Positions 1 to 64,000 of a stretch of 64,000 nucleotides of DNA are shown in pieces (positions within the stretch are counted from its first letter, which is position 1; each line of letters begins with the position of its first letter). A model generated the notes under the pieces. That model saw nothing but the letters and a program-made list of their open reading frames with translations, did no database searches and was not told the DNA's origin. Origin of the DNA: Streptomyces abyssomicinicus (GTDB lineage Bacteria > Actinomycetota > Actinomycetes > Streptomycetales > Streptomycetaceae); NCBI RefSeq assembly GCF_008974245.1, contig NZ_BBZI01000010.1, positions 124,001 to 188,000 on the forward strand, given 5' to 3'. The position numbers were made by a program, and so were the translations under genes.

Positions 1-15
1 CTCGATCACGGACAC
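1..15 (-). CDS. Start of an unidentified leftward gene (5' end only)
   Basis: On the minus strand a GTG codon at 15-13 opens the reading frame Val-Ser-Val-Ile-Glu, which runs off the left edge. It is preceded by a near-perfect Shine-Dalgarno (AAGGAGG, 29-23) with seven bases between it and the GTG. Only five codons are inside the window, so no function can be given. The gene is divergent from the aldo/keto reductase at 175, and the 160 bases between them should hold both promoters. Confidence 0.5.
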
Positions 16-174
16 GTGATGTCCTCCTTCGCGTAGGTTGCGTGCCGTGCGTCTTGCCGCCCGCCCGGGAGGCAAACGGGGTTCGGCGAAGAAGCGGAAG
101 GACTCTTTCCGTAAAGCTCCGGGGGGCGCGGCCCGGCGACGGGGACGGTGACCGGGCGTGACAGACTGATCCGC

Positions 175-1158
175 ATGGAACAGCGAGTAATCGGCAGGTC
201 GGGCCGGAGTCTCTCGGCCATCGGACTCGGCACCTGGCAGCTGGGCGCCGACTGGGGCGACGTCGAGGAGAAGGACGCGCTGGCCGTCCTCGAGGCGGCG
301 GCGGAGGCCGGCGTCACCTTCTTCGACACCGCGGACGTCTACGGGGACGGACGCAGCGAACAGACCATCGCCGCGTTCCTGCGCGGCCGCCCGGACCTGG
401 ACATCACCGTCGCCACGAAGATGGGGCGCCGCGTCGACCAGATCCCGGAGAACTACGTCCTGGAGAACTTCCGGGCGTGGAACGACCGCTCCCGCCGCAA
501 CCTCGGAGTGGAGCGGCTGGACCTGGTCCAGCTGCACTGCCCGCCCACGGCCGTCTACTCCTCCGACGAGGTGTTCGACGCCCTGGACACCATGGTCGAG
601 GAGGGCCGCACGGCCGCCTACGGCGTCAGCGTCGAGACCTGCGCCGAGGCCCTCACCGCGATCGCCCGGCCGCACGTGGCCAGCGTGCAGATCATCCTCA
701 ACCCGTTCCGGATGAAGCCCCTGCTCGAGGTGCTGCCGGCCGCGGCGGAGGCCGGCGTCGGCATCATCGCCCGCGTCCCGCTCGCCTCCGGGCTGCTGTC
801 CGGCAAGTACACCAAGGACACCGTCTTCGCCGCCAACGACCACCGGACCTTCAACCGGCACGGCGAGGCCTTCGACCAGGGCGAGACCTTCTCCGGGGTG
901 GACTATGGGAGCGGCGTCGAGGCCGCCGCGGAGTTCTCCGGGCTGGTGCCCGTGGGCTTCACCCCGGCCCAGGCCGCACTGCGCTGGATCATGCAGCAGC
1001 CCGGAGTCACCACCGTGATCCCCGGCGCCCGCAACCCCGAGCAGGCCCGCACCAACGCCGCCGCGGCCGGCCTGCCGCCGCTCTCCGAGGAGACGCTGGC
1101 GTCCATCCGCGACCTCTACGACCGCCGGATCAAGGAGCAGGTCGAGAACCGCTGGTAG
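175..1158 (+). CDS. Aldo/keto reductase
   Basis: A 327-residue NAD(P)H-dependent oxidoreductase of the aldo/keto reductase superfamily with a TIM-barrel fold. Visible family marks are the N-terminal GLGTWQLG strand, the catalytic-site segment FFDTADVYGDG with Asp and Tyr, the lysine in VATKMG, the LDLVQLHCPP strand and the cofactor-binding IPGARNPEQ segment near the C-terminus. The substrate cannot be read from sequence. I chose the ATG at 175 over the in-frame GTG at 148 because homologous proteins begin just before this barrel strand. A CAGACT hexamer at 162-167 lies seven bases before it, as expected for a leaderless Streptomyces message. The gene ends in a perfect bidirectional hairpin shared with the convergent gene at 1249. 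Confidence 0.85.
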   Translation: MEQRVIGRSGRSLSAIGLGTWQLGADWGDVEEKDALAVLEAAAEAGVTFFDTADVYGDGRSEQTIAAFLRGRPDLDITVATKMGRRVDQIPENYVLENFRAWNDRSRRNLGVERLDLVQLHCPPTAVYSSDEVFDALDTMVEEGRTAAYGVSVETCAEALTAIARPHVASVQIILNPFRMKPLLEVLPAAAEAGVGIIARVPLASGLLSGKYTKDTVFAANDHRTFNRHGEAFDQGETFSGVDYGSGVEAAAEFSGLVPVGFTPAQAALRWIMQQPGVTTVIPGARNPEQARTNAAAAGLPPLSEETLASIRDLYDRRIKEQVENRW

Positions 1159-1188
1159 TCCGCCTGTCGGCCTCCGGCGCGCCGAAGA

Positions 1189-1230
1189 CGGAGGGCGGGG
1201 CCGTTCCCAGGGGAACGGCCCCGCCCTCCG
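1189..1230. terminator. Bidirectional terminator, 20-bp perfect stem
   Basis: Bases 1189-1208 are exactly complementary to 1211-1230, leaving only AG between the arms (the real loop will be four bases or more). It lies between two convergent genes and can end transcription from both sides. Confidence 0.8.
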
Positions 1231-1248
1231 TGCGTCCGCCTGTCCGGG

Positions 1249-1596
1249 TCACGCCTCGATGAGCAGTTCCCGCTCCTGTTCCTGGTCCCCGGAGACGGTC
1301 CCCCGGTCGCGTACCGTGAACGTCGCCGCCAGCGTCTCGCCGGCCTTGTGGACCGCCTCGGGAGTGCCCTGCAGGGTCACCGTCATCGGGTCGGCGACCC
1401 CGGTGCGGCCGGAGGTGTCGGGCGGGGTGGGAGCGGAACTCTCCGTCTCTCCGAAGATCGCGGTGTGCACCGTGGCGTGCTCGTCCTTGGGCTGCGAGTC
1501 CGGAGGCCCGAAGACGGGCTCCAGGGTGCGCAGGACCGCCTGGGCGTCGGAGCAGTGCCCTCCGGTGAGGGTGATGGTGAGCTGTGTGCCGGTCAT
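1249..1596 (-). CDS. Hypothetical protein, 115 aa
   Basis: A small soluble protein of 115 residues that I do not recognise as a named family. It starts MTGTQLTITLTGGHC and has two beta-rich halves, each with a short MTVTL/LTITL-type strand followed by a helix (HCSDAQAVLRTLEPVF and TPEAVHKAGETLAATF). The middle is a Pro/Ser/Thr-rich linker at about residues 50-68. The start at 1596 fits the coding pattern: upstream the same frame becomes Arg/Lys/Asp repeats that translate the tandem repeat at 1710. A possible SigB-like promoter (GTTT, 16 bases, GGTTAC) lies at 1673-1648. Confidence 0.6.
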   Translation of the reverse strand: MTGTQLTITLTGGHCSDAQAVLRTLEPVFGPPDSQPKDEHATVHTAIFGETESSAPTPPDTSGRTGVADPMTVTLQGTPEAVHKAGETLAATFTVRDRGTVSGDQEQERELLIEA

Positions 1597-1647
1597 GTTC
1601 CGCGGGTCCCCTCGGCCGAGATCGCCTGGCTTCTTGCAGCCTGACGG

Positions 1648-1673
1648 GTAACCGTGCGGGCGGTCCCCGAAAC
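1648..1673 (-). promoter_or_regulatory. Possible SigB-type promoter
   Basis: Minus strand: GTTT at 1673-1670, 16 bases, then GGTTAC at 1653-1648. Compared with the Streptomyces SigB-type pattern (G-N-N-T, 14-16 bases, GGGTAC/T) the -10 has one mismatch. It would start transcription about 45 bases before the 1596 start codon. Confidence 0.3.
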
Positions 1674-1700
1674 CGCCGCCACCGCCTCCGTGCTCCCTGC

Positions 1701-1763
1701 GGTCCCCGCGGTCCTTCCGGTCCTTCCGGTCCTTCCGGTCCTTCCGGTTCTTCCGGTTCTTCC
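1701..1763. repeat. 9-bp tandem repeat array
   Basis: Six copies of GGTCCTTCC or its one-base variant GGTTCTTCC run from 1710 to 1763. A degenerate copy lies at 1701-1709. The array is intergenic, between a divergent gene pair. Its collagen-like translations (Gly-Pro-Ser, Arg-Lys-Asp) are by-products. Similar 9-bp arrays occur at 5002 and 60681. Confidence 0.9.
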
Positions 1764-1867
1764 GGTCAGGTGGACGACAACCCGCCGGTCCTCCCATATG
1801 CCGGTTGACCCGGGGAACTCCGGGCAGAAGGGGCTGTCGTACAAGGCCCCCGCGGACAGGAGGAAGG

Positions 1868-2407
1868 GTGACCGGTAACCGACCCGGCGACACGGCCGGA
1901 GACGACGACGGCCTCGGCGACGGCATAGGCCGGCGGCTCAACAAGGGCCGCAACGAGACCGAGGAGGAGGCGGCCGACCGGAAGTGGGGCGAGCTGATCC
2001 AGGAGGTCAGGGTCGCCCAGACCGGCGTGCAGATCCTCTTCGGCTTCCTGCTCACCGTCGTCTTCCAGCCCGGGTACCAGGAACTGGGCGAGACCGACCG
2101 GGGGATCTACCTCGTCACCGTGGTGCTCGGCGCGATGACGACCGGCGCGCTGATCGCGCCCGTCGCCCTGCACCGCATCGTCTCCGGCCGCCGGGTCAAG
2201 CCGCAGGCCGTCCAGTGGGCGGCCCGGGTGACCTTCACCGGACTGGTGCTCCTGCTGGCGACCATGACCTCGGCGCTGCTGCTCATCCTCCGCGTCGCCA
2301 CCCACGACGGTTTCGTGCCGTACCTGGTCGCCGGGGTGCTGGCCTGGTACGTCCTGTGCTGGTTCGTGCTGCCCCTGTGGACCCGCTACCGCTACACCTC
2401 GAAGTAG
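1868..2407 (+). CDS. DUF6328 family membrane protein
   Basis: A 179-residue integral membrane protein of the actinobacterial DUF6328 type. An acidic, charged N-terminal tail (residues 1-50) precedes four hydrophobic segments at roughly 55-75, 85-105, 120-145 and 150-170. The tail ends with the family-like helix RKWGELIQEVRVAQTGVQIL, and the protein ends in a short basic cytoplasmic tail. Function is unknown. The GTG at 1868 is chosen because GGAGG at about 1858-1862 sits at the right distance. The longer frame from 1805 translates intergenic sequence. A strong terminator follows at 2434. Confidence 0.7.
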   Translation: MTGNRPGDTAGDDDGLGDGIGRRLNKGRNETEEEAADRKWGELIQEVRVAQTGVQILFGFLLTVVFQPGYQELGETDRGIYLVTVVLGAMTTGALIAPVALHRIVSGRRVKPQAVQWAARVTFTGLVLLLATMTSALLLILRVATHDGFVPYLVAGVLAWYVLCWFVLPLWTRYRYTSK

Positions 2408-2433
2408 CCGCGCCGACCGCCGTCGCGGCACGA

Positions 2434-2470
2434 CGAAGGCCCGGCCCGCTTCCGCGGGACCGGGCCTTCG
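2434..2470. terminator. Hairpin terminator between convergent genes
   Basis: CGAAGGCCCGG-CCCGC pairs with GCGGG-A-CCGGGCCTTCG around a TTCC loop, with a single bulged A. It lies just after the DUF6328 gene and before the end of the convergent SsgA-like gene. Confidence 0.75.
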
Positions 2471-2508
2471 TCCGCTCGTCCGGCATCCCCGTGCGCGCCG
2501 AGGGCGCC

Positions 2509-2952
2509 TCACCCGTTGGCCAGCAGCTCCGAGAGGAAGCCGTCCACCTCGACGTGCTCGTCGCCGGGAGCCACCACCCGGTAGCTCTCCTCCAGGAACC
2601 GCTCCACGGCCGGAGCCCAGGCGTGGACGACGGCGTGGTGGCGCTCGCCGTCGCCCTTGTGCTCCCCGTAGAAGTCCATGCGCAGCTCGTGCCAGCCGCG
2701 GGCGTAGCGGGGGGAGAACCGCACGTCGCCCTCGCCGACCGGACGGCGCAGGCCCTCCGCGAGCATCTCGCGGGCCAGTCGCCAGCGGGCCAGCACCCGG
2801 CCGTCGTGGCTGAAGGTCGCGGTGACCGCGAACGGGTCCTCCATGTCGTAGCTCAGGTGCGCGAGCACCGCGAAACGGTTGGCGTCGCTGCCGCTCCCGC
2901 CCGACTGGAGCTGCATCACAACGGCCCTGTGCACGAACGCGCTCGACTTCAT
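2509..2952 (-). CDS. SsgA-like protein (SALP), sporulation/cell division regulator family
   Basis: A 147-residue member of the SsgA-like protein family, found only in morphologically complex actinomycetes, where members such as SsgA and SsgB steer septum placement, wall remodelling and spore maturation. Family marks are LSYDMEDPFAVTATF (residues 33-47), the REMLAEGLRRPVGEGDVRFSP stretch (about 61-81) and the C-terminal ERFLEESYRVVAPGDE segment that ends in LSELL. The protein is soluble and has no signal peptide. GGAGG six bases before the ATG at 2952 supports this start. Which of the seven or so paralogues it corresponds to cannot be decided from sequence alone, so no symbol is given. Confidence 0.88.
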   Translation of the reverse strand: MKSSAFVHRAVVMQLQSGGSGSDANRFAVLAHLSYDMEDPFAVTATFSHDGRVLARWRLAREMLAEGLRRPVGEGDVRFSPRYARGWHELRMDFYGEHKGDGERHHAVVHAWAPAVERFLEESYRVVAPGDEHVEVDGFLSELLANG

Positions 2953-3049
2953 CGAGACCTCCGGGGGAGTGGACGAGATGTACTACCGTGCACACCCTGT
3001 TACCCCCGCTCCCCGCACCCATGACCACCGACTTCCGGCATGGGGGAGG

Positions 3050-4021
3050 TCATCCGAAGGCGTTGCGCAACTCCGGCAGCAGGATGCGCTCGGACCACTC
3101 CAGGAACGTGTGCTGGGACTCCCCGCCGATCTGCACCAGGGCGACCTCGGTGAACCCGGCCTCGGCGTAGGGCCGCACCGCCTCGACGAAGGCCTCCGGA
3201 TCGTCACCGCAGGGGATCGAGGCGGCCACGTCGTCCGGCCGCACGAACTGCGTGGCGGAGGAGAACGAGTCCGGGTGGGGGAGCTCGGCGTTGACCTTCC
3301 AGCCCAGCCCGAACCACCGGAACTGCTCGTGCGCACGCCGGACCGCGGTCTCCCGGTCGGGGTCGAAGGAGACCGGGAGCTGCCCGACGCGCGGCTTGCC
3401 CTCACCGCCGTGCTGGTCGAACAGGTCCAGCAGCTCCTTCTTCGGCTCGGTGGCGATCACCAGGTCGGCGTAATGCCCGGCCAGCGCGCAGGACTGCTCG
3501 CCGGAGACCGCGATCCCGATCTGCGGCGGTCGCTCGGGCAGGTCCCACAGCTTGGCGGAGTCCACCTGGAAGTGCTCCCCGTGGTAGGTCAGGTGTCCGC
3601 CCTCCAGGAGCGCCGTGATGATCTCCACGGCCTCCTCGAACCGTTCGTGCCGCACGTCCACCGTGGGCCAGCCCTCGCCGGTGACGTGCTCGTTGAGGCT
3701 CTCGCCGGACCCCAGCCCCAGCCGGAAGCGGCCCTGCGACAGCAGCTGCAGGGTCGCCGCCTTCTGCGCCACCACGGCGGGGTGGTAGCGGAACGTCGGG
3801 CAGGTCACGTACGTCATCAGCGGGATCCGCGTGGTCGCCTGCGCCGCCGCGCCCAGCACCGCCCAGGCGTACGGGGCGTGCCCCTGTTCGCGCAGCCACG
3901 GGAAGTAGTGGTCGGAGGTCACCGAGAAGTCGAAACCGGCCTCCTCGGCCCGCACCACATGCTCGACCAGTTCCCGCGGACCGGCCTGCTCGGTCATCAT
4001 CGTGTATCCGATTTGCACCAT
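3050..4021 (-). CDS. LLM-class F420-dependent oxidoreductase (TIGR03557-like)
   Basis: A 323-residue luciferase-like TIM-barrel protein that probably uses coenzyme F420. The subfamily marks are the start VQIGYTMMTEQ, the SVTSDHYFPW strand with the His-Tyr pair, the TRIPLMTYVTCPTFRYHPAVVAQ stretch and the phosphate-binding RFRLGLGSGESLNEH segment. This resembles the branch related to F420-dependent glucose-6-phosphate dehydrogenase, but the substrate is unknown. The longer frame from 4132 reads through the promoter region. The ATG at 4021 gives the expected N-terminus. It is divergent from the AraC-type regulator at 4092, with about 70 bases between the two starts. Confidence 0.85.
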   Translation of the reverse strand: MVQIGYTMMTEQAGPRELVEHVVRAEEAGFDFSVTSDHYFPWLREQGHAPYAWAVLGAAAQATTRIPLMTYVTCPTFRYHPAVVAQKAATLQLLSQGRFRLGLGSGESLNEHVTGEGWPTVDVRHERFEEAVEIITALLEGGHLTYHGEHFQVDSAKLWDLPERPPQIGIAVSGEQSCALAGHYADLVIATEPKKELLDLFDQHGGEGKPRVGQLPVSFDPDRETAVRRAHEQFRWFGLGWKVNAELPHPDSFSSATQFVRPDDVAASIPCGDDPEAFVEAVRPYAEAGFTEVALVQIGGESQHTFLEWSERILLPELRNAFG

Positions 4022-4091
4022 GACCGCCGCGTTCCCGGCACAACGGACGAAAAACTGGACCGTCGGTGCGCTGTGGGAGGCTGGACGGGTG

Positions 4092-4508
4092 ATGCTCGAG
4101 GATCTGGTCCGGCTGCGCCGGGCGCGCGACACGATGGACCGCGACTACGCACAGCCGCTCGACGTACCCGCACTCGCCGGCGTCGCCCTGATGTCACCGG
4201 GGCACTTCTCGCGCAGCTTCCGCGCCGCCTTCGGCGAGACGCCGTACAGCTATCTGATGACGCGCCGCGTCGAGCGGGCCAAGGCCCTGCTGCGCCGGGG
4301 CGACATGTCGGTCACCGAGGTCTGCTTCGCGGTCGGGTGCACCTCCCTCGGGTCGTTCAGCTCGCGCTTCACCGAACTGGTCGGCGAGACCCCGAGCGCC
4401 TACCGGGCCCGCGACCACTCGGCGGACGCAGCCGTCCCGCCCTGCGTCGCCAAGCTCTACACGCGACCGGTCAGGAACGGAGAAGCGCGCACCGGGCCCG
4501 GCGCCTAG
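4092..4508 (+). CDS. AraC-family helix-turn-helix regulator (DNA-binding domain only)
   Basis: A 138-residue transcription regulator made essentially of one AraC/XylS DNA-binding domain with no N-terminal sensor domain. The first helix-turn-helix covers VPALAGVALMSPGHFSRSF (about residues 20-38), and the second covers MSVTEVCFAVGCTSLGSFSSRF, followed by the usual GETPSAYR. The start is set at the ATG 4092 (a GTG at 4089 is equally possible). The frame opening at 4002 would overlap the divergent gene. It sits directly upstream of a VOC gene, a pairing common in Streptomyces, and its stop codon overlaps the -10 element of that gene. It probably controls that gene. Confidence 0.8.
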   Translation: MLEDLVRLRRARDTMDRDYAQPLDVPALAGVALMSPGHFSRSFRAAFGETPYSYLMTRRVERAKALLRRGDMSVTEVCFAVGCTSLGSFSSRFTELVGETPSAYRARDHSADAAVPPCVAKLYTRPVRNGEARTGPGA

Positions 4509-4511
4509 CGT
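4506..4511 (+). promoter_or_regulatory. -10 element (TAGCGT) for a leaderless VOC gene
   Basis: TAGCGT ends seven bases before the ATG at 4519. This is the usual distance for a leaderless Streptomyces transcript. The element includes the TAG stop of the AraC-type gene. Confidence 0.5.
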
Positions 4512-4518
4512 GGTGCCC

Positions 4519-4938
4519 ATGGACATCACGCTCTCGCAGTGCTTCATCGCCGTCGACGACCACGACAAGGCGCTCGCCTTCTACCGCGACGCCCTCGGGC
4601 TGGAGGTGCGCAACGACGTCGGGTTCGAGAACATGCGCTGGGTGACCCTGGGCGCCCCGTCCCAGCCGGACGTCTCCGTGGTGCTGGAGCCGCCGCTCGC
4701 CGACCCGAACGCCTCGCCCGCCGACCAGCGGGCCATGGCCGAGCTGCTCGCCAAGGGGCTGCTCCGCGCCGTCATCTTCGCCACCGAGGACGTTGACGCC
4801 ACCTTCGAGCGCATCCGCTCCAGCGGCACCGGCGAGGTCCTGCAGGAGCCGACCGACCAGCACTACGGCGTGCGCGACTGCGCCTTCCGTGACCCCGCCG
4901 GGAACATGGTCCGCTTCCAGCAGCAGCGGAAGGGCTGA
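4519..4938 (+). CDS. VOC superfamily (glyoxalase/bleomycin-resistance fold) protein
   Basis: A 139-residue single-chain VOC protein with two beta-alpha-beta-beta-beta modules. The first begins ITLSQCFIAVDDHDKALAFY, and the second contains the usual GVRDCAFRDPAGNMVRFQQ end. Such proteins bind a divalent metal or sequester small toxic molecules. The actual substrate is not predictable. The ATG at 4519 is preferred over the GTG at 4510 because the gene appears leaderless. It follows the AraC-type regulator by ten bases. A hairpin at 4942-4977 probably ends the transcript. Confidence 0.82.
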   Translation: MDITLSQCFIAVDDHDKALAFYRDALGLEVRNDVGFENMRWVTLGAPSQPDVSVVLEPPLADPNASPADQRAMAELLAKGLLRAVIFATEDVDATFERIRSSGTGEVLQEPTDQHYGVRDCAFRDPAGNMVRFQQQRKG

Positions 4939-4941
4939 CCC

Positions 4942-4977
4942 GGCCCGCCGGGTGAGGCGGCCGGCGGCCGGCGGGCC
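4942..4977. terminator. Hairpin terminator after the VOC gene
   Basis: GGCCCGCCGG at 4942-4951 pairs perfectly with 4968-4977. There is no T-run, as is common in Streptomyces. Confidence 0.5.
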
Positions 4978-5001
4978 CACGCCCTCCTCGGCCGCCGGAC
5001 G

Positions 5002-5032
5002 GCCCGGCGCGCCCGGCGTGCCCGGCGTGCCC
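5002..5032. repeat. Short 9-bp tandem repeat
   Basis: Three consecutive 9-bp units of the form CGGCGTGCC (the first with one change), plus flanking partial units, lie in the intergenic space before the DUF998 gene. Confidence 0.6.
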
Positions 5033-5087
5033 GAAACCTTGTGCCCTGGTCGACTGGTCGCACGATCGTCGTGCGAGGGAGGCACAG

Positions 5088-5774
5088 GTGAGGGACCGGC
5101 TGGGGCACGCCGTGTGGGCGGTGGGGGTCGCGCAGTTCTTCGCGGTCCACTCGATCGTCGAGTCCGCGTGGAACCGCCCGTACAGCTGGGCGGCGCACAA
5201 CATCAGCGACCTGGGCAACGTCACCTGCGGCCCGCAGGGCCGCGAGCCGGCGCCACGCTACGTCTGCTCGCCCGAACACGCCCTGATGAACGCCTCGTTC
5301 GTCGCCCTGGGCGTGCTGTTCCTGGCCGGGGTGGTGCTGGCCGGTGGTCTCTGGCGGGGCGGGCCCGCCGGCACCGCGGCCCGGGTGGCACTCGGGACGG
5401 CGGCCGCCGGCTTCGCGCTGGTCGGCCTCGCCCCCGCCGACGTCGACGAACGCCTGCACGTGCTGGGCGCCCTGCTGGGGATAGGGGTCGGGAACGTGGG
5501 GCTGCTCCTGTCGGCGGCAGGTCTGTCGGACCGGGTCGCCGGGGTGTGGCGGTGGGGTGCGGCGGCGCTGGGCGTCGTCGCGTCCACCGCCTGCGTGCTG
5601 CTGCTGCTCCATCAGGACCTCGGTCTGGGCATGGGCGGGATGGAGCGCGTCGCCGCCTACCCGATCCTGCTGTGGGCCTTCGCGCTCGGGGTGGCCGGCC
5701 TGTTCGGACGGACCGGTAGGGTGGCGCGGTCCACGCCGGAGCGCCGGCCGCAGGAGGGGGAGCGCCGTGTCTGA
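5088..5774 (+). CDS. DUF998 family membrane protein
   Basis: A 228-residue integral membrane protein of the DUF998 family, which has six predicted membrane helices and unknown function. The hallmark is the loop after the first helix, AAHNISDLGN, preceded by a Tyr-Ser-Trp segment. Further hydrophobic segments start at about residues 70, 100, 128, 155 and 185. The GTG start at 5088 has GGGAGG six bases upstream. The last eight bases overlap the start of the proline iminopeptidase gene at 5767, so the two are translationally coupled. Confidence 0.8.
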   Translation: MRDRLGHAVWAVGVAQFFAVHSIVESAWNRPYSWAAHNISDLGNVTCGPQGREPAPRYVCSPEHALMNASFVALGVLFLAGVVLAGGLWRGGPAGTAARVALGTAAAGFALVGLAPADVDERLHVLGALLGIGVGNVGLLLSAAGLSDRVAGVWRWGAAALGVVASTACVLLLLHQDLGLGMGGMERVAAYPILLWAFALGVAGLFGRTGRVARSTPERRPQEGERRV

Positions 5775-6741
5775 GCCGGAAACGTCAGGGCTGTACCCGC
5801 AGGTGGAGCCCTACGCGAGCGGGCTGCTCGACGTGGGCGACGGCAACCGGGTGTACTGGGAGGTCTGCGGCAACCCCGAAGGCAGACCCGCCGTGGTGGT
5901 GCACGGCGGCCCGGGCTCGGGGTGCTCGCCCAGGGCCCGGCGGGTCTTCGACCCCGAGCGGTACCGGGTCGTCCTGTTCGACCAGCGCAACTGCGGCCGC
6001 AGCACCCCGCACGCGAGCGACCCGTCGGCCCCCATGGAGCACAACACCACCGGCCACCTGATCGCGGACATGGAGCTGCTGCGCGAGACGCTGGGGATCG
6101 ACCGCTGGCTGCTGTACGGCGGTTCCTGGGGCTCCACGCTGCTCCTGGCCTACGCCGAGACGCATCCCGAACGGGTCTTGGAGATCGTCGTCGCGGGGGT
6201 CACCACCACCCGGCGCTCGGAGATCGACTGGCTCTACCGCGGGGTGGGGCGCTTCTTCCCGCGGGACTGGGAACGCTTCCTCGCCGGAGTGCCGGGCACC
6301 GCGCCGGACGGCGACGTCGTCGGGGCGTACGCGCGGCTGATGGCAGACCCCGACCCCGAGGTGCGGTCCCGGGCCGCCGCCGACTGGTGCGCGTGGGAGG
6401 ACGCCGTGCTCTCCGCGGAGGGCGGCAAGGAGGCCAAGCCGTACAGCGGGCGGCCGTCGGAGGCGATGCTGGCGATGGTGCGCATCTGCTCGCACTACTT
6501 CGCCCACGGCGCCTGGCTGGAGGAGGGGCAGCTCATCCGCGACGCCCACCGGCTGGCCGGCATCCCCGGCGTCCTGGTGCACGGCGCGATCGACCTGAGC
6601 TCCCCGCTGGACACCGCGTGGCAGCTGTGCCGCAACTGGCCGGACGCCGAGCTGATCACCGTGGGGCGGGAGGGACACCTCGGCGGAGGGACCACGCGCC
6701 GCCACGTCCTGGCCGCGCTGGACCGGTTCGCGGGGCACTGA
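5767..6741 (+). CDS. pip: Proline iminopeptidase (prolyl aminopeptidase)
   Basis: A 324-residue alpha/beta hydrolase of peptidase family S33 that removes N-terminal proline from peptides in the cytoplasm. The oxyanion region VVHGGPGSGC, the DQRNCGRSTPH segment typical of this family, the nucleophile elbow GGSWGS, the acid at VHGAIDLSSPLD and the catalytic histidine in VGREGHLGGG are all present. Length is normal for the family. The GTG at 5767 overlaps the end of the DUF998 gene by eight bases and has GGAGGGGGAG upstream. The longer frame from 5557 lies inside the upstream gene and is not used. Confidence 0.92.
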   Translation: MSEPETSGLYPQVEPYASGLLDVGDGNRVYWEVCGNPEGRPAVVVHGGPGSGCSPRARRVFDPERYRVVLFDQRNCGRSTPHASDPSAPMEHNTTGHLIADMELLRETLGIDRWLLYGGSWGSTLLLAYAETHPERVLEIVVAGVTTTRRSEIDWLYRGVGRFFPRDWERFLAGVPGTAPDGDVVGAYARLMADPDPEVRSRAAADWCAWEDAVLSAEGGKEAKPYSGRPSEAMLAMVRICSHYFAHGAWLEEGQLIRDAHRLAGIPGVLVHGAIDLSSPLDTAWQLCRNWPDAELITVGREGHLGGGTTRRHVLAALDRFAGH

Positions 6742-6940
6742 CGTCAGGCGCGGCGAAGAGCGGCGAAACGTGCCCTCGGGTTCCCGCGGAACCGGGCCGT
6801 CACGACCCACGCGGGCACCGCCCGCCGCACGGCGCGACCCCCTCGGCGAGGGGTCCCGGCATGACGCGCGCGGTCCGCCGACGGGCCGTACGCGGGCTCC
6901 GCGTCATCGCTGTGACCTGGGCCGACTCCCTTGTGGAGCC

Positions 6941-6946
6941 TAGGAT
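6941..6946 (+). promoter_or_regulatory. -10 element (TAGGAT), leaderless start
   Basis: TAGGAT lies six bases before the ATG at 6953. No convincing -35 is visible. Confidence 0.45.
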
Positions 6947-6952
6947 CCGGGC

Positions 6953-7726
6953 ATGGACCACACCTCACGGAGCATGCGCAGCGTACGCACGGCCGACGAC
7001 GTCTTCCGGCTGCTGGACGGGCTCTTCGGGCCCGCCGCCGACCGGTGGACGGACGGTGCCGCCGACTGGTGGGACCGCTTCTACTCCGACCGCACACGGG
7101 GCGTTCCCTTCTTCGCGTCCCGGCCCGACGAGAGCCTGGCGTCCTGGCTCGACCGCGGCCTCGTCACCCCCGGCCTGCGCGGCCGCGCCCTGGACCTGGG
7201 GTGCGGGCCCGGCCGCAACACCGTTCACCTGGCGCGTCACGGATTCGCCGTCGACGCGGTGGACCTCTCCCCGACGGCGTTGAGGTGGGCCCGGGAGCGG
7301 GCCGAGGAGGCCGGCGTCGAGGCGGCCTTCCACCGCGCCGACGCCTTCACCCTGACCGAGTCGGACCTCGACGGGCCGTACGACCTGATCTACGACTCGG
7401 GCTGCTTCCACCACCTGCCGCCCCACCGCCGCGTCGGCTACCTGGCCTTCCTCGACCGCTTCCTCGCCCCCGGCGGCACCTTCGGCCTCAGCTGCTTCGC
7501 CACGGGAGCGGAGAACTCCGGGACCGAGCTCTCCGACCTCGACCTCTACCGGGACGCCCGCGCGCACGGGGGAGTGGCGTACGGCGACGACGACCTGCGG
7601 TGGATCTTCTCCGACCTGACCGAGGTGGAGCTCCGCCGGATGCGGCGGCCGGACCCCGACGATGAGACGTTCGGCGAAGCGTTTCTCTGGGCCGGTCTCT
7701 TCCGCAGGCCGCTGCAGCGGGCCTGA
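6953..7726 (+). CDS. Class I SAM-dependent methyltransferase
   Basis: A 257-residue soluble methyltransferase. After an N-terminal helical segment it shows motif I ALDLGCGPGRNTVHLARHG (about residues 79-97), the acidic residue in VDAVDLSP, then HRADAF and a DLIYDSGCFHHLPPHRR motif IV region. The substrate is unknown. It resembles the SAM-binding cores of small-molecule methyltransferases. TAGGAT at 6941-6946 lies six bases before the ATG, indicating a leaderless message. The 211 bases before it hold no gene, only an imperfect hairpin around 6836-6855. Confidence 0.85.
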   Translation: MDHTSRSMRSVRTADDVFRLLDGLFGPAADRWTDGAADWWDRFYSDRTRGVPFFASRPDESLASWLDRGLVTPGLRGRALDLGCGPGRNTVHLARHGFAVDAVDLSPTALRWARERAEEAGVEAAFHRADAFTLTESDLDGPYDLIYDSGCFHHLPPHRRVGYLAFLDRFLAPGGTFGLSCFATGAENSGTELSDLDLYRDARAHGGVAYGDDDLRWIFSDLTEVELRRMRRPDPDDETFGEAFLWAGLFRRPLQRA

Positions 7727-7797
7727 GGCGCGCCGCGCGGATGCCGTGATGCCGCCCGCGGTGCCTGGTGTCGGAGTGGCCTGGCACCATGCCGACC

Positions 7798-9987
7798 ATG
7801 GAAATCGCACACGCTCTCGACGGCCTGGACGACCGTCCCTGGTCCGCCGTCTCCCACGCCTACGGAGCCGCCGACGGCCTCCCCGACCTGCTGCGCGCCC
7901 TGGCGGGGCCGGACGACGACGCGGCCGACGAGGCGCTGTCCGAGCTGTACGGGTGCGTGCTGCACCAGGGCACGGTGTACGCCGCGACCGTCGAGACCGT
8001 GCCCTTCCTGGCCCGCATCGCGGCGGCCGGACACCGGACCGCCGACGTGCTGGCGCTCCTCGGCGGCATGGCCGAGAGCGAGGACGACCACGCGGTGGCG
8101 CCGGGCGCGGTCCGGGAGGCCGTGGCACGCCAGGTCCCGCTGCTGCTGCCCCTGCTGGACGCCGACGAGCGGGACGTCCGGCGGTGGGCTGCCTGGGCCG
8201 TCGCGCACAGCCGGGCGTCCGCGCTCGTGCTGCCCGCCCTCCGCGCCCGGTGGGAGAGGGAGCACGACCCGGCCGTGCGGGCCGAGGTGCTGACCGCGAT
8301 CGCCCGCCTCGACCCCGCGCTCGGCGCGGAGACGGCCGCCGGTGTCCTGGACGTCGGCCGGCCCGCCGAGCTGCGCCTGGCCGCCGTCTTCGCCGCCCTG
8401 GACGCGGGAGTGCCGTGGAGCGGCGCGCACCACACCGTCATGCTGTCCGTCCTGCCGGCCGACCCGCTGATGTCGGCCGGCACCCAGCCGGAACGCGGCG
8501 AGCCGCTGTGCGCGGTCGTCGAGGCACTGCTCGGCCGGGGTGGTGAGGCCGAGCGTGAGGCGGCGTTCGCGCTGCTCGACGAGGCCCTGCGCGACGTGCG
8601 GGAGGAGGTGCGCTCGGAGGCGCGGTGGGCGGCGGACCGCGCCTGCATGCTCTCCCGCAGCGCACCGCGGCGGCTGCTTCCCGGGCTGCTGGCCTCGGTC
8701 GGCGCCGGTGCGGGGGGCACCCCCGACGAGCGGGGTCTGCTCGGTCTCGCCTCGCTGTTCGAACGCCTGGGCCCCGCCGCCGCGCAGGCCGCGCCGGCGC
8801 TGGCCCCGCTCGCCGGCCGGAACCCGGACCGGAAGGACGACCACGCGGACCGTGTGCTCGCCGCCCTCGTGCTGGTCGCTCCCGCCGACGCCGTGCCGCT
8901 GCTGGCGCGCGCGCTCGGGCGACGGCCGCGCGCCCTGAACGCCGCGGCTGGACTCCACGCTCCGGGCGACGGCGTCGTCCTCCCGTACGACGACGGCCTC
9001 CTCGACGCCGTGCGGCGCCGCCTGCGGTGCCCGGACGACCTGGTGGGCAACGAACCCTGGCAGCTCACCCGCCTGCTGACGGCATGGGGCGTCCGGTCCG
9101 CCGCGGCGCTCCCGGAACTCCGGGCGGTCCTGACGCGCTTCCCCACCCAGGTGGCTCCGGCCGTCGCCGCGATCGCCGCGGTCCGCCCGCCCGGCGAGCG
9201 CGCCGCGGCGGCCGAGGCGCTGCGCCCCGTCGCCGAGGCCGAACCCGGAGGCGACGGCGCGCTGATCGCCGCAAAGGCGCTGCACGCCCTCACCGGTGAC
9301 GACGGGCCCCTGCTGCGCTGCCTGGCCCGGCGGCTCTCGGAGGGGCCCAGGGAGGTGGCGGAGGCCGCCTCGGCGGCGGCGGAACTGGGGCCCCGGGCCG
9401 TGCCGCTCGCCCCCGCGCTGCGAGCCGCCCTCAGCGGCCCGGACGACCCGCTCATCCACCCCGTCCTCGACGCCGACACGGCGATCGCGGGGGCGCTGTG
9501 CGCCGTCGAGGGCGACACCGCCACGGCCGTCGCGGTCCTGGACTCCGTCCTGGCCCGGACCGCGGACGACCCCTGGGCGTGCTGGACGGCGGGACGCGCG
9601 GCCCGCGCGGCGGCCCGGACAGGGCCGGCCGGACGCCCGCTGACGGCCCGTCTGGAAGCCCTTCTCACCGACCCGGGCCGGACACCGGCCGCGGTCCTCG
9701 CCCTCTGCGCCGTCGCCGACCCGGCGACCCTCGACCGCCCCGCCCTCGCCTCCGCCGTGCTGGAGGCGGCCGAGCAGGACGCCGACCCGACGGGCGCGCT
9801 CGACGTCCTGGAGGTCATGGGCATCGGCGCCCTCCCCGCCGACTGCCTGCGCCGCCTCGAGCGCCTCGCCGAGGGCGACGCGCGGATCGTCCGCTCCGGG
9901 CTGGAGAACCGGATCATCCGCCAGGACGAGGCATTCCGGCTCCGCGCCCGCGCGCTGCTCGCCTCCGCGGGGGCGGGCCAGGGCTGA
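7798..9987 (+). CDS. HEAT-repeat protein
   Basis: A 729-residue alpha-solenoid protein built of HEAT-like helical pairs across almost its whole length. Examples are ERDVRRWAAWAVAHS near residue 120, DPAVRAEVLTAIARLDP near 155 and ELRLAAVFAALDAG near 180. The helices are alanine and leucine rich with regularly spaced Asp/Arg/Pro turns. There is no catalytic motif, signal peptide or membrane segment, so it is probably a scaffold or binding protein. The start could be the ATG at 7789 or 7798. I use 7798 because homologues begin with the MEIAHALDGLDD helix. It is convergent with the aldo/keto reductase at 10102. Confidence 0.75.
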   Translation: MEIAHALDGLDDRPWSAVSHAYGAADGLPDLLRALAGPDDDAADEALSELYGCVLHQGTVYAATVETVPFLARIAAAGHRTADVLALLGGMAESEDDHAVAPGAVREAVARQVPLLLPLLDADERDVRRWAAWAVAHSRASALVLPALRARWEREHDPAVRAEVLTAIARLDPALGAETAAGVLDVGRPAELRLAAVFAALDAGVPWSGAHHTVMLSVLPADPLMSAGTQPERGEPLCAVVEALLGRGGEAEREAAFALLDEALRDVREEVRSEARWAADRACMLSRSAPRRLLPGLLASVGAGAGGTPDERGLLGLASLFERLGPAAAQAAPALAPLAGRNPDRKDDHADRVLAALVLVAPADAVPLLARALGRRPRALNAAAGLHAPGDGVVLPYDDGLLDAVRRRLRCPDDLVGNEPWQLTRLLTAWGVRSAAALPELRAVLTRFPTQVAPAVAAIAAVRPPGERAAAAEALRPVAEAEPGGDGALIAAKALHALTGDDGPLLRCLARRLSEGPREVAEAASAAAELGPRAVPLAPALRAALSGPDDPLIHPVLDADTAIAGALCAVEGDTATAVAVLDSVLARTADDPWACWTAGRAARAAARTGPAGRPLTARLEALLTDPGRTPAAVLALCAVADPATLDRPALASAVLEAAEQDADPTGALDVLEVMGIGALPADCLRRLERLAEGDARIVRSGLENRIIRQDEAFRLRARALLASAGAGQG

Positions 9988-10037
9988 CACGGGACGGCAC
10001 GAGGCGGGGCGCCTCCGGGGCGGTGCCCCCGGCCGGA

Positions 10038-10057
10038 CCGCCCCGGCGCCGGGGCGG
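10038..10057. terminator. Perfect 20-bp palindrome between convergent genes
   Basis: CCGCCCCGGC followed directly by its reverse complement. It is flanked by further GC-rich partial repeats of the same elements, up to 10090. It probably ends the HEAT-repeat and aldo/keto reductase transcripts. Confidence 0.55.
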
Positions 10058-10101
10058 ACCTGCCCGGCACCGGGCGGTCCGGCCCGCGACGCGGCGGAGC
10101 G

Positions 10102-10941
10102 CTACGGGCCGCCCGGGGGCGCCCCGTGCTCCAGCCGCTCCCGCTGGCCGGACGTCAGACGCAGGGCGCCCGCCGCGACGTTCTCCTCCAGGTGCGCCGC
10201 CGACGCCGTGCCCGGGATCGGCAGCATCACCGGTGAACGGGCCAGCAGCCAGGCCAGCAGCACCTGTTGCGGCGTGGCGCCGGTCTCCGCGGCCACGGCC
10301 GCCACCTCGGCGGAGTCGCCCGCCGCGACCGGACGCCACGGCAGGAAGGCGATGTCCGCGGCCTCACAGGCGTCCAGCACCCGTTCGTGGTCACGGCTGA
10401 ACAGGCTGTACCGGTTCTGCACGCTCGCGACCGGGGCCGTCCGTCGTGCCTCGGTGAGCTGCTCCGCCGTGACCTCGGAGAGCCCGATGCGGTGCACCAG
10501 GCCCGCGGCGCGCAGCTCCCCGAGGGCCCCGACCTGTTCGGCGACCGGCACGGCGGGGTCGAGCCGGTGGAGCTGGAGCAGTTCGATCCGGTCCAGGCGC
10601 AGTCTCCGCAGGGCCTGTTCGGCCTGGCGGCGCAGACTTCCGGGGCGGCCGTCGTGGGCCCATCCCTCGGGGCCGTCGGACCGCGCGATGCCGACCTTGG
10701 TGGCGATCAGCAGGCCCTCGGGATAGGGATGGAGGGCGTCGGCCAGCAACTCCTCGTTGGCGCCCCAGCCGTACATGAAGGCCGTGTCGACGAGCGTCAC
10801 CCCGAGTTCGGCGGCCCGGCGCGCGACGCCGAGGGCCCGTTCCCGCTCCGGTCCCGGGGCCGTGGGCAGTCGCATGGCGCCGAAGCCCACCCGGCCCACC
10901 GGAAGCCCGCTCGCGCGGTCCGCCCTGTCCGCGGCGGTCAC
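10102..10941 (-). CDS. Aldo/keto reductase
   Basis: A 279-residue aldo/keto reductase of the short pyridoxal/oxidoreductase-like type. It shows VGFGAMRLP at the first strand, the active-site segment TLVDTAFMYGWGANEELL with Asp and Tyr, the lysine in LIATKVG, the RIELLQLHRLDP strand and the phosphate-binding LPIPGTASAAHLEENV end. The GTG start at 10941 shares a GTGA overlap with the stop of the upstream RidA gene, so the pair is translationally coupled. It differs from the reductase at 175, so they are not a recent duplication. Confidence 0.88.
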   Translation of the reverse strand: MTAADRADRASGLPVGRVGFGAMRLPTAPGPERERALGVARRAAELGVTLVDTAFMYGWGANEELLADALHPYPEGLLIATKVGIARSDGPEGWAHDGRPGSLRRQAEQALRRLRLDRIELLQLHRLDPAVPVAEQVGALGELRAAGLVHRIGLSEVTAEQLTEARRTAPVASVQNRYSLFSRDHERVLDACEAADIAFLPWRPVAAGDSAEVAAVAAETGATPQQVLLAWLLARSPVMLPIPGTASAAHLEENVAAGALRLTSGQRERLEHGAPPGGP

Positions 10942-11345
10942 CAGGGGATCACCGCGTACGCCTCGACCTCCAGCAGGAGTTCGGGACGGATCAGCGCCGA
11001 CACCTCCACCGCCGTGCTCGCCGGCGGGCGGGCGACGTCGATGTAGGTGTCGCGGACCACCCGTACCTGGGGGAGGTCGGCGATCCGGGTGACGTAGAAG
11101 CCGAGCTTGACCACGTCGGCGAAGGAGGCGCCGGCCGCCTTGAGGCACCGCTCGAGGTTGCCGAAGACCTGATGCGCCTGCGCGGTGACGTCCCCCTCGC
11201 CGACCACACGTCCCGCGGCGTCCAGGGCGACCTGACCGGAGATCACCACCAGGCGGCCCTCCGCCACGACCAGCGGGCTGTATCCGCTGCCGGGCGCCAG
11301 GCCGTCGACCGCCGGGTGCTCGAGCATCGTGTCCTTCTCAGACAT
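10938..11345 (-). CDS. RidA family protein (reactive intermediate/imine deaminase)
   Basis: A 135-residue YjgF/YER057c/UK114 (RidA) protein. These trimeric proteins hydrolyse reactive enamine and imine intermediates released by PLP enzymes. The family end RPPASTAVEVSALIRPELLLEVEAYAV contains the conserved arginine that binds the substrate carboxylate. The front has VVISGQVALDAAGRVVGEGD and QVFGNLERCLKAAGAS. The ATG at 11345 follows a GGGGAGGGGAA ribosome site. The longer frame from 11384 is upstream sequence. Overlap with the aldo/keto reductase suggests that the two act on the same metabolite. Confidence 0.88.
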   Translation of the reverse strand: MSEKDTMLEHPAVDGLAPGSGYSPLVVAEGRLVVISGQVALDAAGRVVGEGDVTAQAHQVFGNLERCLKAAGASFADVVKLGFYVTRIADLPQVRVVRDTYIDVARPPASTAVEVSALIRPELLLEVEAYAVIPW

Positions 11346-11444
11346 GCGTTCCCCTCCCCGGTCACCTCCGTGACCAGGCGTCACACCCTACAAAGGCGGG
11401 TGGCGCCGCGCGCCCGGTTTCCGCCGCCCGCCGCGCGCCCGGCT

Positions 11445-12194
11445 TCACCTGCCCTCCTCGTCGTCGGGGCGGCCGCCGATCCAGTCCTGCGCCGCGCGGA
11501 GCCGGCCCGACCACCGCCGGTCGTGCCGCAGCGCCCGCCGCTCGGCGCGGGCCAGGGCCCGCGGACGGCCGCGGTAGAGGCGGCGCGCCCAGGGGGACCC
11601 GGGGCGGGCGAGACGCACGGCGCCGACCAGGGCGACGAAAGGGACCACCAGCCCGAACACGGCCAGCCGCGCCTTGCCCTTGGCCAGGGCGGTCAGGACG
11701 ATGAGGAAATGGACGACGACGGTGACCGCCACGGTCCCGCGGCCCTCCCGGGCGTCCTCGTTCAGGCCGTCCACCCCGAAGGGCAGGAAGCCGGCGAGCA
11801 GCAGCCCGGCCAGCGCGGCGGTGATCACCACCACCTCCACGCTCTTGCGGCCCGCCTCCGACCAGTAGACGTCGGCCAGGTGGAGGATCAGCGCGAACTC
11901 GTCCAGCACCAGCCCCGCGCCCACGCCGAAGACGACCGCGGCGGCCCAGGAGCCGAAGCCGTGCGTGCCGCTCGCCACCGCGCCGAAGCCGCCCGCCACG
12001 GTGAGTACCACTCCCGGCACCACGTGGTGGACGTGCACGCCGCCGCTCTCCACGTTGCGGAACGGCCCCCGCCCGGCACGGATCGCCCGGGTCACCAGCC
12101 GGGTGACCGCGAAGGTGACGAGGAAGGACGCGAGGGCGAGGAGCAGGGGGAGCTTGCCGGGCTCGACGATGTTCCGGTACAGCCAGTGACCCAT
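11445..12194 (-). CDS. Conserved actinobacterial integral membrane protein
   Basis: A 249-residue membrane protein with about six to seven hydrophobic segments: residues 15-35, 58-80, 85-105, 120-142, 155-172 and 176-195. The conserved signature is GVHVHHVVPGVVL, followed in the next helix by GLVLDEFALILHLADVYW. This His/Asp/Glu-rich pattern recurs in actinobacterial membrane proteins of unknown function and could bind a metal. The C-terminal 60 residues are a basic cytoplasmic tail. TAGAGT at 12206-12201, six bases before the ATG at 12194, suggests a leaderless transcript. Confidence 0.65.
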   Translation of the reverse strand: MGHWLYRNIVEPGKLPLLLALASFLVTFAVTRLVTRAIRAGRGPFRNVESGGVHVHHVVPGVVLTVAGGFGAVASGTHGFGSWAAAVVFGVGAGLVLDEFALILHLADVYWSEAGRKSVEVVVITAALAGLLLAGFLPFGVDGLNEDAREGRGTVAVTVVVHFLIVLTALAKGKARLAVFGLVVPFVALVGAVRLARPGSPWARRLYRGRPRALARAERRALRHDRRWSGRLRAAQDWIGGRPDDEEGR

Positions 12195-12278
12195 GGCGGG
12201 ACTCTATGCGGGACTCCATGCCGATATATCTGTTACCTCCCGGTTCGCCGGGCGCGTCGGCCTTGCTCCAGCACGCCG

Positions 12279-12284
12279 TATGAT
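12279..12284 (+). promoter_or_regulatory. -10 element (TATGAT)
   Basis: TATGAT lies 29 bases before the ATG of the nitrilase-fold gene at 12314, with a GGAGGAA ribosome site in between. The nearby AT-rich palindrome GATATATC (12223-12230) lies between the two divergent genes. Confidence 0.45.
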
Positions 12285-12313
12285 GATCGCGCCGACGACT
12301 TCCGGAGGAACCC

Positions 12314-13021
12314 ATGGCCGGCCGACCACTGAGCATCGCCGTCGCGCAGCCCCGCTGCGCCGCCCACGACGTGGCGGGCAACGCCCTGGCCCACGCCGAG
12401 GCGGTACGGGCCGCCGACGCCCGGGTGGTGGTGTTCCCCGAGATGTCCCTCACCGGCTACGAACTGGACGCCGCCCCGGTCGCCCCCGACGACGAGCGGC
12501 TGGCCCCGATCGTCGCCGCCTGCGCCGAGACGGGATCGCTCGCCCTGGTGGGCGCGCCCGTCCCCGGACCGCACATCGGGGTGCTCGCCGTGGACGGTGA
12601 CGGCGCCCGCGTGGTCTACGGCAAGACGCACCTTTACGGCGCCGAGGCGGACCACTTCCGTCCCGGCGAGCCGACGGTGATCGAGGTGGACGGAGTGCGC
12701 CTGGGGCTCGCGGTCTGCCGGGACACCGGTCTGCCCGAGCACGCGGCCGCCACCGCCGCCCTCGGCATGGACGGCTACGTGGCCGGCGTGGTGCACTCCG
12801 ACACCGAGGCCGAGGTGCACGGCGAGCGGGCCCGCAGGGCCGCCGCCGACCACGGTGTCTGGGTCGCCACCGCCGCCTTCGCCGGCCCCACCGGCGGCGG
12901 TTTCGACCGCACCTCGGGACGCTCGGGCATCTGGGCGGCCGACGGCTCCCTCGTCGCCGAGGCGAGCGATCTCCCCGGCGACTTCGCCCGGGCGGTCATG
13001 CCCGCGCCCGGCAACGGCTAA
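12314..13021 (+). CDS. Carbon-nitrogen hydrolase (nitrilase fold)
   Basis: A 235-residue amidase of the nitrilase superfamily that hydrolyses a carbon-nitrogen bond in a small amide or nitrile. The Glu-Lys-Cys triad is visible: Glu in VVFPEMSLTGYEL, Lys in VYGKTHLYG and Cys in GLAVCRDTGLPEH. At 235 residues it is on the short side of the family, with a trimmed middle between the Glu and Lys strands. A GGAGGAA site precedes the ATG. The downstream VapB-like gene begins about 50 bases later on the same strand. Confidence 0.85.
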   Translation: MAGRPLSIAVAQPRCAAHDVAGNALAHAEAVRAADARVVVFPEMSLTGYELDAAPVAPDDERLAPIVAACAETGSLALVGAPVPGPHIGVLAVDGDGARVVYGKTHLYGAEADHFRPGEPTVIEVDGVRLGLAVCRDTGLPEHAAATAALGMDGYVAGVVHSDTEAEVHGERARRAAADHGVWVATAAFAGPTGGGFDRTSGRSGIWAADGSLVAEASDLPGDFARAVMPAPGNG

Positions 13022-13069
13022 AGTCCGCCGGAGCGCCCGGCCGTCCGGCGGGCAGGACGGGGGAGGACC

Positions 13070-13273
13070 GTGGCCAAGGTCGGCATCAGCCTGGACGCCG
13101 AGCTCGTCGTGGAGGTGATGGTCCTCTCCGGGACCAACTCGCCGCAGGACGCCGTCGAACTCGTGATCCGCGACTACATCGCCCGCGGCCACCGCACCGA
13201 GGCGCGCACGGAGCTCACGGACCAGCGGCTGCGGGAGATCGACGCCAAGCCGCAGGACCCGCAGGGCGGCTGA
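13070..13273 (+). CDS. VapB-like (DUF2191 type) antitoxin, orphan
   Basis: A 67-residue protein with the MAKVGISLDAELVVEVMVLSG start expected of a ribbon-helix-helix VapB antitoxin. TNSPQDAVELVIRDYIAR forms the second helix, and the tail is charged. VapB antitoxins bind their own operator and neutralise a PIN-domain RNase. No PIN-domain gene follows: the next gene is a response regulator on the opposite strand, 23 bases away. GTG start at 13070 after GGGGAGG. It may act as a stand-alone regulator or pair with a toxin elsewhere. Confidence 0.7.
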   Translation: MAKVGISLDAELVVEVMVLSGTNSPQDAVELVIRDYIARGHRTEARTELTDQRLREIDAKPQDPQGG

Positions 13274-13296
13274 CCGCCGCGGGCCCCGGTCACCCC

Positions 13297-13965
13297 TCAG
13301 CCCGGCGCGACGAACCCGGACTCGTAGGCGGCGATCACCGCCTGCGTGCGGTCCCGCACCCCCAGCTTGGCGAGCACCGAGCTGACGTGGGACTTCACCG
13401 TCTCGGTGCCCACGACCAGCCGCTCGGCGATCTCCGCGTTGGACAGACCGCGGGACACCAGCCGCAGCACCTCCGCCTCCCGGTCGGTCAGCTCCGCGCG
13501 CTCCAGCCGGGCCCGGGCCCCGGCGTTGCCGCGCGTCTCACCGTAGGAGGCGGCCAGCTGCCGCACCGCGGCGGGGAACAGCAGCGAGTCGCCCTCCGCC
13601 ACCAGCCGCACCGCGTTCACGATCTCGGCGGGCCGGGCCCGCTTGAGCAGGAACCCGTCGGCGCCGGCCCGCAGCGCGCCGTACACGTACTCGTCGTTCT
13701 CGAAGGTGGTGACCACCAGGATCTTCGGCGGGTCCGCGACGGTCCGCAGCACCGCACGGGTGGCCTCGATGCCGTCCATCAGCGGCATCCGCACGTCCAT
13801 CATCACGACGTCCGGACGCAGCTGTCGCACCAGCGGGACGACGGCCGCCCCGTCGGCGGCCTCCCCGGCCACCGAGATGCCGGGCTGCGCCTCCAGCACG
13901 GCGCGAAGACCGACGCGCACCAGCGGTTCGTCGTCGACCAGGAGAACGGTGAGGGGCATCGGCAC
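13297..13965 (-). CDS. NarL/FixJ-family response regulator
   Basis: A 222-residue two-component response regulator. The receiver domain (residues 1-120) has the acidic pair at VDDEP, the phospho-acceptor Asp57 in [13 protein letters not shown], the switch Thr in VVTTF and the Lys of FLLKRARP. The LuxR-type helix-turn-helix (about 155-215) contains [25 protein letters not shown] and [15 protein letters not shown]. It lies 28 bases downstream of its sensor kinase gene and is divergent, with it, from an ABC exporter that it probably regulates. The start may be MPMP at 13965 or MPLT at 13959. Confidence 0.92.
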
Positions 13966-13993
13966 AGCCTAGACCAGGGGTGAACGGGGCGGG

Positions 13994-15220
13994 TCAGCCG
14001 AGCGGCAGGTCCACGCGCAGCCGCCAGATCCCCTCCTCCGGACCGGCGGAGGCCTCTCCGCCGAGCAGGGCGGCCCGCTCGCGGATCCCCCGCACACCGG
14101 TCCCCCCGCCGCGCAGCCCGGTCTCCCTCCCCGCCTCGGGGAGCGGGTTGCGCACCTCGATCCGCAGCCGGGCGTCCTCCACGCCGATCCGCACGCCCAC
14201 CGGCAGCGGACCGGCGTGACGCACCGCGTTGGTGAGCGCCTCCTGGAGCATGCGGTAGCCCTCCCGGGAGATTGGACCCGGCACCTTCTCCAGCGGCCCC
14301 GACAGCTCGGCGTCGACCCGGGCGCCGGAGGACCGCGCCGACTCCAGCAGCCGGTCGGCCTCCCTCAGGTCCGGCCGGGCCCCGGCGGGCCGGGCGGGGT
14401 CGCGCAGCACCACCAGTACCCTTTCCAGGTCCTCGAGCGCGGCCCGTCCGGTGTCCTCGATGGCTTCGAGCGCCTGCTCGGTGAAGCGCGGGTCGCCCGC
14501 CGCCCGCGCCGCGCCCGCCTGCACCACCGCGAGGGTCAGGGCGTGCCCGATGGAGTCGTGCAGCTCCCGGGCCATCCGGTTGCGTTCCAGCAGCCGCTCG
14601 GTCCGCTCCTCCAGACGGGCGAGGCGCTCCTTGGCCGACGGCCCCAGCAGCGCCGAGGCGGCCCGCGCCATCAGCACGCCGACGACCGTGACGAAGGCGA
14701 GCAGCACCGCCAGGTCCGCCACCGCCAGCAGCCCGTACCACCAGCCGGTGCCGGGCAGCGGGTAGGCGGCGGAGACGCCCGGGTCGCCGAAGGCCGCGCC
14801 GATCAGGGCCAGACAGAGACCGGCCATCAGATTGGAGACCGCCGCGACGGCGCAGCCCACCTCCAGCCGCAGCACCAGCCAGACCCCGGTGCGCAGCCGG
14901 TCGTTCCACGAGGCGGACGGGGCGGCGGAGACGCCGTGGTCGTCGCCCGGCGCGCCCGCCCCGTCCCTGGCGTGCGCGCCCGGGAAGAGCATCAGCCGGG
15001 CCTGCAGCCCCTCGGCCGTGCGCGCGGCCGGGACCAGGACGGCGAGCAGCACCAGCAGCGGCACGGGCTGGACGGCGATCAGCAGCCACTCGGCGGGGGA
15101 GGCGTCCGTCAGCCCCGGGAAGACCATGGCCATGACGAGCGGCAGGATCACCGTGACCACCAGGTGCAGCCATCTGGTGTAGGTGACGGCGCGGGTCAGC
15201 GGCGTGAGGAGGCGAGGCAC
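13994..15220 (-). CDS. Two-component sensor histidine kinase (HisKA_3)
   Basis: A 408-residue membrane histidine kinase. Five to six hydrophobic segments lie between residues 15 and 190, with no large extracellular loop, so the signal is probably sensed in the membrane. The HisKA_3 phospho-acceptor is His221 in MARELHDSIGHAL. The ATPase domain has the N-box EALTNAVRHAG and the glycine-rich GGGTGVRGIRERAALLGG. I chose the GTG at 15220, since the ATG at 15228 is out of frame. A longer frame upstream would overlap the divergent ABC gene and is not coding. Its neighbours are its response regulator and, divergently, an ABC-2 exporter, which looks like an antibiotic or envelope stress module. Confidence 0.9.
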   Translation of the reverse strand: MPRLLTPLTRAVTYTRWLHLVVTVILPLVMAMVFPGLTDASPAEWLLIAVQPVPLLVLLAVLVPAARTAEGLQARLMLFPGAHARDGAGAPGDDHGVSAAPSASWNDRLRTGVWLVLRLEVGCAVAAVSNLMAGLCLALIGAAFGDPGVSAAYPLPGTGWWYGLLAVADLAVLLAFVTVVGVLMARAASALLGPSAKERLARLEERTERLLERNRMARELHDSIGHALTLAVVQAGAARAAGDPRFTEQALEAIEDTGRAALEDLERVLVVLRDPARPAGARPDLREADRLLESARSSGARVDAELSGPLEKVPGPISREGYRMLQEALTNAVRHAGPLPVGVRIGVEDARLRIEVRNPLPEAGRETGLRGGGTGVRGIRERAALLGGEASAGPEEGIWRLRVDLPLG

Positions 15221-15326
15221 CCGGTCATGCTGCCAGAGCCGCCGGGGGCGGCCCTCCCCCGCGCGGGGGAGACGAACCCCTCGGCCAAGGGATGTCCCGG
15301 CCGCCCGGCTCCGACAGGCTGTGGAC

Positions 15327-16268
15327 ATGACGAAGATCGAGCTCACGGCACTCACCAAGGAGTACGGCGGAACCCGCGCGGTGGACCACCTCACCTGCAC
15401 CGTCGAGCCCGGCCGGGTCACCGGCTTCCTCGGCCCCAACGGCGCCGGCAAGTCCACCACCATGCGGCTGGTCCTCGGCCTCGACCGGCCCACCTCCGGC
15501 ACCGCCACCGTCGGCGGCCGGGACTGCACCACCCTGGACACCCCGCTGCGCACCGTCGGCGCCCTGCTGGACGCCCACGCGGCCCATCCCTCCCGCACCG
15601 CCCGCGACCACCTGCGCTTCCTGGCGGCGAGCAACAGGATCCCGGCCGCCCGGGTCGACGAGGTGCTGGAGGAGGCGGGGCTCGCCCCGGTGGCCCGGCG
15701 CCGGGTGAGGACCTTCTCGCTCGGCATGCGCCAGCGCCTCGGCGTCGCCGCCGCGCTGCTCGGCGACCCGCCGGTGCTGATGCTGGACGAGCCGGCCAAC
15801 GGACTCGACCCCGAGGGCTTCGTGTGGATGCGGCAGCTGCTGCGCAGGCTCGCCGGGGAAGGGCGCACGGTGCTGATGTCCAGCCACCTGATGAACGAGA
15901 CCTCCGCGGTCGCCGACCACCTGGTGGTGCTGGGCCGCGGACGGCTGCTCGCCGACGTCGGGACGGCCGAGTTCATCGACGCCAACTCCACCCCGTGCGT
16001 CCAGGTCCGCACCAGCGATCCGGTGCGCCTGCGGGCGAGCATGGCCCTCAAGGGCCACCGGATGCGGGAGGGCGAGGGCGGCCGGTGGCTGGTCGACGGC
16101 GCCACGGCCGAGGAGGTGGGCGCGGTGAGCGCCCGGGAGGGCATCCCCGTCCTCGAGCTCACCGACCTCCGCGTGTCGCTGGAGGACGCCTACCTCTCGC
16201 TCACCGCCGAGGCCGCCGAGTTCACCGCCGCGTCCCCGCGCACCGTCACCACGTCCCAGGAGGTCTGA
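15327..16268 (+). CDS. ABC transporter ATP-binding protein
   Basis: A 313-residue ATPase of an ABC-2 type exporter. The Walker A is GPNGAGKST at about residues 36-44, the signature is FSLGMRQRLG, the Walker B is VLMLDEPANGLDP and the switch histidine is in LMSSHLMNE. The C-terminal 80 residues form the extra domain of the DrrA/CcmA-like group. CAGGCT six bases before the ATG at 15327 suggests a leaderless start. The permease begins two bases after its stop. It is divergent from the sensor kinase at 15220. Confidence 0.92.
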   Translation: MTKIELTALTKEYGGTRAVDHLTCTVEPGRVTGFLGPNGAGKSTTMRLVLGLDRPTSGTATVGGRDCTTLDTPLRTVGALLDAHAAHPSRTARDHLRFLAASNRIPAARVDEVLEEAGLAPVARRRVRTFSLGMRQRLGVAAALLGDPPVLMLDEPANGLDPEGFVWMRQLLRRLAGEGRTVLMSSHLMNETSAVADHLVVLGRGRLLADVGTAEFIDANSTPCVQVRTSDPVRLRASMALKGHRMREGEGGRWLVDGATAEEVGAVSAREGIPVLELTDLRVSLEDAYLSLTAEAAEFTAASPRTVTTSQEV

Positions 16269-16270
16269 CC

Positions 16271-17050
16271 ATGTCCCCCGCAACTGCCGCGGCCGCCGCG
16301 GCCGTAGTACCCGCCGCGCCCTTCGTACCCGTGCTCCGCTCCGAGTGGATCAAGATCCGGTCGGTGCGGGCGAGCTGGGGCTCGCTGCTGGCGATCCTGC
16401 TCGTCACCACGGCCCTCACCGTCCTGGCCTACGCCACCATCGGCGAGTCGGAGGCGGCGAACGGGGGGAACCGGGTGAAGGAGGCCTTCTACACGATGAA
16501 CTTCGCCCAGGTGGCGGCCCTCGCCTACGGGGCCACCGCGGTGTCCTCGGAGTACCGCGAGGGCGCCCTGCGCGTCTCCCTGGCGGCCGTGCCGCGCCGC
16601 GGACTGCTCTACTGCTGCAAGACCGCGGTGATCGCGGTCACCGCCCTGCTGGTGTCCGTCCCGACCACCTTCGCGGCCTTCCTGGTCGGCCAGGCCTTCC
16701 TCGGCGAGTACGCCATCGGGCTCGGCCACCCGGGAGTGCTGCAGGCCTGCGTCGGCGGAGCGGTCTACCTGGTGCTGATGACGCTGTTCGCCGCCGGCCT
16801 CACCTTCCTGCTGCGCAGCGCCGTCGGCGCGCTGAGCGTCCTGGTCCCGTTCGTCCTGGTGGGGTCGTTCGTGCTCGGCGACGGGGCCGGAGGGATCGGC
16901 GCCTACCTGCCCGACCGGGCCGGCAGCCACTTCTTCCGGGAGACCTCGCCGGGACCGCTCGGGCCCTGGGAAGGGCTCGCCGTGACCGCCCTGTGGGCGG
17001 CCGCCGCGCTGGCCGTCGGCTGGTGGGCGATGCGCCGCCGGGACGCCTGA
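16271..17050 (+). CDS. ABC-2 type transporter permease
   Basis: A 259-residue membrane protein with six hydrophobic segments. The N-terminal cytoplasmic element PVLRSEWIKIRSVRASWG is the hallmark of actinobacterial ABC-2 permeases. It is followed by helices near residues 38-60, 85-100, 118-140, 155-180, 190-205 and 235-252. The conserved VSSEYREGALRVSLAAVPRR coupling segment is present. It forms an exporter with the ATPase immediately upstream. The substrate is unknown, perhaps a peptide or antibiotic given the two-component partner. Confidence 0.88.
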   Translation: MSPATAAAAAAVVPAAPFVPVLRSEWIKIRSVRASWGSLLAILLVTTALTVLAYATIGESEAANGGNRVKEAFYTMNFAQVAALAYGATAVSSEYREGALRVSLAAVPRRGLLYCCKTAVIAVTALLVSVPTTFAAFLVGQAFLGEYAIGLGHPGVLQACVGGAVYLVLMTLFAAGLTFLLRSAVGALSVLVPFVLVGSFVLGDGAGGIGAYLPDRAGSHFFRETSPGPLGPWEGLAVTALWAAAALAVGWWAMRRRDA

Positions 17051-17079
17051 CCGGCCGTCCCGGCGGCGGCCGCCGGACC

Positions 17080-17397
17080 TCAGTGCAGGAACTTCAGCCC
17101 GACCACCCCGCCCACGATCAGGGCCAGGCAGATCAGACGGGCGGCGGTGGCGGGCTCGTGCAGGAAGAGCATCCCGTAGAGAGCCGTGCCGACGGCCCCG
17201 ATGCCGACCCAGACCGCGTAACCGGTGCCGATCGGGATCGAGCGCATCGCGTAGGCCAGCCCGCCCATGCTGAGCACGAGGGCGGCGGCGAAGAGCAGGG
17301 TGGGAACCAGGCGGGTGAAACCCCGCGAGGCGTTCAGGGCGACGGCCCAGACGGTTTCGAGCAGTCCGGACACGATCAGTACGAGCCAGGCCGACAT
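17080..17397 (-). CDS. gdx: Guanidinium exporter, Gdx/SugE subtype of the SMR family
   Basis: A 105-residue small multidrug resistance protein with four membrane helices. The dual-topology dimer couples proton entry to export of guanidinium. The conserved Glu14 lies in GLLETVW. The Gdx/SugE rather than EmrE subtype is indicated by ASRGFTRLVPTL, SIPIGTGYAVWVGIGAVGTA and the GVVGLKFLH end. The 5' leader carries a guanidine-III riboswitch, which independently identifies the substrate. The ATG at 17397 has GAAGGGG about ten bases upstream. The older name is sugE. Confidence 0.92.
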   Translation of the reverse strand: MSAWLVLIVSGLLETVWAVALNASRGFTRLVPTLLFAAALVLSMGGLAYAMRSIPIGTGYAVWVGIGAVGTALYGMLFLHEPATAARLICLALIVGGVVGLKFLH

Positions 17398-17432
17398 GGC
17401 GGCGGAACCCCTTCGGAAGAGACGGCAGTCGG

Positions 17433-17473
17433 TACGCCGTCTTGTCCTCACCGGGTACGACGCGCTCGTCCGG
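17433..17473 (-). promoter_or_regulatory. Guanidine-III riboswitch (ykkC-III)
   Basis: Read on the minus strand from 17473, the leader contains CCGGACGAG, then GUACCCGG, then AGGACAAGACGGCG. This is almost base for base the core of the guanidine-III riboswitch from Thermobifida fusca. It folds as a pseudoknot that closes a guanidinium pocket, and the CGCGUCGU / GACGGCG complement keeps the pairing with G-U replacements. It ends 35 bases before the start codon of the Gdx gene. Its 3' GACGGC arm (17441-17436) can instead pair with 17426-17421, giving an alternative hairpin nearer the ribosome site, so control is likely at translation initiation. Confidence 0.92.
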
Positions 17474-17498
17474 GGCCGCGCCGGGCGACCACGTCCGA

Positions 17499-17504
17499 GG
17501 CTAA
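17499..17504 (-). promoter_or_regulatory. Possible -10 (TTAGCC) for the riboswitch-gdx transcript
   Basis: TTAGCC on the minus strand lies about 25 bases before the riboswitch core, so a transcript from here would include the whole aptamer. No clear -35 is visible. The rest of 17505-17700 is GC-rich sequence in which I see no gene. Confidence 0.3.
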
Positions 17505-17711
17505 CACGCCCGGACCGGCCGGTGCCGGGGCCCGCTTCCGGGGGTGAGGGGCGGCACCCGGCGAGGGCCCGAAGCGCCGGCGGGCCGCTCCCGCACGCCC
17601 TCGGGGAACCGGGCCCGACCTGCGCCGCAGCCCGCCGGGCCGGGCGCCCGACGGGCGGGAACGGCCGGGGAACCGGCTCCCGGCGGTGATGCGGGCGTGG
17701 TTCCCGAGCGC

Positions 17712-17733
17712 CCGTGTGACGTGGTACACACGG
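17712..17733. promoter_or_regulatory. Inverted repeat, possible operator
   Basis: CCGTGTG at 17712-17718 and CACACGG at 17727-17733 are perfect reverse complements separated by eight bases. They sit 38 bases before the start codon of the DUF839 gene, inside its expected promoter. Confidence 0.4.
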
Positions 17734-17770
17734 CTGATCACACTCCTGTCCGCCAGCAGGAAGGTCGCCC

Positions 17771-19144
17771 ATGTCCGCAACACGACGTCAGATGATCGCC
17801 CGCTCCGGTGCACTCGGAGCGGGCGTCGTGGTCTCCGGGGCCGTCGCGGAGCTCTTCTCCGTGTCCGCCGCCTCCGCGCTGCCGCTCACCGAGGCGGGAT
17901 ACGGTCCGCTGACGCCCGACCCCCACGGCCTGCTCGACCTGCCGAAAGGTTTCAGCTACCGGGTGCTCTCCCGCGAGGGCGAGGCCCTCCGCTCCGGCGA
18001 GGGACAGGTGCCCTCCCACTGCGACGGCATGACCGCGCTGCCCGGCAGGAAGGGCCGCGTCCACCTCGTCCGCAACCACGAGAACCGCACGACCGCCGCG
18101 CTCGGCGTCCCCACCGTCGAGGGGCTCACCTATGACCCCGCGGCCAAGGGCGGCTGCACCCTGATCACCCTGGACGGCCCCGACGGCGCGGTCGTCGACG
18201 AACGCGTGGCCGTCGCGGGCACCGCGGTCAACTGCAGCGGAGGACCCACCCCTTGGGGCACCTGGCTGACCTGCGAGGAGACCGAGGACAAGGCCGGAGT
18301 CGCCGGCTACGCCAAGGACCACGGCTTCATCTTCGAGGTCGACCCCGCCGACCCCCGGCGCAGCGGCGCGGTGCCGCTCACCGCGATGGGCCGGTTCCAG
18401 CACGAGGCGGTCGCCGTCGACCCCGTCCACGGCCTCGTCTACGAGACCGAGGACGCCTTCGTCGCCCCCTTCGGCCTGTTCTACCGCTTCCTGCCCGACC
18501 GGCCGGAGGGCCGCCTGGGTTCGCTCCGCGCGGGCGGACGGCTCCAGGCGATGCGGGTGCCGGACCTGCCCGACCTGTCCGTCGTCGACGAACCCGGCGC
18601 GAGCTTCGGCGGCGTGCGGTGGGTGGACGTTCCCGACCCGCTGGCCGCCCGGACTCCGACCCGTCTCCAGGACTACGGCCCGGGCGGCGTCACCCGGGGG
18701 CAGAAACTCGAGGGCTGCTACTGGGGCGGGCGCTCCGTCTACTTCGTCTCCTCCTACGCCCGCACCGGCGAGGGATCCGGTGCCGACCACCACGGCCAGG
18801 TCTGGCGCTACGACCCCGGTGCCCGCCGCCTCACCCTGGTGATCGTCTTCGGCCCCGGCTCGGACGTCCAGCTGCCGGGCGAGTCCCCGGACAACATCTG
18901 CCTGGCACCCGGGGGCTCGCTGATGGTCTGCGAGGACGGCAGCGGCGCCCAGCACGTCCACGGGGTCACCCGCCGCGGCGAGGTCTACACCCTGGCCCGC
19001 AACGCCCAGAACATCGGCACCGAAGAGGCCCCGGAATGGGGCGAGTTCGCCGGCGTCGCCTTCTCGCCCGACGGCGGGACCATGTACGTCAACTGCTACG
19101 ACCCGGGCACCACCTTCGCCGTCACGGGTCCCTGGCGGAGGTAG
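17771..19144 (+). CDS. Tat-exported DUF839 (PhoX-like) protein
   Basis: A 457-residue secreted protein. The N-terminus has a twin-arginine signal (TRRQMIARSGALGAG, with the double Arg at residues 4-5 and an Ala-rich hydrophobic stretch ending near ASA at about 35). The mature part is a DUF839/PhoX beta-propeller: LVRNHENRT, NCSGGPTPWGTWLTCEET with the metal-site Glu residues, GRFQHEAVAVDP, KLEGCYWGG and SPDNICLAPGGSLMVCEDG. PhoX enzymes are calcium-iron alkaline phosphatases. Whether this member is catalytic needs testing. GGAAGG precedes the ATG. A hairpin at 19152-19178 terminates it. Confidence 0.88.
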   Translation: MSATRRQMIARSGALGAGVVVSGAVAELFSVSAASALPLTEAGYGPLTPDPHGLLDLPKGFSYRVLSREGEALRSGEGQVPSHCDGMTALPGRKGRVHLVRNHENRTTAALGVPTVEGLTYDPAAKGGCTLITLDGPDGAVVDERVAVAGTAVNCSGGPTPWGTWLTCEETEDKAGVAGYAKDHGFIFEVDPADPRRSGAVPLTAMGRFQHEAVAVDPVHGLVYETEDAFVAPFGLFYRFLPDRPEGRLGSLRAGGRLQAMRVPDLPDLSVVDEPGASFGGVRWVDVPDPLAARTPTRLQDYGPGGVTRGQKLEGCYWGGRSVYFVSSYARTGEGSGADHHGQVWRYDPGARRLTLVIVFGPGSDVQLPGESPDNICLAPGGSLMVCEDGSGAQHVHGVTRRGEVYTLARNAQNIGTEEAPEWGEFAGVAFSPDGGTMYVNCYDPGTTFAVTGPWRR

Positions 19145-19151
19145 CGCGTGG

Positions 19152-19178
19152 GGGCGGCCCGCCCGCCGCGGGCCGCCC
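19152..19178. terminator. Hairpin terminator between convergent genes
   Basis: GGGCGGCCCGC (19152-19162) pairs perfectly with 19168-19178 around a five-base loop. It is placed after the DUF839 gene and before the convergent DUF7691 gene. Confidence 0.7.
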
Positions 19179-19207
19179 CGTGCGCCGGAGGCCGGGGACG
19201 CCGGTCC

Positions 19208-19828
19208 TCAGAACCGGAAGCCGACGACCCCGAAGCCGGGCCGCGCCGCCGCGCGCCGCATCCACCCGACGCACTGCATGACGGCGTCCGCCACCTCCGG
19301 CTCCAGCGGCGGCGCCTCGCCGGAGGCGTCCACCTCACGCCGGGTGGCCTCGAACTGCTCCAGCGCCTCCGCGATCGCCCCGGGCGTCCATTCGCCGTAG
19401 TCCGGGGTGTCCGCCCGGGGCAGCGGCGCGGGGAGCCCGCCGAAACCGAACTCCTCGACCGAGACGGCGGTGACGCCCAGGGTCTTCAGCCCGTTGTCGA
19501 CCACCGTGAGCCAGTCGCCCCGGTGCGGGGTGAAGCAGCCGTTGTCCAGGGGGACCCCCGTGAGTCCGCACAGCCGCTCGTAGGCGTAGCCGTACCGGAA
19601 CCCGTGGTCCTCGTTCCGGCTGAACGGGCCGCCGTGCACCACCGCGCGCAGCGCCTCGAAGGCCGTGGGCGCGCCCTCCTCGATGGCGTGCGCGAACCAC
19701 CGGTCGTCGCGGTCGAGGGCGTCCCCGAACCGGTCGCGGACGACTTCCAGCAACTGCTCGTCCTTCGATCCCACCAGCGCGCGGGTGGCGGCCACTTCGA
19801 GCAGGTACACGTTCAGGGAGGAACTCAT
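19208..19828 (-). CDS. DUF7691-like hypothetical protein
   Basis: A 206-residue soluble protein that resembles the DUF7691 family of Streptomyces. It starts with SSSLNVYLLEVAATRALVGS, has an Asp/Arg-rich helix and carries a conserved middle (RYGYAYERLCGLTGVPLDNG). The middle is followed by VEEFGFGGLPAPLPRADTPDYGEW and a helical C-terminus ending near PGFGVVGFRF. Function is unknown. No signal or membrane segment. A candidate SigB-type promoter lies at 19896-19872. Confidence 0.6.
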   Translation of the reverse strand: MSSSLNVYLLEVAATRALVGSKDEQLLEVVRDRFGDALDRDDRWFAHAIEEGAPTAFEALRAVVHGGPFSRNEDHGFRYGYAYERLCGLTGVPLDNGCFTPHRGDWLTVVDNGLKTLGVTAVSVEEFGFGGLPAPLPRADTPDYGEWTPGAIAEALEQFEATRREVDASGEAPPLEPEVADAVMQCVGWMRRAAARPGFGVVGFRF

Positions 19829-19871
19829 GGCCGAAGGCTACCGAGCCCCACCGACACCGGGACGCGCCGCG

Positions 19872-19896
19872 GTACCCGCAACCGCGTGGTCCAGAC
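19872..19896 (-). promoter_or_regulatory. Possible SigB-type promoter
   Basis: Minus strand: GTCT at 19896-19893, 15 bases, then a perfect GGGTAC at 19877-19872. This fits G-N-N-T, 14-16 bases, GGGTAC/T. Transcription would start roughly 35-40 bases before the start codon at 19828. Confidence 0.4.
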
Positions 19897-19959
19897 TGGT
19901 CCCGTGCGACTGAGTCATGACACGACCGCGGCCACCGGCCGTGAGCAGGGAGGCAGCTG

Positions 19960-20844
19960 ATGACCCGTCCGATCGCCGTAGGAGTGGACGGAACCCCGGA
20001 GAGCCTGGCGGCGCTGGAATGGGCGGCCCTCGAGGCCGGCCGGCGCGGGGCCGGGCTGCGGGTGGCCCACGTCTGGGAGCCGCGCCGGGTGAGCGGCGCG
20101 GAGGAGCGCAGCGGCACCACACAGGAGCAGGAGCGCTGGGTCCGGCAGGGCGTGGAGGACTCCGTCCGCGGCCTGACCGAGCGCCACCCGGGGCTGGACG
20201 TGCGCACCCACATCCTGCGGGGCGAGGCGGCGGAAGGCCTCGCGCAGTGCGCCGACGGCGCCGGCATGCTGGTCCTCGGCTCCCGCGGACGGGGCATCCT
20301 GCTCGGCTTCCTGCTCGGCTCCGTCGGCCGGCAGGTGATCGGCGGGGCGAGCCTCCCGGTGGTCCTGGTCCGCGCGGACGTCAAGGACGGGCCCGAGGCG
20401 GCCGGTGAGGTCGTCGTCGGACAGCACGGCGAGCCGGAGGACAGCGCCGAGACGCTGCGCTTCGCCTTCGAGACGGCCGCCGCGGCCGGCGCCCCGCTGC
20501 GCGCGGTGCGCGCCTGGTCGCTGCCCCCGGTCTTCGCCTACAGCCCCGGCTCGCTCCAGCTGCTGGACGAGGCCGGCGGCCCGGTGCCGTTCGAGCGCAA
20601 GGCACTGGCCGCCGCCCTGGCGCCCTGGCGGGAGCGGTTCCCCGGCGTCCGGGTGACGGAGCAGGTGGAGATGGGCAGCGCCGGGGAGGTGCTGCTGTCG
20701 CTGTCCGGCGGGGCCCGCCTGATGGTCGTCGGGCGCCGCGCCCACCGCTCCGCGATCGGCAGCCGGCTCGGCTCGGTGGCCGACGCGATGGTCCACCACG
20801 CCGCCTGCCCGGTGGCCGTCGTCCCCCCGGCGCCCGCCGCATAG
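19960..20844 (+). CDS. Universal stress protein with two Usp domains
   Basis: A 294-residue cytoplasmic protein made of two tandem UspA domains (about 1-140 and 148-290). Each begins with a strand like IAVGVDGTPESLAALEWA. The first domain carries the ATP-binding loop GSRGRGILLGFLLGSV, and the second a divergent GRRAHRSAIGSRLGSV. Such proteins bind ATP and help survival under stress or low oxygen. GGGAGG six bases before the ATG confirms the start. The structured intergenic space that follows (20845-20977) holds two GC-rich hairpins. Confidence 0.9.
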   Translation: MTRPIAVGVDGTPESLAALEWAALEAGRRGAGLRVAHVWEPRRVSGAEERSGTTQEQERWVRQGVEDSVRGLTERHPGLDVRTHILRGEAAEGLAQCADGAGMLVLGSRGRGILLGFLLGSVGRQVIGGASLPVVLVRADVKDGPEAAGEVVVGQHGEPEDSAETLRFAFETAAAAGAPLRAVRAWSLPPVFAYSPGSLQLLDEAGGPVPFERKALAAALAPWRERFPGVRVTEQVEMGSAGEVLLSLSGGARLMVVGRRAHRSAIGSRLGSVADAMVHHAACPVAVVPPAPAA

Positions 20845-20977
20845 GTTCCCCGCGGCGCAGGTCACGGGTTAGATTGCCGCGCGCCCACCGCACCGCTCGG
20901 CGGGCGCGCGGCCGGCCCCGCGGATCTGGCGCGGGGGCCGCAGAACCGAGCAAGAGCTGATCAGAGGGGACACCGTC

Positions 20978-22651
20978 ATGGACGCGGACGTCATCGTCGT
21001 CGGAGCCGGCCTGGCGGGCCTGGTCGCCGCCCATGAGATCACCCGCCAGGGGCGGCGGGTCCTGCTGCTGGACCAGGAGAACCCCGCCAACCTCGGCGGC
21101 CAGGCGTTCTGGTCCTTCGGCGGTCTCTTCCTGGTCGACTCCCCGGAGCAGCGGCGGCTGCGCGTCAAGGACTCCTTCGAACTGGCGTGGAGCGACTGGC
21201 AGGGCAGCGCCGCCTTCGACCGCACCGACGACGAGGACGCCTGGGCCGTCCGCTGGGCCCGCGCCTACGTCGAATGGGCGGCGGGGGAGAAGCGTTCCTG
21301 GCTCGACGGCCACGGCATCACCTTCCTGCCGACCGTCGGCTGGGCCGAGCGCGGCGACCTGACGGCGGGCGGCCACGGGAACTCGGTCCCGCGCTTCCAC
21401 GTCGCCTGGGGCACCGGCACCGGCGTCGTCGCGCCCTTCGTCCGGTACGCCCAGCAGGCCTTCCAGGACGGGCTGCTGTCCTTCCGCCACCGGCACCGGG
21501 TCGACGAGCTCGTCGTGGAGCGGGGCGCCGTCCGCGGGGTGCGCGGCACGCTGCTCGCCGACGACGACTCCCCGCGCGGCGTCGCCTCCAACCGCGACGC
21601 GGTCGGCGAGTTCGAACTCACCGCCCAGGCCGTGGTGGTGACCAGCGGCGGCATCGGCGCCGACCACGACATCGTCCGCCGGTACTGGCCCGAGCGGCTC
21701 GGCACCGCACCGTCGAGCATGGTCACCGGGGTCCCCGCGTACGTGGACGGCAGGATGCTGGGCATCACCGAGAGCGCCGGGGCGCGGCTGGTCAACCGCG
21801 ACCGCATGTGGCACTACACCGAGGGCGTGCGCAACTGGGACCCGATATGGGCGGGCCACGGCATCCGCATCCTGCCCGGCCCGTCGTCGGTCTGGCTGGA
21901 CGCGCTCGGCCGCCGCCTGCCCGCGCCCTGCCTCCCCGGCTACGACACCCTGGGCACGCTGCGCCACCTGCGCACCACCGAGGACATCGCCGCGTACGAC
22001 CACTCGTGGTTCGTCCTCACCCAGAAGATGATCGAGAAGGAGTTCGCGCTCTCCGGCTCCGAGCAGAACCCCGACATCACCGCCAAGGACCGCAAGGCCT
22101 TCCTCCGGGAGCGCATCCTCGGCAAGGGCGCCCCCGCGCCGGTCGAGGCGTTCAAGCGGCACGGAGCCGACTTCGTGGTCGCGGACACCGTCGAGGAACT
22201 CGTCGGGAAGATGAACGCCCTCACCGACAAGCCGCTGCTCGACGCGGCCGAGGTCCGCCGGCAGATCGAGGAGCGCGACCGCCAGCTGGCCAACCCGTAC
22301 AGCAAGGACGCCCAGATCCAGGGCATCCACAACGCCCGGCGCTACCTCGGCGACCGGCTCGGCCGGGTGGCCACCCCGCACCGTGTCCTCGACCCCGGGG
22401 CCGGACCGCTGATCGGCGTCAAGCTGCACGTCCTCACCCGCAAGACGCTCGGCGGCATCCAGACGGACCTGGACTCGCGCGCCCTCGGCCCGGACGGCAC
22501 CCCCGTCGAGGGCCTCTACGCGGCCGGCGAGGTAGCCGGCTTCGGCGGAGGCGGCGTCCACGGGTACAACGCCCTGGAGGGGACCTTCCTCGGCGGCTGC
22601 CTGTTCTCCGGCCGCGCCGCCGGCCGCGCGGCCGCCCGCGCCGTGGCCTGA
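20978..22651 (+). CDS. FAD-dependent dehydrogenase, KsdD/fumarate-reductase flavoprotein type
   Basis: A 557-residue flavoprotein. The dinucleotide fold is VIVVGAGLAGLVAAHEI (residues 4-20), followed by LLLDQENPANLGGQAFWSFGG. The C-terminal FAD-binding end is LYAAGEVAGFGGGGVHGYNALEGTFLGG, typical of the 3-ketosteroid-dehydrogenase-like branch of the FAD_binding_2 family. The substrate is not certain: the steroid-type catalytic tyrosines cannot be assigned by eye. It is a single gene with its own leader. A 17-bp unit spanning its stop codon is duplicated immediately downstream. Confidence 0.85.
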   Translation: MDADVIVVGAGLAGLVAAHEITRQGRRVLLLDQENPANLGGQAFWSFGGLFLVDSPEQRRLRVKDSFELAWSDWQGSAAFDRTDDEDAWAVRWARAYVEWAAGEKRSWLDGHGITFLPTVGWAERGDLTAGGHGNSVPRFHVAWGTGTGVVAPFVRYAQQAFQDGLLSFRHRHRVDELVVERGAVRGVRGTLLADDDSPRGVASNRDAVGEFELTAQAVVVTSGGIGADHDIVRRYWPERLGTAPSSMVTGVPAYVDGRMLGITESAGARLVNRDRMWHYTEGVRNWDPIWAGHGIRILPGPSSVWLDALGRRLPAPCLPGYDTLGTLRHLRTTEDIAAYDHSWFVLTQKMIEKEFALSGSEQNPDITAKDRKAFLRERILGKGAPAPVEAFKRHGADFVVADTVEELVGKMNALTDKPLLDAAEVRRQIEERDRQLANPYSKDAQIQGIHNARRYLGDRLGRVATPHRVLDPGAGPLIGVKLHVLTRKTLGGIQTDLDSRALGPDGTPVEGLYAAGEVAGFGGGGVHGYNALEGTFLGGCLFSGRAAGRAAARAVA

Positions 22652-22671
22652 CCCGCGCCGTGGCCTGACCC
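22638..22671. repeat. 17-bp tandem duplication spanning a stop codon
   Basis: GCGCCGTGGCCTGACCC is present twice head to tail, at 22638-22654 and 22655-22671. A decayed third copy follows. The TGA in the first copy is the stop codon of the dehydrogenase. Confidence 0.85.
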
Positions 22672-22776
22672 GCGGCACGGCCTGGCCCCAGTCACGGCTG
22701 CCTGCCCCCGGTACGGCCCGACCAGCCGGAAGGAGGGATTCCACGCGCGGCCGCCGGGTACCCCGGAGTTCGACCG

Positions 22777-22787
22777 GGAGGTGATCA
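22777..22787 (+). promoter_or_regulatory. Extended Shine-Dalgarno sequence
   Basis: GGAGGTGATCA matches the 16S rRNA anti-Shine-Dalgarno tail over ten or eleven bases. It lies three bases before a GTG start (nine from the GGAGG core). This is far longer than the other sites in the window and settles the start at 22791. Confidence 0.8.
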
Positions 22788-22790
22788 CGC

Positions 22791-23243
22791 GTGGAATCCG
22801 CCGAACGGGACGGCCTGCCCGTCCTGCACACGCTCGACGCGCTCGCGGCACTCCTCGAGCGGCACGACGGGCTCTACCTGCGCTGGTCGAAGGGGCCGGA
22901 CGTCGATGCGGCGAGGTCGTCCAGCAAGGACGACCTCACAGGCATCCCCATGCCCGGGCTCTCCGCCAACCCGCTGGACGTGGAGAGGTGGTGGGAGGAC
23001 CGCCCGCTCCTCCTCTGGGCGGCACGGAGGGTCTACGACTACGAGCACCTCCCCCGGGAGAAGGGCCCGCAGGTCCGCCCCTGGGTCCTCAAGGGCACCG
23101 AGGCGGGCCGCGGCCCGGACAACGAACCGCTGGTCGTGGACGTCGAACCGCTGTGCTGGGTGGGCGACGAGGTGATCGAGGCGTCCCGCGCCGAGGTGGC
23201 CCGCCACCGCGAGGAGTGGGGCCCGCTGAAACGCGGCCGGTGA
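22791..23243 (+). CDS. DUF6098 family protein
   Basis: A 150-residue soluble protein resembling DUF6098 of Streptomyces. It opens with LPVLHTLDALAALLERHDGLYLRWSKGP. The middle has MPGLSANPLDVERWW and RVYDYEHLP, and the end has PLCWVGDEVIEASRAEV. The invariant-looking Trp and Arg residues suggest a fixed fold, but no function is known. The GTG start is backed by an unusually complete Shine-Dalgarno sequence, which implies strong translation. Confidence 0.7.
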   Translation: MESAERDGLPVLHTLDALAALLERHDGLYLRWSKGPDVDAARSSSKDDLTGIPMPGLSANPLDVERWWEDRPLLLWAARRVYDYEHLPREKGPQVRPWVLKGTEAGRGPDNEPLVVDVEPLCWVGDEVIEASRAEVARHREEWGPLKRGR

Positions 23244-23404
23244 GTCCACGGCGCCACCCGGACCGGTCCCGAGTGGCGAAAGATCCCGGAACGCGGTGGG
23301 ATCAAAGGGTCCTTCGGGGGCATCCGGACCGTGTCGTTCCGACGATGCCGTGACGTACGGGCACGGCCGATCAGCCGACCAGGAGCCGCAGAAAGGTGGC
23401 CATC

Positions 23405-24772
23405 GTGACACGACCCAGGATCCTGGTGGTGGGCGCGGGCTTCGCGGGAGTGGAGTGCGTCCGCCGCCTCGAGAGGAAACTCGGGCCCGACGAGGCGGAC
23501 GTGACCCTGGTGGCGCCCTTCTCCTACCAGCTCTACCTGCCGCTGCTTCCCCAGGTGGCCTCCGGAGTGCTGACCCCCCAGTCGATCGCGGTGTCGCTGC
23601 GGCGCAGCAGCCGCTACCGCACCCGCATCATCCCCGGCGGCGCCATCGGAGTCGACAGCAAGGCGAAGGTCTGCGTCATCCGTACGGTCACCGACGAGCT
23701 GATCGACGAGCCGTACGACATCCTGGTGCTCACCCCCGGCAGCGTCACCCGCACCTTCGACATCCCCGGGCTGACCGACAACGCCCGGGGCATGAAGACG
23801 CTCGCCGAGGCCGCCTACGTCCGCGACCACGTCATCCAGCAGCTCGATCTCGCCGACGCCAGCCAGGACCCGGCGGAGCGGGCCGCCCGGCTCCAGTTCG
23901 TCGTCGTGGGCGGCGGATACGCGGGCACCGAGACCGCCGCCTGCCTGCAGCGGCTCACCCACAACGCGGTCAAGCGCTACCCGCGGCTGGACCCCGGCCT
24001 GATCAAGTGGCACCTGATCGACATCGCTCCGAGGCTGATGCCCGAGCTGGGCGAGAAGCTCGGCGAGACCGCGCTGGGCATCCTGCGCAGGCGCGGCATC
24101 GAGGTCTCCCTCGGCGTATCGGTGGCCAAGGCGGCGCCCACCGAGGTCACGTTCACCGACGGTCGCGTGGTCCCCAGCCACACCCTGATCTGGACCGCCG
24201 GCGTGGCCGCCAGCCCGCTGATGGCCACCCTCGGCTGCGAGACCTCCCGGGGACGGATGGTCGTCGACGCGGAGATGAAGGCGCCCGGCTGCCCGGAGGT
24301 CTTCGCCCTGGGCGACGCCGCCGCCGTGCCGGACCTCGCCAAGGGCGACGAGGGCGCGGTCTGCCCGCCCACCGCCCAGCACGCCATGCGGCAGGGCAAG
24401 GTCGTCGCCGACAACGTCATCGCCAGGATCCGCAACCAGCCGCTGCGGCCCTACGTCCACAAGGACCTCGGCCTGGTCGTCGACCTGGGCGGCCTCGACG
24501 CGGTCTCCAAGCCGCTCGGCGTCGAGCTGAAGGGCCTGCCCGCCCTGGCCGTCGCCCGCGGCTACCACTGGATGGCGCTGCGCACCGGCGTCGCCAAGGC
24601 CCGGGTGGCGACCAACTGGGCGCTCAACGCGGTGGCCGGCGACGACTTCGTGCGCACCGGCTTCCAGGCGCGCAAGCCCGCCACCCTGAAGGACTTCGAG
24701 TACACCGACGCCTACCTGTCGCCGGAGCAGATCCGGGAGCGCGTCGAGCGTCACAAGCTGCGCGAGGCGTGA
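23405..24772 (+). CDS. Type II NADH dehydrogenase (NDH-2 family, FAD/NAD(P)-binding)
   Basis: A 455-residue peripheral membrane flavoprotein that moves electrons from NADH to quinone without pumping protons. The FAD fold is ILVVGAGFAGVECVRRL. The NADH fold is FVVVGGGYAGTETAACLQ at about residue 155. The second FAD site is VFALGDAAAVPD, and AQHAMRQGKVVADN is typical of the family. Two GTG starts are possible: 23396 (AGGAG ten bases upstream) and 23405 (GAAAGG eight bases upstream). I use the latter. Its stop overlaps the GTG of the FUSC gene (GTGA). Confidence 0.87.
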   Translation: MTRPRILVVGAGFAGVECVRRLERKLGPDEADVTLVAPFSYQLYLPLLPQVASGVLTPQSIAVSLRRSSRYRTRIIPGGAIGVDSKAKVCVIRTVTDELIDEPYDILVLTPGSVTRTFDIPGLTDNARGMKTLAEAAYVRDHVIQQLDLADASQDPAERAARLQFVVVGGGYAGTETAACLQRLTHNAVKRYPRLDPGLIKWHLIDIAPRLMPELGEKLGETALGILRRRGIEVSLGVSVAKAAPTEVTFTDGRVVPSHTLIWTAGVAASPLMATLGCETSRGRMVVDAEMKAPGCPEVFALGDAAAVPDLAKGDEGAVCPPTAQHAMRQGKVVADNVIARIRNQPLRPYVHKDLGLVVDLGGLDAVSKPLGVELKGLPALAVARGYHWMALRTGVAKARVATNWALNAVAGDDFVRTGFQARKPATLKDFEYTDAYLSPEQIRERVERHKLREA

Positions 24773-27048
24773 CGGGGGCGGCACGGGCGCGAGCGGGCTG
24801 GGCGGCCTTCCGCGACCGGGTCGCCGCGTCCGACCCGGGACTGCTGCGGCTGACGGCGGGGCTGCGCACGGTCAGCTCGCTCGCCCTCACCCTGGGCGTG
24901 GTCGGCGTGTTCGGCGCCCAGGTGGAGCAACTGGTCGCCGGCGCGATGGCCGCCATGGTGGCCACCTTCGCGGTCCGCGAGAAGGAGTGGCGGGGGCAGG
25001 CCCTGAGCCTGACGGCGGGCCTGCCCGTCGCCTGGCTGGCGCTGACCCTGGGGACCCTGCTCAGCGGGACCTTCGTCGGTGTGGCCGTCTTCGTCGTGCT
25101 GATCTTCGGCGCGGTCTACTGCCGCCGCTTCGGCGACCGGGGCTTCGCCCTCGGCATGATCGCCTTCCAGTCGTACTTCCTCTCCCAGTTCCTGGGCGTC
25201 GGCACCGACGGCCTGGTCGGCCTGTACTGGCCCGTCGGCGCCGGCTTCGCCTGCAGCGCGCTGATCCGGTTCGGCGTCGTCCAGGCCGGTCCGGAACAGG
25301 TCCTCGGACGGCTCCGTGCCGCGTTCCGGGCCCGCTTCGCCCAGCTGGTGAGCGCCCAGATCGACCTGCTGGACGCCGGACCCGACCAGATCGAGAAGGC
25401 CCTCGACCACGTCCGCGGCCGCACCGCCCGGCTCCACGAGACGGCCATGATGATCCAGGGCCGGCTCACCGAGGGAACCCCCGACGACCGGGCCGCCTCC
25501 CTCGTGCAGCGCCGCATCGCGGACGCCGAGATCGCCGCCGAACGGCTCGGCCTGCTCATCCTCACCGCGCGCAGCGCCGAACGCGCCGACACCCTCACCC
25601 TGCACCTGCCGGGCGCCGTCCTGCCGGAGAGCGGCCTGCAGCCCGTCCGCGACCGCGCGGTCGAAGCCCTCCACCGCGACCTGCGGGCCCTGCGCACCCT
25701 GGTGCTGCGCTCCACCGGAGAGCACCGGAGCACCGGGCTCAACCAGGTGCGCAACCGCCTCCTCGGCTACCGCGACGACGACAAACTCCCCGCCCAGGCG
25801 TCCGCCGCCGTCCGCGACGTCTTCCGGGGCGTCGGCGAGGCGGCCCGCGCCGTGATGGGACTGCGGATCGCGCTGGGCGGGAGTCCCGCCGACGAGACCG
25901 ACGACAGCCCGGAGACCGCCCGCTCCCGTGAGGAGATCGAGGCTGAGGACGCCGCCATCGCCGGCGCCGAGACCGTGGAGGACGAGCGGGAAGCGGAACG
26001 GACCGGCCTCGACCGCCCCACCACCCGGACCGCCGTCCAGGTCACCGTCGGCTCGGTCCTCGCCATCGCCGGCGGCGACCTGCTCTCACAGGAACGCTGG
26101 TACTGGGCCGTCCTCGCCTGCTGGATCGTCTTCGTCAACACCAGCTCCACGGGCGAGATCCTGGTCAAGGCGTACCGCCGTCTGCTGGGCACCATGCTCG
26201 GCGTCGTGGCCGGCATCGTGCTGGCCGGCCTGGTGGGGCAGCGGGTGGAGCTCGCCTTCGCCCTGGTGCTGGTCCTGGTCTTCCTCACGCACTACCTGGC
26301 GCGCCTGTCCTACACGCTGATGTCGTTCTTCGTCACGGCGATGCTCGGGCTGCTGTACACGCTGCTCAACACCTACAGCTTCGACGTGCTGGTGCTGCGC
26401 CTGGGGGAGACCGCGCTGGGGGCCGCCTGCGGACTGGCCGCCGCGGTCCTGATCCTGCCGGTGCGCACCGCGCGCCGCACCGACGAACTCCTGGTGACGG
26501 TGCTGGAGCGGCTCGCCGACGTGACCCGGTCCGCCGTCCACCAGCTCAGCGGCGGGCCCCCGGCCGACCTGCTGGACCAGGCCCGCGAGCTCGACGAGGC
26601 GCTGGGCGACCTGCGCTCGTCGACCCAGCCGCTCACCCACCCGATCACCCCGATGCGGGGCCGGCGGAACACCGCCCGGTACGTGGTGGCCCAGCTGGAG
26701 ACCTGCGCCTACCATGCGCGGTCGCTGGCGGCGACGGCCGAGCTGCTGCCGAGCCAGACGGCCATCGCGGCGGACCCGAGGCTGGCCGGGGCGGGGGAGC
26801 GGATCGTGCGCAACATCGAGACGATCGCCGCGCACGTCGAGGAACGCAAGGACGCGGGCGAGCTGGAGTCCGGCGCCAGCATCGCCTCGCTGCTCGAGCC
26901 GGGCTCCTACGCCTCCCCGCGCTACGGCCGCGTCACCGACCGGGTGCTGCGGCACCTCGGGCGGCTGGACGACGCCGTCACCGGCCTCGCGCGCCCGTTG
27001 CAGGTCCCCCTGCGGTCCCGGGCGAGGCAGGACCACAAGACGGCGTGA
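24769..27048 (+). CDS. FUSC family membrane protein, putative aromatic acid exporter
   Basis: A 759-residue protein with the FUSC/AaeB layout: an N-terminal block of about five to six membrane helices (residues 28-165), a long cytoplasmic helical region (about 170-420, including an acidic stretch), a second block of six helices (425-580, starting VGSVLAIAGGDLLSQERWYW) and a second helical tail. Relatives export aromatic carboxylic acids. The GTG start sits in a GTGA overlap with the NDH-2 gene, so translation is coupled. A perfect hairpin at 27108 ends the operon. Confidence 0.82.
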   Translation: MTGAARARAGWAAFRDRVAASDPGLLRLTAGLRTVSSLALTLGVVGVFGAQVEQLVAGAMAAMVATFAVREKEWRGQALSLTAGLPVAWLALTLGTLLSGTFVGVAVFVVLIFGAVYCRRFGDRGFALGMIAFQSYFLSQFLGVGTDGLVGLYWPVGAGFACSALIRFGVVQAGPEQVLGRLRAAFRARFAQLVSAQIDLLDAGPDQIEKALDHVRGRTARLHETAMMIQGRLTEGTPDDRAASLVQRRIADAEIAAERLGLLILTARSAERADTLTLHLPGAVLPESGLQPVRDRAVEALHRDLRALRTLVLRSTGEHRSTGLNQVRNRLLGYRDDDKLPAQASAAVRDVFRGVGEAARAVMGLRIALGGSPADETDDSPETARSREEIEAEDAAIAGAETVEDEREAERTGLDRPTTRTAVQVTVGSVLAIAGGDLLSQERWYWAVLACWIVFVNTSSTGEILVKAYRRLLGTMLGVVAGIVLAGLVGQRVELAFALVLVLVFLTHYLARLSYTLMSFFVTAMLGLLYTLLNTYSFDVLVLRLGETALGAACGLAAAVLILPVRTARRTDELLVTVLERLADVTRSAVHQLSGGPPADLLDQARELDEALGDLRSSTQPLTHPITPMRGRRNTARYVVAQLETCAYHARSLAATAELLPSQTAIAADPRLAGAGERIVRNIETIAAHVEERKDAGELESGASIASLLEPGSYASPRYGRVTDRVLRHLGRLDDAVTGLARPLQVPLRSRARQDHKTA

Positions 27049-27107
27049 GGCACCGGGACCCGGTCCGCGGGGGCGGCACGCAACGGGGCCCCGGCGGTTG
27101 CACGCAA

Positions 27108-27136
27108 CCGGGCCCCGGCGTGCGGCCGGGGCCCGG
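27108..27136. terminator. Hairpin terminator, 11-bp perfect stem
   Basis: CCGGGCCCCGG (27108-27118) pairs with 27126-27136 around a seven-base loop. A partial copy of the left arm lies just upstream. It is shared by the convergent FUSC and 27154 genes. Confidence 0.75.
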
Positions 27137-27153
27137 TGCGGTGGTCACGCCGC

Positions 27154-27585
27154 TCAGAAGTCGGTGGGCAGGTCGCTCACCTCGGCGATGCCGCGCAGCT
27201 CCTCGTCCTCGCGCCGACGGCGCAACAGGGAGTCCGCGATCTCGCGGCGGCGGTCCGGGTCGGCGGCGCTGGCCGCATCGGTGACGACCCGGATGGGACC
27301 GGTGTCCTCGTAGTCGAGTTCGATCAGGACGTTGTCGAGACGGCCGGTGACCGCTGCCGCGATCACCAGGGCGGCCTCGTCGCGGATCTCCTGCGGCACC
27401 GGGCCCTCGTCGGGGCAGTCGCCGTCCGGGCCGAGATCGGCCAGGTCGACGTCCTCACCGAGCGCCCGCAGCGCGGGCCGGACCAGACGGAGCAGGAGGT
27501 CGTATTCCTCGGGACTCAGGCGGAGACGCAGCAGGTCGAGGTAGAGCTCGACCGGTTCGCCGTCCGGCAGATGCGGTTCGCTCAT
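27154..27585 (-). CDS. Hypothetical acidic protein, 143 aa
   Basis: A 143-residue soluble, strongly acidic protein that I do not recognise. Helices are predicted at VELYLDLLRLRLSPEEYDLLLRL and PQEIRDEAALVIAAAVTGRL. A strand follows at NVLIELDYEDTGPIRVVTD. The C-terminal helix is basic (RRREIADSLLRRRREDEELRG). The codon pattern is fully Streptomyces-like. It is divergent from the small-RNA candidate at 27671. Confidence 0.6.
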   Translation of the reverse strand: MSEPHLPDGEPVELYLDLLRLRLSPEEYDLLLRLVRPALRALGEDVDLADLGPDGDCPDEGPVPQEIRDEAALVIAAAVTGRLDNVLIELDYEDTGPIRVVTDAASAADPDRRREIADSLLRRRREDEELRGIAEVSDLPTDF

Positions 27586-27658
27586 CGGCCCCGGGTTCCC
27601 CGAGTGCGACGGCGATCACATCTCGGCGGCGGATTCGCCCGAAGGGGTCAAGGTGGTT

Positions 27659-27664
27659 TAAGCT
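27659..27664 (+). promoter_or_regulatory. -10 element (TAAGCT) of the small-RNA candidate
   Basis: TAAGCT lies seven bases before the first hairpin of the small-RNA candidate, exactly where a -10 would be for a transcript starting near 27671. The -35 region is weak (around 27634-27640). Confidence 0.4.
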
Positions 27665-27670
27665 TCATAC

Positions 27671-27743
27671 ATACGACGCGTACTCGTCGTACCCTGTGCG
27701 GCCCCGACCGGTCTCCCCCGTCCGGTCGGGGTCTTTTTCTCTT
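27671..27743 (+). ncRNA. Candidate small RNA, two hairpins and intrinsic terminator
   Basis: The stretch has a 7-bp perfect hairpin (TACGACG 27672-27678 with 27685-27691). A short single-stranded linker follows, then a 10-bp terminator hairpin with a C-rich loop (27702-27731) and TCTTTTTCTCTT. A -10-like TAAGCT sits at the right distance before the first hairpin. No open reading frame explains it, and the next gene starts 190 bases later. It looks like a self-contained 70-nt transcript, or a terminated leader. The loop has five C residues, but the first hairpin lacks the C-rich loop expected for a 6C RNA, so I do not assign that family. Confidence 0.5.
27700..27743 (+). terminator. Rho-independent terminator with T-run
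   Basis: GGCCCCGACCGG pairs with CCGGTCGGGGTC (one G-U pair), followed by TTTTTCTCTT. A hairpin with a real T-run is rare in this GC-rich genome. The reverse strand has no T-run, so it works for rightward transcription. Confidence 0.85.
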
Positions 27744-27934
27744 CCACGCCCCGCGCGGTCCTGCTCCACGACGCCCGCGGCTCGCCCGGCGTCGCCCCTT
27801 CCCCGGTTTCCCCGGGCCTTCACCAGCTTTGCCGACCCTTCACCCGTTCGAAGTGCTCTCCTCGGGGGGACCCGCTGACAATGGAGGGGTGGGGGAGGGG
27901 TGTCCGTGTCCGCCCGGCCGGCAGGAGCGCCGTG

Positions 27935-28381
27935 ATGACCAAGCCGATCAAGTTGCTGACCGCGCTGACTCCGGAACGCAGGGAACGGCTGATGACCCTG
28001 GCGCGCGAGGTCTCGTTCCCCGAGGACGCCCCGATCTTCGAGGAGGGCGGGGTCGCCGACCGCTTCTGGGTGGTGCGTTCCGGGCGTGTCGACCTGTACC
28101 AGCAGGTCACGCAGTTGCGCCGGGTGACGGTGGCGAGCCTCGGGGCGGGGGACCTGCTGGGGTGGTCCTGGCTGTTCCCGCCCCACGAGTGGGACTTCGG
28201 GGCGGTGGCCTTCAGCCCGGTCCGCGCCTACGAGTTCGAGGCGGCCTCCGTGCTGGAGCTCTCCGAGGAGGACGTGGGCCTCGGTCTCTCCCTGATGCGG
28301 ATCGTCGCCGAGATCCTCGCCTTCCGTCTCGAATCAACCCGTGGCCAGCTCCTCGAGTCCTTCCAGCACGCCCGCCACTGA
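27935..28381 (+). CDS. Cyclic nucleotide-binding domain protein (Crp-like sensor domain without HTH)
   Basis: A 148-residue protein made of one cNMP-binding beta-barrel. It has a helical N-terminus LLTALTPERRERLMTLAREVSFPEDAPIFEEGG, then RFWVVRSGRVDLYQQV and SLGAGDLLGWSWLFPPHEWDFGAVA in place of the usual phosphate-binding cassette, and the C-helix. No helix-turn-helix follows, unlike Crp. Conserved Arg and Glu of the cAMP pocket are not obvious, so the ligand may differ. AGGAG seven bases before the ATG at 27935 supports this start over the GTG at 27932. Confidence 0.8.
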   Translation: MTKPIKLLTALTPERRERLMTLAREVSFPEDAPIFEEGGVADRFWVVRSGRVDLYQQVTQLRRVTVASLGAGDLLGWSWLFPPHEWDFGAVAFSPVRAYEFEAASVLELSEEDVGLGLSLMRIVAEILAFRLESTRGQLLESFQHARH

Positions 28382-28387
28382 CCCCGT

Positions 28388-28457
28388 GACGCCGCCGCCG
28401 GAGGCCCGCCCGCGCGGGCGGCGGGTCCCGGCGGGCTCCGGGCCGCCCGGCGGCGTC
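28388..28457. terminator. Large imperfect hairpin between convergent genes
   Basis: GACGCCGCCG (28388-28397) pairs with 28448-28457 and encloses further GC-rich pairings. It overlaps the stop codon of the MFS gene and can end both transcripts. Confidence 0.5.
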
Positions 28458-29832
28458 AGACGCGGTAACGGCGCAGCGCAGGCGTGACCACGGCGAGTCC
28501 CAGCGTCAGAAGGACCACGAGCGCCCCGCCCCCCACGACGGCCCACCGGGTCCCGGCCCCGGCCGCCGCCGTGCCGTGCAGGACGTCCGCGAGCCGGGGC
28601 CCGCCGGCCACGACCACCGTGAAGACCCCCTGCATCCGCCCGCGCATCTCGTCCGTCGCGGCCGACAGCAGGATCGCCCCCCGGAAGACCATGGACACCA
28701 TGTCCGCGACCCCGCCCGCCGCGAGGCAGGCGACGGCCACCCAGAGATTGGAGGTGAGCCCGAAACCGATCACGGCGAGGCCCCAGCCCACGACCGAGCC
28801 GATCACCATCCACCCGTGCCGCCGCGCGCGTGAGAACGTGCCGGAGAACAGGCCGCCGATCACCGCCCCGACCGGGATCGCGGCGAACAGCAGCCCCAGG
28901 GCGTAGTCCGGGCCGTAGGACCCGAAGGTCTCCTGCGCCATCTGCGGGAACAGTGCCCGCGGCATGCCGAAGACCATGGCGATGATGTCGGCGACGAAGG
29001 ACAGCAGCAGCACCTGCTGCATGCCGATGTACCGGAAACCGTCCACGACCTCCCGCACCCCGGCCCGCCGGGGCGCCCGCCCGTTGGCCGGCGGAGGCAG
29101 GGCCGGAAGCCGCCACACCGCCCACACCGTCGCACACAGCGCCAGCGCGTCGATCAGGTACAGCTCGGGCAGGCCGACGACGGGTATCAGCGCCCCCGCC
29201 ATCAGGGGCCCGGCGATGAGGCCCGTCTGCATCACCGTGGAGCCCAGCGCGTTGGCCGCCGGCAGTTCCGCGGCGGGCACCAGCCGGGCGATGGAGGCGG
29301 TCCGCGCCGGCGCGTTCAGCCCGAAGAAGGCCTGCTGGAGGGCGAGCAGCACCATCAGCACGGCGACCGAACCCAGCCCGGCCGCGGCCTGGGCCCAGAA
29401 CAGCACAGAGGTGACAGCGATGCCGGCGTTGGTGACCAGCAGCAGCTTGCGCCGGTCCACGCTGTCGGCGACCGCGCCGCCCCACAGCGCGAAGACCACC
29501 ATCGGCACCAGTCCGGCCAGGCTGGCGTACCCGACCCAGGCGGACGAGCCGGTGATGTCGTAGATCTGCTTGGGGACCGCCACGGCGGTGAGCTGACTGC
29601 CCACCGAGGTCACGATCGTGGACGACCACAGCCTTCGGTAGGCGGGCCGGCGCAGCGGGCGGGTGTCCATGGCGAACCGGCGCCACCCGCGGTCCGCGGC
29701 GGCCGGCGCCGGGTGCTCACCCGGTGGTTCGGCGGCCGCCCGCTTCGTCCCCTCCGCCGGCGGCGCCCCGTCCGCCAGGGTGCTGTCCGCTTCGTCGCGA
29801 TCCTCGACGCCGCTTCGACTGCTCGTGTCCAC
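28456..29832 (-). CDS. MFS transporter (MFS_3/EntS-like exporter)
   Basis: A 458-residue membrane exporter with a 55-residue disordered, Ala/Pro-rich N-terminal tail and then about twelve helices. The MFS_3 marks are RPAYRRLWSSTIVTSVGSQLTAVAVP at the first helix, the loop GGAVADSVDRRKLLLVTN and LNAPARTASIARLVP. The mid-loop at about residue 255 is Pro/Arg rich. Relatives export siderophores or macrolides, but the substrate here is unknown. GTG start at 29832. Upstream lies the terminator of the sigma factor gene on the same strand. Confidence 0.85.
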   Translation of the reverse strand: MDTSSRSGVEDRDEADSTLADGAPPAEGTKRAAAEPPGEHPAPAAADRGWRRFAMDTRPLRRPAYRRLWSSTIVTSVGSQLTAVAVPKQIYDITGSSAWVGYASLAGLVPMVVFALWGGAVADSVDRRKLLLVTNAGIAVTSVLFWAQAAAGLGSVAVLMVLLALQQAFFGLNAPARTASIARLVPAAELPAANALGSTVMQTGLIAGPLMAGALIPVVGLPELYLIDALALCATVWAVWRLPALPPPANGRAPRRAGVREVVDGFRYIGMQQVLLLSFVADIIAMVFGMPRALFPQMAQETFGSYGPDYALGLLFAAIPVGAVIGGLFSGTFSRARRHGWMVIGSVVGWGLAVIGFGLTSNLWVAVACLAAGGVADMVSMVFRGAILLSAATDEMRGRMQGVFTVVVAGGPRLADVLHGTAAAGAGTRWAVVGGGALVVLLTLGLAVVTPALRRYRV

Positions 29833-29884
29833 GTACTACCGCGCACTCTCTCGATGCTTCGTACAACTATCGGTACGACGCAAT

Positions 29885-29934
29885 CCTGCCTCATCCGCGG
29901 ACCGCTGCGTACGCCGGTCCGCGGATGAGGCAGG
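29885..29934. terminator. 19-bp perfect inverted repeat after the sigma factor gene
   Basis: CCTGCCTCATCCGCGGACC at 29885-29903 is the exact reverse complement of 29916-29934, with a 12-base loop. It begins 26 bases after the stop of the leftward sigma gene and before the next leftward gene, so it is most likely that gene's terminator. Confidence 0.7.
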
Positions 29935-29960
29935 TGAGGGGAGAGCCGTGCGGTGGGGGC

Positions 29961-30845
29961 TCAGGCCACCGAGGGGTCGAGCAGGCCCTTGCGGAGCTTC
30001 TTGATGATCCGGCTCAGCAGCCGGGAGACGTGCATCTGCGAGATGCCCAGCTCCTCGCCGATCTGCGCCTGGGTGCGCTCCTCGACGAAGCGCATGTGGA
30101 TGATCTGGCGGTCGCGCTCGTCCAGCTCGGCGATGAGCGGGGCGAGCGAGTGGAAGTCCTCCACCAGCTCCAGCGAGGCGTCCTCGGCGCCGATGAAGTC
30201 GGCCAGCACCGCCTCGCCGTCGTTGCCGCCGTCGCGGGTGAGCGCGGCGTCCAGGGAGGAGGAGGTGTAGCAGTTGGACGCCTTCTGGGCCTCCACGACC
30301 TCGGACTCCGGGAGCGACATCAGCTCCGAGAGCTCCCGGGTGGTCGGGGTGCGGCCCAGCCGGCTGCGCAGTTCCTCGGTCGCCCGGGCCAGCTCCACAC
30401 GCGCCTCCTGCAGGCGGCGCGGGACATGGACGGCCCAGCTCGTGTCGCGGAAGAAGCGCTTGATCTCCCCCACGATGTAGGGGACCGCGAAGGAGGTGAA
30501 CTCGACCTCGCGGGTCAGCTCGAACCGGTCGATCGCCTTGATCAGGCCGATGGTGCCGACCTGGACGATGTCCTCCATCGAGTCGTCGCGGCCGCGGAAG
30601 CGGGACGCGGCGTACCGGACGAGCGACAGGTTCATCTCGATGAGCGTGTTCCTGGCGTACTGGTACTCCGGCGTGCCCTCCTCCAGCACGGCGAGGCGGT
30701 TCAGGAACTCACGCGACAGTTCCCGGGCGTCCCGGGGGGCCACGGCCGACGGGTCCTCGATGTACGGGAGTCCCGCGGTCGTCTCCTCGGTCCGGACCTC
30801 CCACTGCGCCGTGGTCGTTGCCTCTCCCGCGGTCACGGCTGCCAT
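29961..30845 (-). CDS. RNA polymerase sigma factor, SigB/SigF/SigG family
   Basis: A 294-residue group 3 sigma factor. Region 2 is LVRYAASRFRGRDDSMEDIVQVGTIGL plus the -10-binding KAIDRFE segment. The region that follows is FTSFAVPYIVGEIKRFFRD. Region 4 ends with the helix-turn-helix QAQIGEELGISQMHVSRLLSRI. These proteins drive stress and developmental genes and are usually held by RsbW-like anti-sigma factors, two of which are encoded nearby. The ATG at 30845 has a good AGAGAGGAA site. An in-frame, acidic 34-residue extension starting at a GTG (30947) is also possible. It is divergent from another SigB-type gene. Confidence 0.92.
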   Translation of the reverse strand: MAAVTAGEATTTAQWEVRTEETTAGLPYIEDPSAVAPRDARELSREFLNRLAVLEEGTPEYQYARNTLIEMNLSLVRYAASRFRGRDDSMEDIVQVGTIGLIKAIDRFELTREVEFTSFAVPYIVGEIKRFFRDTSWAVHVPRRLQEARVELARATEELRSRLGRTPTTRELSELMSLPESEVVEAQKASNCYTSSSLDAALTRDGGNDGEAVLADFIGAEDASLELVEDFHSLAPLIAELDERDRQIIHMRFVEERTQAQIGEELGISQMHVSRLLSRIIKKLRKGLLDPSVA

Positions 30846-31315
30846 GCTGTTCCTCTCTGATCGTCTGCAGTCTTCGAACACGCCGTACAGGTCGTCGTCG
30901 AACAGATCCTGGTACACGCCGTATTCGTCCTCGTAGCTGCGTGCCACCCCTGTGCTCGGTGACAACGCTCGCCTGCCCCGAGCTTCGCTTCCTACTCCAC
31001 CCGAAGGAAAACTTTTCTGTGAAGCGGATCTCATCAAGGGCTGACCAGCGCTTTCGCTCGAAGTGACCGCAAGTCGGCAGGGGGCCGACGCCGCGCGGGA
31101 GCCGCCCGCGTGCGCGGTGAGGTGGCGACAGTCACAATATTGGAGATCGAGGCGTTTGCCGTTCGACCCCTGGGGCAGGTGGGGTTTCGTGCTTCGGGCC
31201 GGATAAACGCGCCGCGGAACGGCGCCACCGCCCGGCATCCGAAACCTTCCCGGCGACCGTGGGCAGCGTTTCCGCGGCAGTTCCCTGACCCCCCACTGCT
31301 CAGGAGCTCAATCGC
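30846..31315. other. 470-base divergent regulatory region between two sigma factor genes
   Basis: No independent gene. The left third is the possible in-frame extension of the leftward sigma factor (30846-30947). The middle is AT-richer than the surroundings (around 30990-31040 and 31130-31150). The right part has a possible SigB-type promoter for the rightward gene at 31183-31206, and an AGGAG ribosome site at 31302-31306. Confidence 0.6.
31183..31206 (+). promoter_or_regulatory. Possible SigB-type promoter
   Basis: GGTT at 31183-31186, 14 bases, then GGATAA at 31201-31206, with one mismatch at the third position of the GGGTAN -10. The leader to the ATG at 31316 would be about 100 bases. 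It suggests autoregulation or a sigma cascade. Confidence 0.3.
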
Positions 31316-32170
31316 ATGGTCATCGATATGTCGACAAGTCGCTCCGAAACTTCGCACACCACGGCACAGCGGGCCTCAGGCCGAAGGTCGCACGACGACG
31401 CGCCGGACACCGCGGCCGCCTTCGCCCGGCTCGCCGGACTCGGGGACGGGCCGGAGCGGGACGCCGTGCGGGAGGAGCTGACCGAGGCGTGGCTGCCGAT
31501 GGCCCACCGCATCGCCAGCCGGTTCCGCGACCGCGGTGAATCCGTCGAGGACCTCAGGCAGGTCGCGGCGCTCGGACTCGTCAAGGCCATCGACCGGTTC
31601 GACCCCTCCCGCGGCGCGTTCGAGAGCTACGCCGTCCCCACCATCACGGGCGAGATCAAGCGCCACTTCCGCGACCGGATGTGGGCCCTGCGGGTCCCGC
31701 GGCGGGTGCAGGAACTGCGCAACAAGGTGCGGGTGGCGCGGCGCGAACTCACCCAGAGCCCCGGCAGCCCGGAACCGAGCACCGCGCGGATCGCCGAGTA
31801 CGCCGGGCTCACCGAGGACGAGGTCGCGACCGGCATGGAGGCGCTGGAGAGCTTCAGCACCCTCTCCCTGGACGCCGAACTCTCCTCCGACGACGACGGC
31901 TACAGCCTCGCCGACACCCTCGGCTCCTCCGACTCCGCGTACGACGTGGTGGTCGACCGGGAGGCGGCGAAGGAAGGGCTGCGCCGGCTGCCGGAACGGG
32001 AGCGGGCCATCCTCTACATGCGGTTCTTCGAGGACATGACACAGAACCGGATCGCCGACCGGCTGGGCATCTCCCAGATGCACGTCTCGCGGCTGATCAG
32101 CCGCAGCTGTGCGCGGGTACGGGAGGAAGCCCTCGGCCAGGGCCTGCGAACCGCCTTCGCGAAGGAGTAG
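31316..32170 (+). CDS. RNA polymerase sigma factor, SigB/SigF family
   Basis: A 284-residue group 3 sigma factor. After a Ser/Thr-rich N-terminus comes HDDAPDTAAAFARLAGL, a segment nearly repeated in the sigma factor at 46736. Region 2 is AHRIASRFRDRGESVEDLRQVAALGLVKAIDRFD, then YAVPTITGEIKRHFRD. Region 4 has MTQNRIADRLGISQMHVSRLIS. AGGAG nine bases before the ATG fits the start. The ATG at 31328 is possible too. A DUF5133 gene and an RsbW-like gene follow within 450 bases and may be co-transcribed. Confidence 0.92.
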   Translation: MVIDMSTSRSETSHTTAQRASGRRSHDDAPDTAAAFARLAGLGDGPERDAVREELTEAWLPMAHRIASRFRDRGESVEDLRQVAALGLVKAIDRFDPSRGAFESYAVPTITGEIKRHFRDRMWALRVPRRVQELRNKVRVARRELTQSPGSPEPSTARIAEYAGLTEDEVATGMEALESFSTLSLDAELSSDDDGYSLADTLGSSDSAYDVVVDREAAKEGLRRLPERERAILYMRFFEDMTQNRIADRLGISQMHVSRLISRSCARVREEALGQGLRTAFAKE

Positions 32171-32174
32171 GCCG

Positions 32175-32597
32175 ATGCTGACGCCCCACCCCGCGACCCT
32201 GCGCAAGCTCGTCGACGAGTATCACGCGCTGCTCGCCGAGGAGGCCGAGCGGGGCGGTCCGCGCACCGGCAGGCGGTCCGAGGACCTGGCCTACACCCTG
32301 TGTGTCTCCACCGGTACCCGTGACGTCCGCGCGGCGCTGGCCGCCGCGCGGCGCATGCTCGCCGGCCCGGGCCCCGGCCCGGCGGCCGGCGGGCTGCCCG
32401 CCGGCGCGGTGCCCAAGGCGGGACTGCCTGCCTCGGCACAACTGCCCGCCTCGGCACTGCCCGCCTCGGGACTGCCGTCGTCGGGGCTGCCGGCCTCAGG
32501 GATGCCCCAGAGCGGCGCCGGGCGGGTGGCCGCGGGCCGGATCCGGGGCGGAGGCCGCCGTCTCGTCGCCGAGGGCGGCGAGCCCGTGGCGTCATGA
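32175..32597 (+). CDS. DUF5133 protein with a repetitive Ala/Pro/Ser tail
   Basis: A 140-residue protein. Residues 1-70 are a DUF5133 domain (LTPHPATLRKLVDEYHALLAEEA, then EDLAYTLCVSTGTRDVRAALAAARRML). This is a small Streptomyces domain of unknown function also found at 41698. The second half is a low-complexity tail of PASAL/PASGLP-type repeats (about residues 84-113) encoded by imperfect 12-15 bp DNA repeats, ending in a basic segment. The ATG at 32175 lies four bases after the sigma factor stop, with AAGGAG seven bases upstream, so it is co-translated with the sigma factor. Confidence 0.7.
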   Translation: MLTPHPATLRKLVDEYHALLAEEAERGGPRTGRRSEDLAYTLCVSTGTRDVRAALAAARRMLAGPGPGPAAGGLPAGAVPKAGLPASAQLPASALPASGLPSSGLPASGMPQSGAGRVAAGRIRGGGRRLVAEGGEPVAS

Positions 32598-32616
32598 GCG
32601 GCGTGGTGAGGGCGCG

Positions 32617-33081
32617 GTGAACGGCCGCCGGAACGGCGCCCACCCCGTCCGCGAGCGGCCGCGGGCCGCCGTGGCCAGTGCCTCGGCGGCCCGCGCCTAC
32701 GCCGTCGCGGTGGTCCGGGAGGAGTGGGAGACACCGTTCCGCAGGGCACCCGAGGGAGCCCTGGTCGATCTGCGCCTGGTCGTCTCCGAGCTGGTGTCCA
32801 ACGCGGTCCGGCACGGCGGCGGCCTGACCGGTTTCGAGGCGCGGCCCGAGGCCGTGGGCGTGCGGGTGGTGGTCCGGGACGCCAGTGACCGGGTACCGGA
32901 CGCCGTGACCTCCCCCGGACCCTTCCCCGAGGGGGAGGCGCATCTGGAGCGGGCCGCTCCGGGTGGCTACGGGTGGCCGCTGATCCACCGGCTGGCACGC
33001 GACATCCATGTCGAGCGGCTGCCGGAGGGCGGCAAGGCCGTCAGCGCGCTGATCCCGCTGACCTCGGCGCGCGAGGACTGA
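32617..33081 (+). CDS. RsbW-like ATP-binding protein (HATPase_c_2)
   Basis: A 154-residue protein of the GHKL ATPase fold used by anti-sigma factors and their kin. The N-box is LRLVVSELVSNAVRHGG, the next strand is VGVRVVVRDASDRVP with the Asp of the G1 box, and the G2-like loop is GGYGWPLIHRLA. Such proteins bind a SigB-type sigma factor and phosphorylate a STAS antagonist. No STAS gene is seen in the window. It is the third gene after the sigma factor at 31316, and the spacing (19 bases after DUF5133) suggests one operon. GTG start at 32617. Confidence 0.8.
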   Translation: MNGRRNGAHPVRERPRAAVASASAARAYAVAVVREEWETPFRRAPEGALVDLRLVVSELVSNAVRHGGGLTGFEARPEAVGVRVVVRDASDRVPDAVTSPGPFPEGEAHLERAAPGGYGWPLIHRLARDIHVERLPEGGKAVSALIPLTSARED

Positions 33082-33129
33082 CGCGACGCTTCCCACGGTC
33101 CTGCGGGACCGGCCCCGCCAGGTGCCTCC

Positions 33130-33161
33130 GGGTGCCTCGGGGTGAGGGTGCCTCGGGGTGT
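33130..33161. repeat. 16-bp tandem repeat between convergent genes
   Basis: GGGTGCCTCGGGGTGA at 33130-33145 is followed by the same unit with a final T at 33146-33161. More decayed copies lie on both sides, up to about 33183. Confidence 0.8.
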
Positions 33162-33185
33162 GTGGCTCCGGGGGTGTCGGGTGTC

Positions 33186-33626
33186 TCACCAGGGCAGGAA
33201 CACGTGGATGTCCTTGCCGTCCTCCCGCCGCACCACGCTGACCTGGTCGGACAGCGTGTGCACCAGGTGCCAGCCGATCCCGCCTCCGCCCCGGCTGGGC
33301 TGGAAGGGCCGGGGGGCCGGCGGTTCCGGGTTGGTGTCGCTCAGGATGGCGTGGACACCGTCGAAGGTGCGGCGCATCCGCAGCTCGAACCGGCCGGGCG
33401 CGTACTGGATCGCGTTGGCGGCCAGCTCGGTCACCACCAGCAGGATGTCGTCCCAGTGCTCGGGCGCCGACGGAGGGGAGGACCGGGTCAGCACCCGGAG
33501 GAACTCCTCGGCGGCGAGCCTGGCGTCCGTCACGTCCGGCAGTTCGCCGGGGAAGGCGGCCGTCAGGCGGTGTACCTCTTCGTCGTGGTGGGCAAGCGCG
33601 TCGTCCCCGCGCGGCTCGGATGCCAT
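33186..33626 (-). CDS. RsbW-like ATP-binding protein (HATPase_c_2)
   Basis: A 146-residue GHKL-fold protein. It shows the N-box DDILLVVTELAANAIQYAPG, the G1-type Asp in AILSDTNPEPP and a glycine-rich G2 loop SRGGGGIGWHLVHTLSDQ. The end DIHVFLPW is common in this group. Likely an anti-sigma factor or serine kinase for a SigB-type sigma factor or its antagonists. GGGGAAGG precedes the ATG at 33626. It is convergent with the similar gene at 32617, although the two proteins are not close copies. Confidence 0.8.
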   Translation of the reverse strand: MASEPRGDDALAHHDEEVHRLTAAFPGELPDVTDARLAAEEFLRVLTRSSPPSAPEHWDDILLVVTELAANAIQYAPGRFELRMRRTFDGVHAILSDTNPEPPAPRPFQPSRGGGGIGWHLVHTLSDQVSVVRREDGKDIHVFLPW

Positions 33627-33844
33627 GTCGCCTTCCCCAGCCCGTCGGGCGCGGTGCTGTCGCGCAGTCTTCCTCTTCCTTCGTTGCTTGTTCCCGGAGG
33701 GGAGGAGGCTACGCGCACCGGTGAGGTGTGGGATGCGTCCCGCGACGGGTGCGCGGGGGATGAACGCCGGACGGCGCGGGAGGCGGCGTGCGAGTGAAGC
33801 GGAGGGGACGGTTCCGGTACGATGGGCCGGGGAACCCGGCGCCC

Positions 33845-34081
33845 ATGAGTTACTCGAATCCCGATCCGGACCCGTCCCGTACCACCGGCCTGGAGCCCGG
33901 CGGGGGAGTCCCGCCGGGCGAGACGCCGCCCGCGGAGAGCAGCATGCCCGAGGCCGGACCGCAGGAGACCACCCACAACCCGCCCAAGGGGTGGGCCAAG
34001 GGGCCCCTCGCGCTGATCCTGTTCGTCGTCCTGCTGGTGGCGGTCGGCCTGATCGGCTACGCCGTGGGCGTGTGGAACTGA
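33845..34081 (+). CDS. Small membrane protein, DUF6480 family
   Basis: A 78-residue protein. A Pro/Gly/Glu-rich disordered N-terminus (residues 1-48) is followed by KGWAKGPLALILFVVLLVAVGLIG, a single membrane helix, and a short VGVWN end. This is the DUF6480 layout, and such proteins are often stress-induced. A TACGAT hexamer at about 33819-33824 may be its -10. A strong hairpin at 34122 ends it. Confidence 0.7.
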   Translation: MSYSNPDPDPSRTTGLEPGGGVPPGETPPAESSMPEAGPQETTHNPPKGWAKGPLALILFVVLLVAVGLIGYAVGVWN

Positions 34082-34121
34082 GCGGCGAACCCGTCTCCCG
34101 AAGCGGGGCCGGGCGGCGGAG

Positions 34122-34150
34122 GGGCCGGGCGGCGTCCGACCGCCCGGCCC
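34122..34150. terminator. Hairpin terminator, 11-bp perfect stem
   Basis: GGGCCGGGCGG (34122-34132) pairs with 34140-34150 around a seven-base loop. It lies between the DUF6480 gene and the end of the glg operon (convergent). Confidence 0.75.
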
Positions 34151-34163
34151 TTCCGGGCGAGGG

Positions 34164-36512
34164 TCAGACCGGCCGCAGCCAGACGGTGGCCAGCGGCGGC
34201 ACCGTCATGCGCAGGAAGCCGTCCTGCTGCCGCTCCACCGTCCCCTCGTTGCGGACGTCACTGCCGCCGAAGCGCAGGTCGTCGGTATTGAGCGTCTCCC
34301 GCCAGGAGCCGCCGGCCTCCTCGGGCACCCACAGCGCGTAGTCGTGACGGACCACCGGGGAGAAGTTGCTGACCGACAGCAACGGCGCGCCGTCGTGGCC
34401 GTACCGGACGAAGGCCAGCAGGTTGTCGTCGGCGCTGTCGCAGGCCACCCACCGGAATCCGGCCGGGTCGGTGTCCCGCTGCCACAGCGCGGGCGTGCCC
34501 AGGTACCGGGCGTTGAGTTCGCGCACCAGGTCCCGTACGCCCTCGTGGTCGGCCCGGGCCCCGTACGCCGCGTCGAGCAGCCACCACTCGGGACCGTTCT
34601 CCAGCTTCCACTCGTCGCCCTGCGCGAACTCCTGCCCCATGAACAGCAGCTGCTTGCCCGGATGGGCCCACATGAATCCCAGGTAGGCGCGGTGGTTGGC
34701 GCGCCGCTGCCACCAGTCGCCCGGCATCTTGGAGACCAGCGAGCGCTTGCCGTGCACCACCTCGTCGTGGGAGATGGGGAGCACGTAGTTCTCGCTGTAG
34801 GCGTAGATCATCGAGAAGGTCATCTCATGGTGGTGGTACTTGCGGTGCACGGGCTCGTGGCCGATGTACTCCAGCGAATCGTGCATCCAGCCCATGTTCC
34901 ATTTGAGGCCGAAGCCGAGGCCGCCGCTCTCGGTGGGCCGGGTGACGCCCTCCCACGCGGTGGACTCCTCGGCGATCGTCACCACGCCCGGGTTGCGGCG
35001 GTACACGGTGGCGTTCATCTCCTGCAGGAAGCGGACCGCCGCCCAGTCCTCCCGCCCGCCGTGCTCGTTGGCCTGCCACTGCCCGTCCTCGCGGGAGTAG
35101 TCCAGGTAGAGCATGGAGGCGACGGCGTCGACCCGCAGGCCGTCGATGTGGAACTCCTCGCACCAGTAGACCGCGTTGGCCACCAGGAAGTTGCGCACCT
35201 CGGTACGGCCGAAGTCGAACTCGAAGGTGCCCCAGTCCGGGTGCTCGGCCCGCATCTCGTTGCCGGGCTCGTACAGGGGGAAGCCGTCGAACCGGGCCAG
35301 CGCCCAGTCGTCCTTCGGGAAGTGCGCGGGCACCCAGTCCATGATCACGCCGATGCCGGCCCGGTGCAGGCTGTCGACCAGGTACTTGAAGTCGTCCGGC
35401 GTGCCCAGGCGGGCGGTCGGGGCGTAGAAGCCGGTGACCTGGTAGCCCCAGGACGGGGCGAACGGGTGCTCGGCGACCGGCATCAGCTCGACATGGGTGA
35501 ATCCGAGTTCCTTGACATAGGCGGGCAGCTGCTCGGCGAGCTGCCGGTAGGTGAGCCCAGGCCGCCAGGAGGCCAGGTGCACCTCGTACACCGAGAACGG
35601 CGCCTCGTGCACCGGGACGTCGCCGCGGTGCGCCATCCACTCCCGGTCGCCCCACTCGTAGTGCGAGGCGGTCACCACCGAGGCGGTGGCGGGCGGGCAC
35701 TCGGTGCGACGGGCCATCGGGTCGGCCTTCAGCAGCCGGGTGCCGTAGCTGGTGGCGATCTCGAACTTGTAGAGGGCGCCCTCGCCGACGCCGGGCAGGA
35801 ACAGCTCCCACACACCGGACGCGCCCAGCGAACGCATCGGGAAGGCCGAGCCGTCCCAGAAGGTGGAGTCCATCGCGACCCGGACCCCGGAGGCGTTCGG
35901 CGCCCAGACCGAGAACCGGGTGCCGGTCACCCCCTGGTGGACCATGGGCTCCGCGCCCAGGGCCTTCCACAGCTGCTCGTGCCGGCCCTCGCGGATCAGG
36001 TGGAGGTCGAACTCGCCCAGCGCCGGCAGGAACCGGTACGGGTCCTCGGTCTCGACCTCGGTCTCCGGGTACACCAGGTGCAGCCGGTACCCGGGAATCG
36101 CCTCCAGCGCGAGCAGGCCGCCGAAGAGGCCGTCGCCCTCGTCGTTCAGCGGCACGTGCCGTCCGCCGTCGAGGACCAGACTGACCCCCCGCGCCCCGGG
36201 CCGCAGGGCACGGAAGCGCACGCCCTCCGCCACCGGATGGGCGCCGAGCAGGGCGTGCGGGTCGTGGTGGCAGCCGGAGAGCAGCCGGTGGCGGTCGCCC
36301 GGGTCCATCGGCGGCGCGGGCGGCGCCCCCGGGACGACGGGCCTGCGCACCACCGGGGCCGAGGCCCGTCGCCGCTTGGTCCGGGCGGCGGGGGCCCGGC
36401 CGGCGCCGGCCGGGCCCCCGCCACCGCCTGCCTCGGCGGGGGCGGCGGCCGCGGCGGTGGCGCCGGGCCGGGGGGCGGACGGCTCGGGGGGAGCGGTCTC
36501 ACGCAGTGCCAT
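34164..36512 (-). CDS. glgB: 1,4-alpha-glucan branching enzyme
   Basis: A 782-residue GH13 enzyme that forms alpha-1,6 branches in glycogen-like glucan. After a 65-residue Ala/Pro/Arg-rich tail come an N1/CBM48 module (HHDPHALLGAHP), the second CBM48 (GTRFSVWAPNASGVRVAMD) and the catalytic barrel. The barrel has ELMPVAEHPFAPSWGYQVTGFYAP, the nucleophile Asp in LRVDAVASMLYLDYSR, the acid Glu in VVTIAEESTAWEG and the third Asp near NYVLPISHDEVVHGK. Length is longer than E. coli GlgB because of the tail. It is the last gene of the glgE-treS-mak-glgB operon, eight bases after mak. Confidence 0.97.
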   Translation of the reverse strand: MALRETAPPEPSAPRPGATAAAAAPAEAGGGGGPAGAGRAPAARTKRRRASAPVVRRPVVPGAPPAPPMDPGDRHRLLSGCHHDPHALLGAHPVAEGVRFRALRPGARGVSLVLDGGRHVPLNDEGDGLFGGLLALEAIPGYRLHLVYPETEVETEDPYRFLPALGEFDLHLIREGRHEQLWKALGAEPMVHQGVTGTRFSVWAPNASGVRVAMDSTFWDGSAFPMRSLGASGVWELFLPGVGEGALYKFEIATSYGTRLLKADPMARRTECPPATASVVTASHYEWGDREWMAHRGDVPVHEAPFSVYEVHLASWRPGLTYRQLAEQLPAYVKELGFTHVELMPVAEHPFAPSWGYQVTGFYAPTARLGTPDDFKYLVDSLHRAGIGVIMDWVPAHFPKDDWALARFDGFPLYEPGNEMRAEHPDWGTFEFDFGRTEVRNFLVANAVYWCEEFHIDGLRVDAVASMLYLDYSREDGQWQANEHGGREDWAAVRFLQEMNATVYRRNPGVVTIAEESTAWEGVTRPTESGGLGFGLKWNMGWMHDSLEYIGHEPVHRKYHHHEMTFSMIYAYSENYVLPISHDEVVHGKRSLVSKMPGDWWQRRANHRAYLGFMWAHPGKQLLFMGQEFAQGDEWKLENGPEWWLLDAAYGARADHEGVRDLVRELNARYLGTPALWQRDTDPAGFRWVACDSADDNLLAFVRYGHDGAPLLSVSNFSPVVRHDYALWVPEEAGGSWRETLNTDDLRFGGSDVRNEGTVERQQDGFLRMTVPPLATVWLRPV

Positions 36513-36520
36513 GGTCGGGT

Positions 36521-37885
36521 TCAGCCTCCTAGAACGGCGAGACGCCGGATTGCTGCCATCGGAACGGGGAGCCAGTCGGGACGGTGCCGGGCCTCGTAGA
36601 GCACCTCGTACACCGCCCGGTCCGTCTCATAGGCGCGCAGTACGCCGGGCTCGTCGCGGGGGTCCCACCCCGAGCCGCGCGCGTACCCCGCGCAGTAGGC
36701 GTCACGGCAGTGCCGGGCCCACTCGGGGTGCCACGGCCGGCGGGTGCGGGCCGCGTAGTCGAAGGAGCGGAGCATGCCCGCCACGTCCCGCACCGGGGAC
36801 TGGGCGCTGCGTCGCTCCGCCAGGGGCCGGGAGGGCTCGCCCTCGAAGTCGATCACGAACCAGTCGCTGCCGGCCCGCAGCACCTGGCCCAGGTGCAGGT
36901 CGCCGTGGACGCGCTGGGCCGGGCGGTCCGCCTCCAGAGAGGCGAACGCCGCCGACAGCCCCGGCACGTAGGGCCGCAGGTCGGGGACGGCACGCGCGGT
37001 GGCGTGCAGCCGCTCGGTCATCTCCTGCGCCAGCCGTCCCTTCTGCGGGGCCGCCTCCGGACCGAGCGGCCCGCGCGGGAAGGCGGCCGCCAGCGCCTGG
37101 TGCACCTCGGCGGTGGCCCGGCCCAGGGCGTAGGCGTCACGGGTGAAGTCGTTCTCGGCGGCCAGCGCGTTGAGACCGAGCGTCCAGCCGTCCGTCGCGG
37201 AGGGCAGGAACGGCTGGAGGACGCCGAGGGTCGCCTCGAAGGGCTGCGAGGTGCGGAACCAGGCGGTCGGCGCCGGAACCCGGGTGCAGCCCGTGCGCGC
37301 CAGCGCCCACGGCACCTCCCAGTCGGGGTTGATGCCGGGCTGGATGCGGCGGAACACCTTCAGGATGTACTGGTCGCCGTAGACCAGCGAGGTGTTGGAC
37401 TGCTCGGCCGCGAGCAGCCGGGGGGCGAGACCGGCCGGCAGGCAGACGCTGGTGTCCCGCTCGAAGCTGAGCGGCCCGGTGGTGCCCGGGTGGCGCAGCC
37501 GGTCGAGCAGCAGGGCCGCGGAGCGCGGTTCGCGCAGCGCGTCGTAGACGGCCAGGCCGGCCAGCGGGCCGGAGCCGGCCCGGCCGATGAACGCCTCCGC
37601 CAGCCGGGGCGGCAGCTCCCGCCGGGCCCCCAGCAGCAGCTGGTAGCAGTCGCCGGGACGGGAGACGCCCGGGGTGGGAGGGCCGGTGTGCTCGGCGTGC
37701 ACCAGCAGGTGCAGGCAGCCCGGGTGCAGCTCCGTCATGGACAGCAGCTTCAGATCCGTCACGGGCCGGTCCTTGCCCGCGAACCAGCGCTGCTGGGGCA
37801 GCCACTCGAGCAACAGCCCCTTGAGGGAGGCCATGGGCTCGGCGGCGACCGGGCGGGCGGTGCGGAGCGGTGCTGTCTTCGTCAT
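36521..37885 (-). CDS. mak: Maltokinase (Pep2)
   Basis: A 454-residue kinase that phosphorylates maltose with ATP to maltose 1-phosphate, the substrate of GlgE. The N-terminal cap includes EWLPQQRWFAGKDRPV, typical of maltokinases. The aminoglycoside-phosphotransferase-like core shows the ATP-site lysine in QYILKVFRRI, the catalytic loop RVHGDLHLGQVL and the metal-binding VIDFEGEPSRPL. It lies 25 bases after treS and eight before glgB, all on the same strand. The name pep2 is used in Streptomyces. Confidence 0.94.
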   Translation of the reverse strand: MTKTAPLRTARPVAAEPMASLKGLLLEWLPQQRWFAGKDRPVTDLKLLSMTELHPGCLHLLVHAEHTGPPTPGVSRPGDCYQLLLGARRELPPRLAEAFIGRAGSGPLAGLAVYDALREPRSAALLLDRLRHPGTTGPLSFERDTSVCLPAGLAPRLLAAEQSNTSLVYGDQYILKVFRRIQPGINPDWEVPWALARTGCTRVPAPTAWFRTSQPFEATLGVLQPFLPSATDGWTLGLNALAAENDFTRDAYALGRATAEVHQALAAAFPRGPLGPEAAPQKGRLAQEMTERLHATARAVPDLRPYVPGLSAAFASLEADRPAQRVHGDLHLGQVLRAGSDWFVIDFEGEPSRPLAERRSAQSPVRDVAGMLRSFDYAARTRRPWHPEWARHCRDAYCAGYARGSGWDPRDEPGVLRAYETDRAVYEVLYEARHRPDWLPVPMAAIRRLAVLGG

Positions 37886-37910
37886 GGCGTGTCCTTTCGC
37901 GGGCTCAGGC

Positions 37911-39625
<1,715 letters not shown>

Positions 39626-39629
<4 letters not shown>

Positions 39630-41638
39630 GGCGCTGCGGTCCCTCCGGCCTGGACGTGGAGGCCTTCCACGTGGAAGACATGGGCCGGCCGGACGCCGGG
39701 CTCCAGACGGACGTAGTTCGCGCCGCCCCACCGGAACGTCTCGCCCGTCAGCTCGTCCCGGACGGACACCGACTCGTGCCACTCCCGTCCCAGCCGCGGC
39801 AGGTCCGGGCGCACCGTCGCCTCCTGCGCGTGATGCGGGTCGAGGTTGGCGACCACCAGGACCGTGTCGTCGCCCTCCCGCTTGCTGAACGCGATGACGG
39901 CGTCGTTGTCGGTCGGATGGAAATGGAGATTGCGCAGCCGGTGCAGCGCGGGATGGCGGCGCCGGATGGCGTTGAGCTCGGCGATCAGCGGGGCGATGGT
40001 GCGGCCCTCGCGCTCGGCGGCCTCCCAGTCGCGCGGCCGGAGCTGGTACTTCTCGGAGTCCAGGTACTCCTCGCTGCCCTCCCGCACGGGCGTGTCCTCG
40101 CAGAGTTCGAAGCCGGCGTAGACGCCCCAGGCGGGGGAGAGGGTGGCGGCCAGCACCGCGCGCACCTCGAAGGCGGGTCGGCCGCCGTGCTGGAGGTAGG
40201 CGTTCAGGATGTCCGGGGTGTTCACGAACAGGTTCGGCCGCAGGAAGGCCGCCGACTCACCCGACAACTGGCTCAGATAATCGGTAAGTTCCCGCTTGGA
40301 GTTGCGCCAGGTGAAATAGGTGTACGACTGCTGGAAGCCGATCTGGGCGAGCGTCTCCATCATCGCCGGGCGGGTGAAGGCCTCCGCCAGGAAGATCACG
40401 TCCGGGTCGGCGGCGTTGATCTCGCCGATCACCTTCTCCCAGAAGACCACGGGTTTGGTGTGCGGGTTGTCCACGCGGAAGATGCGGACGCCGTGCTCCA
40501 TCCAGAACCGCAGGACGCGGACCGTCTCGTCGACCAGGCCCGGCATGTCCTGGTCGAAGGCGACCGGGTAGATGTCCTGGTACTTCTTCGGCGGGTTCTC
40601 CGCGTACGCGATCGACCCGTCGGGACGGTGGTGGAACCATTCCGGGTGCTTCTCCACCCACGGATGGTCCGGCGAGCACTGGAGGGCGAAGTCCAGGGCG
40701 ATCTCCAGACCGTGCTCCGAGGCCTTCGCCACGAACGCGTCGAAGTCCTCGATCGTCCCGAGGTCCGGGTGGACCGCGTCGTGACCGCCCTCCTGCGAAC
40801 CGATCGCCCACGGAACGCCGACGTCCCACTCGCCGGCCGTCAGCGTGTTGTTCGGGCCCTTGCGATGCGTTCTCCCGATCGGGTGAATGGGCGGCAGGTA
40901 GACGACGTCGAAGCCCATCGCGGCGATCGCGGGCAGCCGCTCGGCCGCCGTCGCGAAGGTGCCGCTCACCGGCGGACCGTCCTGGTCCCGGGGCACGACC
41001 GCGCCCTCGGAGCGGGGGAAGAACTCGTACCAGGCCCCGTACAGGGCCCGCTCCCGCTCCACCAGCAGCGGCATCGGCCGCGAGGCCGACACCAGCTCGC
41101 GCAGCGGATGCCGCTCCAGCGCCTCCTCGGCCGCCGGGTCGAAGGCGGCCGCGAACCGCTCGTCCACCGGCAGCCGGTCGTCGCCCAGCGCCCGGGCCGC
41201 GGCCCGCACCGCGTCCCGGGCAGGCCCCTTGGGCACCCGGCGCGCGGCGCGCGCGTACAGCTCGGCGCCCTCCTCCAGCACCAGCCCCACGTCGATACGT
41301 GCCGGGATCTTGATACGGGCGTGCCGCCGCCAGGTCGTGACCGGGTCGCTCCACGCCTCCACGGCGTACGTCCACAGGCCCGTCCGGTCCGGAGTGACCA
41401 GGGCGCCCCACCGGTCGGTCCCCGGGGCCAGTTCCCGCATCGGGGTCCAGGCGCCCGGTCGTCCGTCGGGGTCCCTCAGCACGACATTGGCACCGACCGC
41501 GTCATGGCCCTCGCGGAACACCGTCGCCGTGACCTCGAAGGTCTCGCCGGCCACTGCCTTCGCCGGACGTCTGCCGCACTCGACCGCCGGACGGACGTCG
41601 CGGACGGGAATGCGGCCGATGGCCTGGGGTCGCTTCAT
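39626..41638 (-). CDS. glgE: Maltose 1-phosphate maltosyltransferase
   Basis: A 670-residue GH13_3 enzyme that transfers maltosyl units from maltose 1-phosphate onto alpha-1,4-glucan. It starts [21 protein letters not shown]. It has the dimerisation helical insert, [21 protein letters not shown], the nucleophile in [17 protein letters not shown], the acid in [11 protein letters not shown] and [15 protein letters not shown]. The length matches known Streptomyces enzymes (about 670 residues). The ATG at 41638 follows GAAGG. S. coelicolor carries two GlgE gene sets, one vegetative and one linked to sporulation. Nearby sigma factors hint at the latter, but sequence alone does not decide this. Confidence 0.97.
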
Positions 41639-41697
41639 GGTTCTGCCTTCGACGTGATCGGAATGCCGGAGAGGAATCGGGGCGGGGCCGGTGGTGC

Positions 41698-42018
41698 CTA
41701 GCGGCCCGCGGGCGAACGGCGCCCGCCCGGCGGGCCGCGCCGGCCCGTCCGGCCGGAGGCCCGCCGCCCGCGGAGCAGGGGTGGCGCCTCGCGCCGCTCC
41801 TCCCGCAGGTAGGAGACAAGACCGGAGCGCAGATACCGGTCGGCGGCGTCGGCCGCCTCGCGCGCACAGCGCTTGCCCATCAGGGCGCACAAGCTGTAGC
41901 CCGAGTCCTCGAAGCGGTGGCGCACCACCGGGTCGGCGGGAGATGCGAGCATCACCCGTTCCCAGGCCCGGTACCGGCTGAGATGCCGGACCACTTCGGC
42001 CTTGGCCGGGAGCAGCAT
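41698..42018 (-). CDS. DUF5133 protein
   Basis: A 106-residue protein with a DUF5133 domain (PAKAEVVRHLSRYRAWERVM, then EDSGYSLCALMGKRCAREAADAADRYL) and a very basic Arg/Gly/Pro C-terminal tail. The domain is shared with the gene at 32175, which sits next to a sigma factor. Here it is the first gene of the glgE operon, 59 bases ahead. Function is unknown. A regulatory role in storage metabolism is only a guess. Confidence 0.75.
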   Translation of the reverse strand: MLLPAKAEVVRHLSRYRAWERVMLASPADPVVRHRFEDSGYSLCALMGKRCAREAADAADRYLRSGLVSYLREERREAPPLLRGRRASGRTGRRGPPGGRRSPAGR

Positions 42019-42270
42019 GGGGCGGGCCCCCTCTCGATGCTTCGGACGATTCCTGGGCAGGCTTGTCACCCATGGTGCACATGGGACCACGCAGCGTCTT
42101 GTTGGGGCTTCAACGACCGCAGGAGTCGCCCCGGGTTGCACGAACGGCGTAAGACTCTCACTCTGAAGATGACTCTGAAGCGAACAACACTCACGCTTCG
42201 TGTTCGGGGGCTCGTGTCCGCCAAGTGGCACGAGGAGGCGAGGAGCTTCGCCCGTGAGGAGCCAACGACG

Positions 42271-42795
42271 ATGAAGACAGCGGTGCCCTGCTACTACCAC
42301 CTCGACGTGGAGGTCGGTCCGCAACGGGTCGACCAGGTCGGCCGCATCCTGGCCGCACACCTCCGGTTCTGGAGCCTCGACAACCTCGTCGATCCCGTCC
42401 GCCGCGGCGCCGAGGTGCTGCTGCGCGCCATCGACGAGCACGCCACCGACAAGCAGACCTCCATCGAGATGTGGTGGAACGGTCAGCACCTGATCACCGC
42501 GGTCGGCCAGAACGACCGCAATCTCCGTCCCGACCTGGAACTGCGCCCCTGCCTGACCCACATCGCCGCGCACAGCGACGGCTGGGGCTGGTGCGACACG
42601 GGCGCCGGCCGGATCATCTGGTTCACCCGGCGCGCCCGCTCCGGGGAACGGGTGCCGCTGGTGCCGGTCGGCCCCGACCCGCTGGTCACCGAGGCCCTCG
42701 ACCTGCCGCGGGAGACCGAGCCGGTGCCGGCCCTCAGGGGCTGCGCGCCGCCCGAAGTGGCCGCCGCCGTGCACGAGAGCGTGGTGACGCGGTGA
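42271..42795 (+). CDS. ATPase-fold (HATPase-like) regulatory protein
   Basis: A 174-residue protein resembling the degenerate HATPase proteins of Streptomyces. It starts VPCYYHLDVEVGPQRVDQVGRILAAHLRFWSLDNLVDP. The helix GAEVLLRAIDEHATD sits where the N-box would be, with Asp replacing the usual Asn. HITAVGQND and the LTHIAAHSDGWGWCDTGAGRIIWF end complete the fold. ATP binding is therefore uncertain. Its TGA overlaps the GTG of glgX, so it is coupled to a glucan-metabolism enzyme and may regulate it or the divergent glgE operon. Confidence 0.7.
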   Translation: MKTAVPCYYHLDVEVGPQRVDQVGRILAAHLRFWSLDNLVDPVRRGAEVLLRAIDEHATDKQTSIEMWWNGQHLITAVGQNDRNLRPDLELRPCLTHIAAHSDGWGWCDTGAGRIIWFTRRARSGERVPLVPVGPDPLVTEALDLPRETEPVPALRGCAPPEVAAAVHESVVTR

Positions 42796-44951
42796 CGGCG
42801 CGCGGGACCGAGAGCGCTGGGGCGCCCGTGTGGAGCGGGCGCCCCAGTCCGCTGGGCGCGACCTACGACGGCCAGGGCACCAACTTCGCGCTCTTCAGCG
42901 AGGTCGCCGAGCGCGTGGACCTGGTCCTGGTGGACGACGACGGCTCGCACCGCACGGTGACCCTCCACGAGGTCGACGGCTTCGTCTGGCACTGCTACCT
43001 GCCCGGTGTGGGACCGGGCCAGCGCTACGGCTACCGGGTGCACGGCCCCTGGGACCCCTCCCTCGGGCACCGCTGCAATCCGCGGAAGCTGCTCCTGGAC
43101 CCCTACGCCCGGGCCGTCGACGGCATGCCCGACGACCACCCCTCGCTCTACGAGCGGGCCCCGCGCGGCCGGTCGTCGTCCGACAGCGGCGGTCACACCA
43201 TGCTCGGCGTGGTCACCGACCCCTACTTCGACTGGGGCGACGACCGTTCACCCGGACGGCCGTACGCGGACTCCGTCATCTACGAGACCCACGTCCGCGG
43301 CCTCACCCGCACCCACCCCAAGGTGCCGCCCCGGCTGCGCGGCACCTACGCCGGCCTCGCCCACCCCGCGGTGATCGAACACCTCACCACCCTCGGGGTG
43401 ACGGCGGTCGAACTGATGCCGGTGCACCAGTTCGTGCAGGACGGCGTCCTGCAGGGCAGGGGACTCACCAACTACTGGGGCTACAACACGATCGGCTTCT
43501 TCGCCCCGCACAACGAGTACGCCGCCCGCGGCACCCGCGGTGAACAGGTGAACGAGTTCAAGGCGATGGTGAAGGCGCTCCACGAGGCCGGACTCGAGGT
43601 CATCCTCGACGTGGTCTACAACCACACGGCGGAAGGCAACGAGAAGGGACCCACCCTGTCCTTCCGCGGCATCGACAACGCCTCCTACTACCGCCTGGTC
43701 GACGGTGACTGGGCGCATTACTACGACACCACCGGCACCGGCAACAGCCTGCTGATGCGTCACCCCTACGTGCTGCAGCTCATCATGGACTCGCTGCGGT
43801 ACTGGGTGACCGAGATGCACGTCGACGGCTTCCGCTTCGACCTGGCGGCCACCCTGGCCCGGCAGTTCCACGAGGTGGACCGGCTGTCGGCGTTCTTCGA
43901 CCTCATCCAGCAGGACCCGGTGATCAGCCGCGTCAAGCTGATCGCCGAACCGTGGGACCTCGGCGACGGCGGCTACCAGGTGGGCAACTTCCCGCCCCTG
44001 TGGTCGGAGTGGAACGGCCTCTACCGCGACGCGGTGCGCGACTTCTGGCGGGCCGAGGACGACAGCCTGGCCGACTTCGCCTCCCGGCTGACCGGCTCCT
44101 CCGACCTCTACGAGCGCGACCGCCGCCGGCCGCGCGCCAGCATCAACTTCGTCACCGCCCACGACGGTTTCACCCTGCGCGACCTGGTGTCGTACAACGA
44201 CAAGCACAACGAGGCGAACGGCGAGGACAACCGCGACGGCGAGAGCCACAACCGCTCCTGGAACTGCGGCGTCGAGGGCGGGACCGACGACGAGGGCATC
44301 CTCGAACTCCGCGCCCGCCAGCAGCGCAACCTCCTGGCCACCCTGCTGCTCTCCCAGGGCATCCCGATGATCTGCCACGGCGACGAACTGGGCCGCACCC
44401 AGCGCGGCAACAACAACGCCTACTGTCAGGACAACGAGATCTCCTGGATCGACTGGCGCGGCCTCGGCCCGGAGCAGCGTGAGCTGACCGCCTACACCCG
44501 CCGCCTGATCTCGCTGCGCCGCGAACACCCCGTGCTGCGGCGGCGCCGCTTCTTCCGCGGCGAGACCCCGGTCCGCGAGGGACGGCCGCTGCCCGACCTG
44601 GTGTGGCTGCTGCCGGACGCCGCCGAGATGGCCGACGAGGACTGGCACCGCTGCGGCGCGCACGCGCTCGGGGTCTTCCTCAACGGCGACGCCATCGCCG
44701 AACGGGACTCCTACGGACAGCGGGTGGTGGACGACTCCTTCCTGCTGCTCTTCAACAGCCACTGGGAGCCGACGGCCTTCCGGCTGCCGTCGGCCGCCTA
44801 CGGCGAGCGGTGGACGGCGCTGGTCGACACGGCGGACCCGCAGGGCATGCCGGACGAGTCCGAGCACAAGGCCGGCACCGAACTCGTCGTCGAGTCGCGC
44901 AGCCTGGTGGTGCTGTCGCGGCCCCCGGCGACGGATTCCGCGGCGGGCTGA
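42792..44951 (+). CDS. glgX: Glycogen debranching enzyme (isoamylase type)
   Basis: A 719-residue GH13_11 enzyme that cuts alpha-1,6 branches of glycogen or limit dextrin. The N-terminal CBM48 is GATYDGQGTNFALFSEVAERVDLVL. The barrel shows HVRGLTRTHPKVPPRLRGTY, NYWGYNTIGFFAPHNEYA, VILDVVYNHTAEGNEKGP, the nucleophile in VDGFRFDLAATLAR, the acid in VKLIAEPWDLGDGGYQVGNFP and NFVTAHDGFTLRDLVSYN. The GTG start is in a GTGA overlap with the upstream ATPase-fold gene. A 13-bp-stem hairpin ends the transcript. Confidence 0.95.
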   Translation: MTARGTESAGAPVWSGRPSPLGATYDGQGTNFALFSEVAERVDLVLVDDDGSHRTVTLHEVDGFVWHCYLPGVGPGQRYGYRVHGPWDPSLGHRCNPRKLLLDPYARAVDGMPDDHPSLYERAPRGRSSSDSGGHTMLGVVTDPYFDWGDDRSPGRPYADSVIYETHVRGLTRTHPKVPPRLRGTYAGLAHPAVIEHLTTLGVTAVELMPVHQFVQDGVLQGRGLTNYWGYNTIGFFAPHNEYAARGTRGEQVNEFKAMVKALHEAGLEVILDVVYNHTAEGNEKGPTLSFRGIDNASYYRLVDGDWAHYYDTTGTGNSLLMRHPYVLQLIMDSLRYWVTEMHVDGFRFDLAATLARQFHEVDRLSAFFDLIQQDPVISRVKLIAEPWDLGDGGYQVGNFPPLWSEWNGLYRDAVRDFWRAEDDSLADFASRLTGSSDLYERDRRRPRASINFVTAHDGFTLRDLVSYNDKHNEANGEDNRDGESHNRSWNCGVEGGTDDEGILELRARQQRNLLATLLLSQGIPMICHGDELGRTQRGNNNAYCQDNEISWIDWRGLGPEQRELTAYTRRLISLRREHPVLRRRRFFRGETPVREGRPLPDLVWLLPDAAEMADEDWHRCGAHALGVFLNGDAIAERDSYGQRVVDDSFLLLFNSHWEPTAFRLPSAAYGERWTALVDTADPQGMPDESEHKAGTELVVESRSLVVLSRPPATDSAAG

Positions 44952-44994
44952 CGGGCCGGCGGGCCGGCGGGCCGGCGGATCCCGGACGGAAGCG

Positions 44995-45026
44995 GCGGCG
45001 GCGCCCCGGGTCGGGGGCGCCGCCGC
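44995..45026. terminator. Hairpin terminator, 13-bp perfect stem
   Basis: GCGGCGGCGCCCC (44995-45007) pairs with 45014-45026 around a six-base loop. It lies between the convergent glgX and VOC genes. Just before it (44953-44978) there are three copies of the 8-bp unit GGCCGGCG. Confidence 0.75.
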
Positions 45027-45049
45027 GCCGAACGCCGCCGTCGCCCCGG

Positions 45050-45901
45050 TCAGGACCGGGCGCCGGGGGGCCGCATGCCGCCGAGCGGTCCGGTGGGCCG
45101 GTGGTAGACGGTGAACAGGGCGCCCTCCGGGTCGCGCAGCACTGCCTCGCGGTCCGTCGAGCGCAGCACCGAGCCGCCGTGCGCCTGGGTGGCGCGGGTG
45201 CAGCCGAGGACGTCCTCGACCGCGAAGTGGACCTGCCAGTGCGGCCGGATCGTCGGGTCGGGCGCGGCGCCGAGGGCACCGGACTCGATCCGGGCCACCT
45301 CCTCACCGCTGCTGACCACGACCACCTCCTCGCCGTCGTACTGGACCTCGCAGCCCCCGGGGCGGCCGGAGGCCCACTCCAGGACCTCGCCGTAGAAGAT
45401 CGCGGAGTCGAAGGCGTCCCGGGTGTGCAGGCGGATGAGGACCGGTGAGGCCTTGCGCCAGGCCTCCCAGGCCCCGAAGATCTCGCCCTCCCAGATGCCG
45501 AAGGTGGCGCCGTCCCGGTCGGCGAGCAGGGCGGCGCGGCCGGGCGGCAGCGAGAGCGGGCCGACGGCCAGCGTGCCGCCGCGCTCCTGGACCCGGGAGG
45601 CCGTCTGGTCGGCGCTCTCCACCGCGAAGTACGCCGTCCAGCTGACCGCCATCTGCCACATGCCCGCCACGGCGGCGACCCCGGCGACGGGAACGCCGTC
45701 GACCTGGGCCACCCGGAAGGGGTCGCCCAGTCGCATCGAGCGCCACTCCCACCCCAGGACGGCGGTGTAGAACTTCTGGGTCGCGGCGAGATCGTGGCTG
45801 GTCAGGCTCACCCAGCCGGGAGCACCGGAGATGGTGCGGGTGGAGCGCGGCCGCCCGGCGAGGGTGCCGGGGGGCGTGCTGTCGTCGTTCATGGCAGTCA
45901 T
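45050..45901 (-). CDS. Two-domain VOC (glyoxalase-fold) protein
   Basis: A 283-residue protein with two VOC modules. The first is GAPGWVSLTSHDLAATQKFYTAVLGWEW, and the second starts PVLIRLHTRDAFDSAIFYGEVLEW and ends EAVLRDPEGALFTVYH. It probably binds a small molecule, and its enzymatic role is unknown. The start is 45901 (MTAMNDD) or the ATG at 45892. A near-consensus SigB-type promoter lies about 100 bases upstream, so it is probably stress-induced. Confidence 0.8.
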   Translation of the reverse strand: MTAMNDDSTPPGTLAGRPRSTRTISGAPGWVSLTSHDLAATQKFYTAVLGWEWRSMRLGDPFRVAQVDGVPVAGVAAVAGMWQMAVSWTAYFAVESADQTASRVQERGGTLAVGPLSLPPGRAALLADRDGATFGIWEGEIFGAWEAWRKASPVLIRLHTRDAFDSAIFYGEVLEWASGRPGGCEVQYDGEEVVVVSSGEEVARIESGALGAAPDPTIRPHWQVHFAVEDVLGCTRATQAHGGSVLRSTDREAVLRDPEGALFTVYHRPTGPLGGMRPPGARS

Positions 45902-46002
45902 GGCAGTCCCACGTCCTGGAGTAAGGGGCGCCTGGGGCGAGGGGCCGGCGCGCGCACGTCCGACACCAGTGTCCGGCCGGACCTCGCGCCGGTGCCTGTC
46001 GA

Positions 46003-46026
46003 GTACCCGGGCCGTTCGGCCGAAAC
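46003..46026 (-). promoter_or_regulatory. SigB-type promoter (GTTT, 14 bases, GGGTAC)
   Basis: Minus strand: GTTT at 46026-46023, exactly 14 bases, then GGGTAC at 46008-46003. This is a full match to the Streptomyces SigB-type consensus. It points at the two-domain VOC gene, with a leader of about 95 bases. The rest of 45902-46187 has a repeated 13-mer TGCCCGCCGGCGG but no gene that I can see. Confidence 0.6.
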
Positions 46027-46187
46027 GGTGGCCGCCGTGGGAGCGCCCGCCGGCGGAGTGCCCGCCGGCGGTCAGAGGCCCTCCCGCCGACGGAGGCCCC
46101 TGCGGTGGCAGGCGGCGGGACGAATGGCGACGATGTAGAGGAGCCCGAGGATCCCGCGGGAGCCTACGACGGACGCCGGAGGTCACT

Positions 46188-46604
46188 ATGCGTACGGAGG
46201 GCCGTCCGGGTGACAGCGAACGGGACGGGACGCGGGCGGTTCCCCCGCCGGCGAACGTACCCGGGGCCGAGACCGACCGCGTCTTCGCCCTCGAGGTGGA
46301 GGTCGCCCAGCTCAAGGAGGCGGTCACCTCCCACGCGGTGGTGGACCAGGCGATCGGCAGCGTGGTCGCCCTCGGACGGGTGACACCCGACCAGGGCTGG
46401 ACGGTGCTCAGGGAGGTCTCCCAGCACACCAACGTCAAGCTGCGCCAGGTCGCCGAGATGATCCTGCTCTGGGCCCGGACCGGCGACCTCCCGGCGGAGG
46501 TGCGGGCCGCCCTCGAGGAGGCCCTGCGCCGCCACGCCCCGCCCGGCCGTCCCGCGGCCCGGCCGCGTTTCAACGCCGCCGGGCCCGGTCACTCCGGTCA
46601 CTGA
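46188..46604 (+). CDS. ANTAR domain protein
   Basis: A 138-residue protein. A disordered N-terminus is followed by a coiled-coil stretch (DRVFALEVEVAQLKEAVTSH) and an ANTAR three-helix RNA-binding domain (VVDQAIGSVVALGRVTPDQGWTVLREVSQHTNVKLRQVAEMI). ANTAR proteins bind paired hairpins and prevent termination. There is no GAF or receiver domain, so the input must come from elsewhere. GGAGGT five bases before the ATG is a strong ribosome site. It lies between a VOC gene under SigB-type control and a sigma factor gene. Confidence 0.82.
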   Translation: MRTEGRPGDSERDGTRAVPPPANVPGAETDRVFALEVEVAQLKEAVTSHAVVDQAIGSVVALGRVTPDQGWTVLREVSQHTNVKLRQVAEMILLWARTGDLPAEVRAALEEALRRHAPPGRPAARPRFNAAGPGHSGH

Positions 46605-46652
46605 GCTCGCTTTCGAACGGCTCCCGGGACGGTTCGGCAGTGAGCCCGTCCC

Positions 46653-46680
46653 AGCCGCCCGGCCGCCAGGCCGGGCGGCT
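46653..46680. terminator. Hairpin terminator, 12-bp perfect stem
   Basis: AGCCGCCCGGCC (46653-46664) pairs with 46669-46680 around a GCCA loop. It separates the convergent ANTAR and sigma factor genes. Confidence 0.75.
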
Positions 46681-46735
46681 GCCGTTCGCCGGGACGCGCC
46701 CCGGCCGGTGGCCGGAGGCGTCCGCCGGACGGTGC

Positions 46736-47566
46736 TCACCACCCTTCCTCCCCGGTCGCGTCCAGCTCCTCGCGCAGCCGGTCGAAACAGCCGCTGAGCA
46801 GCCGTGACACGTGCATCTGGGAGATGCCCAGCTGCTGGGCGATCCGGCTCTGCGTCATTCCGCGGAAGAACCGCAGGTAGAGGATGACCCGGTCCCGCTC
46901 GGACAGCGCCTCCAGGCAGGGCCGCACCGCCACCCGGTCCACCACCAGGTCGTAACCGGTCTCCACGGTCCCCAGCGCGTCCTCCAGCGCGTACCCCTCG
47001 GTGCCGGGCAGCTCCGCCTCCAGCGAGAGGGCGTGGAAGCACTCCAGCGCCTCCATGCCGGTGCGCACCTCGTCCTCCGTCAGTCCGGTGTACGCGGCGA
47101 TCTCGGGGACGGTGGGCGAGCGGCCCTGGGTGGTCTGGGACAGCTCCTTCGCCGCCCGCCGGACCCGGTTGCGCAGGTCCTGGACCCTTCGGGGCACGTG
47201 CAGCGTCCACAGATGGTCACGGAAGTGGCGTTTGATCTCACCGGTGACGGTGGGCACCGCGTACGACTCGAAGGCGCAGCCGCGGGCCGGGTCGTAGTGG
47301 TCGACGGCCTTGACGAGGCCGAGCGCCGCCACCTGGTAGAGGTCTTCCAGGGCCTCACCGCGTCCCCTGAAGTTGACGGCGATCCGCTCGGCCATGGGGA
47401 GCCAGGCGCGGACCAGGTCGTCACGCAGGGCGCGGTGCTCGGGACCCTCGGGGAGGGACGCCAGGCGGGCGAAGGCCGCCGCGGTGTCCGGGGCGTCGTC
47501 GTGCGGATGACCACGGGACCGGGTGGTCCTGGTGCGAGTGGTGCTGGTGGTGCTGGTGGCCGGCAT
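46736..47566 (-). CDS. RNA polymerase sigma factor, SigB/SigF family
   Basis: A 276-residue group 3 sigma factor and the closest relative in the window of the one at 31316. They share HDDAPDTAAAFARLA, the QVAALGLVKA segment of region 2, ESYAVPTVTGEIKRHFRD, and the region 4 helix-turn-helix QSRIAQQLGISQMHVSRLLS. The N-terminus is a Thr/Ser/Arg repeat (TTSTTRTRTTRS). GGGAGGTG precedes the ATG at 47566. A SigB-type promoter candidate lies 140 bases upstream. Confidence 0.92.
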   Translation of the reverse strand: MPATSTTSTTRTRTTRSRGHPHDDAPDTAAAFARLASLPEGPEHRALRDDLVRAWLPMAERIAVNFRGRGEALEDLYQVAALGLVKAVDHYDPARGCAFESYAVPTVTGEIKRHFRDHLWTLHVPRRVQDLRNRVRRAAKELSQTTQGRSPTVPEIAAYTGLTEDEVRTGMEALECFHALSLEAELPGTEGYALEDALGTVETGYDLVVDRVAVRPCLEALSERDRVILYLRFFRGMTQSRIAQQLGISQMHVSRLLSGCFDRLREELDATGEEGW

Positions 47567-47704
47567 ACGGGCACCTCCCTCGGCTGGGCCGGCAGGGCGG
47601 TCACCGCGGGAGAGGCGCGCTCACGGACAGGTCCGGGACGCCGGGAGGGCCGTGCAGACCCGTCTCCCGCGGCCGTGCCTCCTGTCCGAAGCACTGGAGG
47701 AGGA

Positions 47705-47730
47705 ATTCCCTCTAACGGAGGAACCCAAAC
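47705..47730 (-). promoter_or_regulatory. Possible SigB-type promoter upstream of the sigma gene
   Basis: Minus strand: GTTT at 47730-47727, 16 bases, then GGGAAT at 47710-47705, one base from GGGTAT. It sits in an unusually AT-rich pocket of the 282-base gap between hemC and the sigma gene. No gene is seen in that gap. Confidence 0.4.
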
Positions 47731-47848
47731 AAATCAGACGCATCGTCCGTGACGTGAGGCGCGCGGGTGGCGCCGGGGCCGGGGCGTCGAGGCCGGGGCG
47801 CCCGGAGGCGGCCGTCGTCGGTCGACGACGGCCGGCCGAGGACGGTCG

Positions 47849-48784
47849 TCAGTGGTCGATCGAGTCGATCAGTTCCCGGGCGCCCTGGCGGAGCAGGGTG
47901 ACGGCGACCGAGGTGCCCAGCGTCGCGGGGTCCAGCGGCCCGGCCCACTCGTGGGCGTTGAGCCGTGTCTTGCCGTCCGGGGTGAAGACGCACGCCCGCA
48001 GTGAGAGCTCGCCGGTGCGGTCGACCCGGGCGAAACCGGCGATCGGGCTGTTGCAGTGCCCCTGCAGGACGTGCAGGAACATCCGCTCCGCGGCGGCCTC
48101 CCGGTGGGTGTCCGGGTCGCCGAGCGGGGCGACCGCCTCGATCAGCCGGGTGTCCTCCTCACGGCACTGGAGGGCCAGGATGCCCGCGCCGATCGGCGGC
48201 ATCATCGTCTCGGTGGAGAGCACCTCGCCGACCACGTCGGTCCGGCCGATCCGCTCCAGCCCCGACACCGCCAGGATCAGCGCGTCCGCCTCGCCCGCCG
48301 CCAGTTTCTCCAGCCGCCGGTTGGCGTTGCCCCGCATCGGCACACAGGTCAGGTGCGGGTGCGAGGCCGCCAGCTGGGCCACCCGGCGCACCGAGGAGGT
48401 GCCGATCCGGGTACCGGGCGGGAGCTCGTCGAGGGTGAGGCCGCCGGGGTGGACCAGCGCGTCGCGGACGTCGTCCCGGCGCAGGAAGGCGGCGAAGACG
48501 GTACCGGCGGGCAGCGGGCGGTCGGCGGGGATGTCCTTCACGCAGTGGACCGCGAGGTCCGCCTCGCCGGCCAGCAGCGCCGCGTCCACCTCCTTGGTGA
48601 ACGCACCCTTGCCCTCCACCTGGGACAGCTCGCCCATCCACTTGTCACCGGTCGTCTTCACCGGGACCACCTCGGTGCGCGTCGACGGGTGGTGCAGGGC
48701 CAGTTCGGCGCGGACCCGTTCCACCTGGGCGAGGGCCATGGGGGAGTCGCGGGAGACGATGCGGACGATCTCAGGAGCCGACAT
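47849..48784 (-). CDS. hemC: Hydroxymethylbilane synthase (porphobilinogen deaminase)
   Basis: A 311-residue enzyme that joins four porphobilinogen units in tetrapyrrole synthesis. Visible motifs are the start [89 protein letters not shown] and the cofactor cysteine in [12 protein letters not shown]. It stands alone, away from any other hem gene. Streptomyces usually have the main hemC in a hemA-hemC cluster, so this may be a second copy. TATCGT six bases before the ATG suggests a leaderless transcript. Confidence 0.93.
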
Positions 48785-48853
48785 GGGGCCACGATAGCCG
48801 TCAACAAGGGCCCCGTGGACCCCACGGACGCCCGTGGCGTGGGTGCGTGCTGC

Positions 48854-48879
48854 GGTGTCCCCGGGTGCACGGGGACACC
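48854..48879. terminator. Hairpin terminator with repeated arm
   Basis: GGTGTCCCCG (48854-48863) pairs with 48870-48879 around a six-base loop. The right arm's GGGGACACCGG recurs twice more by 48915. It lies between the ligase gene and hemC, both leftward, and would terminate the ligase transcript. Confidence 0.6.
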
Positions 48880-48956
48880 GGGGACACCGGCGTATCCGGG
48901 ACCACGGGGGACACCGGACGGCCCGAGCCGTCCGTGCCGTCCGCTCCGTCCGCGCC

Positions 48957-49955
48957 TCACGCGCCGGGAGGGGGCTCCGTGCCGGCGGGGAGGTCGGCCG
49001 AGGACTCCTCCGGGGCGAGGTCCGGCCGCAGGCGCAGCCAGGAGGGCTGGCGCAGCAGGCCCGCACGGGTCCGGGTGCTGTGGCGGACCTCGCCGACCAG
49101 CCTCGGGACCACCCAGTGGGCCCCCGGCGCCTTGGGGGCCGGGGTGAACGGGCAGACGCCGGTCGCCGCGGCGGCCAGCAGGCGGGCCAGGTCGGCGCGT
49201 TCCCCCTCGCTCCAGCCGGTGCCGACACTGCCCACGTACCGCAGCAGGCCCTCCTCGTCGCGCTGGCCCATCAGCACGGCGCCCGGCAGCCCGGTGAGCC
49301 GCCCCCTGCCGGGCAGCCAGCCGCCCACCACCACGTCCACCCCGGTCATGTGCCGGATCTTGATCCACGCACGGGAGCGCACCCCCGGCTCGTACCGCGA
49401 GTCCAGCCGCTTGCAGACCAGTCCCTCCAGCCCGTGCTCCCGGGTGAGGGCCAGCGCCTGCTCCCCGTGGCCGACGACCGCCGCGGGCGTCGACCAGTAC
49501 GGCCCGGCCAGGTCCAGCGCCTCCAGCTCCCGGCGGCGGTGCGCGTAGGGGAGCCGCAGCAGGGAGCGGCCGTCCAGGTGCATCACGTCGAACAGCACCA
49601 GGTGCGCGGGAGCGGTCGCCGCGCGGCGGGCCGCCAGGGCGGGGGAGCGGGCCAGTCCCATGCGCGACTGGAGCCCCTGGAAGTCGGCGCGGCCCCGGTC
49701 GTCGAGGACCAGGATCTCGCCGTCGAGCACCGCCGCGGATCCGCCGAGGGCGGGGCCCAGCGGGGCCAGCTCCGGGTAGGCGGCGGTGATGTCCTCGCCG
49801 GAGCGGGCGCGCACGGTCAGGGTGCCGTCACCCTCGGTGTAGACCACGGCGCGCTGGCCGTCCTGCTTCGTCTCGTAGGCCCACCGGTCGTCCTGCGCCG
49901 CGGGGGGCAGCCGGCCGGGGGTGGCGAGCATGGGGGAGATCCGTGGCAGCGTCAC
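48957..49955 (-). CDS. ATP-dependent DNA ligase (LigC/LigD ligase-domain type)
   Basis: A 332-residue ligase with the adenylation domain (residues 1-190) and OB-fold domain (195-300). The nucleotidyl-transfer lysine is in [12 protein letters not shown] (motif I, KxDGxR). Motif III is [16 protein letters not shown]. Motif IV/V includes [27 protein letters not shown]. It has no polymerase or nuclease domain and no Ku neighbour, so it is a stand-alone ligase, possibly for base-excision or backup end-joining repair. The GTG at 49955 is chosen. The longer frame reads low-complexity upstream sequence. Confidence 0.9.
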
Positions 49956-50091
49956 GGCAGAGTTCTCCACCGCGGGCGGCGCGGCCAAGCGGAGGCCCGG
50001 CCCGCTTCCCCCGGCCGGCCCATGCCCCACCGGCCCGTGCTCCACCGGCCCGTGCGCGGCCGTACCGGTGCCGCGCGGGCCGCCGTCCCGC

Positions 50092-50859
50092 TCAGGCGAG
50101 CCGCTGCACCGCGTAGGCGGCCATGGCGTCGCACAGGAAGTCCGCCAGCCGCGGGTGCTTGGCGTCGTAGCGCGCCCGGAACTCCGGCGAGTCCGCGTAC
50201 ATCCGGCCCAGACCGGTGAACGACGCCCGGTTCGGCGTCCAGAAGGCCGACACCGCCCGGTACTGCCGGTCCATGAGCTCCACGGACCGCGGGTCGTCCG
50301 GGGCGACGCCCGCCCCGATCAGCTCCACCGCCGCGTCCTCCACCGCCTCGTACTCGGCGACGGCCTCGCCGGCCCGCGTCCGGTCCCAGCCGGCCGTGCG
50401 GCGGCGGCTCTCCTCGATGTGCCGCCGGGCGTCGTCGCCGAACCGGTCCACCAGCTCGGCCTCGTGGACCGCCTGCCGTGCCGGGTCGAACCCCTCGAAC
50501 AGGTCCTCGAGTGCCATGTCCCTCTCCCCTTCCAGATGCGCGATGGTCGCCGCCACGGTCTCCACCAGCCGGTTCACCCTCCGGCGCTCGGCGAGCAGCC
50601 CGGTGAGGTGGGCGCGGAGGGCCTCGGCGGCGTCCTTCTCCTCGTCGACGACCGCGGCGATCCCGGACAGACCGAGTCCGAGACCACGCAGCAGCAGGAT
50701 CCGCTGCAGCCGCAGGGCGGAGGCGGTCGTGTAGTGCCGGACCCCGCCCGCGCCGATGCGGTCCGCGGGCAGCAGGCCCACGGCGTCGTAGTGCCGCAGG
50801 GTCCGCACCGTCACCCCGGAGGCCTTCGCCAGCCGGGTGATCGACCACTCCTCGTCCAT
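50092..50859 (-). CDS. MerR-family regulator with a TipAS domain
   Basis: A 255-residue regulator. The MerR helix-turn-helix is WSITRLAKASGVTVRTLRHYDAVGLL (residues 4-30), followed by the coiled-coil dimer helix. The TipAS ligand domain lies at about 112-250 (EDLFEGFDPARQAVHEAELVDRFG and GRMYADSPEFRARYDAKHPRLADFLCDAMAAYA). TipAS domains capture thiopeptide antibiotics such as thiostrepton, and TipAL is 253 residues long. This one differs enough in sequence to be a homologue rather than TipA itself. A perfect inverted repeat sits at 50885-50911 in its leader. The MFS gene upstream on the same strand may be a target. Confidence 0.88.
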   Translation of the reverse strand: MDEEWSITRLAKASGVTVRTLRHYDAVGLLPADRIGAGGVRHYTTASALRLQRILLLRGLGLGLSGIAAVVDEEKDAAEALRAHLTGLLAERRRVNRLVETVAATIAHLEGERDMALEDLFEGFDPARQAVHEAELVDRFGDDARRHIEESRRRTAGWDRTRAGEAVAEYEAVEDAAVELIGAGVAPDDPRSVELMDRQYRAVSAFWTPNRASFTGLGRMYADSPEFRARYDAKHPRLADFLCDAMAAYAVQRLA

Positions 50860-50884
50860 GGCCGCGGCGTCGCCTTTCGTCGTT

Positions 50885-50911
50885 CCCGTCGCCGCACGTC
50901 GCGGCGACGGG
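50885..50911. promoter_or_regulatory. 11-bp perfect inverted repeat in the MerR leader
   Basis: CCCGTCGCCGC (50885-50895) pairs with 50901-50911 around five bases. It lies between a TAGCGT -10 candidate (minus, 50922-50917) and the start codon. It could be an operator or an RNA hairpin. Confidence 0.45.
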
Positions 50912-51023
50912 TACGACGCTAGGCGCTGACGCTGCGGCAGCGGCAAGCGGCGCCCGGGCGCCCGCGTCAGGCCGCGCCGTGCGGGCAGGGGCAGGGGCAG
51001 GAGCTGGGGGCAGTGGGCCCGGG

Positions 51024-52571
51024 TTAGGCCCGGGTGGGGACGGCGACGGCGTCGTGGGCACCGTCGAGGGGCGCGGGCATCAGCGGGACCGCCGCGGGTG
51101 CCGCCGGGCGGCGTGCCGCCCCGGCCGTAGCGGAGACCACGGCCGCGGAGACCACGGCCGCGGAGGCCACGGCCGCGCCGGCTTCGGCCGGGGAGACGGC
51201 CGCCGGGGAGGCCACGGCGGGGGAGGCGGCGGCCGGGGAGCGGCGGCCGTGCAGGGCCGCTCCCGCGCCGACCACGCCGGCGATGAGAACGCCGCCGATC
51301 ACCAGTGCGCCGCGCGCCCCCGCCCACTCCATCAGCAGTCCCAGCAGCGGCGGGCCCACCAGCCCCCACCCGGTGCTCACGCTGCGCCACACCCCGAGGA
51401 CCCGCCCCCGCATCCGCGGCGGCGGATCCGTCTGCAGCACGGTCGTCCCGGCGGTGTCCGAGACCGACTCCACGATCGCCATCGGCACGATCAGGGCCAT
51501 CAGCACCGCCAGGCTCGGCGAGAGCCCCGCCGCGACCTGCAGCAGACCCCCGACCGCCGCCATCGTGCCGACCAGCCGCACCGTCGGGGCGGTGAGCCGC
51601 CCCGCCAGCACCGCGCCCACCACGCCGCCGACCGCCAGCACCGTGGAGACCGCGCCGAACTCGGCCGCACCGCCGGCCAGCGGCCCGGTCACCAGGACGG
51701 CCAGGGTCAGTGTGTAGTTGCGGCCGAAGACGCTGCTCATCGCCGTGATCACGGCGAGCGCCACCAGACGCGGCCGCCGGAAGAAGAAGACCAGCCCCTC
51801 GCGCGCCCCCGTCCCGCGCCGTCGCTCGGCGGCCGGCGTCTTACCGGGGGACGCCTTCCCGGCAGGGGCTTTTCCGGCCGGGGCGGCGACCGGTTCCACC
51901 GGCACGGCGCCCGGCGCCGGACGCAGGAAGGGGATCACGGTGGCGACGAACAGGAAGGAGAGGCCGTTCGCCGCGTAGGCAGCGCCCGCGCCCCACCAGC
52001 TGACCAGCACGCCCGCCGCCGCGGCACCGCCGAGCCGGCCGACACCGTGCACCAGCGAGCCGACGGCGATCGCCGAGGGGACGTCGCGCGGTGGCACCAG
52101 GTCGTTGCCCAGCAGGGCGCAGGCCGGGGCGTCGACGGTGGCGATCAGCCCGGTGACCACGGCGAGGGCCATCAGCACGCCCACGTTCAGCTGGCCGAGG
52201 GCGATGAGCACCGCGGTGACGACCGCGATCACGCCCAGGAGCGCCTGGCTGACCGCGGCGGTCAGCTTGCGCGGCCACGCGTCGACGGCGGCGCCTCCGG
52301 CCAGGCCCAGCAGCAGGCCGGGTGCGGCCTGCAGGGACACCGACAGCCCGGTGAGGGCCGCCGACCCGGTGAGCTCGAGCACCAGCAGGTTCTGCGCGGT
52401 GAGCTGCATCCAGGTGCCGACGTTGGAGACCAGGTTGGCCAGGGACCACCAGCGCATGGACCGGTGGCGCAGCGAGCGCCAGGGGCCCCGGCGGCCGTCC
52501 GGGCGGCCGGCGGGACGGGCGGAGCGGAGGCGGGCGGTCAGGGACCGGCCGGCCGGAGAGGAGGAGAGCAA
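51024..52571 (-). CDS. MFS transporter with a repetitive C-terminal tail
   Basis: A 515-residue membrane exporter of the MFS_3 type. The first helix is SLANLVSNVGTWMQLTAQNLLVL, and the intracellular loop GGAAVDAWPRKLTAAVSQALLG and ATVDAPACALLGNDLVPP are family marks. The central loop (about 232-262) holds PAGKAPAGKASPGK repeats. The C-terminal 80 residues are an Ala/Val/Ser repeat ([17 protein letters not shown]) encoded by 12-15 bp DNA repeats at 51130-51240. The start is a TTG at 52571, since no ATG or GTG lies before the first helix except the ATG at 52457. Confidence 0.8.
   Translation of the reverse strand: MLSSSPAGRSLTARLRSARPAGRPDGRRGPWRSLRHRSMRWWSLANLVSNVGTWMQLTAQNLLVLELTGSAALTGLSVSLQAAPGLLLGLAGGAAVDAWPRKLTAAVSQALLGVIAVVTAVLIALGQLNVGVLMALAVVTGLIATVDAPACALLGNDLVPPRDVPSAIAVGSLVHGVGRLGGAAAAGVLVSWWGAGAAYAANGLSFLFVATVIPFLRPAPGAVPVEPVAAPAGKAPAGKASPGKTPAAERRRGTGAREGLVFFFRRPRLVALAVITAMSSVFGRNYTLTLAVLVTGPLAGGAAEFGAVSTVLAVGGVVGAVLAGRLTAPTVRLVGTMAAVGGLLQVAAGLSPSLAVLMALIVPMAIVESVSDTAGTTVLQTDPPPRMRGRVLGVWRSVSTGWGLVGPPLLGLLMEWAGARGALVIGGVLIAGVVGAGAALHGRRSPAAASPAVASPAAVSPAEAGAAVASAAVVSAAVVSATAGAARRPAAPAAVPLMPAPLDGAHDAVAVPTRA
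51130..51240. repeat. Imperfect 15-bp coding repeats in the MFS tail
   Basis: GAGACCACGGCCGCG and related 12-15 bp units are repeated through this stretch and encode the Ala/Val/Ser tail of the MFS protein. Confidence 0.7.
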
Positions 52572-52849
52572 GGGGAAGACGCCTTCAGGACGGGGCAGGG
52601 GAACGGCCCGAGCAGAGGCCCGACCGTCATGATGGCCCGGCGGACCCCACAGTGCTTTCCGAACGGGTGTCCAATAGTCACCCTTTCGGGGTAACTCCCC
52701 GTCGTGGAACGGGAGTCGGAGCCCGGGTGGGGTTTCTCACAAGGGTGCTCCCGGACCCGGATGAGGGCTCCGACCTCGGGCGGGGGACGATACTGGGGCA
52801 CCCCCCGCACGCCGCAGCACAGCACGGAAGGTCTTCGCGCACCCATCCC

Positions 52850-54181
52850 ATGAGCGAATCCGCCACCGCCCACCCCGCACCCCCGAGCAGCGGCCCGGCC
52901 CCCACCGCCGTCTGGTACGCCCGAGGCCGCTGCACGCTCCCGCTCGCCGACGCCGTCGTGCGGCGGCACCTGCGCCAGATGCAGGACGCCGCCGTCGTCG
53001 ACGCCCACCTGGAACTGGACCCCGCGGAGATCCCGTACCTGACGCACCCGGCGGCCCCCTCGCCGGCGTCCGCCCCCGCGCAGCAGGCTCCCTCCCCGGA
53101 CGGGGACGCCGGCGGGGCGGGCGGCGTGGACCACGGCGTGCAGTCGTTCGAGGCCCGCTGGCGCGCCCCGGACGGCACGACCGTCCGTGCCCGGCTCACC
53201 GTCGGCCCGGAGGGCGGCTTCCTGCCGGGGGCCGCCCCCGGACTCACCCTCGCCCCCGCCGGTCTGGCGCACGCCCTCGGACGTGCCCCCGAGGGCCGGG
53301 AGTGGCTGCTGGTCGCCGAGGCGGAGAGCGTGTGGGACCCGCGGTGGCCCTCGCCGGCCGATATGTTCTGGCCCCGGGAGGCCGCGGACGGCTGGGACTG
53401 CGTCCACGTGGGGGGCATGCGCGGCGCTGACCTGCGGACCCTGGAGATCAACCGGCTGCCCGACGACAAGGAGCTGCGCAAGCTCCTGAAGGACTGCGCC
53501 CGCGACGGCTGGAACATCCACGTGGTCGTGCACGAGGCGATGACCCCGGACGCCCGGGGCCTGCGCCCCCTGGTGCGCAGGCTCCCGGCCGGGCTGCGGC
53601 ACCGGGTGATCGAGCACCGGGCCGCCCCCGACCAGTACCGCGCGGTGAACTGGGCGCTCAAGGACCACGGCATCGAGGTGCCCCGCGGCGGCGCCGTGGT
53701 CCTGCCCGGCGAGCCGGCCCGCCCCGGCTACGACCGCCCCGGCTTCACGGTGCGCTCCGTCTTCCTCGACGGCTCGGAGCCCACCGCGCTCATCGACGCG
53801 CTGCACCGGTTCGCGGGCCTGCCCGCCCCGCTCCCCGAGGGGGCCGCCGAGGGCGTGCGGGTGATGCGCGAGCAGTGGCACCTGGTGACCCTCCAGGAGC
53901 GGCTGGCGCACGCCGAGCGGCTGGTCGTGATGTACAAGGAGGCACTGGAGGCGATGACCCGCTCCCGGGACCTCTACCGGGAGGCGGCCGAGCAGGCCCA
54001 CGAGGCGCTGACCGCGCTCCGCGCCTCGGCGGGGCCGGCCGCGCTGCCCGCCCCGCGCCCGGAGGACCCGGCGGAGGGGGAGAGGACCCCGTCGCAGGGC
54101 TCCGGCTTCTCGCTGCGCCAGTTGACACGGTCGCTGGAACGGATGAAGGACGCCGGGAAGGCGCGTCGCGAACGCCCGTAG
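52850..54181 (+). CDS. Hypothetical protein with a C-terminal coiled coil
   Basis: A 443-residue soluble protein that I do not recognise. An N-terminal domain (residues 20-65) ends AEIPYLTH, and a Pro/Ala/Gly linker follows at about 65-98. The middle domain has WLLVAEAESVWDPRWPSPADMFWPRE and WNIHVVVHEAMTPD. The C-terminal coiled coil at about 345-395 (LQERLAHAERLVVMYKEALE) is followed by a charged tail. There is no signal peptide or membrane segment. The ATG at 52850 is used. Upstream (52572-52849) I see only a small CGGGG/CCCCG hairpin at 52687-52701 and no gene. Confidence 0.6.
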   Translation: MSESATAHPAPPSSGPAPTAVWYARGRCTLPLADAVVRRHLRQMQDAAVVDAHLELDPAEIPYLTHPAAPSPASAPAQQAPSPDGDAGGAGGVDHGVQSFEARWRAPDGTTVRARLTVGPEGGFLPGAAPGLTLAPAGLAHALGRAPEGREWLLVAEAESVWDPRWPSPADMFWPREAADGWDCVHVGGMRGADLRTLEINRLPDDKELRKLLKDCARDGWNIHVVVHEAMTPDARGLRPLVRRLPAGLRHRVIEHRAAPDQYRAVNWALKDHGIEVPRGGAVVLPGEPARPGYDRPGFTVRSVFLDGSEPTALIDALHRFAGLPAPLPEGAAEGVRVMREQWHLVTLQERLAHAERLVVMYKEALEAMTRSRDLYREAAEQAHEALTALRASAGPAALPAPRPEDPAEGERTPSQGSGFSLRQLTRSLERMKDAGKARRERP

Positions 54182-54190
54182 ACCCCCGAA

Positions 54191-54215
54191 CCGGTCCCCC
54201 GCCCCGGGGGACCGG
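54191..54215. terminator. Hairpin terminator, 10-bp perfect stem
   Basis: CCGGTCCCCC (54191-54200) pairs with 54206-54215 around a five-base loop. It ends four bases before the -10 element of the next gene, so it also overlaps that promoter. Confidence 0.65.
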
Positions 54216-54218
54216 CCC

Positions 54219-54224
54219 TAAGCT
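54219..54224 (+). promoter_or_regulatory. -10 element (TAAGCT), leaderless start
   Basis: TAAGCT lies six bases before the ATG at 54231. Confidence 0.5.
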
Positions 54225-54230
54225 CGTCGA

Positions 54231-54851
54231 ATGGCCAAGTACTACGACGTTCACCCCGACAATCCCCAGCCGCGCACGATCGCCCAGGTGGCGCAGAGCC
54301 TCCGGGAGGACGCGCTGATCGTCTACCCCACCGACTCCTGCTTCGCGCTGGGATGCCGGACGGGCAGCAAGGACGGCGTCGACCGGATCCGGGCGATCCG
54401 CCAGCTGGACGACCGGCATCACTTCACGCTGGTCTGCCGCGACTTCGCGCAGCTCGGCCAGTACGCGCAGATCGACAACGACGTGTTCCGGACGGTGAAG
54501 GCGACGACACCGGGCCAGTACACCTTCATCCTCCCGGCCACCCGCGAGGTGCCCAGGAAGCTGGCCCACCCCAAGAAGCGGACCGTGGGCGTGCGGATCC
54601 CCGAACACCCGGTGGTCCGGGCGCTGCTGGAGGAGCTGGGCGAACCGCTGCTCTCCAGCACGCTGCTCCTGCCGGGGGACGAGGAGCCGATGACCATCGG
54701 CTGGGAGATCAAGGAGCGGCTCGACCACGTGGTCGACGCGGTCCTGGACTCCGGCGAGTGCGGGACGACGCCGACCACGGTGGTCGACTTCTCGGAGGGA
54801 GTGCCCGAGATCGTCCGCCGGGGCGCGGGCGACCCGACGCCGTTCGAGTAG
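54231..54851 (+). CDS. YrdC/Sua5-family protein (L-threonylcarbamoyladenylate synthase-like)
   Basis: A 206-residue YrdC-domain protein. These make threonylcarbamoyl-AMP from threonine, bicarbonate and ATP for the t6A tRNA modification. The domain starts DALIVYPTDSCFALGCRTGSKDGVDRIRAIRQ, and HHFTLVCRDFAQLGQYA and PGQYTFILPATREVPRKL follow. The KKRTVGVRIPEHPVVRALLEELGEPLLSSTL segment is typical. It is the short form without the Sua5 C-terminal domain and resembles the YciO-like branch. It may not be the essential TsaC copy. Confidence 0.85.
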   Translation: MAKYYDVHPDNPQPRTIAQVAQSLREDALIVYPTDSCFALGCRTGSKDGVDRIRAIRQLDDRHHFTLVCRDFAQLGQYAQIDNDVFRTVKATTPGQYTFILPATREVPRKLAHPKKRTVGVRIPEHPVVRALLEELGEPLLSSTLLLPGDEEPMTIGWEIKERLDHVVDAVLDSGECGTTPTTVVDFSEGVPEIVRRGAGDPTPFE

Positions 54852-54926
54852 GAGGGGGCCCGGCCGACCGCCGGGCTCCGGCGTGCCGCCTCCTTCGCAG
54901 GCGGCACGCCGGCGGCGCGAGACCTC

Positions 54927-55892
54927 TCACCACACGCCCGGCCGGCTCCCCGTCAGCGGTTCGGAGGCGCGGCCGTCGACGCCCACCGGGACCTCCCCGG
55001 CCAGCATCACCCGGTGCATGATCCGCGGCGCGCCCGACACCGTGTGGTCGCTCGGCGCGAGGTGGATCGTCGAGCGGTTGTCCCAGAAGGCCACGCTGCC
55101 CGGCTCCCAGCGGAACCGGACCGTGTACTCGGGGCGGACGGCCTGCTCCAGCAGCATCTCCAGGACGCGGGTGCTCTCCGCCCGGGACAGCTCCTGGATC
55201 CGCTCCAGGTAGTAGCCGTTGACGAACAGCGACCGCTCGCCGGACTCCGGATGGACCCGGACCAGCGGGTGCACCGTCGCCACCTGGCGGCCGAGAAGAT
55301 GGCGGACGTAGGCGTCCTCACCGGGGCGGGGCTGGTAGCCCACGCCGAGCCGGTGCTCGGCGCGCAGCCCGTCGGCGAACGCCCGCACCGGCGCCGACAG
55401 GCCGGCGTAGGCGGCCGCCAGGTTCGACCAGGTGGTGTCACCGCCGTACGGGGGCACCTCCTCCGCCCGCAGGATCGTCGCGGCGGGCGGGTCGACGCGG
55501 GCCCCGTGGTCGCAGTGCCAGCCGCGGAGCAGGCTGTGACGGCGCCGCTCCAGCCACTCCTCGTGGTCCATGCCGAACCGGCCGCCCAGCTCCAGGCGGT
55601 CGGCGGTGGTCTCCACCTCCGGGAACCCGGACGGGGACGCCCCGCCGCGGCGGGGCAGCACCACCGGCTCGCCGAAACGCCGGGCGAGCGCGACGTGGGC
55701 GGCGTGATCGAGGCGCTGGCCGCGGAAGAACAGCACCTTCCAGCGCAGCAGCGCCGCGCGGATCGCGGTCACCGCGGCCTGCGGCAGATCGCCGGCGAGG
55801 TCGACGCCGCCGACCTCGGCGCCGATGTGACCGGCGACCGGGGTGATCTCCAGGGTCTGCCGGGGGCCGGCTGCCGTACGTGTCGTCACCAT
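54927..55892 (-). CDS. TauD/TfdA-family Fe(II)/2-oxoglutarate dioxygenase
   Basis: A 321-residue dioxygenase. The metal facial triad is visible: His and Asp in GWHCDHGARVDPP and the distal His in NRSTIHLAP. The 2-oxoglutarate-binding Arg lies in RIMHRVMLAG. The front PVAGHIGAEVGGVDLAGDL and WKVLFFRGQRLDHAAHVALARRFG match the taurine/alkylsulfate dioxygenase group, so a sulfonate or sulfate ester is a plausible substrate. The ATG at 55892 is used, since the longer frame covers the divergent promoter. It is divergent from the M20/amidase operon. Confidence 0.88.
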   Translation of the reverse strand: MVTTRTAAGPRQTLEITPVAGHIGAEVGGVDLAGDLPQAAVTAIRAALLRWKVLFFRGQRLDHAAHVALARRFGEPVVLPRRGGASPSGFPEVETTADRLELGGRFGMDHEEWLERRRHSLLRGWHCDHGARVDPPAATILRAEEVPPYGGDTTWSNLAAAYAGLSAPVRAFADGLRAEHRLGVGYQPRPGEDAYVRHLLGRQVATVHPLVRVHPESGERSLFVNGYYLERIQELSRAESTRVLEMLLEQAVRPEYTVRFRWEPGSVAFWDNRSTIHLAPSDHTVSGAPRIMHRVMLAGEVPVGVDGRASEPLTGSRPGVW

Positions 55893-56103
55893 GCCCTCAG
55901 CCTCGGCCGTGGGGGAAAGCGGGCGCAAGAGGGCCTCGGGGCCAGGGCGTCCCCAGCCCGCCCGCCCCCTCGCCGCCTTGCCCTCTCGGCCCGGAGGAGC
56001 CGAAGAGCGGGTGGTACGACGGGTGATCGGACCTTCCGTCGTGCCGCCAGGTGCCGCCCCGGCAGCGTACGGTGCTGCCGAACGGCCGACGAAGGGTGAG
56101 GGT

Positions 56104-57309
56104 GTGGACGACGACGTCTTCGGCTCCGTCGTCGCGCTGGCGCGTGAGCTGGTCCGCACGCCCAGCAGGGGCGGGATCGACGACTACGGGCCGGTGCTCG
56201 GCGTCCTGGAACGGTGGCTGACGGGGCGTGGACTTCCCCACCGCCGGCTGCGGGGTCCCGACGGGACCACGGCCGGGCTGCTGGTGGAGATCGCCGGTGG
56301 CCGGCCGGGGCAGTGGTGGACGCTCGACGCCTGCGCGGACACCGCGCCCTTCGGGGACGAGAGCGCCTGGTCGTTCCCGCCCACCGCCGGGGACGTGGTG
56401 GACGGGTGGCTGCGGGGGCGCGGGGCGGCGGACTCCAAGACGGCGGCGGCGATGTTCTGCCACCTGGCCGCCGAGATCGCCCCGCGCGCCGACGAGTCGG
56501 CCGGAGGCCTGGCGGTCCTGCTCGACGTGGACGAACACACCGGGCGCTTCGGCGGCGCGCGGGCCTACCTCGCGGACCCGCGGGCCCGGCGGCCGGCGGG
56601 CGTCATGATCGGGTACCCGGGGATCGGTGACGTGGTGGTCGGCGGGCGGGGGTTGTGGCGCTGCGTGCTCACCGTGCACGCCCCGTCCGGACATTCGGGC
56701 GCGCGGCGGGAGGTGGTGGGCGCGGTCTCCCGGGCGGCACGACTGGTGCGGATGCTCGACGCGGCCGAACTGCCCCGCGACTCCTTCCCGTTGCCGCCAC
56801 GGCTGACGGTCACCGCGATCGGCGGCGGCGAGGGCTTCTCCGTCGTGCCGGACCGGTGCGACGTCAACGTCGATGTGCGCACCACGGTGGAGTTCGGGCC
56901 GCGGGCCGCCGAGCGACTGGTGCGGGCGGTCGTCGCCGCGTTCGACGCCGAGGGGTTCGGGACCGGGGCGTTCGACGCCGAGGGGCTTGAGGCCGGGGCC
57001 CCGCGCCCGCGGCCCACCGACGTGGCACCGGTGGCCTCCTGGCCCGCCTACCGGCTGGCCGGGGACCGGCAGCCGGCCGCCGCCCTGCTGCAGGCCGCCG
57101 CCGAGGCCGGACTGGAGGTCGGGGCGAAGGTCGCGGGGCCCTCCAACATCGGCAACCTGCTGGCCGGGGAGGGAGTGCCGGCCACAGCCGGCTTCGGCCT
57201 CCCCCACCAGGGGCTGCACGGAACCGACGAGCGGGTCCACCTGGCCGAACTGCCCCGCGTGTACGGGGTGTACCGGCGCGCCGTCGGCCTGCTCCTGGGC
57301 GGGTCATGA
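56104..57309 (+). CDS. M20-family metallohydrolase with substituted metal ligands
   Basis: A 401-residue protein with the M20 peptidase/ArgE/DapE fold. The usual ligands are only partly kept. The first motif reads LDACADTAP, with Cys77 where the metal-binding His should be (Asp79 kept). GRGAADSK keeps the bridging Asp110. The catalytic pair reads DEHTG, keeping Glu144 but with His145 replacing Glu. YPGIGD supplies Asp176, and [12 protein letters not shown] supplies the last His. The dimerisation domain has [11 protein letters not shown]. The GTG at 56104 follows GAAGG. Its end overlaps the amidase start (ATGA). Confidence 0.82.
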
Positions 57310-58475
57310 GCTTCGCCGACGACTATCCACGGCTGACGGCCCTGCGGATCGCCTCACTCGTCCGGGCCGGGGAGGTGCGCGCCGCGGAGGTCGTGGAGGC
57401 GGCGCTCGCCCGGATCGAGCGGGAGGAACCACGCACCAGGGCCTTCACGGAGGTGTGGCCCGGGCTCGCCGCCGGGACCGCGGCCGAGGTGGACCGCAGA
57501 CTCGCGGCGGGCGAGGCGCTGCCCCTGGCCGGGGTGCCGATCGGGGTGAAGGCCACCGAGGGGACGACGTCCTTCCAGACCCTCCGCCTGCTCGCCGCGG
57601 GCTGCGTGCCGGTCGGCGCCACGGCCACCCCGGGACCGGGCACGGCCTGGCAGACCTGGGGCGCCACACCGCACGGTCCCACCCTGAACCCGCACGACGC
57701 CGGACGCAGCCCCGGCGGCTCCTCCGCCGGGTCCGCGGCGGCCGTCGCCCGGGGCATGGTTCCGCTCGCCACCGGCAGCGACGGCGCCGGATCGGTCCGC
57801 ATCCCCGCCGCCTGGTGCTCCGTGGTGGGGCTCAAACCCACCAACGGCCGGCTGCCCGCCCGGGACCGGGCGGGGCTCAACACCCCCGGCCCGCTGACAC
57901 GTTGCGTGGCGGACGCCGCCGCCGCGCTGGACGTCCTCACGGGCACCACGACGGCGGCGCAAGCGGGCACACCCCGGGCTCCGCGGACCGTGCTGTGGTC
58001 GGCCACCCTCGGCCTCGCGGACACCGACCCCGCCGTGGCCGCCACCGCCCGGACGGCACTCGCGCGCCTCGCCGCGGCCGAAGCGGTGCGGGTGCGCGAG
58101 GACGCGGTGCGCCTGCCGGCCCCCGCGCCCTGCTGGAGCGCGCTGCGCGGCGGGGACACGGCGAGGGCCGAGCCGCTCCGCCGCGCGCTGACCCGCGCCG
58201 TGGACGCCCTCTTCGCCGGGCACGACCTGCTGGCCACACCCACCACCCCGAACCCGCCCCACGGGCACCAAGGTCCCGGCGAGGTGATGAGCGTCGCCCT
58301 GACCTGGGCGTTCAACATCACCGGCCATCCCGCCCTCAGCGTGCCGGCGGGGCTGACGGCGGCCGGCGATCCCGTGGGCCTCCAGCTGGTGGCCCGTCAC
58401 GGCCGGGAGGTGGACCTGCTGTCCGTCGCCGCGGCGGCCCGGCCCGTCCGGGAGACGGCGGGCGTGACGGTGTGA
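57306..58475 (+). CDS. Amidase signature family protein
   Basis: A 389-residue amidase with the Ser-cisSer-Lys triad: Lys in [13 protein letters not shown], the cis-Ser in [18 protein letters not shown], and the nucleophile Ser in [29 protein letters not shown]. The C-terminus has [21 protein letters not shown]. It is shorter than GatA, lacks its tRNA-linked features and probably hydrolyses a small amide. The ATG is in an ATGA overlap with the M20 gene, so both may act on one compound. Confidence 0.88.
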
Positions 58476-58487
58476 AGAATGGGGCCC

Positions 58488-58862
58488 ATGCTGAAGATCG
58501 GATCGCTCGTGCTGGGCGTCGACGACATGGAACGGGCCCTGCACTTCTGGACGGAGGCGCTGGGCTACGTGCCACGGGAGGAACCCGAGGACCGCTGGGC
58601 GGTGCTGGTGCCCGCCGAGGGCGCCGCCGCGCCCCAGCTCGCGCTGATGCTCAGCGGGACGCCTGTCCAGCGGCACCCCCGGGTCCACCTCGACCTCTAC
58701 GCCGACGACGCCGCGGACCAGGCCGCCCAGATCGAGCGGCTGCTGGCCCTCGGCGCCCGGCGGACCGACTGGGACCTCTACCCCGAGGACGCCGACTTCG
58801 TGGTGCTGGAGGACCCGGACGGCAACAGGTTCTGCGTCATCGACACGTCATGGGGCGCCTGA
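58488..58862 (+). CDS. VOC superfamily protein
   Basis: A 124-residue single VOC protein (IGSLVLGVDDMERALHFWTEALGYVPR, PRVHLDLYADD and the end VVLEDPDGNRFCVID). It starts 12 bases after the amidase stop, so it belongs to the same operon. The ATG at 58479 is a second possible start. Its 3' end overlaps the convergent ABC-F gene by 26 bases. Confidence 0.8.
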   Translation: MLKIGSLVLGVDDMERALHFWTEALGYVPREEPEDRWAVLVPAEGAAAPQLALMLSGTPVQRHPRVHLDLYADDAADQAAQIERLLALGARRTDWDLYPEDADFVVLEDPDGNRFCVIDTSWGA

Positions 58863-60507
58863 GCGAACACACCTCGCCCCCGTCCAGCTCCAGCCGCGTG
58901 CCGGTGAACCGCTCCCGCATCCGCCGGTCGTGGGTCACCAGGACGACCGCTCCGGCGTAGTCCGCCAGAGCGGTCTCCAACTCCTCGACCAGGGCGGGGG
59001 AGAGGTGGTTGGTGGGCTCGTCCAGCAGCAGCAGGTCGAACGGTTCCACGACCAGCCGGGCCAGCTCGATCCGCCGCCGCTGCCCGTAGGACAGTTCCCC
59101 CACGCGCAGCCGCAGCGAGGCGGGCTCGAAGAGACCGAGCGACAGCAGCCGGTCGGCGTGCTCGTCCCGGGCGCCCTGCCGTCCGTCCGCGAAAGCCTCC
59201 AGGACGGTGGCGGAGCGGGGCCACGGAGTCTCCTCCTGCCGCAGGTGTCCGACCCTCCCGGGCGTCAGCACGGTGCCCGAGTCCGGCGTCAGCTCACCGG
59301 CGAGCACCCGCAGCAGGGTGCTCTTGCCCGCGCCGTTGGGCCCGGTGACCAGCAGCCGTTCACCCGGATCGAGCCGCAGCTCCGGGACGCGCAGGCGCGA
59401 GCCCACCGCCACCTCGGACAGTTCGGCGGCAGGCCGGGAACCTGCCTCCGCTCCGGCCGCCGTGACGAGGGCCGCACGGAAGGACAACGGGTCCGGGGGC
59501 GGCGCCACGGGCGAGGCGGTGAGCCGCTCCATCCGTTCCTTGGCGTTCCGGATCCGGCCCATCGCCCCGTGGGAGCGGCCCCGGGCGCGGAAGGCGGCCG
59601 CGCCGAAGATGGCCTTCTCCATCCGCCTGGGGATCGCCTCCAGCCGCGCCGCGCCCGCCTCGGCCAGCCGCCGCGAACGGGCCAGTTCCTCCCGCCACTC
59701 GTCGTGGCGCTGCCGCCGCCGCCGGCGCTCGGCCGCCTTGGCGGTCAGGTAACCGGCGTACCCGTGGCCGTGGCGGGTGACCCGGCCCTCCTCCACCTCC
59801 AGCACGGTCGAGGTCAGGCGTTCCAGGAAGACCCGGTCATGGGTGACCGCCACCACCGTGCCGCGATGGCGGCGCAGCCGCTCCTCCAGGCGGGCCACCG
59901 CCCGGTCGTCCAGGTCGTTGGTCGGCTCGTCGAGCAGCAGCAGCTCCGGCTGCGACGCCAGCGTCGCGGCCAGCGCCAGCCGCGACCGCTCGCCGCCGGA
60001 CAGGGTGTCCAGCGGACGCGACCGGTCCAGTCCGGGCAGCCCGAGGTCGCTCAGCGCCATGTCCACCCGCACGTCGGCGCCGTAGCCCTCGCGCGCCTCG
60101 TACCGGGCCCGGAGCGCGGCGTAGGAGGCCAGCGCCGTGTCCAGGCCGGGGCCGGGTGAAAGTTCGGTCAGTGCGTTCTCCTTCTGCCGCAACAGGGCTT
60201 CCATGGACCGGAGTTCACCGAGCGCAAGGTCGACCGCGTCCTGGACGGTCGCCCCGGGCGGCAGCGCGAGGTGCTGCGGGAGGTACCCGACGCCGCCCGG
60301 GGCGACGACCGTGACCTCCCCGGAGACCGGGCGCTCCACCCCCGCCAGCAGGCGCAGCAGGGTGGACTTGCCGGCGCCGTTGTCGCCGACGACACCGGCC
60401 TTCTCGCCGGGGGCGAGGGAGAGCGAGACCTGTTCGAACACGGTGCGGTCGTCGTACCGCTGGGAGACACCGTGCAGGGAAAGCTGGGATGTGACTGACG
60501 CGCGCAT
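58837..60507 (-). CDS. ABC-F protein, probable ribosome-associated antibiotic protection
   Basis: A 556-residue protein with two ATPase domains and no membrane helices. Domain 1 has GDNGAGKSTLLRLLAG, LSGGERSRLALAATLA and LLLLDEPTNDLDD. The linker (about 255-335) is very basic. Domain 2 has TGPNGAGKSTLLRVLAG, LSYGQRRRIELARL and LLLLDEPTNHLSP. ABC-F proteins of this kind displace ribosome-targeting antibiotics or adjust translation. AGGGG seven bases before the ATG at 60507 supports the start. A TetR gene lies upstream on the same strand. Confidence 0.88.
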   Translation of the reverse strand: MRASVTSQLSLHGVSQRYDDRTVFEQVSLSLAPGEKAGVVGDNGAGKSTLLRLLAGVERPVSGEVTVVAPGGVGYLPQHLALPPGATVQDAVDLALGELRSMEALLRQKENALTELSPGPGLDTALASYAALRARYEAREGYGADVRVDMALSDLGLPGLDRSRPLDTLSGGERSRLALAATLASQPELLLLDEPTNDLDDRAVARLEERLRRHRGTVVAVTHDRVFLERLTSTVLEVEEGRVTRHGHGYAGYLTAKAAERRRRRQRHDEWREELARSRRLAEAGAARLEAIPRRMEKAIFGAAAFRARGRSHGAMGRIRNAKERMERLTASPVAPPPDPLSFRAALVTAAGAEAGSRPAAELSEVAVGSRLRVPELRLDPGERLLVTGPNGAGKSTLLRVLAGELTPDSGTVLTPGRVGHLRQEETPWPRSATVLEAFADGRQGARDEHADRLLSLGLFEPASLRLRVGELSYGQRRRIELARLVVEPFDLLLLDEPTNHLSPALVEELETALADYAGAVVLVTHDRRMRERFTGTRLELDGGEVCSLRRPMTCR

Positions 60508-60680
60508 GAGCAGCCCCTCGCCTCTCGGCATGCCGAGACGGGAAGTACGGAAAGTGGAGGCGGGCAGCACCGGTCAACGGCGGAGCCGTGCTCGACGCCG
60601 GAGCGGTGCGGGGGCTGTCACAGAGATCCCATGGGCGAGAAGGTACCCGGGTCCGGCAGGGCGTGCCATCGTTTTTCCGG

Positions 60681-60743
60681 CCGGGAGGCCCGGGAGGCCC
60701 GGGAGGCCCGGGAGGCCCGGGAGGCCCGGCAGGTCCGGCAGGC
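60681..60743. repeat. 9-bp tandem repeat array
   Basis: Five perfect copies of CCGGGAGGC (60681-60725) are followed by two or three decayed copies. It lies in the 256-base gap between the TetR and ABC-F genes. Nothing else in that gap looks like a gene. Confidence 0.9.
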
Positions 60744-60763
60744 GCGGCGGGTCCGGCCGCCCG

Positions 60764-61519
60764 TCAGCCCAGGAGCCGGGCCAGGTGGTACTCCAGCACC
60801 GCACGGGCGTCGGCGAGGCGGCGGCGGCCGTGCAGCACGTCCATGCCGAGGCCGGTGGCGCCGGCCACCAGCAGATCGGCCTCGTGGGCCGGGTCCACGC
60901 CGGGCGCCAGGTGGCCGACGGACCGTGCCGCCTCCAGGAGGGACGCGACCAGTTCCTCCAACGGGTGCTGGTCCGGCAGGAAGACCGCGGCGAGGGCGGC
61001 ATCGGTGAGGCTGCGCGCGTAATAGGCGTTCAACACCCGCAGCGACAGGACGCGTTGGCCGTCCACGGGAAGGAACTCGTGCAGCACGGCGGTCAGCAGG
61101 GACCGGGGATCCGTGGTGTCCGCCGGAATCCGCCGCCTGGCCTGCCGTTCGTTCTCCGCGTGCAGCCTGCGCAGCGCGTCCAGCAGCAGGTCCTGCTTGG
61201 AGGCGTACTGGTACTGCACCATCCGCAGCGACATCCCCGCCGTGCCGGCGATCCTGCGCATGGTCGCCGCCTCCAGCCCGTGCTCCGCCGCGATGCGCCA
61301 CACCGCCTCGGCGACGCGCCGCCGCTTGGCGGACCGGTCGCCGGTCTCCCCCGCGGCCGCGGCCGCGGCCGGGGCCTGGGCCGCCTCCGCCGCCGTCCTG
61401 CGCCGCCGGTAGGCCCGCGCCTGACAACTGCGCGAGCAGTACAGCGGGGGCCGTCCGCGCCCGGTCGCCGCCACCGGTGCGCCGCACACCCGGCAGGAGC
61501 GCTGGATTTCGTCACGCAC
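60764..61519 (-). CDS. TetR-family regulator with an N-terminal four-cysteine motif
   Basis: A 251-residue protein. Residues 1-35 carry CRVCG, a Gly-Arg-Gly-Arg-Pro-Pro loop and YCSRSC, a four-cysteine zinc-finger-like motif. An Arg-rich stretch and an Ala-rich linker follow. The TetR helix-turn-helix is RRVAEAVWRIAAEHGLEAATMRRIAGTAGMSLRMVQYQY (about 66-105). The C-terminal ligand domain runs to 251. GTG start at 61519, with GGAGAG upstream. A 28-bp palindrome faces it at 61591, and the ABC-F gene lies downstream. Confidence 0.85.
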   Translation of the reverse strand: MRDEIQRSCRVCGAPVAATGRGRPPLYCSRSCQARAYRRRRTAAEAAQAPAAAAAAGETGDRSAKRRRVAEAVWRIAAEHGLEAATMRRIAGTAGMSLRMVQYQYASKQDLLLDALRRLHAENERQARRRIPADTTDPRSLLTAVLHEFLPVDGQRVLSLRVLNAYYARSLTDAALAAVFLPDQHPLEELVASLLEAARSVGHLAPGVDPAHEADLLVAGATGLGMDVLHGRRRLADARAVLEYHLARLLG

Positions 61520-61590
61520 GCGGGCACTCTCCGGAGGCGGAAATGTGTGAGGAAAGGACTGTTCGACCGGGAGGGCGACGCGGTCCCATG

Positions 61591-61618
61591 GATACGTCCG
61601 TAACGCACGCGACGTATC
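61591..61618. promoter_or_regulatory. 28-bp palindrome, likely TetR operator
   Basis: GATACGTC (61591-61598) and GACGTATC (61611-61618) are perfect reverse complements with a 12-base spacer. They lie between the TetR gene and the divergent small membrane protein gene. On the minus strand the right arm overlaps a TTGATA -35 candidate, with ACGTAT 17 bases later as -10, so binding would block transcription of the TetR gene itself. Confidence 0.6.
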
Positions 61619-61651
61619 AAGAGACCACCCGACCCGTAGGAGAAGCGGTCC

Positions 61652-61873
61652 GTGAAGTACGACCTTCTGCAAGTCGCCGGCATGATCCTGCTCGCCGTCG
61701 CCGGCCAGGGGCTGGTCCGGCTGCTGCTGGATCACCAGGACCTCGGCCTGCTGCGCAACCTCCCCGGTGGCTTCGCCGCCACGCTCACCGTCCACGCCGT
61801 GGTCACGGTGGCCGGAGCGCTCCTGGCCGGCTGGTCCCACGGACGCGCCAAGGCTCTCGGGCGCCGCCGCTGA
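61652..61873 (+). CDS. Small two-helix membrane protein, 73 aa
   Basis: A 73-residue protein with two hydrophobic helices (LLQVAGMILLAVAGQGLVRLLL and LTVHAVVTVAGALLAGW) joined by a short loop. It ends in a basic tail. The family is not recognised. GTG start at 61652, with AGGAGAAG upstream. It is divergent from the TetR gene and just past the palindrome, so it is a likely target of that regulator. Confidence 0.65.
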   Translation: MKYDLLQVAGMILLAVAGQGLVRLLLDHQDLGLLRNLPGGFAATLTVHAVVTVAGALLAGWSHGRAKALGRRR

Positions 61874-61917
61874 GCCCCTGCCACCCGCGGGAGGAGGGGC
61901 GCGGGAGACCGGGTTCC

Positions 61918-62292
61918 TCACTCGTCGGGGGTGAAGACGCAGAACTCGTTGCCCTCCGGGTCGGCGAGGACGTGCCAGTGGACGTCCTCGTCCGGACGGC
62001 GCAGCAGCGTCGCGCCGAGGGCGATCAGGCGCACCGGGTCGCCGGAGACGTCGAGGTGCATGCGGTTCTTCACCGTCTTCGGCTCCGGGACCAGGTTGAC
62101 CCAGATCAGCGGACCCGCACCGGCCGGGTCGACGATCGGGACCGGCCACTGCGGCTCGGGCTCCGCACCGTCCGGCGACTCGCGCCGGACGTAGCCGAGC
62201 GCCGCGCACCACCAGTCGGCGAGCGCCTGATGGTCCACGGCGTCCAGGCAGAGGTCCTTGAAACGGGCGGGGGCGTTCCGGACAGCGGTCAT
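61918..62292 (-). CDS. Glyoxalase-like (VOC) protein
   Basis: A 124-residue protein of the actinobacterial glyoxalase-like VOC group. It begins FKDLCLDAVDHQALADWWCAALGY and has WVNLVPEPKTVKNRMHLDV and the end HVLADPEGNEFCVF. The role is unknown. It follows the GNAT-TPR gene by 35 bases on the same strand. The ATG at 62292 is used. Confidence 0.8.
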   Translation of the reverse strand: MTAVRNAPARFKDLCLDAVDHQALADWWCAALGYVRRESPDGAEPEPQWPVPIVDPAGAGPLIWVNLVPEPKTVKNRMHLDVSGDPVRLIALGATLLRRPDEDVHWHVLADPEGNEFCVFTPDE

Positions 62293-62327
62293 GCACACAT
62301 CCAAGCAGGCCGGACGGCCCGGAGGGC

Positions 62328-63368
62328 TCACACCGTGGCGTCGAGGTCCCCGGCGTAGAACTCGATCGCCCGCCGGTACGCCCGCACGCCGGGGTCGTCA
62401 CTGGTGGCGGCGAGGAGCCGGAGCAGCAGGGCCGTCGCCTCGTGGTGCTCCCCGGTGTTGTGGAGAGCCATGGCGAGGAACGCCCGCAGGCCGCCGTCGT
62501 CCGGGAACTCCTCGACCCCCGCGCGCAGGGTGCGGACGGCGTCGGCGTAGCGCCCCAGCACCCGGTAGGTGCTGCCCAGTCCGAGCAGCGCGCCGCGCCG
62601 GTCCTCCTCCGGGAGGCCGGGGAGGGCGACGGCCCGCTCGTAGAACGGCACGGCCTCCGCCTCCAGCCCGAGGACGTCGTGCGCCCAGGCGGTCTGGTAG
62701 GCGATCCGGGCGTCTCCCGGGAACTCGGCGGCCAGGGACAGCAGCAGCCGCCTGGCCCGCTCCGGCTCGCCCGCCTCCCGGAGCCGGACCGCCTCCGCGA
62801 GCCGCCCGTCGCCGGACGGCGTCGCGCCGGACGGTGCCGTGCCGGACGGCGTCGCGCCGGCCGTCACCGCCTTCCGCATGGCGACGCGTGGCCACGCGTC
62901 GAGGCCGTGCGCGGCCTCCTGGCGCCGGACCTCCCGCAGTCCCGGGCCCCAGGCCGCCGCGGGCAGCGGGACGAAACCGACGCGGGACCAGTAGGGCGCG
63001 TTCCAGGGCACCTCGGCGAACGTGGTGAGGGTCAGGGCCGGCACGCCCTCGGCCGCGGCGTGCCGTTCCAGGTGGTCGACGAGGGCGCGGCCGACACCGC
63101 GGCGCGCCTGGCCGGGGTGGACGGTCACCTGCTCGACGTGGAGGGCGTCGTCCACCGGTTCGGCCACCAGGTAGCCGACCGGCGTGTCCGCCGCGTCCAC
63201 GGCCACCCAGGCGAGCCCGGCCTTCCGGTACCGCTCGAGCCGGTCGAGGGACAGCGGTTCGTCGTCGGCCACGGCCCGCATGCCGATCCCGGCGAACAGG
63301 CGGCCCGCGGCGCGCTCGATCTCCTGGAGCAGGGGCAGCTCGTGCGGATGTACGGATCGGATCGTCAC
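62328..63368 (-). CDS. GNAT acetyltransferase fused to a TPR domain
   Basis: A 346-residue two-domain protein. Residues 1-165 are a GNAT domain (HVEQVTVHPGQARRGVGRALVDHLERHA carries the acetyl-CoA loop). A linker with repeated ATPSG units lies at about 170-188. Residues 190-346 are a tetratricopeptide domain (EAVRLREAGEPERARRLLLSLAAEFPGD, then YQTAWAHDVLGLEAEAVPFYERAVAL and RTLRAGVEEFPDD). The TPR part matches a protein that is often separate in Streptomyces, so this looks like a gene fusion. GTG start at 63368. Confidence 0.85.
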   Translation of the reverse strand: MTIRSVHPHELPLLQEIERAAGRLFAGIGMRAVADDEPLSLDRLERYRKAGLAWVAVDAADTPVGYLVAEPVDDALHVEQVTVHPGQARRGVGRALVDHLERHAAAEGVPALTLTTFAEVPWNAPYWSRVGFVPLPAAAWGPGLREVRRQEAAHGLDAWPRVAMRKAVTAGATPSGTAPSGATPSGDGRLAEAVRLREAGEPERARRLLLSLAAEFPGDARIAYQTAWAHDVLGLEAEAVPFYERAVALPGLPEEDRRGALLGLGSTYRVLGRYADAVRTLRAGVEEFPDDGGLRAFLAMALHNTGEHHEATALLLRLLAATSDDPGVRAYRRAIEFYAGDLDATV

Positions 63369-63601
63369 GCCCCGGATTGTCGCCGACGAACGGTGCGGAG
63401 CCCAGCGGATTCCGGGCGCCGGTGATTCGGCCGATGCGGACCAGGAGTCGTCCGGTCATGCTGCGGAGCAAGGACGGGCGTCGGCGGGGGCGGCCGCCCG
63501 CCTCCCGATCCGCCCCGTGGGACGGGGGCCGAGGCTCACCTCCGCCCCACGGGGCTCCACCGCACCTCGGACCCCGCCGCGCCCCCGGCTACGCTGCCGC
63601 C

Positions 63602-64000
63602 ATGGACCGGAGGGAGCGCGCCGTGGGCGCCGTGCTGGGGGCGGCGGTGGGGGACGCGTTGGGCGCCCGTTCGAGTTCGGACCGCCGGGGGCCTTCAGCG
63701 CCCGGTTCTCCGGGCCCGGCGTCGGCGGGGAGATGTGCGGCGGAGGCGGCTGGGACCCGGGCGAGGCCACCGACGACACGCAGATGGCCGTCCTGATCGG
63801 CCAGTCCCTGCTCGAACGCGGCGCACTCGACCTGCCGGACGTCTTCGGCCGCTTCCAGCGCTGGGCACGCGCCGACCCCAAGGACATCGGCCTGCAGACC
63901 GAGGACGTGCTCACCAACGGCCTGCCCTGGGACCAGGCCGCCGCCTTCCACTTCCAGGTCAACATCCGTGCCGCCGGGAACGGTGCACTGATGCGTGCCT
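63602..64000 (+). pseudogene. ADP-ribosylglycohydrolase, frameshifted and truncated by the window edge
   Basis: The first 22 codons read MDRRERAVGAVLGAAVGDAL, a typical start of the ADP-ribosylglycohydrolase (DraG) family. At the CCC run 63666-63668 the frame is lost. Adding one C restores the frame into APFEFGPPGAF, then TDDTQMAVLIGQSL with the metal-binding Thr-Asp-Asp. The frame then stays open to the right edge through GNGALMRA. So there is either a real one-base deletion or a sequencing error. TACGCT six bases before the ATG suggests a leaderless transcript. In the 233 bases upstream I see no gene. Confidence 0.75.

Follow-up and report, generated by a model that had tools for sequence, protein, structure and literature searches.

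Guanidine-III riboswitches (ykkC-III, Rfam RF01763) have Actinobacteria as hosts and emrE and speB as gene partners, as given in the available portion of PMC2864571, and both the ON direction and the binding pocket of the class have been published (PMC5696562 and PMC12186494, in excerpt). In the excerpted text of PMC5696562 the ligand is proposed to free the ribosome site, the expression platform being called only probable, and an excerpt of PMC12186494, citing Richards and Belasco 2021, adds that guanidine-III RNAs also protect mRNA against RNase E. Within the small multidrug resistance (SMR) family, the closest solved relative of the transporter considered below is Gdx-Clo, for which the accessible part of PMC7695847 names E13, W16, S42, Y59 and W62 as binding-site residues. 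According to the same portion of that source, W16 is conserved in the Gdx subtype, the Qac subtype having Gly or Ala at this position, the two subtypes overlap in a promiscuous transport of hydrophobic substituted cations, and the canonical EmrE drugs are not carried by Gdx proteins. Aptamer, ligand and gene partner are already covered by published class data, and the riboswitch-exporter arrangement is common, already described in this bacterial group and ordinary for the genus; what is new here is an alternative pairing open to the 3' strand of helix P2, with the leader as partner.

The window analysed (the whole 64-kb stretch of the Streptomyces abyssomicinicus genome, 64,000 nucleotides) holds one such element, 17431..17494 on the minus strand with the optional 5' hairpin included, placed 33 nt upstream of an SMR gene (17397-17080, minus). 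A search with the Rfam guanidine-III model, proposed as a check in the original prediction, matched 17494-17431 over model positions 1-67 of 67 with a score of 52.9 bits (curated threshold 36 bits) and E 4.1e-8 over both strands of the 64-kb window, where it was the sole Rfam match at gathering scores. At E 0.001 the genome (24 contigs, 7.93 Mb in all) has no other RF01763 match; the same search at that threshold gave a match in one of 14 control genomes, and no guanidine-I riboswitch was found in the genome at E 0.001. The three core segments quoted in the original prediction were recovered on the minus strand (CCGGACGAG at 17473-17465, GTACCCGG at 17458-17451 and AGGACAAGACGGCG at 17448-17435), but the start it had given, 17473, is that of P1 and misses the model's 5' portion, the element beginning at 17494. 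On sequence grounds the element is confirmed as a genuine member of the guanidine-III family, a textbook example on a Streptomyces-type chromosome.

Compared with the Thermobifida fusca crystal RNA (5NWQ), the window element shares the P1/P2 pseudoknot, the pocket nucleotides and the AGGACAAGACGGCG segment, together with the location before an SMR gene and an actinobacterial host. It differs in being one base shorter between ACGAG and P2, in two P2 G-U pairs, with U for C at two places, and in an 8-bp hairpin competing with P2 that comes after the aptamer. The published pseudoknot (PMC5696562, in excerpt) was mapped onto an alignment (A1) of 75 aptamers and its 11 pairs counted over 72 distinct rows. 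P1, formed by CCGG at 17470..17473 (minus) and CCGG at 17451..17454 (minus), was 100% paired, and P2 joins GCGTCGT at 17457..17463 (minus) to ACGGCGT at 17434..17440 (minus); together the two helices were paired in 97.7% of cells. Two-sided changes occurred at four of the 11 pairs (17 cells, 2.4 in shuffles), at most three of 500 shuffles were as high on any covariation measure, and the pseudoknot was broken when the partners were slid, these covariation counts being inflated by related rows. The H-type pseudoknot of P1 and P2 thus covaries. The compensating G-U changes that had been claimed for the paired arm are present (GCGUCGU with ACGGCGU, two G-U pairs), and at one of these two positions the distinct rows carry UG in 32, CG in 21 and UA in 19. 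The equivalents of the pocket nucleotides C6 (17468), G7 (17467) and G17 (17458), all on the minus strand and located with the crystallised T. fusca RNA as reference (portion of PMC5696562), were invariant in all 75 aptamer rows. The window aptamer would be expected to bind guanidinium, and ACAAGACGG is the segment in which micromolar guanidinium, not urea, would protect the aptamer RNA.

The gene behind the aptamer (17080..17397, minus; 105 aa) matched the SMR family PF00893 with 82 bits (cut-off 23.7). Its best PDB matches were 6wk5 (Gdx-Clo, E 1.3e-27) and 8vxu (E 4.8e-27), the EmrE entries trailing with a best E of 1.4e-6 and others weaker. The alignment to 6wk5 covers residues 3-103 of 105 and places E14, W17, S43, Y60 and W63 in the binding site, the Gdx-specific Trp (W17) among them; Asn22 stands where Gdx-Clo has Lys. 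With Gdx-Clo far ahead of EmrE and the Gdx Trp present, the assignment to the guanidinium-exporting Gdx (SugE) subtype made in the original prediction is supported, and the product is likely a guanidinium exporter. Its further assertion that an annotation as quaternary ammonium resistance would be wrong was too strong. NCBIfam NF008512 (SugE), a model whose name is that of quaternary ammonium efflux, was narrowly missed (122.7 against 126 bits) and was the best among the 21 SMR models listed, and both subtypes move substituted cations (PMC7695847, in excerpt), so that the wording of the annotation becomes a matter of emphasis. An SMR gene that automatic annotation may name for quaternary ammonium efflux can here be interpreted, along with the way it is controlled, as probably encoding a guanidinium exporter.

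The exporter gene looks monocistronic. ABC transporter ORFs converge on it, one an ATPase (PF00005) and the ORF behind that, ending at 17050, permease-like by eye alone, and a PhoX-family gene (17771-19144) diverges from it. At 19208-19828 (minus) the window also encodes a DUF7691 protein (PF24740, 198.5 bits) of unknown function. A second SMR gene in the same genome (L031, 1456-1779, minus) carries Phe in place of the Gdx Trp; it was considered as part of the unit and rejected for that replacement and because the only RF01763 match in the genome is that of the window.

RF01763 was matched at E 0.001 or better in 168 of 199 genus genomes, the source genome included, and above the cut-off in 163 of 199. 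Among exporter relatives (the best 80, named, of 281), 74 had a match at the cut-off just upstream (19, 20, 19 and 16 per successive 20); of the six without one, four (L175, L184, L190 and L194) had a motif recognisable by eye within the 135 bases viewed, and in L125 and L185 no motif was seen by eye within that span. A tree of 62 SMR proteins (106 columns, midpoint root), in which many forks are unresolved and the second SMR gene is one long branch, grouped the window exporter with proteins of Kitasatospora, Amycolatopsis and other actinomycetes; a branch with support 98/85 divides this group from the exporter that is commoner in the genus. Both lineages, the window's and the commoner one, lie behind a guanidine-III riboswitch. 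At 33 of the 80 named loci (L123-L202), mostly of Kitasatospora type (14, 17, 2 and 0 per successive 20), an opposite-strand tRNA gene lies some 85-310 nt upstream of the aptamer; it may mark shared locus descent or an integration site.

Upstream of the aptamer, an extended -10 motif, TGTTAGCCT (TGNTANNNT), lies at 17498..17506 (minus) and marks a putative promoter. Of 75 leaders, 53 carry the motif TGNTANNNT upstream of P1, as do 3.3% of shuffled regions, and its distance from P1 is identical in the window and in S. fragilis; the 22 leaders that have no TGNTANNNT are mostly from more distant genera. Transcription would probably start a few bases downstream of the -10 motif, near 17491, at the 5' edge of the aptamer. 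A scan of 17300-17620 for sigma-70 promoters with a -35 element found none, and a scan of the same interval for terminator-like sites was likewise negative. The likely Shine-Dalgarno site is AAGGGG at 17408..17413 (minus), 10 nt before the start codon and the best anti-SD match in the stretch scanned.

The original prediction had held that the 3' arm can also pair with 17426-17421 and that this suggests the off-state. The pairing is real and extends to 8 bp, 17442-17435 with 17427-17420: the 5' arm of the putative competing hairpin (AGACGGCG, 17435..17442, minus) overlaps the 3' strand of P2, the 3' arm is TGCCGTCT (17420..17427, minus), and the hairpin is computed at -11.7 kcal/mol. An equivalent hairpin, its distal arm in different letters, occurs in S. 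fragilis (L123), whose exporter is 94% identical; the rank among 100 shuffles was 0.04 for S. fragilis and 0.06 for the window. The computed energy of P2 itself was -8.4 kcal/mol in the window, weaker than the -11.1 of S. fragilis. Close relatives of the exporter are few, the best non-self match in 392 genus genomes being at most 73% identical and a search of 61 genomes at E 1e-36 giving only three matches, its own included; the window hairpin therefore has one close comparison, S. fragilis.

Across the wider set of leaders such complementarity is enriched. Of 29 leaders, the set thinned to below 85% similarity, 13 (1.45 expected) had a P2 3' strand whose pairing with its own linker ranked within the top 5% against 500 shuffles, and linkers of similar length taken from other loci did equally well in 31% of cases on average. 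In the unthinned set the top 5% against 100 shuffles was reached by 30 of the 51 long leaders and 10 of the 24 short ones, and swapped linkers were on average inferior to the leader's own in 40 of the long and 18 of the short leaders. Taken alone the window was marginal against shuffles (p 0.06), and its linker was no better than swapped ones (-13.60 against -13.61). In short leaders (e.g. L181 and L192) there is overlap between the pairing partner and the Shine-Dalgarno site; in many Kitasatospora-type leaders the partner abuts the site, and in the window, whose hairpin spares the site, it lies upstream. The complementarity found across the group suggests an off-state role for the competing helix, as had been proposed; for the window's own hairpin that role is carried over from the group. 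The comparative leader set also supplies testable off-state helices for the guanidine-III class.

We consider it highly probable that the locus is a single-gene unit consisting of an extended -10 promoter, a guanidine-III aptamer and a Gdx-type antiporter, working as an ON switch through the competing hairpin. The promoter would drive a single-gene transcript carrying the aptamer and then the guanidinium/proton antiporter. Rising guanidinium would bind between the equivalents of G7 and G17 and lock the H-type pseudoknot, the locked pseudoknot would keep the P2 3' strand from forming the hairpin with the leader just downstream, and with that hairpin prevented the exporter would be made. How the switch is read out was approached with a masking model in which the folded aptamer acts as a block and the cost of opening the Shine-Dalgarno site is computed, here for 75 leaders. 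The cost dropped by 1.21 kcal/mol on average, shuffled linkers giving a drop of 0.88 (Wilcoxon p 0.10), the gain in the window was small (from 4.79 to 4.39), and the mean unpaired probability of the site fell slightly upon aptamer folding, from 0.49 to 0.44. As the gain over shuffled linkers was not significant, Shine-Dalgarno masking by the energy model was rejected as support, and the folding energy of the whole leader was no better than that of shuffles either (z -0.13). Because the masking model had no advantage over shuffles, the read-out is one that we infer, through either translation or the stability of the mRNA: it would act on the translation start, on mRNA protection or on both. With the masking, folding and terminator results all null, the switch takes its assigned direction from the guanidine-III class, by analogy with which the window element would be ON.

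A possible alternative, to which we give a minority share of the probability and which is compatible with the competing-hairpin switch, is that the aptamer mainly protects the mRNA, the 5' pseudoknot blocking scanning of the RNase E type and the hairpin being minor. Such protection is reported for guanidine-III in the portion of PMC12186494 that cites Richards and Belasco 2021, the transcript is predicted to begin at the 5' edge of the aptamer, and Shine-Dalgarno masking drew no support from the energy model; yet protection alone would not need the competing complementarity, which is enriched across the group. Within the set of papers searched, none came up for the guanidine-III pseudoknot riboswitch together with RNase E. 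It is improbable that the hairpin at 17442-17420 instead stops transcription at low guanidine: a stable, G+C-rich hairpin does stand between aptamer and gene and shares a strand with P2, but no terminator-like site was found in 17300-17620, and in relatives with a short linker, L181 and L192 among them, the pairing partner instead coincides in part with the Shine-Dalgarno site. A variant aptamer for another ligand, e.g. a substituted guanidine, serving export of other cations is very improbable, for although the class pocket accepts methyl-, amino- and ethylguanidine (PMC5696562, in excerpt) and SMR proteins are promiscuous (PMC7695847, in excerpt), the pocket nucleotides and the AGGACAAGACGGCG segment are identical to those of the crystallised T. 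fusca RNA.

Within the competing-hairpin switch, a more speculative and on balance unlikely extension is that the leaders of the exporter lineage share the competition between P2 strand and leader while the partner has moved, the window and S. fragilis reading out by a different step. If this were true, the partner would cover the Shine-Dalgarno site where the leader is short, sit immediately ahead of it in leaders of Kitasatospora type and belong to a separate upstream hairpin in the window and S. fragilis, and the read-out step of the window lineage would be RNA stability or attenuation, unlike that of its relatives.

Other guanidine-III gene partners were seen in the genus. In six further genomes (L046, L073, L074, L076, L078 and L079) an OsmC-like gene follows RF01763 at a distance of about 66-79 nt, and the one such gene tested matched PF02566 with 31.2 bits; in these elements the core GCACGACG replaces ACAAGACG with the pocket bases kept, a pattern present in eight of 199 genomes, the gene having been read in six. 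None of the papers searched joins guanidine-III and OsmC. In five others (L036, L041, L047, L070 and L077) RF01763, with a Shine-Dalgarno site right behind it, is followed by a protein of about 290 aa with an HTHxHxDH motif, an association whose pattern occurs in six of 199 genus genomes, five of them read. A 129-aa piece of this protein had no Pfam match, and none of the papers searched joins a guanidine riboswitch and the metallo-beta-lactamase fold. The HTHxHxDH motif is one that we take to be metallo-beta-lactamase-like, and the protein may be an enzyme with a guanidine compound as its substrate.
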